28,916 nucleotides of DNA from a virus. Below, piece by piece: positions 1 through 28,916 of this stretch. The notes under the pieces were generated by a model. That model made no database searches. It worked only from the letters and a program-made list of their open reading frames with translations, and was not told where the DNA came from. Both the position numbers and the translations under genes were made by a program. The first letter of the stretch is position 1; each line of letters starts with the position of its first letter. The stretch spans positions 1 to 28,916 of the IMG/VR virus record IMGVR_UViG_3300037963_004137; one strand, given 5' to 3'.

Positions 1-112
1 GTCGTCGGAGATCGGTCGCATGGCTCGGACTCGCGACGGTATGATCCAGAAAGTAGCCCAGACCTATAATATCATGCTTTCTGTAGTCCTCGGAGATGAA
101 GCGGAGGCGTTG
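1..112. repeat. Terminal near-identical repeat, left copy
   Basis: These 112 bases match 28805-28916 in direct orientation with two differences: T67 here is C in the right copy, and T79 here is G. Both fall at third codon positions of the portal gene and are silent (Tyr and Leu codons). The repeat marks the point where a circular or terminally redundant genome was cut open. The two silent changes suggest that the ends came from slightly different members of one phage population, or contain consensus errors. Confidence 0.9.
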
Positions 113-409
113 TCGCTTCCGAATCCAGTCGGACCGACCATCTTAAGCGCGGACGACCTGACAGGTGACTTTACTTACTGGGCTGTCGACGCTGGAACGA
201 CTCCCATGTCCGAACTCGCGAAGCAAAACAGCCTCGAGCGCCTCGCGCCTCTCCTGGTCCAGCTCGGAACGCCTCCGGCGGAAGTTCTCGCGGAGATTGT
301 CCGCGCCTATCAGCTTCCAGAGTCGTTCCTGGTCACCGCAGAGGCGGAAACAATAGTCGAAGAAGCGATCCCCTTTCCCAACGAAGTAGAGGTCCCCAAT
401 GCCGGTTAG
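1..409 (+). CDS. Portal protein, C-terminal part (5' end cut by the window edge)
   Basis: The reading frame is open from base 2 and ends at TAG 407-409. Its first 37 codons repeat the last codons of the gene that runs off the right edge at 28916, so this is the tail end of one portal gene. Joined at the repeat (463 codons from 27528-28916 plus 98 codons from 113-409), the full protein would be 561 aa, a normal size for a podovirus portal. This part follows the portal-like STATEQQLLAAY stretch in the right-hand piece and ends in an acidic, Glu-rich tail. Portals form the dodecameric DNA channel at the capsid vertex. The start is not in this piece: the ATG at 20 is an internal methionine. The next gene overlaps its stop by 11 bases. 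Confidence 0.85.
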   Translation, partial: SSEIGRMARTRDGMIQKVAQTYNIMLSVVLGDEAEALSLPNPVGPTILSADDLTGDFTYWAVDAGTTPMSELAKQNSLERLAPLLVQLGTPPAEVLAEIVRAYQLPESFLVTAEAETIVEEAIPFPNEVEVPNAG

Positions 410-893
410 CTATGAATCCCCTTCCGATATGCCTCGCGAACTGCGAGAGCTTGCAGAAGATCAAGACGCAATGATCGCGGAGGAAGTCGGAGACTTGATT
501 CCGCCTCCTGACAGTCCGTACAACGTCAAGACGTTGAACCAGCTTGCGAAGGCGGTCGAAGCTGTCGCGCTGGTTATGGGTATCCAAGTCGAAGCGGAGG
601 AGTACAACGAACCACAGGCGCGGCTTGATAACGACCTCGCTCGTTTTCTCATGATGATCGCGGTCGCTGCGGACGACTACGGACAGCCGCTTCCCGTTGA
701 CCTCGAGGAGATTCGCGGAGACAGCGAACTAACCGCAATCGCGGCGCATCTTCTCCGGCTCGCGAAGGATAAAGAGTTCGAGGCGTTTCTGGATCAGCCG
801 ATCGCGGAAGTCGACCTCGAGGTTCGAACCTCTCCTGAAGGCGTCGAAGTCGAGGAAGAGGTCTTCGACTTCGCGTCGCGCATGAGTCGATAA
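399..893 (+). CDS. Hypothetical acidic protein between portal and WYL-like gene (164 aa)
   Basis: I do not recognise this protein. It is 164 aa, strongly acidic and predicted mostly helical, with Glu/Asp-rich ends (for example EVEEEVFDFASRMSR at the C-terminus) and a hydrophobic middle (AVEAVALVMGI, ARFLMMIAVAA). No catalytic motif is visible. Its ATG at 399 overlaps the portal stop by 11 bases and is preceded by GAGG about 8 bases upstream, and its stop is one base before the next ATG, so it is translated with the head genes. Podoviruses often keep small head-assembly or virion-associated proteins between portal and scaffold. A structural role is inferred from position only. Confidence 0.75.
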   Translation: MPVSYESPSDMPRELRELAEDQDAMIAEEVGDLIPPPDSPYNVKTLNQLAKAVEAVALVMGIQVEAEEYNEPQARLDNDLARFLMMIAVAADDYGQPLPVDLEEIRGDSELTAIAAHLLRLAKDKEFEAFLDQPIAEVDLEVRTSPEGVEVEEEVFDFASRMSR

Positions 894-894
894 G

Positions 895-1368
895 ATGGGA
901 TTCATATCGCTTCGGAAGCGTCTTCTTCAGACATTCGGTTTCAACCGTCCCAAGACGGTTATTCCGAAGACGCGCGGGCAGGCTTATTATCGAAGCTATG
1001 CCGGAGGCGCGGAAGGAAACCTCCTCGAGGCGATCGACCGTCGACAACCGGTCTCCTTCTTCTATGTTGACAAGTGGCAACCGCCGGGGACTCCAGGCGC
1101 GCGCGGGTTGCGAGTCGGAAACCCTCATGCTCTATGGATCGGAAAGAATGGAACGCGGTACCTCCATCTCTACGTCGATCCGCAGTCCGCGACAGCGACC
1201 GGAGGTCTTCCAGGATGGCGAACCTTCATCGTTTCGCGGATCTCGAATGTCTCTGTTCTCGAGCTGGGACTAAAGCTCTTCGGAAACCCGGTCGAGTTCA
1301 TCCAGGGACCCGGCTTTCGGCCGTCATGGTATCGCAAGAATGGACAGATAATAAAGCTCATAACCTAA
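895..1368 (+). CDS. WYL-like domain protein in the head gene cluster (157 aa)
   Basis: After a basic N-terminus (about residues 1-40), residues 41-125 have the pattern of a WYL (PafC-like) domain: LLEAIDRRQPVSFFY at the start, then an N-P-H turn, then YLHLYVD, then WRTFIVSRISNVSVLE. WYL domains usually sense ligands or nucleic acid in bacterial regulators. In some phages a short WYL-like protein without an HTH lies among the structural genes, and this one also lacks a DNA-binding domain. The ATG follows the previous stop by one base, and the SD is weak. The function could be regulatory, or structural with a similar small barrel fold. The fold assignment is by eye and needs a profile search. 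Confidence 0.65.
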   Translation: MGFISLRKRLLQTFGFNRPKTVIPKTRGQAYYRSYAGGAEGNLLEAIDRRQPVSFFYVDKWQPPGTPGARGLRVGNPHALWIGKNGTRYLHLYVDPQSATATGGLPGWRTFIVSRISNVSVLELGLKLFGNPVEFIQGPGFRPSWYRKNGQIIKLIT

Positions 1369-1383
1369 CAAAAGGGATTCTTA

Positions 1384-2169
1384 ATGAACACCCCGAACCA
1401 CCAATCCGTCGCGGAAACCATTCTCGCAGAAGTTGAAACCATCCACGCGGAAGAAGCCGCAGCACCGGAAGAAGCCGCAGCACCGGAGCCGGTCGTCGAA
1501 GCAGTCGAGGAAGCATCGGAGACCGAAGTCGCTCCGACAAAGGGTCTTTCATGGGACGATGCTATCCGCCGGGTTCCTCCTGATATCGGGAACCTTATGC
1601 GAGAAATGCGGAAGGACTACACACAGAAGACACAGCAGCTCGCGGAACAAAAACGGGACTTCCTCCGCGAGCGCGAGGCGCTTTTAAAGGGGAAACAATC
1701 CCTAAGAGACCCCGAAACGGTTCCAGAGTATGACCCGTTCAACGAAGAGTCCGTAACCGCTCGGATCGAAGCGGAAGTAAACCGTCGACTTCGCGAGGTC
1801 CTCGAACCCATGGAGGCGGAATATCAAACCATGCAAGCGGAGGACAGTTACCAACGATTTCTCGCGGAACATCCAGATTTCCAGTCGGATACAGACCTCC
1901 GAGGAGAAGTCCAGCACCTCCTCGAGAAGAACGGCTCCCTCGACCTGGAGACCGCTTACTATGCTGCGAAGGGGAAAGCCGCGAGGATAGCCGCCAGGAA
2001 GGAGCGCGAGGCGTCCTCCGCGACTAAGCGCGCCAGGAAAGAAGCAGCGCTCCGAGGGACAGCCGCTCCGAGAAAAGGCGGTCGCGTGTCGAAACCGAAA
2101 GCGGGAGACCTTAAAAAGATGAGCGCTGCGGATATCCTCGCAATCGCTCAACAGATGCACCGGAACTAA
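1384..2169 (+). CDS. Capsid scaffold protein (261 aa)
   Basis: The composition and position are those of a podovirus scaffold. There is an acidic Ala/Pro/Glu N-terminus (residues 1-50), a helical charged middle with coiled-coil character (about 68-105 and 120-150), then a lysine/arginine-rich C-terminus (about 195-240) ending in a short helix, KKMSAADILAIAQQMHR. Scaffolds direct procapsid assembly, and their basic C-terminal helix usually contacts the coat protein. It lies directly upstream of the major capsid gene. An 18-bp tandem duplication at 1450-1485 encodes the repeated EEAAAP unit. The ATG at 1384 has AAAGGG about 9 bases upstream. The sequence is too low in complexity for confident family placement, so the call rests on context and composition. 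Confidence 0.82.
   Translation: MNTPNHQSVAETILAEVETIHAEEAAAPEEAAAPEPVVEAVEEASETEVAPTKGLSWDDAIRRVPPDIGNLMREMRKDYTQKTQQLAEQKRDFLREREALLKGKQSLRDPETVPEYDPFNEESVTARIEAEVNRRLREVLEPMEAEYQTMQAEDSYQRFLAEHPDFQSDTDLRGEVQHLLEKNGSLDLETAYYAAKGKAARIAARKEREASSATKRARKEAALRGTAAPRKGGRVSKPKAGDLKKMSAADILAIAQQMHRN
1450..1485. repeat. 18-bp perfect tandem duplication within the scaffold gene
   Basis: Bases 1450-1467 and 1468-1485 are identical 18-mers, in frame, giving EEAAAP twice in the acidic N-terminal tail of the scaffold. This is likely a slippage-type length variant in a disordered region. Confidence 0.9.
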
Positions 2170-2187
2170 CTGTCCATAGGATATCGA

Positions 2188-2216
2188 TAGACTTGTCCAT
2201 AGCTCTGCGGTATATC
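2188..2216 (+). promoter_or_regulatory. Predicted promoter of the major capsid gene
   Basis: TAGACT at 2188-2193 and TATATC at 2211-2216 are separated by exactly 17 bp. Transcription would start near 2223, in the 144-bp gap between scaffold and capsid. The -35 is embedded in TATCGATAGAC, which matches TATCGGTAGAC at the rightward promoter near 25221 at 10 of 11 positions. TGTCCATAG also occurs twice here (from 2171 and from 2194). The spacing and the shared -35 context support the call; there is no experimental evidence. Confidence 0.5.
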
Positions 2217-2225
2217 TCAAAAATA

Positions 2226-2250
2226 CAGGCTACCTCCTTCGGAGCGCCTG
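2226..2250 (+). promoter_or_regulatory. Hairpin in the capsid mRNA leader
   Basis: CAGGC (2226-2230) pairs with GCCTG (2246-2250), enclosing a second stem CTCC-TTC-GGAG (2234-2244). It lies just after the predicted start site and has no T tract, so a stabilising 5' leader structure is more likely than a terminator. An 11-codon ATG-to-TAA frame (2256-2291) lies between it and the capsid gene; I do not call it a gene. Confidence 0.35.
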
Positions 2251-2313
2251 AACTTATGAGACTCTGGACAGAGCACCTCGAGCAAGACTAACATCCAATC
2301 AAGAGGCGCTATC

Positions 2314-3324
2314 ATGGCACCACAGTCTGTAATCTCGACCACGCTCCAGCTCTTGCGGGACAAGCTGGTCGACAATAGTTTCCTGTCTCATCCCCTGTTC
2401 CGCGCGATTGAAGGCGCTGGTAACCTGATCAAGGTCTCCGGCGGTCTCCGCGTCGAACAGCCGGTGATTTTTGGCGAGCATTCCTCGATCACCCAGCTTT
2501 CGAGCGGCTTCGAGCCGGTCTCCATGGCCGTCACCGACCCGTTCCAGTCTGCGAAGTTCGAGTTCAGTAACTTCACTCAGCCCATTATCCTTAACGCCGT
2601 CGAAAAGGCAGCTAACAAGGGCGATTTGGCCGTTGTTAACATCTTGGAAAGCAAGATGCGGAACGTGATGCTCGGACTGAAGAAGGAAGTCAGCAAACAG
2701 GTGATTCGAGGAAACTCGACTGTGCTTACTTCGTTCCAGACTCTTAACGGCATGACCGCCGCGCCTTCCACAGGTTGGCTCGAGGGTATCGCTACCGGCA
2801 CACAACAGAACGTTGTCGGTGGCCTTTCCAAGGTCACCTATCGCGCTCAGAACTGGTTCAATAACTTCAAGGACTCCGGCGGAACGCTGTCGCTGTCTCA
2901 CTTGGACGAACTGTTCATCCAGTGCCAGATCCGCAACCCCAGCGGTGCGTTTCCTGACATCCTTCTGATGTCTCCGAACTGCTTCGCAGCGTTCCAGGCT
3001 TTGCAACAGAGCTTCGTTCGCTATACCAGCGACAGCGACCGGAAGAGCCTGGACTCGGACATGGTCGGATCATGGCGCGGCGCTCGTATTTATGTAGAGC
3101 CCAACCTCGGCTTTACAGCCGCAGCGCCCGCGAAGCCGGTTTCTGCTTATGCTTTGAGCAGCGACCAATTCCAGCTTTACGCGGACACAGACGGCTTCTT
3201 CAACGTGTCAGAAATGCAACCTGTTCCAGGTACCGCAACCGAAGCCGCACAGGTCTTCTGTCGCATGCAGCTCGTCACCGGTCACCTTGCATCACACGGC
3301 GTCCTTCTTGACGCGGAGGCATAA
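2314..3324 (+). CDS. Major capsid protein (336 aa)
   Basis: The size, position after the scaffold, own predicted promoter and distinct codon use mark this as the coat protein. The sequence has features of the HK97-type fold: an N-terminal helix, a beta-rich extended-loop region around residues 40-90, a long charged helix (about 95-130), and the A-domain-like stretch FPDILLMSPNCFAAFQAL (about 210-230). Gly codons are mostly GGC and GGT here, whereas GGA dominates in neighbouring genes, a pattern usual for the most highly expressed phage gene. An AGAGG SD lies about 8 bases before ATG 2314. It is followed after 5 bases by a decoration-like gene and then a terminator, so these two genes form a high-output unit. 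Confidence 0.88.
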   Translation: MAPQSVISTTLQLLRDKLVDNSFLSHPLFRAIEGAGNLIKVSGGLRVEQPVIFGEHSSITQLSSGFEPVSMAVTDPFQSAKFEFSNFTQPIILNAVEKAANKGDLAVVNILESKMRNVMLGLKKEVSKQVIRGNSTVLTSFQTLNGMTAAPSTGWLEGIATGTQQNVVGGLSKVTYRAQNWFNNFKDSGGTLSLSHLDELFIQCQIRNPSGAFPDILLMSPNCFAAFQALQQSFVRYTSDSDRKSLDSDMVGSWRGARIYVEPNLGFTAAAPAKPVSAYALSSDQFQLYADTDGFFNVSEMQPVPGTATEAAQVFCRMQLVTGHLASHGVLLDAEA

Positions 3325-3329
3325 GAATC

Positions 3330-3776
3330 ATGGCTACTTCTACGCTCATTCAGTTCTTGAACGCTGGACAGACTTCCGAAACGATGAACCGTCGTCAGGT
3401 CGAGACCTTTCTGGCCGGAGGCGCTATCGCGGCCGGTGACTGGGTTCAGCCCGACCTCTCGAAGGCTTCCGGTGATGAAATGCTGTACGCTATCGAAGCC
3501 GGAGCGGTTGCGACCAAGGGGAACCCTGGAGTGATCGGTGTCGCGCTTGCAGCTGCAGCCGCTGGAGAACAGGTTCGCGTGGTCGTCGCAGGCTATTGCG
3601 CTTCCGCTTATGTTTCCGCCGCTACAGTCGCCGGAAGCTCCCTGGTCGGTCCCATTGGGACCGCCGGACAAGCTGCGATCGAAGTTCCCGGAACAACGTC
3701 CGGCGCTGTTTGCGGCTATGCTCTGGACGCGGACACCGCAAATTACGCGCCTGTTATGGTGATCAAGCGGTTCTAA
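3330..3776 (+). CDS. Probable capsid decoration / head fibre-like protein (148 aa)
   Basis: This is a small Ala/Gly/Val-rich protein directly downstream of the capsid gene and sharing its codon bias. The pattern of short beta strands (IAAGDWVQPDL, GVIGVALAAAAAGEQVRVVVAGY) resembles DUF2190-type capsid cement proteins, in which a glycine turn and AAGExVxV repeat build a small beta barrel. Such proteins bind the outside of the expanded head as trimers and stabilise it. It ends 31 bases before a strong rho-independent terminator. The family assignment is by eye. The location and expression class make a head-surface role likely. Confidence 0.7.
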   Translation: MATSTLIQFLNAGQTSETMNRRQVETFLAGGAIAAGDWVQPDLSKASGDEMLYAIEAGAVATKGNPGVIGVALAAAAAGEQVRVVVAGYCASAYVSAATVAGSSLVGPIGTAGQAAIEVPGTTSGAVCGYALDADTANYAPVMVIKRF

Positions 3777-3807
3777 ACCTTCGCGGTTGACATTCGTTCG
3801 ACCCTTG

Positions 3808-3850
3808 CCCGGTTCGGTCGCCTCTCTGTCCGAGCCGGGTTTCTTTCCTT
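3808..3850 (+). terminator. Rho-independent terminator after the capsid unit
   Basis: Bases 3808-3817 (CCCGGTTCGG) pair with 3830-3839 (CCGAGCCGGG) in a 10-bp stem with one G-U pair and a 12-nt loop, followed by TTTCTTTCCTT. It sits between the decoration-like and adaptor genes and would uncouple abundant capsid transcripts from the tail genes. Confidence 0.85.
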
Positions 3851-3863
3851 AAGAGGCTACGCG

Positions 3864-5237
3864 ATGAACCTCGGAGACCTCCTCGACTTTGTCGGAAACC
3901 TCCTCGACTATGATCCTTCCAACACGGTCTATCGTTCGCAGCTCGTTAGCCTCTTGAACGATGCACAGTCCCGCCTTCTCACTGATAGGCACTGGGACTT
4001 CGGAGGACGCGACAGACGCCTCCAGGTCTGGACAGACATTCCAGCCCAGACAATCACAGTCACCGCAGGCGCGGCGCAATTCACAGGGACGTTTCCAGTA
4101 TCGGCTTCGACCATTAGACCGGGGTCCGAGCTTTCCGGCGCGCTGGTCGAGTTTACCGACAACGCGACCGGGACCCTTCATCGACACAAGATCGCATGGG
4201 TCCAGAACGGAACCACAGCACACTTCGAGCGCCCCTATGCCGGATCTACCGGTGCGGTCTCTGCGAAGATCCAGCGAAGGGACATCGCGCTCCCTTCGGA
4301 CTCAATGAACGTCTTGAATGTTTCGGACCCTCACGTCGGAACACCAGCAAAAGCTCTGTTTTTATCGAAATGGGAACGCGAAGACGCGAACCTCGACCCT
4401 GAACTCCTCGGAACGATCGAGGCATATCTTCCGAGCGACGGATTCCGCGTCGCCGGTCCTCAAACCGCGAGAGGTGTCTCTGTCCAGAGCGCCGCAGCTG
4501 GACAGGGTGTTCGGACCATCGAAGTATACATGGTCAACGTCAGGAATCCGAACGCGCAGAACTTTCCGACGTATCCTCTGGATGTCTCCAGCGGTTTCGA
4601 GAGCGCTTTCTCGAAGGTCTCCTCCTTCTCCCTCTCCGATACTCAAACACTCCACTTCACACCGGAGACAATCCCGTCGCGGACCGGGTTTTATCGTCGC
4701 TATTATTTCACCTGTGAACAGGCGAACATTCTTGCGCCGGTTCGCGTTCGGAATGCGGACGCGGAAGCAGGCGTCGCGCTTGGAGTCGACACCGTCGCTC
4801 CGACTGGAGGCGTGACACTAAAACCGAATCTCGCGCTGTCATACCTGTCTGGACAGGCGTTCCAGTCGGTTAGCATTCGATACCGCTGGAATCAGTCGAG
4901 CGCATATCGGACGATCCAGCTTTATCCGCATCCAGCTGCGGATCAAATCGTCAATGTACGCACCTTGATTAACCCTGTCCGAATGCAGGAAGACCAAGAC
5001 GCGCCGCTAATCCCGGCGTCATATGCTCAAATTCTCGCATATGCAGCGCTTGAACAGCTAACGTTAAAGGTCGATAACGCCGCTTTGTCCGCTGTCTATG
5101 CTCGGAAGAAGGACCTTCTTTATCGAGGAATGGAAGCTCGCTTCCTCGGACAGGTTCCGCGACGGATAATCAAGGGCAATCCGACCGCCGGATATCGATT
5201 TATGCGGAATCCCTTCGGACCGTTGACCTTCTCATGA
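3864..5237 (+). CDS. Head-tail adaptor (tail tubular A-like) protein (457 aa)
   Basis: Residues 1-45 have the alpha-helical pattern of podovirus adaptors that dock under the portal (MNLGDLLDFVGNLLDYDP, then LVSLLNDAQSRLLTD). A long beta-rich region (about 50-350) follows, larger than in T7 gp11, and the C-terminus returns to helices (PASYAQILAYAALEQLTLK, about 395-430). The same architecture, a helical adaptor fold with inserted beta domains, is known in other podoviruses. It precedes the nozzle gene with a 4-base overlap at ATGA, the usual gp11/gp12 order. An AAGAGG SD lies about 8 bases before ATG 3864. The function is inferred from N-terminal pattern and order; sequence divergence is high. 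Confidence 0.75.
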   Translation: MNLGDLLDFVGNLLDYDPSNTVYRSQLVSLLNDAQSRLLTDRHWDFGGRDRRLQVWTDIPAQTITVTAGAAQFTGTFPVSASTIRPGSELSGALVEFTDNATGTLHRHKIAWVQNGTTAHFERPYAGSTGAVSAKIQRRDIALPSDSMNVLNVSDPHVGTPAKALFLSKWEREDANLDPELLGTIEAYLPSDGFRVAGPQTARGVSVQSAAAGQGVRTIEVYMVNVRNPNAQNFPTYPLDVSSGFESAFSKVSSFSLSDTQTLHFTPETIPSRTGFYRRYYFTCEQANILAPVRVRNADAEAGVALGVDTVAPTGGVTLKPNLALSYLSGQAFQSVSIRYRWNQSSAYRTIQLYPHPAADQIVNVRTLINPVRMQEDQDAPLIPASYAQILAYAALEQLTLKVDNAALSAVYARKKDLLYRGMEARFLGQVPRRIIKGNPTAGYRFMRNPFGPLTFS

Positions 5238-7426
5238 TTCAAGACACTTATCAGACTCCGTTAGCCGGAGGCGTTGCGACCAGACTTCCGCAGAATCCGC
5301 AAGACGCGAACGTCTGTCAAAATCTAACGGTCGACAAAGCGACCGGCGGATGGTCGACACGCATCGGATATGAACAGTTCAAGACAGGGTCTTCGACTTG
5401 GTCTCCCTTTACGAACTGCGGTCCGGTGTACGCTGTCCACGCCGCTCAGAATCTCGCTTCAGGCGCTCGACAGTCGATCCTGTTCGAGGAGAAGGGGAAC
5501 CTTCATCTTCTGTACGATTCCGGCGGTCTGGTATCCCTGCGGACGATTCGCACCGGTCGCAGCGTTCCGACTGCAACGTCCGCCGGGTCCTGGTTCACGG
5601 ATACGCCTTATGGCACTGTTGTAACCAACGGCGTCGACCGTCCGATCCTGGTCTATCCATGGCCAGCTCCACAGTCCGCCTTCGTTATTCCGACTGGATT
5701 CGCGCGTCCGTTCGGATTCGATGGTCTTCCGGCTCCGGTTGACCCGTATAAGGTCGTCCCGATGCCTCGCTCAAGCGGAGCCGGAATCTTTTATGATCCG
5801 CAAGCCGGAGGAGGCGCGGTAACTCTGTGGTGTCCGAAAGATACAGCCGCGATCCCGTCCGGCGGTCAATGGGGACTTGGACTCGCGAACAATGTATCCG
5901 GGACAGATCGAGACAAGTCATCGATCTTTGGATGGTCGGTCGCCTTCATTAGCGACACCGGCTCCGAGGGACCGTCTTCTCCGCTGTCCTCTGCGACTTG
6001 GTCCATTCCAGGAGAGACCGGAGCTGGAGGGGACGGCGGCGCTGGATGGAGACATGCGTGTCTCTTGGACATTCCAATCGGACCGGACGGAACGGTCGCT
6101 CGAAAGCTGTACAGGACGACAAATTACAGCGACGATTATGTTTCACAGGGAGATACCACGCTGTATTTTCTGGACGTGATTCGAAACAATGTCGAGTCCC
6201 AGTTCTTCGACGCAATCGCAACCGCAGCGCTCGGACAACCGGCTCCCGATATTGCGACCGGTCCGCTTCCAGCGCCTGCGGCTCGGTTCTCCGCGCTGTA
6301 TAGCGGCTGTCTGTTCCTGGACGGAGGAATCGAAGACGGTCGAACGCTGTACTTCTCTGCGGCTGGTCTGATCGAGCAGTTCGACGCCGCGAGCTATATC
6401 GAGCTATCATCACAAGGCGGAATGGTCACCGCTTTGTATGCTCATTATACGGATCTCCTGGTCTTCCGAGAGAACGGAATCGACGTCGTTCGAGGAAGCT
6501 ACACAGCCGGGTTCACAGTGACAACCCTGTCGAACTCTGTCACCTGTCGCGCGCCGCATTCCATCGAAACGATTCCAGGACTCGGAGTCGTTTTCCTCGG
6601 TCAAGACGGAATCTATGCAACGACTGGAGGACTGGAAGGAGGCGCGGTCTCCGATCTGGTAAACCTCACAGTCGCGCAAGACGATCTAATCCAGCGAATC
6701 ACGCCGGACTGTCACCCGAAAGCGGTCGCGACCTTCTCCGCAGAGCTTCGAGAGTATCAGCTATATGTCCCAGCGGACGGAAGCGATCGACCGTCGCTCG
6801 GACTGGTCTTCCATATTGACCGATTAGGTCAAGCGGACCAGCTGTCGCCATGGTCGACCCGACTCGGATTCCCAGTCGGAGCGGTCTCGACCCTTTACGA
6901 TGGAACAGTGATCTTCGGACATAACGTCGGAGATGAAGCAGGAGGAAGCGACTCCGAGCGCGGTCTCTTTATTATTAGCAAGAAACGAGCGCTCGGATCG
7001 AGCATCGTCGACGACGTTATGACAGACAACGCGCCTCCAACGTCGATATATCGCTCCGCGTGGTGGTCCGCAGGCGATCCGCAGGTTCAAAAACAGGTCT
7101 CATATGTCACCGTGTGGCTACTCACGACCGGCGGTCCGCTGGTTACCATGCGCCACTTTAAAGACTTCCAGCTTACTCCGGTCTCCGAGAGGACATACAC
7201 AGCGCAACCGCCGGACGCGACTCCGCTTCCAGAACTGGACAGCGTCGTCCTCGGCTCTGCAGATTATCGAAAGGAGCGGCTTGTCCCGCTGCGGTTCTCT
7301 GTCGCGCATATGTCTGCGGCGTGGTTCTGCTTCGAGCTGGAGACCACAGAGGATCTAATCATCGTCGGATATGAGTACACATACACGACTAAGGGAACCA
7401 TGGTCGTTCAAGGACCTCGATCATGA
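5234..7426 (+). CDS. Tail nozzle (tail tubular B-like) protein (730 aa)
   Basis: This protein has the size and motifs of the podovirus nozzle, a beta-propeller protein forming the distal tail tube. The N-terminus carries the typical QTPLAGGVATRLPQNPQDA stretch, with phrases such as NLTVDKATGGWSTRIGYEQF. The middle has the propeller-like LYAHYTDLLVFRENGIDVV and GLGVVFLGQDGIYATTGG (about residues 395-460), recognisable in this family as the blade where the tail protein reports a readiness loop. The start overlaps the adaptor stop and the end overlaps the next start (ATGA each), so translation is coupled. Nozzles contact tail fibres and close the DNA channel before ejection. Confidence 0.85.
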   Translation: MIQDTYQTPLAGGVATRLPQNPQDANVCQNLTVDKATGGWSTRIGYEQFKTGSSTWSPFTNCGPVYAVHAAQNLASGARQSILFEEKGNLHLLYDSGGLVSLRTIRTGRSVPTATSAGSWFTDTPYGTVVTNGVDRPILVYPWPAPQSAFVIPTGFARPFGFDGLPAPVDPYKVVPMPRSSGAGIFYDPQAGGGAVTLWCPKDTAAIPSGGQWGLGLANNVSGTDRDKSSIFGWSVAFISDTGSEGPSSPLSSATWSIPGETGAGGDGGAGWRHACLLDIPIGPDGTVARKLYRTTNYSDDYVSQGDTTLYFLDVIRNNVESQFFDAIATAALGQPAPDIATGPLPAPAARFSALYSGCLFLDGGIEDGRTLYFSAAGLIEQFDAASYIELSSQGGMVTALYAHYTDLLVFRENGIDVVRGSYTAGFTVTTLSNSVTCRAPHSIETIPGLGVVFLGQDGIYATTGGLEGGAVSDLVNLTVAQDDLIQRITPDCHPKAVATFSAELREYQLYVPADGSDRPSLGLVFHIDRLGQADQLSPWSTRLGFPVGAVSTLYDGTVIFGHNVGDEAGGSDSERGLFIISKKRALGSSIVDDVMTDNAPPTSIYRSAWWSAGDPQVQKQVSYVTVWLLTTGGPLVTMRHFKDFQLTPVSERTYTAQPPDATPLPELDSVVLGSADYRKERLVPLRFSVAHMSAAWFCFELETTEDLIIVGYEYTYTTKGTMVVQGPRS

Positions 7427-8082
7427 AGAAATGGACTAAGCGCGACGCGACCAGCGCCGGAACAGTTTCTCCTGGCGCGGTGAACGATGAACTTCGCGCA
7501 CAACAGTCGTCGATAACCACGCTCGACAGAGACCAGATTCCGGCGGACTTCGTCGACGAAACCCGGCTCGAAACGTATGCGCTTCATCGCGTCTATGTGG
7601 TCGAGAAATGGGGAACCGGAGAACAGACCTCCGCAGCGGATACAGACGTCCTTCCGCGCGCCTGGAGAGCCGCGACATACCAAACCTATACCGGCGGATG
7701 GTTGCCCGGCGTCGCGACGTCGTCGGTCACCTTGACCGGCTTTAAAGGCGGACACCTCTTTATTGAATGGAGCGGAAACGCGTATGTTTTTGGACCCATG
7801 GCGGACGGCGTTTCGCAGACTCATCCAGGAACTCCTCGATATATGCGATTGCGGATTCTAGTCTCTGGAGTCCTCCTCGCAGAGCGACGCGGTCCGGCAT
7901 ATCATGAGTCGTTCCGCGTCTTCGGTTCCGGTATGTTTCCCTCTGGAGACTTGTCCGTCGAACTGCAATGGAGATTGATCGAGCCGGGTTCGGATGATCC
8001 GATCGAGGATCTCGGAGGGAAGAACGTCGTTCAAGGTCATATCTACTCACAGAAATATTTCGCGATAGGAAGGTTTCGATAA
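7423..8082 (+). CDS. Tail protein with short N-terminal anchor (219 aa)
   Basis: This is the first of three consecutive tail proteins after the nozzle. The N-terminus (about 1-50) includes SAGTVSPGAVNDELRAQQSSI, a short helix motif like the anchors of the next two proteins (IDATDLNSRF, LTSANLEGNF). The rest (60-219) is beta-rich, with alternating aromatic and Gly residues typical of fibre or tip domains and no enzyme motif. It starts inside the nozzle stop (ATGA) and ends one base into the next ATG. It is likely part of the tail tip or a receptor-binding fibre, and which of the three contacts the host cannot be told from sequence. Confidence 0.65.
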   Translation: MKKWTKRDATSAGTVSPGAVNDELRAQQSSITTLDRDQIPADFVDETRLETYALHRVYVVEKWGTGEQTSAADTDVLPRAWRAATYQTYTGGWLPGVATSSVTLTGFKGGHLFIEWSGNAYVFGPMADGVSQTHPGTPRYMRLRILVSGVLLAERRGPAYHESFRVFGSGMFPSGDLSVELQWRLIEPGSDDPIEDLGGKNVVQGHIYSQKYFAIGRFR

Positions 8083-9014
8083 TGTCCAGGATCAACCGAC
8101 CGCGCGTCGCAGACGGCGACAATATCGACGCAACCGACTTGAACTCTCGTTTTACGGATTACACTCAAACAGGCGCGTTAAACGCCTATAATACAAGAGA
8201 TGCGGCGTTCGATCTTCCGCAGTTCAAGAATCCAGGCGCGTCGACCTTCGGATTTCTTGCGAGCTATCAGAACAGCGCGATTATCGGCGCGAATGACTGG
8301 AAACATTCGAGCGTGGTCACCGTGACCGGTGTAAGCGCCGCGCCTCCTCCAGCGACTCCCTTTATTGTCGGGAACGCCGCTGGAAGTCCGACTCCGATTA
8401 GTCTCGGAGCCGCTGGAGTAACCGTCGCGACCGGAGAAGTCCTTCGCGTTTATTGGGACCTCTCTGTCTATCCCCATTGGGAAGGCTCTCGACCCTGGAC
8501 GACCGGCGCGTCCGTCGACTTCTATGTCTTCGACAAAGGTTCCGGCGTTGCGCAAGCGCTCGGAACGAATGCGGCGTGTTGGGCTTTCTGGCTACAATGG
8601 GACATCACGTCGAACGCTCTCGCGAACTTTGTCGATGTACCGAACCAGTCCGACTTCAGGACCGACTTATACGGGGACGGCTCCGCATACGGAGCGCAGC
8701 TCGCGGACACTATGGCGACCAGCGTGGTTCCGGCGTTTATCGATCGCGCCGCTCCTGACGATGGATTAATCCCGTCGACTCCGGTTTCCGAGCGCGTCGG
8801 ATGGAGAGGCGTTTCCGGCTCTTTTTATTATCCGAAGACGTCCGGCTCCCAGACAATCTACGGTCTCCGCGTTGTGTTTACGGGTCCCATGTCTCCGAAT
8901 CACAACACAACGTCCGGCGCGAATCACTTGATTCATTCCGTCGCGTGGTCGTCCTCGAGCCGGTTGTCTTATGCCGGTGGATCGATCGACGTTGTGAAGC
9001 AGAGGGTCGGTTAA
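8082..9014 (+). CDS. Tail protein, probable fibre or tip component (310 aa)
   Basis: After a short N-terminal anchor (VADGDNIDATDLNSRFTDY, residues 9-27) the protein is beta-rich and glycine/proline-rich, with long stretches of alternating hydrophobic residues and no catalytic motif. The anchor has the form seen in tail proteins of podoviruses, where a G-x-x-I-x-A-x-x-L-N pattern precedes a variable C-terminal domain. It starts at the last base of the preceding stop (TAATG), so it is coupled to the 219-aa gene. It is followed by the 99-bp gap that holds the first 48-nt dyad. Confidence 0.65.
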   Translation: MSRINRPRVADGDNIDATDLNSRFTDYTQTGALNAYNTRDAAFDLPQFKNPGASTFGFLASYQNSAIIGANDWKHSSVVTVTGVSAAPPPATPFIVGNAAGSPTPISLGAAGVTVATGEVLRVYWDLSVYPHWEGSRPWTTGASVDFYVFDKGSGVAQALGTNAACWAFWLQWDITSNALANFVDVPNQSDFRTDLYGDGSAYGAQLADTMATSVVPAFIDRAAPDDGLIPSTPVSERVGWRGVSGSFYYPKTSGSQTIYGLRVVFTGPMSPNHNTTSGANHLIHSVAWSSSSRLSYAGGSIDVVKQRVG

Positions 9015-9110
9015 ATGCTTAGACCCTTGCGAATGCTGTGGACAGGTGATTCCTTTAATTATAAAAAAGAGAATCACCTGTCCACGCCGTTCTCCGGTTT
9101 GGAGGCTTAA
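9015..9110 (+). CDS. Possible 31-aa ORF overlapping dyad A (doubtful)
   Basis: An ATG directly after the stop of the 310-aa gene opens a 31-codon frame ending at TAA 9108-9110. It reads through the whole 48-nt dyad. In the same frame, dyad B near 25126 would encode the same WTG and KKENHLST strings, but this follows from the shared DNA. GAGGG lies about 10 bases upstream, so re-initiation is possible. I rate it low: the conserved part is exactly the inverted repeat arms, which favours a DNA or RNA structure over a peptide. Confidence 0.15.
   Translation: MLRPLRMLWTGDSFNYKKENHLSTPFSGLEA
9038..9085. repeat. 48-nt dyad element, copy A
   Basis: GTGGACAGGTGATTC (9038-9052) and its exact reverse complement (9071-9085) flank an 18-nt A/T-rich spacer. 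The same 48-nt layout occurs at 25126-25173. It lies between two tail genes, ends just before the SD of the 235-aa gene, and has no T tract after either arm, so it is not a standard terminator. A protein-binding site, replication element or stable mRNA hairpin are the options. Confidence 0.9.
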
Positions 9111-9113
9111 GAT

Positions 9114-9821
9114 ATGGCATTCAGTCCACCGACGACCTTTTCAAACGGCACAGTTTTAACCTCTGCGAACCTGGAAGGGAACTTCCAGGCGTTGCGGGTC
9201 TATCTACACAGCGGGATTGTCGCCGGGGACTTCGAAGCGTCAACCTGGATACAGACGCGCCACATACAGCCGCCACGATATGAACCATATACAGGAGTTC
9301 AGCACGGGGTATCAGGTCATCAAGGCGGACAATGGAGCGGAGGAGCCTCCGCGCGCTTGACATTCGCGACGAAGTACACGACCGGAGGCGGGAAACCGGC
9401 GACGTCCACGTTCGAGCGCCTCTCTGGTACTTCGTTTGAGGTCGAGATACTGCAACCGAACTCGATCGTTCTCTTTCATTACTGGTATGAAGCAGAAATC
9501 GGACCGGATTACACGACCGGAGGCGGACAAGCGACCGCAGCGGATCGACTGGTCTGGATCGGTCCTCTGGATGGGAATACCTCCCTGGTCTCTACCAACC
9601 GAGTGCAACCCGCGCAGAACCTCCAGTCCGGGTTCCAAGAGACTTATCCGATTGGATCGTCTAAGACGTACCCAATGAGCGGAGGATACGCCTCGCGGTC
9701 TGGAACCTTGACCGCATTTAAACCAGTAGGAACCTATACCTATGGTTTGGTATACCATTCACAGATCGACCGAGCCGCAATTGTGAATTGGGGCGTCGCG
9801 CTCGAGGTCTATTATCTCTAG
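9114..9821 (+). CDS. Tail protein with fibre-type N-terminus (235 aa)
   Basis: The N-terminus, FSNGTVLTSANLEGNFQALR, matches the G-x-x-L-x-A-x-x-L-x-x-NF pattern common at the start of podovirus tail-tip and fibre proteins, where it serves as attachment to the tail. The remaining 190 residues are beta-rich (for example SGTSFEVEILQPNSIVLFHYWY) and contain no enzyme motif. An SD GGAGG lies at 9101-9105, just after dyad A, so the dyad could influence its translation. It is the third of three similar-architecture proteins and a candidate receptor-binding component. Confidence 0.7.
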   Translation: MAFSPPTTFSNGTVLTSANLEGNFQALRVYLHSGIVAGDFEASTWIQTRHIQPPRYEPYTGVQHGVSGHQGGQWSGGASARLTFATKYTTGGGKPATSTFERLSGTSFEVEILQPNSIVLFHYWYEAEIGPDYTTGGGQATAADRLVWIGPLDGNTSLVSTNRVQPAQNLQSGFQETYPIGSSKTYPMSGGYASRSGTLTAFKPVGTYTYGLVYHSQIDRAAIVNWGVALEVYYL

Positions 9822-9833
9822 AGAGGGTCTTCC

Positions 9834-10484
9834 ATGCCTGCATTGACAACAGCGGCCATCATTGCCGGAGCGACAGCCGCCGGAGCTGGAATCGCGAAGG
9901 GAGTCGGAGAAGCAAGAGCCGCGAGAAAGCTCTTCGACGAAGACATGGAACTCGAGCTGGAAGAGCTTGAACGTCGCAAGAAAGAGGAAGCGCTCGGACT
10001 GACTGAAATGGAAGAGGGCGCAATCCGAGCGCGCTTTCTTGCAGCGCAATCCGGGACACAGCGACAGCTTCAGGCGCAAGAACTCGAAGCCGCAGCGGCG
10101 TCCGGTGCTGTCTCCGGTCGCGACGTTTTCCTCCGAGAGCAAGCGAAACAAGCCGCAGCGCGACGACAGACACAACAAGAAAACCTCGCAATCGTCGAAG
10201 CAGACACCGCAAAAGCCGCAGCGGAGACCGCGCGGGTTGACCTATTAAGACAACAAAGAGCCGCAGCGGACGCCGCTCGAATCCAAGGGATTACGAACGC
10301 TGTCTCCGGCGGTCTCCTCGGAGTCTCGCAAGCTGCCGGAGGCTATCAGGCTCAACAGTTCCAGGCGCAATTAGCAGAAGCCCAAGTCCCCCAGATCGAT
10401 ACCGAATCGCTCTTCCAACAATATGGTATGCCCGAAACCGGAGCGACCTTCGGCGGTCTGGTTCCGTCCCCTTACAGATTCTAA
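9834..10484 (+). CDS. Ejection / internal virion protein, gp14-like (216 aa)
   Basis: The N-terminus (residues 2-25) is an Ala/Gly-rich hydrophobic helix, followed by a long charged helical region with coiled-coil character (about 28-150, many Glu, Arg, Ala and Gln). Another Gly/Ala hydrophobic stretch (NAVSGGLLGVSQAAGGY, about 151-167) precedes the tail. This layout is that of T7 gp14-type ejection proteins, which leave the virion first and form a pore in the outer membrane. It is the first of three consecutive genes matching the gp14-gp15-gp16 order. Sequence similarity cannot be judged here, so the call rests on architecture and order. Confidence 0.7.
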   Translation: MPALTTAAIIAGATAAGAGIAKGVGEARAARKLFDEDMELELEELERRKKEEALGLTEMEEGAIRARFLAAQSGTQRQLQAQELEAAAASGAVSGRDVFLREQAKQAAARRQTQQENLAIVEADTAKAAAETARVDLLRQQRAAADAARIQGITNAVSGGLLGVSQAAGGYQAQQFQAQLAEAQVPQIDTESLFQQYGMPETGATFGGLVPSPYRF

Positions 10485-10502
10485 TCGCGGAGGCGTTCCG
10501 AT

Positions 10503-12476
10503 ATGCCCTCGACAAATTACACCGGACGCCGTCCGATCTATATCGAGAACTACGCTCGCGCGGTCTCCGCTGCGGCTCGATATGAAGACCTGCTCGCAAC
10601 CGTCCGCGAGGAACAGGACCGCGTTGCATATCTGGACTCATTAATCACCGCAGAGAACCAGACGAAAGCCGCGCTTACAGAGACCTTCCGAGCGCGTCCG
10701 GTTGACCTGTCACAGGTTAAGGCTCTGCTTCGCAGTCAATACGCTATCGACGACGCCGCAAGACAGCGCGCAGCTGGAGCGGTTGCGGCTCGCGTCGCTG
10801 CGGAGAGTCTTCCAGCGCAAGAACTTGCAATCTTGAACACAGCGCTCGGAACCGGAAGTCGCGCGGAAACGGTTCGGGTAGCGAAAGAGCTTGCAGACAG
10901 AGCGACACCGCAGCGCGCCGCAGCAATTATCACAAAAATAGCGTCAACCGGCATCTTACCAGCGGGAGAACTCCAACAGCTGCAAGAACAAATTTCCCAA
11001 CGGACCGCAGCATACAAAGGCGGTCGCGTCGCTGTCGATGGTCGACAACAGGAGGCGGTCTCCGCTGCGATGGATGTCCTGTTGTCCTCCGCTCCGCTTG
11101 CGATTCGCGGAGGCTATGCCGGTCGAGAGATTGCAGACCTTCGACGTCTTACCGCGACAGCGTTGAAAGAACGCGCGGAGATATCGGAAGATGCTGCAAT
11201 GTCGCAATACCTCGCAAATCGCGCGACAGCGCTCGAGGATAGCGAATTCGCGACAGCGGAAGAAGCCTTCCAAGCCGCTCTCGAGATTGTCCGAGCAACG
11301 GGAGACCCGTCCGCAATCCAAGACCAGTTCGCGAGAGACATATACGAAGAAGCGCGCGAGAAACAAGCGTATCAGAACGACCAGCGTGCAGACTTCGAAG
11401 AAGAAGTCCTCGCAAGTCGACAACGCCTCGCGGAGCTGGAGAGTCGCCGCGCGTCTTCTCCCGGTGCACAGTATGACGATCCAGCGCGAGAAGTATACCG
11501 GCGCGAGCTGGAGGCGCGAGGCTTCGACTTCGAGCGGAACGACGGTCGATATGTTCAATATCAACAGTCTCCATATTATGAGTCCCTGATAAAAGCGGAC
11601 GACATGGTCCGAAGCGTCCTCGATACCGGAGCCGCGCTCGAGGCGGTCGACCAAGACCAGCGCCTCGCGAGAGACCTCCTCCAGGCGCTCGACAGAGCCG
11701 GAAAGCCTTACGATATTGAAACGCTTCGAAAGAAGCTTGGAAAGACCATGGAGGGGGAAAGACTGGACGACGCAATCGCTTTCGCGCTTGCATTTAAAGA
11801 ACAGACGACGCGCGGTCTGGATAATCCCTCCCAGCTCGAACGACAGCGCAAGCTCGAAGAGACACAGCGGCGACAGCAGGAAAGCGCGAAAGCGTCCGCG
11901 AGCGCTCGCGCGAATGAACGACGCGGAGAAGAAGAACGCCTCCGCAACGCGGAAGAGAAAGCGAAGACCGCGCCTCCGTCCGACCAGTTCGCGTCGCGGT
12001 TTTATGCGAACCGATTAAGAGGAATGTCGATGGAGGACGCCTCTCGAGAAGCTCGCGGTGTCGCGCCTGCTTCCGCGATTCCGACGACCAGCCGGAGACC
12101 TCGAGAGCCTCGGACTGTGCAACCGGACGCGGCTCCAGTCGCTCCAATCGCTCCAGTCGCTCCGGCTCCGGTTCGGATTGCCGATCCCACTAATCCCGCG
12201 TTCGAGTTCGAACGGACCGAAGCCGGGGACTATATTGTCTATCGCGACGGTCGACGAACCGGCCGCGCTGTCCAAGGTTCGCGAGCGTTTCGGAGTATCG
12301 AGTCCGTCCTCTCCGGCGGTCCGGCTCTGTCGCCTCCTCCTCCTCCGGCTCCCGTGGTCGACGAAGCTCCTGAACTGGTCTTTGAACCGATTAAAATCGA
12401 AAGAGAAACCGAGGGTTTTTCACGTCGTCCAGGTGAGACAGACCAACAATATGAACGACGCCTGCTCGGAGAATAA
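10503..12476 (+). CDS. Ejection / internal virion protein, gp15-like (657 aa)
   Basis: This is an almost wholly helical, Ala/Arg/Glu-rich protein without visible catalytic motifs. Residues about 300-330 and 445-495 look like coiled coil (runs such as QRKLEETQRRQQESAKASAS). A Pro/Ala spacer with nonanucleotide repeats (VAPIAPVAPAP, encoded near 12137-12170) leads to a small C-terminal domain with FEFERTEAGDYIVYRDGRR. The position between the gp14-like and the giant protein fits the gp15-type ejection protein that forms a tube across the periplasm. Coupling is tight: its stop is two bases before the next ATG. Its SD is GGAGG at 10490-10494. Confidence 0.68.
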   Translation: MPSTNYTGRRPIYIENYARAVSAAARYEDLLATVREEQDRVAYLDSLITAENQTKAALTETFRARPVDLSQVKALLRSQYAIDDAARQRAAGAVAARVAAESLPAQELAILNTALGTGSRAETVRVAKELADRATPQRAAAIITKIASTGILPAGELQQLQEQISQRTAAYKGGRVAVDGRQQEAVSAAMDVLLSSAPLAIRGGYAGREIADLRRLTATALKERAEISEDAAMSQYLANRATALEDSEFATAEEAFQAALEIVRATGDPSAIQDQFARDIYEEAREKQAYQNDQRADFEEEVLASRQRLAELESRRASSPGAQYDDPAREVYRRELEARGFDFERNDGRYVQYQQSPYYESLIKADDMVRSVLDTGAALEAVDQDQRLARDLLQALDRAGKPYDIETLRKKLGKTMEGERLDDAIAFALAFKEQTTRGLDNPSQLERQRKLEETQRRQQESAKASASARANERRGEEERLRNAEEKAKTAPPSDQFASRFYANRLRGMSMEDASREARGVAPASAIPTTSRRPREPRTVQPDAAPVAPIAPVAPAPVRIADPTNPAFEFERTEAGDYIVYRDGRRTGRAVQGSRAFRSIESVLSGGPALSPPPPPAPVVDEAPELVFEPIKIERETEGFSRRPGETDQQYERRLLGE

Positions 12477-12478
12477 GA

Positions 12479-15400
12479 ATGGCGACTCCAGGCGAATATC
12501 TCGACCGAATCGGAGCCCTACGCGACGCCGGAGATACGGACGCTGCGGACTTCCTCACAGAGCGGTATCGGACTCTGAAGGCTTCCGGCGCGTTCGAAGC
12601 GCCTGGACCAGCTCCGCGAATGCAGGTCGATCCGGTCTCCTTCGCGTCGCCTGGACAGGTCGAGAAACAGATTCGAGAGCAAGCGCGCGAACTCGCGGAG
12701 GCGGAACAACTCGCTCGCGGTCGAGTTCAAGCGGCTAGCATTCCAATCGGAACGACGGATCGAGAGCGACAGCTGGTCGAGGAAGCGGAACGGTCTCGCG
12801 GCGCGTTCCTCGAAGCCGGTCGACTGGATGAACCGCGAACGGACACCGGCGTCCTTCCGTTCTTCCGTCCGTCGTTTATCTCCGACGAAGTCTCTTATCG
12901 CGTCCGCCCTCCAACCTTATTGGGTCCATACGATACGTCCGAAGCCGCAGAGGAGGCGCGAGGAGAGTCGGAGGACTTCTCTCGACAGTATCCGACCCCT
13001 TACGCGCCTGAAATGGTCGAAGAAGGAGTCCTCCGAACGTACCGCGATCCAGGTCGACGCGGAGCCGCTGGAGAAGGTCGAGACCCTACGCTCGGAGAGG
13101 AGTTTATCGAGGCGTTCGCTCAACAGCCGGTCATGTCCGAGGAGCAAGCTCGCGAGGCGGAACGAGCGCTCGCGAGACAACAGGCGGAAGTCGACCGGCG
13201 GATCAATGCAGGCGAACGGGTCCCCTTCCTCGAGCGGAATCCCGGCTCCCTCCTCGGAGAGGTCTTTACACGACCGGAACAGGGAGAGGGGATCGTAGAA
13301 TCTCCGCTCGGAGCCTCTCTTCGATCGACGCTCGGATATATCTCCGCGCTTGCAGGGGAAGGATACTTCTCCGCGCTCGGATATGAAGTCGATTCCGAAG
13401 GTATGCCCGTCGATCCCGACGATATCGCCTATCAGATCGGAAAGATTCGCGAGGAGTTCGGTATCCCTGAAGTCTTGCCGGTTGCGACGTCCGGCGGTCT
13501 GTTGACGATCCCCCTTCCAGGATTCGCAACCAGGCGCGAGCGCGGACAAGCGGAGCCGACATACTTCGACCCGTCATCCGGTCGCGCTGTCACTGGAGAG
13601 GGATACCTCGAGCGCGTCGTTCGGAACGTCGCTCGCGGTCGGTCGATCGGAGATGAGTTCGCAGCGACTCCAGCGGTCCGCGACTATTACGCGACGACCT
13701 TCGGAGACCCTGATCTCGCATACTTCGCGGGACTGGTTCCCGATCTCCTTCTTCCAGCTGGTCCAGGCGTCGCCTTAAAAGCGACAGCCGGAGCCGGACG
13801 ACTCATAAAAGCCGGAGGACTGGAGCCGCTGTCGCGTGCTTTTATTGAGTCGACGAATGCAGCGGAAGCGGCGTCCGCAGCGGCTCGGACAGGCGCGGAC
13901 TATGCAACCGGAGCCGGAGCGCGCGCGATCGAAGCCGGACAACGAAGCCGGAGCGCGATCATTGCGGATGCGTTAAAGAGCCGGTCGACTCCCTCGAGTG
14001 GGGCGCGCGGAGTCGCTGCGGACTATGTCGCAGCGGTGACACCGGGGAAAGCTTCAGACGCTCGGATAAACCGTCGCGTCGCGCTGCGAGTCCTCGACCG
14101 AATCGGACTCGATACCGACCTGGACATGGTTAAGAATGCCATTCGTCCGACGTCCGCGACGGTCTCCGCGATCAAGCGCGACGTCGGACAAGCGCTTCGA
14201 GGCATTGCCGACACAGCGGAAGAAGCCGCAGCGCTGGAGGCGCGGTTCGCGCGCTTGCTCGACCGAAACATTCCCGACGATTACGTCTTGATCTCTGAAA
14301 CGGTCGCGGTTCCTCGCATCTATGAAGAAGCAGCGCGAGAACAAGCGAAGAACGCGCGACGCGGTGTCTTCCTTAAAACGTCCGACGAAGTCGCTCGAGA
14401 CCTTGCGCGCGCTGCGGAGTCCTCCAGGTCTGAGGAGGTTTCAGACGCGCTACGGTCCGCCTCTGCGGCTGTCGCTGCGGACGCTGCGGAGGCAGGTCTC
14501 CGCTATGGACTGAAACAGCTTCCGAAACCGGTCCGAACTCGCATCGATTCCGCTCTTCGCATGCAAGCGAAGGAATCAGGAATCCCCCTTCCGAAGCTTC
14601 GAGAGACTCTCGGAAGCCGGTCTCCGCGCGAGTTCGCGGCGAAGAATCAAGATCGCCTCTCCGAGAGCATGCGCCGCGAGCTGGAGAACGCGCGGAAGTG
14701 GGACATGTCGAACCCTCGCGTCGCTGCACTGGTTGAAGACGCCGTCCGAATCGGACTCGAGCCACGCATTAAAGAAAGCGTTCGACTGTCTCGCGATTTA
14801 ACCGCTGCCCAGGTCGCGCTTCGAACTGCGGAAGGCTCCCTCCTCGCGAACCTGTCGACCGCCGGTCTCCTCGCGACTCCGACGTTTCGAAGGCTTGCAG
14901 CGGTCGGAGGTGTCCTTCGAACGGAGACCGTCGCGACAGCGCGAGCGGCGCAACGAATGAAGCGACGCGGACAGGAGGCGCTTCGAACAGCGTCGCGCGA
15001 CCTGTTCCGCGAGGTGCGCGACACCGGCTCCGTCGACACCGCGCTCTCCAACCTTCTCGCGCGATACTGGAGAGCAGCCGGAGAAACGGACGTCGTCGCG
15101 CTATGGGAACGACTCCTCGGAGAGTTATACGGAGAGGACGCCGTCCGTCGCGTCCTTCCGCTCATGAGACAAAAGAAGCTCGGACCGTTCGACAGAGAAG
15201 CGGATACACTCCTTCCAACGGTTCAAACCGTCCGCGCTATTGATCGCCTCGCGGCCGAAGTCGGTGCTGTCCGAGGCGGAACGCTCCTCGAGCCGGACTT
15301 CCATCGCGCATTTCTGCGGACGTCGATCGAGGAAGGTCTTCGAAAGAGCATCGCGCAAGATGAAAAGCTTCGAGAAATGCTCGCAAGCGCGACGACGCTC

Positions 15401-17281
15401 GAAGAAGCGACAGTCGGAACGATTGCCGGTGATGCTATCCTCGACACCATGCGGAGCCTTCGAGGACGACCTGGAGCGGTTGTCGACGCTTCGGAATCGG
15501 GACTCGACCAGCTTCGCACCTTGACAAAACAAGCCGCATTAAACCCGGAAGAGGCTCGACTTGTCGAGGTTCCAGCGGAATATCGAATCGGAAACACGCC
15601 TCGATATCGCCTGTATGACAGAGCCGCAGAAGGAGCGGAACGCATGCTCGCGGAGGAAGGGACGGAGTTGGTTCGCATGCTCGAGGAAGTCCCGGTCCGA
15701 CAACGCGGAGAAGTTCAGCGCATGGCTCGCGACTTGGTCGAGTTTCTTCTGTCAACCGGTCGACGGAACTGGATACAGCGCGCTGAATATGGATTCATTA
15801 TTCCCAATATTCCCACCCAGCTCGGACGACTGGTCGAGATGCCCTTGGTCGCGCTTGCGACCATCGGAGGCGCGAACGCTGCAGCTGGAGCCGGTCGACT
15901 TGCGCAACGTGCGACAAAGCAGCTCCTCGGACGACGTCTTCGAGGCGATAGCCTGGAGAGTGTCGACGGGATTGTCTATGATTCTGCGGACTTGGACAAC
16001 CTCGCGGCGGTCTATCCGCTCGGATTGTCACGTCTTGAAACGGAGCGAGTCGGTTCACTTGCCGGTGATCTTCTCCGCGATGCGAAGAAGCAAGCGCGAG
16101 GAAAGGGCTTCGACTATGTCGCGGAGTATTTGAATCCGCTCGACCGGGGACTCTTCCTCCGGTTCGCGGAGGCGCTCGAGCTGGGGTTCCGTCGAAGTGT
16201 CTTTGAGGCGCGCTTGATTGCAGGCGACGCGCCGGAGGAAGCCGCGAACGTCGCGCGTCGCAGCTTGCTTGATTATGACGACGTTCCAGACGTAATCCGA
16301 GACAAGCTCGGACGGATCTTCGCGACCGTGTCGAATCGCTATGGATTGACGCGCGAGGCGATCGGACTCCTGAAGGACAACCCTCGCGCCGCGACTGCGA
16401 TCCTGAAGGGGACACGGGAGAAACAGCGGACACAGGACCCCTATCAGCTACACGGTGATAGGCTTCTGAAGTCCGCCGGTCTCCTGGACTTCGGCGACGA
16501 AGGCTCCTTCTATGGTCCTGAAGTCCCGGTCGCGTCTTTGATTGAACGACCTCTCGCAGTTCTGCGAGGCGCGGATATTCTCGCCTCTCGAATGCGAGAC
16601 CTATACAAAGCAGGCGACCGCCTCGCGGAGTCGGAGTTTATCGTCAAGACGACCGCCGGAGATATCAGGCGCTCCATTAATGACCCATTGATAGACGGTG
16701 TCTTCGATGTCTACGAAGCCTTCGACGGTTCCGAGCCTTACGAATCGCAGCGGCTCGGAGAAACGGAACCCATATCCGACGAAAAAACTTTCTGGACCTA
16801 TGCCCTATGGGCACACCGGAAAGATCCAGACCGCAGCTCGGGAGAGTGGCAAACATTCCTCGAGCGAATGCAGCCGGAGATAATCCCTCCTCCGTCCGGT
16901 GCGGAGTCGTCGTTCCCTGGTCGATGGAGTCGACAACCGCCGGAGGGGATTCCGCATATCTTAGACGGTCGAGATGAGTTCGGAGACCCGATTTATCTCG
17001 CGCTTCGACCTGGAGCGGAAGGTCTTAAACGAATCCGACTCGCGCGAGCGATTACGCCGGACCGCCTCGAGCGCCTCCTTCCGCTGGTCGCTGCGATGGA
17101 GAAGGAACCGACCGACGAACAGCGCGCGGAGGCGGATGTCTTTACTTCTCCGCTCATTCCCGACAGTCTCGGAGGAATGACCGCCTCTGTCTTCCTCGAG
17201 GCGACCGGAGTTCCAGGAGTCGAGCGCGGAACAGAGGCGCAACGTCGCGCGATTCGCGACGTCCGAGAAACAATCGAATAG
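12479..17281 (+). CDS. Giant ejection / internal virion protein, gp16-like (1600 aa)
   Basis: At 4.8 kb this gene takes one sixth of the genome. The product is helical and Arg/Ala/Glu-rich, with several hydrophobic or amphipathic patches (for example VPDLLLPAGPGVALKATAGAG near residue 425 and EMPLVALATIGGANAAAGAG near 1125). Near residues 1264-1300 it carries SLLDYDDVPDVIRDKLGRIF and a following ...LLKDNP, a pattern I associate with large minor virion proteins of many podoviruses. I see no lytic transglycosylase motif like that at the N-terminus of T7 gp16. It is the last and largest member of the ejection trio and probably enters the cell with the DNA. A promoter-like signal overlaps its stop codon. 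Confidence 0.72.
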   Translation: MATPGEYLDRIGALRDAGDTDAADFLTERYRTLKASGAFEAPGPAPRMQVDPVSFASPGQVEKQIREQARELAEAEQLARGRVQAASIPIGTTDRERQLVEEAERSRGAFLEAGRLDEPRTDTGVLPFFRPSFISDEVSYRVRPPTLLGPYDTSEAAEEARGESEDFSRQYPTPYAPEMVEEGVLRTYRDPGRRGAAGEGRDPTLGEEFIEAFAQQPVMSEEQAREAERALARQQAEVDRRINAGERVPFLERNPGSLLGEVFTRPEQGEGIVESPLGASLRSTLGYISALAGEGYFSALGYEVDSEGMPVDPDDIAYQIGKIREEFGIPEVLPVATSGGLLTIPLPGFATRRERGQAEPTYFDPSSGRAVTGEGYLERVVRNVARGRSIGDEFAATPAVRDYYATTFGDPDLAYFAGLVPDLLLPAGPGVALKATAGAGRLIKAGGLEPLSRAFIESTNAAEAASAAARTGADYATGAGARAIEAGQRSRSAIIADALKSRSTPSSGARGVAADYVAAVTPGKASDARINRRVALRVLDRIGLDTDLDMVKNAIRPTSATVSAIKRDVGQALRGIADTAEEAAALEARFARLLDRNIPDDYVLISETVAVPRIYEEAAREQAKNARRGVFLKTSDEVARDLARAAESSRSEEVSDALRSASAAVAADAAEAGLRYGLKQLPKPVRTRIDSALRMQAKESGIPLPKLRETLGSRSPREFAAKNQDRLSESMRRELENARKWDMSNPRVAALVEDAVRIGLEPRIKESVRLSRDLTAAQVALRTAEGSLLANLSTAGLLATPTFRRLAAVGGVLRTETVATARAAQRMKRRGQEALRTASRDLFREVRDTGSVDTALSNLLARYWRAAGETDVVALWERLLGELYGEDAVRRVLPLMRQKKLGPFDREADTLLPTVQTVRAIDRLAAEVGAVRGGTLLEPDFHRAFLRTSIEEGLRKSIAQDEKLREMLASATTLEEATVGTIAGDAILDTMRSLRGRPGAVVDASESGLDQLRTLTKQAALNPEEARLVEVPAEYRIGNTPRYRLYDRAAEGAERMLAEEGTELVRMLEEVPVRQRGEVQRMARDLVEFLLSTGRRNWIQRAEYGFIIPNIPTQLGRLVEMPLVALATIGGANAAAGAGRLAQRATKQLLGRRLRGDSLESVDGIVYDSADLDNLAAVYPLGLSRLETERVGSLAGDLLRDAKKQARGKGFDYVAEYLNPLDRGLFLRFAEALELGFRRSVFEARLIAGDAPEEAANVARRSLLDYDDVPDVIRDKLGRIFATVSNRYGLTREAIGLLKDNPRAATAILKGTREKQRTQDPYQLHGDRLLKSAGLLDFGDEGSFYGPEVPVASLIERPLAVLRGADILASRMRDLYKAGDRLAESEFIVKTTAGDIRRSINDPLIDGVFDVYEAFDGSEPYESQRLGETEPISDEKTFWTYALWAHRKDPDRSSGEWQTFLERMQPEIIPPPSGAESSFPGRWSRQPPEGIPHILDGRDEFGDPIYLALRPGAEGLKRIRLARAITPDRLERLLPLVAAMEKEPTDEQRAEADVFTSPLIPDSLGGMTASVFLEATGVPGVERGTEAQRRAIRDVRETIE

Positions 17282-17307
17282 ACAACCGGACGCGATAGCG
17301 GTACAAA
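17279..17307 (+). promoter_or_regulatory. Possible promoter for the 17342-20114 cassette
   Basis: TAGACA at 17279-17284 and TACAAA at 17302-17307 are 17 bp apart. The -35 is the same hexamer as at the rightward promoter 25221-25249, and ATCGA precedes it in both the capsid promoter and here. The -10 is weak (4 of 6). A broken inverted repeat (GATAGC 17294-17299 with GCTATC 17310-17315) surrounds the -10. Confidence 0.35.
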
Positions 17308-17341
17308 GAGCTATCCGGTCCGCGAAAGAGGAGGATACCCA

Positions 17342-17776
17342 ATGCCCACTAGGATTACTCACTTCCTGCACGATAGCACGGTGACAGGGGCACAGACCCT
17401 CGGAACGTCCTTCGACCTTGCAGACGTCCACGCTCACGACCTGCAATCATTTCTGCCCGCGTTTCAGAAGACAGCGCGGAACTATCGAGGCATAGTCGAG
17501 GGGATTCATATCCGCTTGACCGCAGCGGGAACGCCGACGAAGGTCACAATCCGTGTCACCTCGGACGCAGAAGGGGACGTGATTCTGGTTCCAGATACAG
17601 AGGCGACGCTGGTTGCAGGCTTGACTACAGCAACAACGAAGAGCGTCGCCTATTCGGTGAAGCTCCCTCTCTTCCAGCGACTCAGCAGTCCAGGGAATGG
17701 AACGCTGTACGTCTTCGCGAAGCTTGACGCCGGAACAGCGACCTTCGCAGAGTCTTCCTTGACCTGGATGGAATAA
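17342..17776 (+). CDS. Small beta-rich virion-type protein (144 aa)
   Basis: I do not recognise a named family. The 144-aa product is predicted beta-rich, with alternating hydrophobic residues and Thr/Val-rich strands (PTKVTIRVTSDAEGDVILVPD, about 67-87). It ends in a strand FAESSLTWME and has no catalytic motif. It begins the block after the ejection proteins, with a strong AGGAGG SD at 17329-17334 and a possible promoter in the 60-bp gap. It overlaps the next gene by one base (TAATG). A tail or decoration role is inferred from fold type and position. Confidence 0.65.
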   Translation: MPTRITHFLHDSTVTGAQTLGTSFDLADVHAHDLQSFLPAFQKTARNYRGIVEGIHIRLTAAGTPTKVTIRVTSDAEGDVILVPDTEATLVAGLTTATTKSVAYSVKLPLFQRLSSPGNGTLYVFAKLDAGTATFAESSLTWME

Positions 17777-18561
17777 TGCCAGTTATCCCATGCTTCGACC
17801 CAACGACCGGAGCGTCCGGCGGTCCGGCTTCCACTGGAGGAGGAGGAGGAGGCGCGAACCTCGCGGCTCTCGATCTGACCTATGTTGATCTGACGGATGG
17901 AAGCTGGACACTGGAAGAACCCGTCGCGGGTCTGGTTAAAAGCGTCGCATATGATCAGTCGACGAAGAAGAACACCATTACGATGAACGCGATTACCGCG
18001 AACGCTGTTTATAACTGGAAGAACTCCAGCGCTAAAAGCGCGCCGCGCTGGATTCGAACCGCTGCGATCGACGGGAATAACCTCTCGCGAGGCGATGTCT
18101 TCGCAGGGATATACATTCTCGACAGCGACGACAGCGTCCGCGATTTTAAGGGAGACATTATCCTCGGAATCGCTCGAGATGGAACGTCGACGTTGGTTTC
18201 GAATCTGGGATTCGGAGGAGCAATTCTGTCGCTTTTCTCGACCAGCGTTCCCAGTAACGCCGCTTATGGAATCTACTCGTATTCGGCTGCGACCAGCGCG
18301 GGGACATCGGGCCCGGCTAATGGTGCGATTGTCTACCTGCACGGTGGAGAAAAGGTCGGAGGAGGCGCGAGCTATCCGCTAGCTGCGGATGGAACTGCGA
18401 ACAACGTTAGCACGCGAAGCTCGAACCAGAACATCACAACCGGCGGAAGTCCATTGCAACAAGTCCTCGCGGTTGGAACGTACAGCAACACCTCCGCAGT
18501 CGGACAGGACGACACGATCGTCTTCTCCGCTCGTTATGCCCTTATCAAGCCGGTGCTGTGA
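17776..18561 (+). CDS. Probable tail-associated protein with poly-glycine linker (261 aa)
   Basis: The N-terminus PVIPCFDPTTGASGGP is followed by a glycine run (about residues 22-28, from GGA repeats at 17838-17850) and then a beta-rich domain of about 230 residues rich in Ser, Thr, Ala and Gly. Short FDPTTGAS-type N-termini with glycine linkers are familiar at the start of tail or decoration proteins in environmental phages; this is recall, not a search result. No enzyme motif is visible. It is coupled to both neighbours (TAATG upstream, TGATG downstream), so it belongs to the same small-protein cassette. A receptor-binding or accessory adhesion role is possible. Confidence 0.62.
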   Translation: MPVIPCFDPTTGASGGPASTGGGGGGANLAALDLTYVDLTDGSWTLEEPVAGLVKSVAYDQSTKKNTITMNAITANAVYNWKNSSAKSAPRWIRTAAIDGNNLSRGDVFAGIYILDSDDSVRDFKGDIILGIARDGTSTLVSNLGFGGAILSLFSTSVPSNAAYGIYSYSAATSAGTSGPANGAIVYLHGGEKVGGGASYPLAADGTANNVSTRSSNQNITTGGSPLQQVLAVGTYSNTSAVGQDDTIVFSARYALIKPVL

Positions 18562-18791
18562 TGTTTGTCGATTATCCTAGTGTATCAAGCGCGAATATCC
18601 AGACCGAGAACACAGAAGGCGCTGCGGTCGGATCGGATTCCGCATGGACTATCCCGCTGGTCATTCCTGACACTGAAGTCGCAGAGCTAATCAGCGAATA
18701 CGATCCTTCCGCGTCCGCGTCGCCTTCAGCAGCGAACAGCAGGATCATAGCCCGTCTGATTATGGACGCTTTACTGAAGGCGACAGCATGA
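18561..18791 (+). CDS. Small hypothetical protein (76 aa)
   Basis: I do not recognise this protein. I start it at ATG 18561, which shares bases with the preceding stop (TGATG), rather than at the GTG one codon earlier. The first half is polar and Thr/Ser/Glu-rich, followed by a low-complexity SASASPSAANS stretch and a C-terminal helix (RIIARLIMDALLKATA). The stop overlaps the next ATG (ATGA). Tight coupling places it with the lysis or accessory virion genes. Confidence 0.6.
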   Translation: MFVDYPSVSSANIQTENTEGAAVGSDSAWTIPLVIPDTEVAELISEYDPSASASPSAANSRIIARLIMDALLKATA

Positions 18792-19057
18792 CTGTGGAGA
18801 CCCTTGGACCATTCCTAACAGGACCCGCGAGCGCGGTGTTTTGTCTGGTGTTCATGCTTGCCGGTATTTATAAACTGACAGTCGATAAGCTCCTCCCCAT
18901 GCTCGGAGCGGCTCTCGATCGTCACCTGAAGATCTTGGACGACTTGGTCGCGCAGAACAGCGCTGATCATAAAGCCATGATCGAAGCGATCCAGCGAATC
19001 GAAGTCCGTATCTCCGAGCGCGACGACTTGAACTCGCGGACCGTAATCAATGGCTAA
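18788..19057 (+). CDS. Candidate holin: one membrane helix plus charged helix (89 aa)
   Basis: The N-terminal third contains one clear hydrophobic segment (about residues 9-28, including ASAVFCLVFMLAGIYKL), followed by a charged helix with coiled-coil spacing (LDRHLKILDDLVAQNSADHKAMIEAIQRIEVRI). Small proteins with this topology near an endolysin gene often act as holins or holin partners, which release the endolysin by permeabilising the inner membrane. It lies four genes upstream of the M15 endolysin and is coupled on both sides. A single transmembrane helix would make it a class III-like holin. Another membrane-associated role is not excluded. Confidence 0.55.
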   Translation: MTVETLGPFLTGPASAVFCLVFMLAGIYKLTVDKLLPMLGAALDRHLKILDDLVAQNSADHKAMIEAIQRIEVRISERDDLNSRTVING

Positions 19058-19307
19058 GGTCCGACGAATCCGAAAAGGTGAACCCGGCTATGGTCGGAAC
19101 AAATTCGTCGCTACTGGAACGCATGACGGAAAACCATATACAATCCGCTTCGGTGATCCAAAGATGGAGATTCGAAGAGACAATAAAAAAGCGCGGAAGA
19201 GCTTTCGGAAGCGCCATAAGTGCGACAATCCAGGACCGCCAAACAAAGCGCGATATCATTCCTGCAAGCTCTGGAGTAAAAAACCAGTGAGCGAGATAGC
19301 AAAATGA
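19050..19307 (+). CDS. Conserved small phage protein with SFRxRHKC motif (85 aa)
   Basis: The product is very basic. It contains YTIRFGDPKMEI followed by KSFRKRHKCDNPGPPNKARY and HSCKLW, with two cysteines (residues 58 and 71). From memory, small proteins with an S-F-R-x-R-H-x-C...ARYWSC-x-x-W signature recur in many environmental tailed phages of different types; their function is not established to my knowledge. Two Cys and two His could bind a metal or structure a small domain. Its ATG overlaps the holin-like gene by 8 bases and its stop overlaps the next ATG, so it is expressed with the lysis block. Confidence 0.65.
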   Translation: MAKVRRIRKGEPGYGRNKFVATGTHDGKPYTIRFGDPKMEIRRDNKKARKSFRKRHKCDNPGPPNKARYHSCKLWSKKPVSEIAK

Positions 19308-19504
19308 CCGAGAAGGCTTCTCCATGGGACTTCCTCCTCTCCGTCGATGATATGAAGCGCTACGCCGTTTATCAATCAAAGGGCCGAAAGAAGCGCGCGC
19401 CGCTGTATTTCCACCAACCGGACGGACTGTGGATCGTCGACGCCTCCTCCGAGAGCGCGCCGGAGCTGGTCCGAATCCCCTTCACAGATCGGGTCTACAA
19501 ATGA
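19304..19504 (+). CDS. Small hypothetical protein (66 aa)
   Basis: I do not recognise this protein. It is a 66-aa mixed-charge product with a central aromatic-rich strand (KRAPLYFHQPDGLWIVDA) and no membrane segment or motif. It is linked to both neighbours by ATGA overlaps. Its position in a run of very small coupled genes before the endolysin suggests an accessory late function only. Confidence 0.58.
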   Translation: MTEKASPWDFLLSVDDMKRYAVYQSKGRKKRAPLYFHQPDGLWIVDASSESAPELVRIPFTDRVYK

Positions 19505-19650
19505 AGCAGAACATTCCAATCGCGAAGATCATCCGACTACTCTCGAAGATTGTCCGGCTCTCTCGTGATGGTCTGACAAGCGAGGAGAGGCAAGAAATAG
19601 CCGGAGACCTCCTCGAACTGGCGGCGACCATTATCGAGGGTCGATCATGA
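19501..19650 (+). CDS. Small helical protein (49 aa)
   Basis: The frame begins at ATG 19501, sharing bases with the preceding stop (ATGA), and ends at TGA 19648-19650, overlapping the endolysin start. The product is an amphipathic helical peptide (KIIRLLSKIVRLSRDGLTSE, then ERQEIAGDLLELAATII). The overlap on both sides argues that it is real despite its size. Amphipathic character could allow membrane association; no function can be assigned. Confidence 0.55.
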   Translation: MKQNIPIAKIIRLLSKIVRLSRDGLTSEERQEIAGDLLELAATIIEGRS

Positions 19651-20114
19651 GCATACCGCGACGCGAAGACGGTCGACCTGGAGAGTATTTCTCCTGGGCA
19701 GAACTGCAAGGGACCAGGACAGGACTCGACAACGTCGCACCGGAAGAGGCTAGGGAGAACCTTCGACGCCTCTGTTATGAGATTCTCGACCCTGTCCGGC
19801 GCATTGTGGGACCCATTCGCGTAAACAGCGGTTATCGCTCTCTGGCGGTCAATACAAAGATCGGAGGGAGTCGGACGTCCGCGCATATGAAGGGTTGCGC
19901 GGCCGATATCGTTCCGATGGCGTCCGACTGGACGCCGGACCGACTCGCGCAGTTGATCGCAGCTGGGGACTATCCGTTCGACCAGCTTATCCTCTACGAA
20001 AGCGGTTTCGTCCACGTCGGACAGTCGAGGACGCCTCGGAGACAGCTTCTCTATTCTCCGCGCTCTGGAGGCTATCAGAGGGGACTCTCTGGCTTCCTCC
20101 CTCCGATTGTATAA
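19647..20114 (+). CDS. Endolysin, peptidase M15-type (155 aa)
   Basis: The motif set is that of M15A zinc peptidases. VNSGYRSLAVNTKIGGSRTS leads to SAHMKGCAAD, giving the zinc ligands H80 and D87. A later YESGFVHVG supplies candidate catalytic E118 and the third ligand H123. M15 enzymes cut peptide cross-links of peptidoglycan and serve as endolysins in many phages of Gram-negative bacteria. The full-length domain (usually about 120-150 aa) fills the protein, with no cell-wall binding domain and no signal peptide, so it needs a holin. It is the last gene of the late block. I see no clear i-spanin/o-spanin pair. Confidence 0.87.
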   Translation: MSIPRREDGRPGEYFSWAELQGTRTGLDNVAPEEARENLRRLCYEILDPVRRIVGPIRVNSGYRSLAVNTKIGGSRTSAHMKGCAADIVPMASDWTPDRLAQLIAAGDYPFDQLILYESGFVHVGQSRTPRRQLLYSPRSGGYQRGLSGFLPPIV

Positions 20115-20124
20115 GGGAAACAGG

Positions 20125-20152
20125 GAACGGCGTTCCACGTGGAACGCCGTTC
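20125..20152. terminator. 28-bp perfect palindrome between convergent operons (terminator; parS-like core)
   Basis: The 28 bases are a perfect inverted repeat centred between 20138 and 20139. As RNA it gives a 12-bp stem with a 4-nt loop on either strand. It lies between the stop of the endolysin (20114) and the stop of the leftward 45-aa ORF (20172), where a bidirectional terminator is expected. T-rich sequence on the leftward side (TGTTTCCC) is weak, and there is none on the rightward side. The central GTTCCACGTGGAAC matches the core of bacterial chromosomal parS sites (consensus TGTTYCACGTGRAACA) except for the outermost bases. Confidence 0.75.
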
Positions 20153-20171
20153 GACTTCATAGGGAGTGAAG

Positions 20172-20309
20172 TTATCGAGAGCGAAGCAGGTCCGCGACTC
20201 CTGGAACCAAAACAACGACCAGCGCGACTTGATAAAAGAGCGCGACGTCCAGGAGAAAGAACAGGACCGCGAGAAATCCGCAGTAAATCAGATAATCATG
20301 TGTTGTCAT
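20172..20309 (-). CDS. Candidate 45-aa hydrophobic membrane protein
   Basis: On the minus strand ATG 20309 opens a 45-codon frame ending at TAA 20174-20172. GGAG lies 7 bases before the ATG, and the start overlaps the HNH gene's 3' end by 14 bases in another frame, a normal coupling pattern. The product is short and very hydrophobic: MTTHDYLIYCGFLAVLFFLL, one Asp, then VALFYQVALVVVLVPGV, then a polar basic tail (ADLLRSR). It could form one long or two short membrane helices. A small holin-like or membrane-modulating role is possible, but it belongs to the leftward (early) operon, not the lysis block. The SD and the membrane profile are the support; conservation is untested. Confidence 0.5.
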   Translation of the reverse strand: MTTHDYLIYCGFLAVLFFLLDVALFYQVALVVVLVPGVADLLRSR

Positions 20310-20904
20310 TGGTATGCTCCGTCATGATGATAGCTTCGACGCCGTCGCCTTTCTGACCATCGCGGAGATATTCCATGTCTCCGAACCGGTCGATCGCCTC
20401 GAGATATGCGCGCTTCGCATCCTTTGGACACTGGAACGTTCCGAAGTCGTACATCTTCGACTTCTTCTCTCCGTTCTCTGTCACCGTCCGGTGGATGGTC
20501 ACACGATAGGCGACCGCGCCTCCAGCTCGCGGCCGGAGATAGACTCCGCGAAGTCCAGACGAAGACCATGTCTTCCGGTTCTTGGAGTTCTCGGACTTCG
20601 ACGCGATACGGAGATTCCCGATTCGGTTGTCTCGCGTGTCTCCGTTGATATGGTCGACGACCATCGACGGACCGGGATCGCGGTTGTATCGAAGCGACCA
20701 TAGGACGCGATGGAGCGCGAGCCGCTGTCCATCGATGCGAACGCGAGCATATAACGACTTCATTTCTGGAGTGGCTTGAATCACCATACCGGCGCGAACG
20801 GAGCGGTTTACGCGAACTAACGCTGTCAATGTTCCCGCCTCGAAGTCCGGTCGATAGAGTTCGCGAATGCGGTCGATAGGGATCGCGTTGTATTTCCCTC
20901 CCAT
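20296..20904 (-). CDS. HNH endonuclease with AP2-type DNA-binding domain (202 aa)
   Basis: The central HNH motif is complete: HRVLW (H65), then VDHINGDTRDNRIGNLRI with D84, H85 and N93, N97, and SENSKN around N106. A C-terminal AP2-like DNA-binding domain (about 116-172: GLRGVYLRPRAGGAVAYRVT, then FGTFQCPKDAKRAYLEA) follows. This HNH-AP2 order is the common form of free-standing phage homing-type endonucleases. They nick DNA at defined sites and often spread as selfish genes, though some are adopted for phage functions. The ATG at 20904 overlaps the upstream stop (TAATG), and the gene is not inserted into any other gene. Confidence 0.87.
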   Translation of the reverse strand: MGGKYNAIPIDRIRELYRPDFEAGTLTALVRVNRSVRAGMVIQATPEMKSLYARVRIDGQRLALHRVLWSLRYNRDPGPSMVVDHINGDTRDNRIGNLRIASKSENSKNRKTWSSSGLRGVYLRPRAGGAVAYRVTIHRTVTENGEKKSKMYDFGTFQCPKDAKRAYLEAIDRFGDMEYLRDGQKGDGVEAIIMTEHTNDNT

Positions 20905-21407
20905 TAGTTCACCTCTGAAGACTGGAAGGAGAGACCGCGAGCGAAGGTCGCGATTTTGTAATCACGGTCGAAGGTCTTCACCTCGATATACATATCTTCA
21001 AAGGGGACAGAGAAGTCTCGTTCGTCGGTCTGTCCCGGTGACAAGAGATACCCTCCTATAGTTGTCCAGCGAAGAAGCTCGGAGGTTTCATTCGCGAGAT
21101 ACGCGATTCGAGAAACGTCGCTGTTATCGTTGCGATACGATATCTCGAGGACTGCGACGCGATACATGTCCGCATCAGAGACCATGTCGTCGTATGCGAA
21201 GCGGTTCACGCCAATAACGCCGTTCTTGATTTCTAAACAATCCGACTGGATATCGAAGCGCTCGAAGAAGTGCATCTCGGTCTCAAGCTCGAGATAATCG
21301 CGAAGAACAATCTTCGGTCCGACTTGGTCGACAACAGAGAGGACATAGAAAGCGCCTTCGTCATAACGAATGCAGCGCGCGGAGAAGTATGTAAGGGTTG
21401 CATACAT
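20904..21407 (-). CDS. Hypothetical early protein (167 aa)
   Basis: I do not recognise this protein. It is acidic (many Asp and Glu) and predicted to be mostly beta strands with short helices, for example YRVAVLEISYRNDNSDVSRI and RDYKIATFARGLSF near the end. No zinc site or NTP-binding motif is visible. GGAG lies 9 bases before ATG 21407, after a hairpin leader. The neighbours are a primase-helicase and an HNH gene, so replication, DNA binding or host takeover are all possible. An acidic beta-rich protein in a replication block can be a single-strand binding protein, but I see no OB-fold signature strong enough to claim this. Confidence 0.65.
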   Translation of the reverse strand: MYATLTYFSARCIRYDEGAFYVLSVVDQVGPKIVLRDYLELETEMHFFERFDIQSDCLEIKNGVIGVNRFAYDDMVSDADMYRVAVLEISYRNDNSDVSRIAYLANETSELLRWTTIGGYLLSPGQTDERDFSVPFEDMYIEVKTFDRDYKIATFARGLSFQSSEVN

Positions 21408-21435
21408 GAGGAGCTCCAGAGAAGGAAGGAGAGGG

Positions 21436-21460
21436 GAAGGGGGGGAAGTCCCCCCCCTTC
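21436..21460 (-). promoter_or_regulatory. G7/C8 hairpin leader of the 167-aa gene
   Basis: GAAGGGGGGG (21436-21445) pairs with CCCCCCCTTC (21451-21460) around a 5-nt loop. On the minus strand it begins just after the 82-aa gene stop and is followed by TCCTTCCTTC, then SD and ATG 21407. The tail on the minus strand is a C/T tract, not a clean T run, so it may be a partial terminator or an mRNA end-stabiliser. Confidence 0.6.
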
Positions 21461-21465
21461 ATGGG

Positions 21466-21714
21466 TTAGCTGCAGTCACCACCTTGAACCAGCACCGGGC
21501 GACCGGTGCGCTGGGACTTCATGATCAATGAATACATCCAGTAAAGCCGGTCGTATTCGCGCGCTTGATCTTCGTCGCGATTCTGTATTGAACCAAGCCC
21601 TTCGATGGCCTTTTGAATGGTGTAGGGGCATAGCAGTGCCGTTACTACCTCGCGAACAGTCTCTCCGTCGCTGAAATGGAAATCGGAGCGGGCAGGCATG
21701 TCGTTTGCTTTCAT
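21466..21714 (-). CDS. Hypothetical early protein (82 aa)
   Basis: I do not recognise this protein. I start it at ATG 21714 rather than the in-frame GTG at 21756, because the GTG lies at the predicted transcription start and inside a hairpin. ATG 21714 is preceded by a leader (TTCCTTCCTCGGATAAAACC) resembling the one before the primase gene. The product looks helical, with a charged middle (NRDEDQAREYDRLYWMYSLIMK). It has its own promoter with a palindrome between -35 and -10, so it is probably under tight control. A regulatory or host-takeover role would fit, but nothing in the sequence proves it. Confidence 0.62.
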   Translation of the reverse strand: MKANDMPARSDFHFSDGETVREVVTALLCPYTIQKAIEGLGSIQNRDEDQAREYDRLYWMYSLIMKSQRTGRPVLVQGGDCS

Positions 21715-21736
21715 GGTTTTATCCGAGGAAGGAAGG

Positions 21737-21760
21737 AAGAGCGTCCGGTTGGACACTCTT
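21737..21760 (-). promoter_or_regulatory. Hairpin at the 5' end of the 82-aa gene transcript
   Basis: On the minus strand AAGAGTGTCC and GGACGCTCTT form a 10-bp stem (one G-T pair) with a 4-nt loop, followed by a CCTTCC tract. It sits at or just after the predicted start site of the promoter at 21761-21789. It could also terminate transcripts coming from the primase gene. Confidence 0.5.
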
Positions 21761-21789
21761 TATATATGTCTACCGGTAGACATCGTCAA
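21761..21789 (-). promoter_or_regulatory. Predicted repressible promoter of the 82-aa gene
   Basis: On the minus strand TTGACG (21789-21784) and TATATA (21766-21761) are exactly 17 bp apart, near the sigma70 consensus. The spacer is filled by the palindrome TGTCTACCGGTAGACA, so a bound protein would block RNA polymerase. Predicted start is near 21754. Confidence 0.7.
21766..21783. promoter_or_regulatory. Operator-like palindrome, box 1 (perfect 18 bp)
   Basis: ATGTCTACCGGTAGACAT is a perfect 18-bp inverted repeat. The same box, with one or two changes, occurs at 25031-25048 and 25212-25227. All three lie at predicted promoters, as expected for operators of a phage-encoded repressor. The RHH protein encoded at 24786-25019 is the obvious candidate binder, by inference. 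Confidence 0.75.
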
Positions 21790-21813
21790 GTAACTTATGA
21801 AACCCGTTAAGGT

Positions 21814-24723
21814 TTAAGCGACTGCTTCGACGTCCGGTGTATGCGATTCCCAGCGTCGGACCGTCTTTCTCGACAGCTTCGACATTTCTCGAACGCGAGC
21901 GACTGCGAGGAAGTATTCTCGCGTTCTCTGTCCTCGAGGACCGGAGCGTCGTACATCCAGCCGCAGTCCTCCGAGTCCGAGGACGGTCTGGATCATGCGG
22001 AACGGTGTCGCATCCTGTCGCGCGACCAGTCCAGCGGCTTCGAGGTGTGGCTGGACAGCATGGAGGACCAGTTCCCCGGCGGACTGGTCGACCGCGATAC
22101 GTCCCTCCGACTCCTCGAGCCGGAATAGAATGTCGAGCGCCGCTTGCAGGACGCGAGCGCGAGGCATGACAGGACGGAGAGACATAAACGTCTGTTTTGT
22201 CGCGGCGCGAACCTCTGCGGAGGCGAGGAGGACGTCCGCTCCCTTCGCGAGGAGGAGCGTCGCAGCGAAGACCCTCGTTCTTTGCGCGAGCTGGTTCCGC
22301 TTCGTCTTCAGCGCGACGTCCGTTCGAGCTGCGACGTCGCCTCCGGTGTACGCCGCTCCATATACAGAGCGCATCACACCGGCGCGATATGCGTGGTATT
22401 CCTCGAGGGTATCCGCTCCTCCGGTCTCGACCCTCTCGAACTGTCGCTCCGATAGCGGCTCCGCTTTCGCGACAGAGACCGCTTCGTCCAGCTCGCGAGC
22501 GTCGCGAGCCTCGGAGACCGCCTCGGAGAACGGCGCGTCCAGGACGCCGGAGCCTCTCTCGAAGGCGTGTCGCGCTCCGAGATACGCGACAGTCCATCCG
22601 AACCCGGTCTGATACCGCGAGGCGAGCAGGACCGCCTGGAGGCGCGCAAGCCGGACCGCGTCGTCGGAACACATGAAGTCGCTTGCGAGAGACAGAGACC
22701 TCGAGGAGGCTTTAACCATTGCGTTCGCAGCATGGAACCGGCGTCGCGCGTCGCTCATATGTCCTTCCGCTTCGAGCCTCCATCCAGAGACCGGAGCGGA
22801 CTCGACACCGGAAAGATAGATGGTCGGAGTCTTCGGACGTCGGACACGGTGTATCGCCTGCTCAACCATGGGACCGGTCGCGACTTGTCCCCTATTGATC
22901 AGGACATGCACTTCGTCGTAATGCTCCGCGTCAATGCTTACGCCCGTGTTCATCGCGTTGTTATAGATAAGGACGTCCGCGAGGAGCGCTTCCGGTGACA
23001 GGTCGTTCTCTGTGTCGTTGCTCCGGCTGCCGACCACACAGCGGACGGTTCTGTCGGGATAGCGCCGGACCAGGAGGTCCGCGAACCCTTGCGCCGCATA
23101 CCGTCCAGGGATGTACACCGCGAGCCGCTTACCAGCGTCCAGGCGCTTCTTTATCAGTCCTTTGTGTAGCTTGTCAGAGGAGGCAATACAGGTCTCCGCT
23201 CCGCTCTTCGTCCTGGTATACAGTCCCGGTATGTATTGAACTGCGAAGATATGCGGCGCGCTGTCCCAGCTCTCGAAGGAGACCTCCTCGAGTCCATGCT
23301 TCGAGCGGTACGCCGCGACGTCTTCGAGGAGGCGCGCTGTCGCGGTCCCTATATGCGCGTCGCAGAGCATGACACGACCGGCATGCGCGACCGCATAAAT
23401 TAACAGATTGTAAACCTCTCGCGCGCGCTCCGCCTTCATCATTCCATGAAGCTGCTGAAGACATGCTTCGACTTCGTCGATCTGGAGGAGCGTTCTCCGC
23501 AGGAGTTCCGGTCGCGCGCCTCCGATCTTCCGAGGAAGCGACGCGAGACAACAGGCGACCGACTCCGAGCGGAGGACAATGCTCGAAGACGCTTCGCCGT
23601 GTCCGATGTCGAGCCGCTTCGCAAGCTGTCGCGCGAGCGCCTTCGTCGGACACAGCGCGAGCGTTCTCCGGTGATATGCGCCGCGAGGAGACCAGTCCTT
23701 CCGCTCGCGTTCCATAAGCCACGTCTTACCGGAGCCGGTCCGCGTTCCAATCACGACGCGGTCCGGTATGGTATCTGGCCAGCGGGCGCGACCGTCGCGG
23801 TCGAGGGAGATTCGGACGACGCCGGAGTCCAGCCGCTTCGACTTCGGAATCATAAAACGAGTCTTACAAGAGAAACAAGCGTAATGGTCCGCGTTCATCC
23901 TCTTATATCCAGAACCATCACAGGAGGGACATTGTCCGCGTTCTCCGTCTTGCAGGTCGGGATATCCCGGTCTCCATTCCTCGCGCCTCCACACAGAATA
24001 ACTGTCCTTTGTCCTGGTTCCGCTTGCTTGCGACTTGGAAGGCTTCTTCCGAACAGGTCGCGCCTTGACAGGATAGCGCGCCGCGAGCTGGTCGAAGAAC
24101 GACGCGAGCGCCTCTCCGTCGATATGGTCTTGACCCTGGAGGAGGCGGATACGCTTTCCGGTGTCGCGGTGTCGCTCTCCTGGAACGGGAAAGATACGAG
24201 TTCCGATGTCCTTCGCATCGCGGTCCCAGAACCACGGCCACTCGTTCGACTGATACCAGCGCTTAAGAACAGTCTTCATCGCATCCGGCGACCAGCGGTC
24301 CGACTTCGATCCCATTCCGACCGGAAGCCAGTACAGGAGACAGAATCCCTGTCCGGTATAGATGACACGGTTCGGAGCCGGAAGTCCGAGCGCGGACGCC
24401 TCTCGAACGACCATCGAGACAAGGTCGACCGACTCCATCCAGGACAAGACCTCCGACTCCGTCGCGGCGCGCATTGCGGCTTTCCGCTCCTTCCGAGTCG
24501 CGCCCCAGCGGTCGGAGGCTCCGTCCCAGTCGTACGGATCGACGTCGATCGAGAGTGAACAGGCTCGCAGAAGGTCCGAGGCGCGCATCTTCCGCGACGG
24601 AGCGTCCTTCCGATACCATCCGCCGGACGTAAACCGACAATGATACCTCGACCCCGGTATGGTCCTATATCGTAGCTCTGCGGACTCTGGAGGAGGAGGA
24701 AGAAGTCTGGTTGTGTTATACAT
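21814..24723 (-). CDS. Primase-helicase replication protein: AEP-like primase, zinc ribbon, SF2 helicase (969 aa)
   Basis: Three parts are visible. Residues 1-220 resemble an archaeo-eukaryotic (PrimPol-type) primase: the acidic pair in SIDVDPYDWDG (D60, D62), the YTGQGFCLLYWLP motif (122-134) and DIGTRIFPVPG (172-182). Residues 265-286 form a zinc ribbon (CPSC...CFSC). Residues 320-640 are a superfamily 2 helicase: Walker A GTRTGSGKT (K333), Walker B LLQIDEVEA (D416, E417), and QAIHRVRRP (622-630) as motif VI. The helicase resembles the herpes UL9/origin-binding group found in phage and plasmid replicons. The C-terminal 300 residues are unassigned and may bind DNA. With no DNA polymerase gene here, it probably opens and primes the origin for host polymerase. 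AAAGGA precedes ATG 24723. Confidence 0.88.
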   Translation of the reverse strand: MYNTTRLLPPPPESAELRYRTIPGSRYHCRFTSGGWYRKDAPSRKMRASDLLRACSLSIDVDPYDWDGASDRWGATRKERKAAMRAATESEVLSWMESVDLVSMVVREASALGLPAPNRVIYTGQGFCLLYWLPVGMGSKSDRWSPDAMKTVLKRWYQSNEWPWFWDRDAKDIGTRIFPVPGERHRDTGKRIRLLQGQDHIDGEALASFFDQLAARYPVKARPVRKKPSKSQASGTRTKDSYSVWRREEWRPGYPDLQDGERGQCPSCDGSGYKRMNADHYACFSCKTRFMIPKSKRLDSGVVRISLDRDGRARWPDTIPDRVVIGTRTGSGKTWLMERERKDWSPRGAYHRRTLALCPTKALARQLAKRLDIGHGEASSSIVLRSESVACCLASLPRKIGGARPELLRRTLLQIDEVEACLQQLHGMMKAERAREVYNLLIYAVAHAGRVMLCDAHIGTATARLLEDVAAYRSKHGLEEVSFESWDSAPHIFAVQYIPGLYTRTKSGAETCIASSDKLHKGLIKKRLDAGKRLAVYIPGRYAAQGFADLLVRRYPDRTVRCVVGSRSNDTENDLSPEALLADVLIYNNAMNTGVSIDAEHYDEVHVLINRGQVATGPMVEQAIHRVRRPKTPTIYLSGVESAPVSGWRLEAEGHMSDARRRFHAANAMVKASSRSLSLASDFMCSDDAVRLARLQAVLLASRYQTGFGWTVAYLGARHAFERGSGVLDAPFSEAVSEARDARELDEAVSVAKAEPLSERQFERVETGGADTLEEYHAYRAGVMRSVYGAAYTGGDVAARTDVALKTKRNQLAQRTRVFAATLLLAKGADVLLASAEVRAATKQTFMSLRPVMPRARVLQAALDILFRLEESEGRIAVDQSAGELVLHAVQPHLEAAGLVARQDATPFRMIQTVLGLGGLRLDVRRSGPRGQRTREYFLAVARVREMSKLSRKTVRRWESHTPDVEAVA

Positions 24724-24753
24724 TGGTTATCCTTTGAAGGAAGGACGTAGGGT

Positions 24754-24784
24754 GAAGGGGATCGGAGAGGAACCGATCCCCTTC
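24754..24784. promoter_or_regulatory. 12-bp stem hairpin between RHH and primase genes
   Basis: GAAGGGGATCGG (24754-24765) and CCGATCCCCTTC (24773-24784) pair perfectly around a 7-nt loop. It fills the gap after the RHH stop, and on the minus strand it is followed by TCCTTCCTTC, an AAAGGA SD and ATG 24723. The T-rich flank is on the plus-strand side (TTTACTT), so for leftward mRNA it is better read as a leader or processing structure than as a full terminator. Confidence 0.65.
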
Positions 24785-24785
24785 T

Positions 24786-25019
24786 TTACTTCTGAAACGG
24801 AATCACCTGTCCGGCGTCCTGATCTTGGTCGTTCATTATCCGACGAAGACGCTCCGGCGTCGAACCAGTTAGCCCGGCTTGGATAGACCTCGAGACCCAT
24901 ACTCGGAGAATGCTGTCGCAATAGTCGACGACAGACATTCCAGAGAGGACCGCAGCGAAGCGGATAACTCTCGCGGTTTCATCGCGAACCTGAAGGGAAG
25001 TAAAGCCTTTGGGGGGCAT
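24786..25019 (-). CDS. Ribbon-helix-helix (CopG-like) DNA-binding protein (77 aa)
   Basis: Residues 6-42 fit a ribbon-helix-helix fold: strand FTSLQVRDET, helix ARVIRFAAVLSG, turn with MS, then helix VVDYCDSILRVW. RHH proteins bind DNA as dimers through the strand and usually repress their own promoters or help partition and replication control. The gene is the first of the leftward operon and lies against the divergent control region. GGAG lies 8 bases before ATG 25019 and directly abuts a TGTCTACCGATAGACA box, which fits autoregulation. Its last codons (GQVIPF) contain the 14-nt string GGACAGGTGATTCC shared with the 48-nt dyads. It is probably the early regulator; which DNA motif it binds is not proven. 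Confidence 0.8.
   Translation of the reverse strand: MPPKGFTSLQVRDETARVIRFAAVLSGMSVVDYCDSILRVWVSRSIQAGLTGSTPERLRRIMNDQDQDAGQVIPFQK
24799..24812 (-). repeat. Partial dyad copy inside the RHH gene
   Basis: On the minus strand the 14 bases GGACAGGTGATTCC equal bases 9040-9053 of dyad A. Only one arm is present, within the coding sequence for GQVIP near the C-terminus of the RHH protein. Confidence 0.7.
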
Positions 25020-25030
25020 AATGACACTCC

Positions 25031-25048
25031 ATGTCTACCGATAGACAA
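25031..25048. promoter_or_regulatory. Operator-like box 2, next to the RHH start
   Basis: ATGTCTACCGATAGACAA carries perfect TGTCTA and TAGACA arms around a 4-bp centre. It lies 11 bp upstream of the RHH start codon and overlaps its SD on the minus strand. A bound protein would block initiation of the leftward early operon. Confidence 0.7.
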
Positions 25049-25054
25049 GATTAC

Positions 25055-25083
25055 CTAATACCTTCTATCCGTAGCAAGCACAA
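25055..25083 (-). promoter_or_regulatory. Possible leftward early promoter
   Basis: On the minus strand TTGTGC (25083-25078) and TATTAG (25060-25055) are 17 bp apart. The spacer contains CTACGGATAGA, matching CTACCGATAGA of box 2 at 10 of 11 positions. An alternative pair, TTGCTA and TAATCT with 18 bp spacing, overlaps it. Both are weak, so the exact hexamers are uncertain. Confidence 0.4.
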
Positions 25084-25125
25084 AAGACCAGGATTAAGAT
25101 ACACAAGGAAGATACTCGCGAAACG

Positions 25126-25173
25126 GTGGACAGGTGAAACTTCTATAAAGAAAAAAGAGAATCACCTGTCCAC
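25126..25173. repeat. 48-nt dyad element, copy B
   Basis: The outer 12 bases of each arm (GTGGACAGGTGA and its complement) are perfect and identical to dyad A. The right arm is identical over all 15 bases. The left inner arm differs, giving an AAC bulge before TTC that can still pair with GAA. It is 48 nt long like copy A, with an A-rich centre. It lies upstream of the rightward promoter, so that promoter would not transcribe it. This favours a DNA-level function. Confidence 0.9.
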
Positions 25174-25211
25174 GGGATTCGCTCGCAATATCAAGCACTT
25201 ACAGCGCGCGC

Positions 25212-25227
25212 GTCTATCGGTAGACAT
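25212..25227. promoter_or_regulatory. Operator-like box 3, overlapping the rightward -35
   Basis: GTCTATCGGTAGACAT is the exact reverse complement of the first 16 bases of box 2. Its right half contains the TAGACA -35 of the late-block promoter, so binding there would repress (or, by contact, activate) that promoter. Confidence 0.7.
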
Positions 25228-25249
25228 TCGAAGAACAGCCCGATATAAT
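25221..25249 (+). promoter_or_regulatory. Predicted rightward (late block) promoter
   Basis: TAGACA at 25221-25226 and a perfect TATAAT at 25244-25249 are 17 bp apart, close to the sigma70 consensus. Start would be near 25256, giving a very short leader containing GGAGG (25256-25260) before ATG 25268. The close fit suggests host RNA polymerase transcribes the late genes, in agreement with the absence of a phage polymerase. Confidence 0.72.
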
Positions 25250-25267
25250 GAAGACGGAGGTTCGAAG

Positions 25268-25507
25268 ATGGATTGTCCTAAATGTCATGAACCTAAGTCT
25301 CGCGTGGTTTACACCCGGCGCGCGCTGTCGCTCGGAGCTGGTCTGTCTCTCTGTACAGATCTCCCGCGTCCAGACCTCCGCGTCCGTCGTCGACGCTGTC
25401 TCGGTTGTGATCATCGCTGGTCGACCCTCGAGGTCTCACAGGACTATCTTTCGAGAGTCGTCGTCGACCATGCTCGCGAGGCGGTCTCGATCATGGGTTG
25501 GACATGA
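25268..25507 (+). CDS. NrdR-like zinc ribbon protein, candidate late regulator (79 aa)
   Basis: The protein reads CPKC (C3, C6), then SRVVYTRR, then RRRRCLGCDHRWSTLEV (C44, C47). This is the layout of the NrdR zinc ribbon (CPxC...S+V..SR...RRRRxCxxCxxRFTTxE), but the ATP-cone domain of NrdR is absent. Short zinc ribbons of this kind, including the Ogr/Delta group, can act as phage transcription activators. It is the first gene after the rightward promoter, with GGAGG 7 bases before ATG 25268, and its stop overlaps the terminase small subunit ATG. I reject a longer N-terminal extension from 25031, because that would run through the control region and promoter. The activator role is an inference. 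Confidence 0.75.
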   Translation: MDCPKCHEPKSRVVYTRRALSLGAGLSLCTDLPRPDLRVRRRRCLGCDHRWSTLEVSQDYLSRVVVDHAREAVSIMGWT

Positions 25508-25953
25508 AGAGGCGCGGACCAGCGACGACGCTCGAAGGCTTGACCGACCTTCAAAGGCGCGTGGTTCTTTATTGTCTGGAGAACGACGTCGATCCCTGGA
25601 GGGCTGCGGACGCTGGAATCTGTTCTCGAGCGGCTGTCCAGAAATGGAAGATCGCGAATGTTCGCGGCTGGATTGAAACGGAGCGACGGTCTCGACCGAA
25701 GACGCTCGACCAGCTCGCGGAAGAAGCGCAAGCCTCGAGGAATGCTCTCCTCTCGCGAGCGATTCGCGTCCTCGAGGACACACTGGAGACCGGAGAAGGC
25801 AACGCGACAGCGGTTCGACTGTCTCAATGGATTATCGAGGGGATTGTCACGCAAGCTGCAACGCCTCGCGAACCGAAGGTCCGCGACGGTTTCCCGAAAC
25901 CAAACCCGGAAGCAGAACTCGCGGACGTCCTTCGACTGGTCCGGCGTAAGTGA
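25504..25953 (+). CDS. Terminase small subunit (149 aa)
   Basis: It lies directly before TerL, with GTGA overlap. The N-terminus (about 10-55) has a helix-turn-helix pattern, LTDLQRRVVLYCLENDVDPW then AADAGICSRAAVQKWK, typical of small terminases that bind the packaging site. The middle is helical (LAEEAQASRNALLSRAIRVL, about 71-90), in the place of the oligomerisation domain, and the basic C-terminus (VRLVRRK-type) would touch TerL. The start is ATG 25504, within the preceding stop (ATGA), rather than the upstream TTG. Small terminases diverge fast, so the call rests on HTH pattern, size and order. Confidence 0.78.
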   Translation: MKRRGPATTLEGLTDLQRRVVLYCLENDVDPWRAADAGICSRAAVQKWKIANVRGWIETERRSRPKTLDQLAEEAQASRNALLSRAIRVLEDTLETGEGNATAVRLSQWIIEGIVTQAATPREPKVRDGFPKPNPEAELADVLRLVRRK

Positions 25954-27518
25954 CCACCTATGTCCCCGGTCGAGTCCCGGTCCGCTTGACGTCGGAAGTT
26001 CGCGAGTTGCTGTCCGACCTGGACACCTTCGCGCGCCTTCACAAGGTCCAGGACAAGGACTCGAAGCGGCTTGTTCCGTTCGAGCCTCTTCCAATGCAGC
26101 GGAAGATTTTCGACGCGGTCTCCGCTGGTTCGAACCGAATCCTGATCGTCAAGGCTCGACAGGTCGCAGCGACAACAGGCGCGAAAATGGCGCTTCATTG
26201 GCTCGCGTACACTACGCCCCACGCCGCTATGCATGCAATCGTGTCCATGCGAGAGGACTCCGCGACGGCTCTCCTGGACGACTCGCGGCGCTGGTTAAGA
26301 GACCCGCCGGAACTTCTACAGAGACCGCTTCGGACGCAAGCTCGAGCGCGCGTTGTATACGATGACACAGGCGCAAGCCTCCAGGCGTTCACGTCCAGGT
26401 CACAGACCGGACTTCGGAGCTTCCAACCGGCCGCAGTTCTGATATCAGAAGCGGCGTACGCTCCCGACCTCGCGGAGACCATCGCGCAAGCGGACGCCGC
26501 AGTCGGAGAGGGTCTCTTGATTGTCGAATCAACCGCGAACAATCCGGCGGACCATTTCGCGAGACTGGTTGCAGGCGCGCCGGAAAATGGCTGGACACTG
26601 CTGTCCATGTATTGGCATGAACATCCAGCTTATTCCGTCGACGCGGGACACGTTCCGCCGGACTTCCTCGAGACCCTCTCCGAAGCGGAACAACAGGAGC
26701 GCGAGCGGTACGACCTAACGCCGGGTCAAGTCTACTGGAGAAGGCGGACAGCTGGTCGCCTCGCGTCCTCCTCGAAGTTCCGGCGCGAGTATCCCGGCTG
26801 TCTGGACGACTGCTTCCTCGATCGTGAGGGAGGATACTTCGAAGAAGCGCTCCTCGCGGACATTCACGTCGTCGAACATTCCCTCCATGGAGACCAGACC
26901 GGCCGCGAGCTGGAGGCTCCGCACCGGTCCGACCGCTATGTAATGGGAGTCGACGTCGGAGGAGGAGTCGGAGGCGACTTCTCGACTATATGCGTTGTGT
27001 CTGTGTCTACGCGACAGCCGGTCTATATGGAGCGCTCGAATACGAAGTCCCCGTCCGCATGGTCTCACCGCGTCGTTCAAGTCGCGAGCCGGTATAACTC
27101 CGCGCTTGTTCTCGCGGAGTCGAACAACCATGGACACGCTCTCCTCCTCGAGCTGAACAACTGCGGTTATCGTCAACAATGGAGGAATCCGAAGGGGAAA
27201 CCCTGGACAACGACGCTCCAGTCCAAGCTCGAAGCCTTCGACACTCTTCGCGAGGCGTTGTCGATCATTCGCATCCTTGACCGAGTGACATGGATGGAGC
27301 TACGGTCCTTGACCATCGCACCGGGAAAGATTGCACCGGAAGCGCCTCGAGGTTCGTACGATGATTGCGCAATCGCTCTCGCGCTCGCTTATCGATGCCT
27401 CCGCGATATCCCTTCTTCCTGGAGAACTTCCGCGTTACAATCCGGTCGAACTCGCATCGATGATCTAATATCAAGCGCAAGAGCGCGACGGATTCGGTCC
27501 TCCTCCCTCCCCTTTTAA
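25950..27518 (+). CDS. Terminase large subunit (522 aa)
   Basis: Both domains are clear. The ATPase has a terminase-type Walker A variant, KARQVAATT (68-76), the Walker B region AVLISEAAY (162-170, with S-E in place of D-E, as in several terminase groups) and the coupling motif ESTANN (193-198). The nuclease domain has VMGVDVGGG (D335) with D343, LVLAESNN (E390) and GSYDDCAIALALA (D471/D472) as metal ligands. The enzyme pumps DNA into the procapsid and cuts the concatemer. The start is GTG 25950, overlapping the TerS stop. The only nearby ATG (25960) is out of frame. The length is usual for phage TerL. I cannot deduce the packaging mode (headful or cos) from this. Confidence 0.93.
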   Translation: MTTYVPGRVPVRLTSEVRELLSDLDTFARLHKVQDKDSKRLVPFEPLPMQRKIFDAVSAGSNRILIVKARQVAATTGAKMALHWLAYTTPHAAMHAIVSMREDSATALLDDSRRWLRDPPELLQRPLRTQARARVVYDDTGASLQAFTSRSQTGLRSFQPAAVLISEAAYAPDLAETIAQADAAVGEGLLIVESTANNPADHFARLVAGAPENGWTLLSMYWHEHPAYSVDAGHVPPDFLETLSEAEQQERERYDLTPGQVYWRRRTAGRLASSSKFRREYPGCLDDCFLDREGGYFEEALLADIHVVEHSLHGDQTGRELEAPHRSDRYVMGVDVGGGVGGDFSTICVVSVSTRQPVYMERSNTKSPSAWSHRVVQVASRYNSALVLAESNNHGHALLLELNNCGYRQQWRNPKGKPWTTTLQSKLEAFDTLREALSIIRILDRVTWMELRSLTIAPGKIAPEAPRGSYDDCAIALALAYRCLRDIPSSWRTSALQSGRTRIDDLISSARARRIRSSSLPF

Positions 27519-27527
27519 GGTCTTTTC

Positions 27528-28916
27528 ATGCTCACACCGGAACAGGTTGCTGACTTCTATTCGACCCATTGCGCATACTGGGAGGGAAAGCGCGACCAGC
27601 TCCGCGAGCTTCGACGCCTGTACATGACGCGGTTTTGGGAACCGGAGTCCTTTCCGTCCATGGATGGGATTCTAAGGACGGAAGTTCCGAAGGCTTACGC
27701 CGTCGTTGAATCTTATCTCGGAAGCCTATACGCGAAGAATCCGAGCGTTTTCGTTCAAGAGGACGTCCGAGGACGCGGAAACCCTGAAGTCGCGGAGGCG
27801 ACCGCGAACCAGTATCTTCTCTCGGTCCGCGAACAGATCGAGGACGGAACCCGGCTCGCGCTTATCTACCCGTGCGCATTCCTGAAGCTCGCGCCGGTCG
27901 AGTCGGTCGACCCTCTCAAACGGGTTTCCTGTTCCGCGCTTCCTCCATGGGAGGTCCTGGTCGATGCGACCGCCGGAAGCTGGGAACAACAGAGATACAT
28001 CGGCCATGCATATCTAATGCCCGTCGACGAAGCCTCCGTCCGATACTCGAAGCCGGTCGAGCGCTTCCGTCCGCGTCGTTATTCGAAGTGGATTGAAGAC
28101 TCTACTGTCGGAGGGAAACCGACCGCGCTCGGACTGTCGGACCCGAACGTCGCGCCGGACTTCGAGCGCTGGATTCAAGTTGTCGAGGTGTACGACTTAG
28201 TATCGGATAAGCTCCTCGTGTGGTCCGAAGACTTCGAGTCTGGACAGGAGTTCCTCTTCGAGGGAGTAAAGGTCCAAGTCGGAGCGCTTGACGACGAAGC
28301 CGCAGCGGACAACGAAGCGCCTGAAGCGGACTTAGTCCATGAAACGACTGGAATACCATTCAAGAGCGCGAGCGGTCGTCCGGTCGTTCCGATTATGCCG
28401 ATCTATTTCAGCCGCGACCCTGACACGCCGCTCCGAGGCTATTCGCTCTTGTCCAGGTCTCTCGACCAGTTCCGAGAACTTAACGTAATGCGGACCTATC
28501 AGGCGCAAGGTGTTAGGCGAATGGCGCGTCAATGGATGGTCCGAAGCGGCTTCCTTTCCGAAGACGGAGCGGCGAAAGTCTCGCAAGGGTTGGACGGAGA
28601 GTTCATCGAGGTTGACCTTCCTCCAGGAACTCCCATCGAGGGGAACATTATTCCCGTACCGCAAGCTCCAATCCCGGCGGATATCAGTCTGTACGCTGCG
28701 ACAGTCGAGTCCGATATCAACGCCGCTGGACTCCTCGCGCCGTTCACTCGCGGAGAGGTCACGCGCTCGACTGCGACGGAACAACAACTCCTCGCGGCTT
28801 ACACGTCGTCGGAGATCGGTCGCATGGCTCGGACTCGCGACGGTATGATCCAGAAAGTAGCCCAGACCTACAATATCATGCTGTCTGTAGTCCTCGGAGA
28901 TGAAGCGGAGGCGTTG
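27528..28916 (+). CDS. Portal protein, N-terminal and central part (3' end cut by the window edge)
   Basis: ATG 27528 opens a frame of 463 codons with no stop up to the window edge; it continues at 113-409. AAGG at 27517-27520, overlapping the TerL stop, serves as SD. The sequence has portal-type helices in the N-terminal 60 residues. A stretch near the end, DISLYAATVESDINAAGLLA then GEVTRSTATEQQLLAAYTSS, resembles the conserved crown/wing region of podovirus portals. Order (TerL, portal, scaffold, MCP) supports it. The portal is the 12-fold DNA entry and exit channel and docks TerL during packaging. The central domain is acidic near residues 245-270 (ALDDEAAADNEAPEADL), perhaps an exposed loop. 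Confidence 0.85.
   Translation, partial: MLTPEQVADFYSTHCAYWEGKRDQLRELRRLYMTRFWEPESFPSMDGILRTEVPKAYAVVESYLGSLYAKNPSVFVQEDVRGRGNPEVAEATANQYLLSVREQIEDGTRLALIYPCAFLKLAPVESVDPLKRVSCSALPPWEVLVDATAGSWEQQRYIGHAYLMPVDEASVRYSKPVERFRPRRYSKWIEDSTVGGKPTALGLSDPNVAPDFERWIQVVEVYDLVSDKLLVWSEDFESGQEFLFEGVKVQVGALDDEAAADNEAPEADLVHETTGIPFKSASGRPVVPIMPIYFSRDPDTPLRGYSLLSRSLDQFRELNVMRTYQAQGVRRMARQWMVRSGFLSEDGAAKVSQGLDGEFIEVDLPPGTPIEGNIIPVPQAPIPADISLYAATVESDINAAGLLAPFTRGEVTRSTATEQQLLAAYTSSEIGRMARTRDGMIQKVAQTYNIMLSVVLGDEAEAL
28805..28916. repeat. Terminal near-identical repeat, right copy
   Basis: This is the direct repeat of bases 1-112, with C instead of T at the base matching 67 and G instead of T at the base matching 79. 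Both changes are silent in the portal frame. See the left copy for interpretation. Confidence 0.9.

Follow-up and report, generated by a model that had tools for sequence, protein, structure and literature searches.

Two 48-nt dyads as candidate recognition sites of the replication protein in a small uncultivated podovirus-like phage

Genome organization around the two dyads

The window, namely the whole stretch of DNA analysed here, is the 28,916-base virus record IMGVR_UViG_3300037963_004137. It carries a 112-nt terminal repeat of 98% identity, so the genome measures about 28.8 kb and is probably circular as assembled. It belongs to a small, uncultivated podovirus-like phage, whose terminase, portal, capsid and tail genes lie on the + strand, in addition to a leftward block that encodes an HNH protein and the replication protein Rep. 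No close cultured phage was found among 50,697 phage records, the best terminase match being 27% identical. Relatives were therefore gathered from IMG/VR, comprising 41 loci via the terminase, 80 via a terminase alignment, 16 via a tail protein and 16 via Rep. The features referred to below are the following.

9015..9113, + strand: 99-nt intergenic segment with copy A and a ribosome-binding site, present or absent among close relatives
9038..9085, no strand: copy A, a 48-nt dyad between two late (tail) genes, orthologous to L048 9926-9973 and L049 6804-6851
21814..24723, - strand: Rep, a 969-aa replication protein with an SF2 helicase core (residues ~305-660) and a predicted C-terminal winged helix (residues ~850-960)
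24786..25019, - strand: small 77-aa protein, with relatives in the L007 group at 37-43% identity
25126..25173, no strand: copy B, a 48-nt dyad GTGGACAGGT...ACCTGTCCAC with the AT-rich centre CTTCTATAAAGAAAAAAGAG, in the divergent control region beside rep; candidate replication origin
25221..25249, + strand: sigma-70-like promoter TAGACA-N17-TATAAT, downstream of copy B
25271..25507, + strand: NrdR-like zinc-ribbon protein (PF22811, E 3.9e-8; TIGR00244, E 1.6e-4), which opens the rightward late operon
25498..25953, + strand: putative terminase small subunit (TerS), assigned by position and synteny only; family search without match
25950..27518, + strand: terminase large subunit (PHROG 2, E 7.6e-25), the query for finding relatives

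The 77-aa protein, labelled ribbon-helix-helix in the initial annotation, had no match in family searches. Two perfect hairpins, one between convergent genes (20125-20152) and one after the 77-aa gene (24754-24784), are probably terminators, and a protein with HNH_3 and AP2-like parts (20296-20904) is a probable homing endonuclease. In addition, a palindrome, GTCTACCGATAGAC or GTCTACCGGTAGAC, lies at both divergent starts (25033-25046 and 25212-25225) and ahead of the gene that starts at 21756 (21768-21781). The window contains 12 matches to the GTCTACCGATAGAC type with at most three mismatches, against 2.6 expected, and this palindrome has the appearance of an operator for a phage regulator.

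The two dyads share arms around AT-rich spacers

Both dyads lie where the initial annotation had placed them, and its estimate of about eight mismatches agrees with the eight differences counted across 49 nt (84% identity). It had also ascribed 15-nt outer segments to both copies. This holds for copy A, the arms of which are perfect over 15 nt each and enclose a spacer of 18 nt, but the arms of copy B are perfect over 12 nt, with a spacer of 24 nt; the supposed pairing-neutral AAC bulge in its left arm turned out to be a 2-nt A/A mismatch at positions 13-14. In 200 dinucleotide-preserving shuffles of the window (loop of at most 34), the longest arm was 14 nt (two shuffles) and never 15 nt, with a mean of 0.18 matches having arms of at least 12 nt. 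Exact copies of GGACAGGTGA occur at five places in the window, namely the four dyad arms and one half-site at 24803-24812. The latter, part of GGACAGGTGATTC (24800-24814, - strand) at the 3' end of the 77-aa gene, was set aside as incidental, and L006 does not keep it. Among the AT-richest 40-nt stretches of the genome, the dyad spacers take the second and fourth ranks. GCGAA and TTCGC-like flanks are seen around both dyads.

As previously noted, neither copy has a T-tract terminator, and near copy B there is only an unrelated 5-pair match. No sigma-70-like promoter was found inside or directly beside copy A, and the sole one near copy B is the TAGACA-N17-TATAAT promoter at 25221-25249, downstream of the dyad. 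The GC skew of the window was uninformative and did not point to an origin at either dyad. The arms are not accounted for by DnaA boxes (by eye, 7 of 9 matches at best). Reading the CTATARAGAG centre as a T7-like promoter was also dropped, because this centre is found in both orientations and a non-exhaustive search identified no such polymerase.

Dyads in close and distant relatives

In L006, the orthologue of copy B is in place as a 48-nt dyad (6152-6199), with the core arms kept and the inner bases drifted. The junction segment with copy A is present in the window, L048 and L049, and absent from L050, L051, L052, L053 and others. By its terminase, L052 is as close as L048 and L049, and at this junction 1 nt separates its stop codon from the start codon. 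No single close-relative contig covers both the A and B sites. An exact scan of IMG/VR with the 12-nt arms gave zero matches.

A scan of IMG/VR with 9-nt arms revealed the window's arms in the late operon of L065, L070 and L072, the terminases of which are 68-69% identical. Here the dyad lies between homologues of the window genes 399-893 and 895-1368, which are adjacent in the window. The flanks of the late-operon dyad in L065 (4753-4856) and L072 (5020-5125) hold ACGGCGTTCTC-type motifs that recur next to the dyad of the control region, and the copied module may therefore exceed 48 nt. L067-L069 from the same scan were set aside as an unrelated phage with tandem TGGACAGGGC palindromes (L067 2318-2512).

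At the position of copy B, a dyad was also found in L065, L072, L110, L112, L115, L015, L085, L144 and L145, spanning 43-53 nt across relatives, with arms that differ between lineages. L065, L072, L110 and L144 possess both copies, with a control-region dyad and a late-operon dyad in each genome. L110 and L144 have them at the same two places as L065 and L072 but with different arms: GTGTCCAGGT in A and GTCCACGT in B of L110, and GTGTCCACGT common to both copies of L144. A control-region dyad alone occurs in L112 and L145 (CCAATCCACTAC), L115 (GTGACACGA), L015 and L085, and more weakly in L007 and L011. L015 possesses two such dyads, at 1396-1450 and 1627-1677, 230 nt apart, each with flanks TAACGACAGGC and GCCTGTCGTTA. 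Two further lineages are represented by contigs without the control region: L059 carries other arms in a 48-nt dyad located at the window's A junction, and in L056 a 47-nt dyad lies one gene beyond that junction. The late-operon copy is thus movable, as its gene junction and its presence both change between lineages, a point on which the initial annotation needs correcting. The A-B distance is 12.7 kb in the window and about 5 kb in L065, L110 and L144, so copy A is not a fixed terminus opposite an origin.

The left and right arms within a dyad agree at 8.6 of 9 positions, compared to 3.16 of 9 across lineages. Similarly, the A arms match B of their own genome at 8-10 of 10 positions, versus 2.47 of 10, the chance level, for B of lineages with B alone. 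Region-level shuffles of the control regions gave p <=0.01 for the window, L006, L065, L112, L115 and L015, and 0.015-0.055 for L011 (0.015), L085 and L110; L072 gave 0.035, but the best match there is a different palindrome. All seven late-operon gaps tested gave p <=0.01. By arm score, the control regions of L144 (0.115), L007 (0.465) and G014 (0.705) were not significant. What admitted the L144 dyad was the recurrence of its arms in the late-operon copy of the same genome; arm score alone would not have sufficed. The L007 group, including the complete genome G014, carries Rep of the window's type, yet has mostly weak nested dyads at B, and no copy A was found in it.

Selection on the dyads is well supported, as the arms co-vary across lineages and between the copies within a genome. 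The initial annotation had proposed selection on structure or protein binding, and had tied this to relatives keeping the dyad at both places with compensated arms; L065, L072, L110 and L144 do keep two copies, the arms of which vary with compensation.

Rep and its link to the type of site

By profile comparison, Rep is a homologue of CyRepA1 (NF042913; 97.7 bits, E 7.9e-28, residues 328-812), though not a member, as the score is below the curated cut-off of 200. It also matches PHROG 4913 "replication" (E 3.8e-17) and VP882 RepA (E 1e-4 across 34% of the query), and by these matches shares the helicase region of N15/PY54-type RepA. The score against the herpes origin-binding protein PF02399 (9.8 bits, E 0.26) is under the gathering score of 20. 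A Foldseek search with the Rep model gave HSV-1 UL9 bound to oriS as its first four matches (best E 1.6e-11); upon re-alignment with VIA-align 2, UL9 was level with many other SF2 helicases (Z 17.1), so the Foldseek result backs the helicase class more than UL9 specifically. The full-length model is poor (pLDDT 65, pTM 0.35). The C-terminal part modelled in isolation has a pLDDT of 71.5, and its fold matches are mostly winged-helix DNA-binding proteins, none at a significant E-value.

Residues 889-968 of Rep track the arm class: it is in this segment that lineages with the same arms most surpass those with other arms in their similarity to the window, with a block-permutation p of 0.0022 for two same-arm lineages that are mutually related and an 80-aa segment picked after a first look. 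Moreover, all dyad-bearing lineages with a replication gene on the contig carry Rep of the window's type. The type of site follows the type of Rep, with single dyads accompanying CyRepA1-type Rep and arrays of AGTGCAGGGT or TTTACAATGTAAA accompanying VapE-type proteins. The latter (PF05272, E < 1e-60) are encoded by L013, L016, L108 and L129, in which the sites differ. Symmetric AGTGCAGGGT arrays around a CTATAGAG centre were found in L013, L014, L087, L105, L107 and L108; those at L013 9106-9338 (eight AGTGCAGGGT repeats) and L087 9467-9699 represent another origin candidate. The TTTACAnTGTAAA palindromes of L016 were rejected as counterparts of copies A and B, since they occur at several places in the genome, and are read as ordinary operators. 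No dyad of the A/B kind was found inside rep of the window (21814-24723), copy B being ~400 nt upstream of the rep start.

Alternative functions of the dyads

The initial annotation had listed an operator, a replication site and a packaging site as candidates, among which a site for a replication initiator fits best. The strongest of the alternatives, though still improbable, is a transcriptional operator, at which a regulator (the 77-aa protein, the NrdR-like zinc ribbon or another) would loop or bend the DNA to control the divergent promoters at B and the late operon at A. Copy B does lie between divergent genes and upstream of the late promoter, and a regulator would fit the arm sharing between A and B equally well. 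However, other palindromes look like the operators, GTCTACCGATAGAC in the window (both starts and a third gene) and, in the L007 group, CCACTATATATAGTGG; there is no promoter on the same strand near copy A, and the junction of this copy varies by lineage. Besides, site type follows Rep type, although L016 has such a zinc-ribbon gene together with a VapE-type Rep.

The CCACTATATATAGTGG-type sites stand beside the starts of the zinc-ribbon and small-protein genes (L007 4081-4098, L011 4094-4122), and resemble cellular NrdR boxes. The phage gene encodes only the NrdR-like zinc ribbon, and its product is possibly an NrdR-derived phage regulator.

An RNA element, with the hairpin working in transcripts, e.g. 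in processing, stabilization or antitermination between late genes, is unlikely. As RNA the hairpins are very stable (z -9.7 for copy A, -6.4 and -6.9 for copy B), and copy A is within a co-directional late operon, whereas copy B, between divergent genes and with the late promoter downstream, is probably outside both main transcripts. The arm mismatches include A-C, G-G and T-C besides G-T and favour no consistent strand, the A junction shifts between lineages, and an Rfam search of the window gave no match to any RNA family.

Still less probable is a short mobile repeat of the MITE or REP kind, which would have no function for the phage and would spread the palindrome of the control region to further places. 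It would account for the presence or absence of copy A among close relatives and its differing junctions, but not for arms of both copies that change together over long divergence, nor for the persistence of the control-region copy; in addition, there are about two copies per phage, and the 20-base exact dyad pattern is absent from 84,980 bacterial and archaeal genomes. Least probable is a packaging (pac/cos-like) site read by the small terminase subunit, for although copy B is ~325 nt upstream of the putative terS, late-operon copies would mean a second packaging start, and the VapE-type L016 lacks the dyad with a TerS of 39% identity, compared to 38-45% in the dyad-bearing L110, L144, L065 and L007.

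A model for recognition of the dyads by Rep

We propose, with a probability of roughly 0.6, that the dyads are recognition sites of the phage's own Rep, with an origin-like layout of inverted boxes around an AT-rich unwinding spacer. Several lines of sequence comparison point to this: the A and B arms match within genomes, the arms co-vary, and site type follows Rep type. Furthermore, Rep is homologous to the CyRepA1 plasmid initiators and gave the UL9-oriS matches in Foldseek, residues 889-968 track the arm class, and dyads occur in repA and CyRepA1-type genes (see below). Counting against recognition by Rep are the weak dyads of L007/G014 and of N15, phiKO2 and PY54, the tie of UL9 with other helicases, the poor Rep model and the GC skew.

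In this model, the C-terminal winged helix would place one unit or dimer of Rep on the GTGGACAGGT box of each inverted arm, and the SF2 helicase would melt the AT-rich DNA lying between the arms. Of the two copies, B, located near rep in the control region, would most likely be the replication origin, and copy A, in the late operon, may serve as a second site for Rep, either a second origin or an accessory site in cis. More tentatively, the phage family might use two-site replication, with a fixed origin beside rep and a relocatable origin-like site in the late operon, fast-drifting box specificity, and co-evolution of the sites with the winged helix.

If recognition by Rep is correct, copy B provides a compact candidate origin for an uncultivated phage family and, by extension, for CyRepA1/N15-RepA-type initiators. 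The coordinated box changes would then offer a natural series in which the box-reading residues of the initiator could be sought, and the movable copy A poses the question of whether one small phage has two origins.

Comparison with known origins

The initial annotation knew of no described element with such a layout; similar arrangements are found in HSV oriS and in the dyads within repA of telomere phages. HSV-1 oriS has inverted boxes around an AT-rich spacer, its initiator UL9 is a helicase of the SF2 class that carries a DNA-binding domain at the C-terminus, and the genome has more than one origin copy (PMC12543377). Likewise, the boxes in the window flank an AT-rich spacer of about 18 bp (18 in A and 24 in B), and its Rep is an SF2 helicase with a modelled, predicted C-terminal DNA-binding domain. 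However, the third box and the hairpin rearrangement of oriS were not seen in the window. In addition, Rep has an extra N-terminal part, and HSV-1 infects animals whereas the window is from a phage.

The replicons of N15, PY54, phiKO2 and VP882 share the helicase region with Rep, and their repA genes contain similar dyads, 43-53 nt long and TATA-type at the centre, which lie 187-269 nt before the 3' end. A plasmid of Acinetobacter haemolyticus has a 48-nt dyad with a CTATATATAAG centre inside a CyRepA1-type gene, 406 nt from its end. These dyads are weaker (individual p 0.01-0.105; N15, phiKO2 and PY54 0.075-0.105), and PY54 repA has five further such matches; taken together, they are suggestive of an origin role, though not proof. 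By eye, the PY54 centre ATATAGATATAAG resembles CTATATAGATAGAAG of L007. In N15-type phages the origin is inside repA. For PY54, Ziegelin et al. reportedly narrowed it down in 2005 to 212 bp in the 3' portion of repA. This work on the PY54 origin appears among the references of PMC10612081. By contrast, the dyad of the window lies outside rep, in the control region, which counts against recognition by Rep, and has a second copy elsewhere; compared to the N15-type telomere phages, no protelomerase was noticed among the window's genes.

Among CyRepA1 plasmids, initiation in pSYSA is described with RNAs, both sense and antisense, that lie upstream of rep (PMC9978351, PMC10899382), a difference from the window, as is the score of its Rep against the family (97.7 bits, cut-off 200). 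They are alike in the homologous helicase region and, for the Acinetobacter haemolyticus plasmid, in a dyad of 48 nt. Phage P4 is unlike the window in that its sites are short iterons in arrays and its helicase belongs to another superfamily. Its single primase-helicase initiator, the alpha protein, binds ori1 and crr, and these two distant sites find their likeness in copies A and B.
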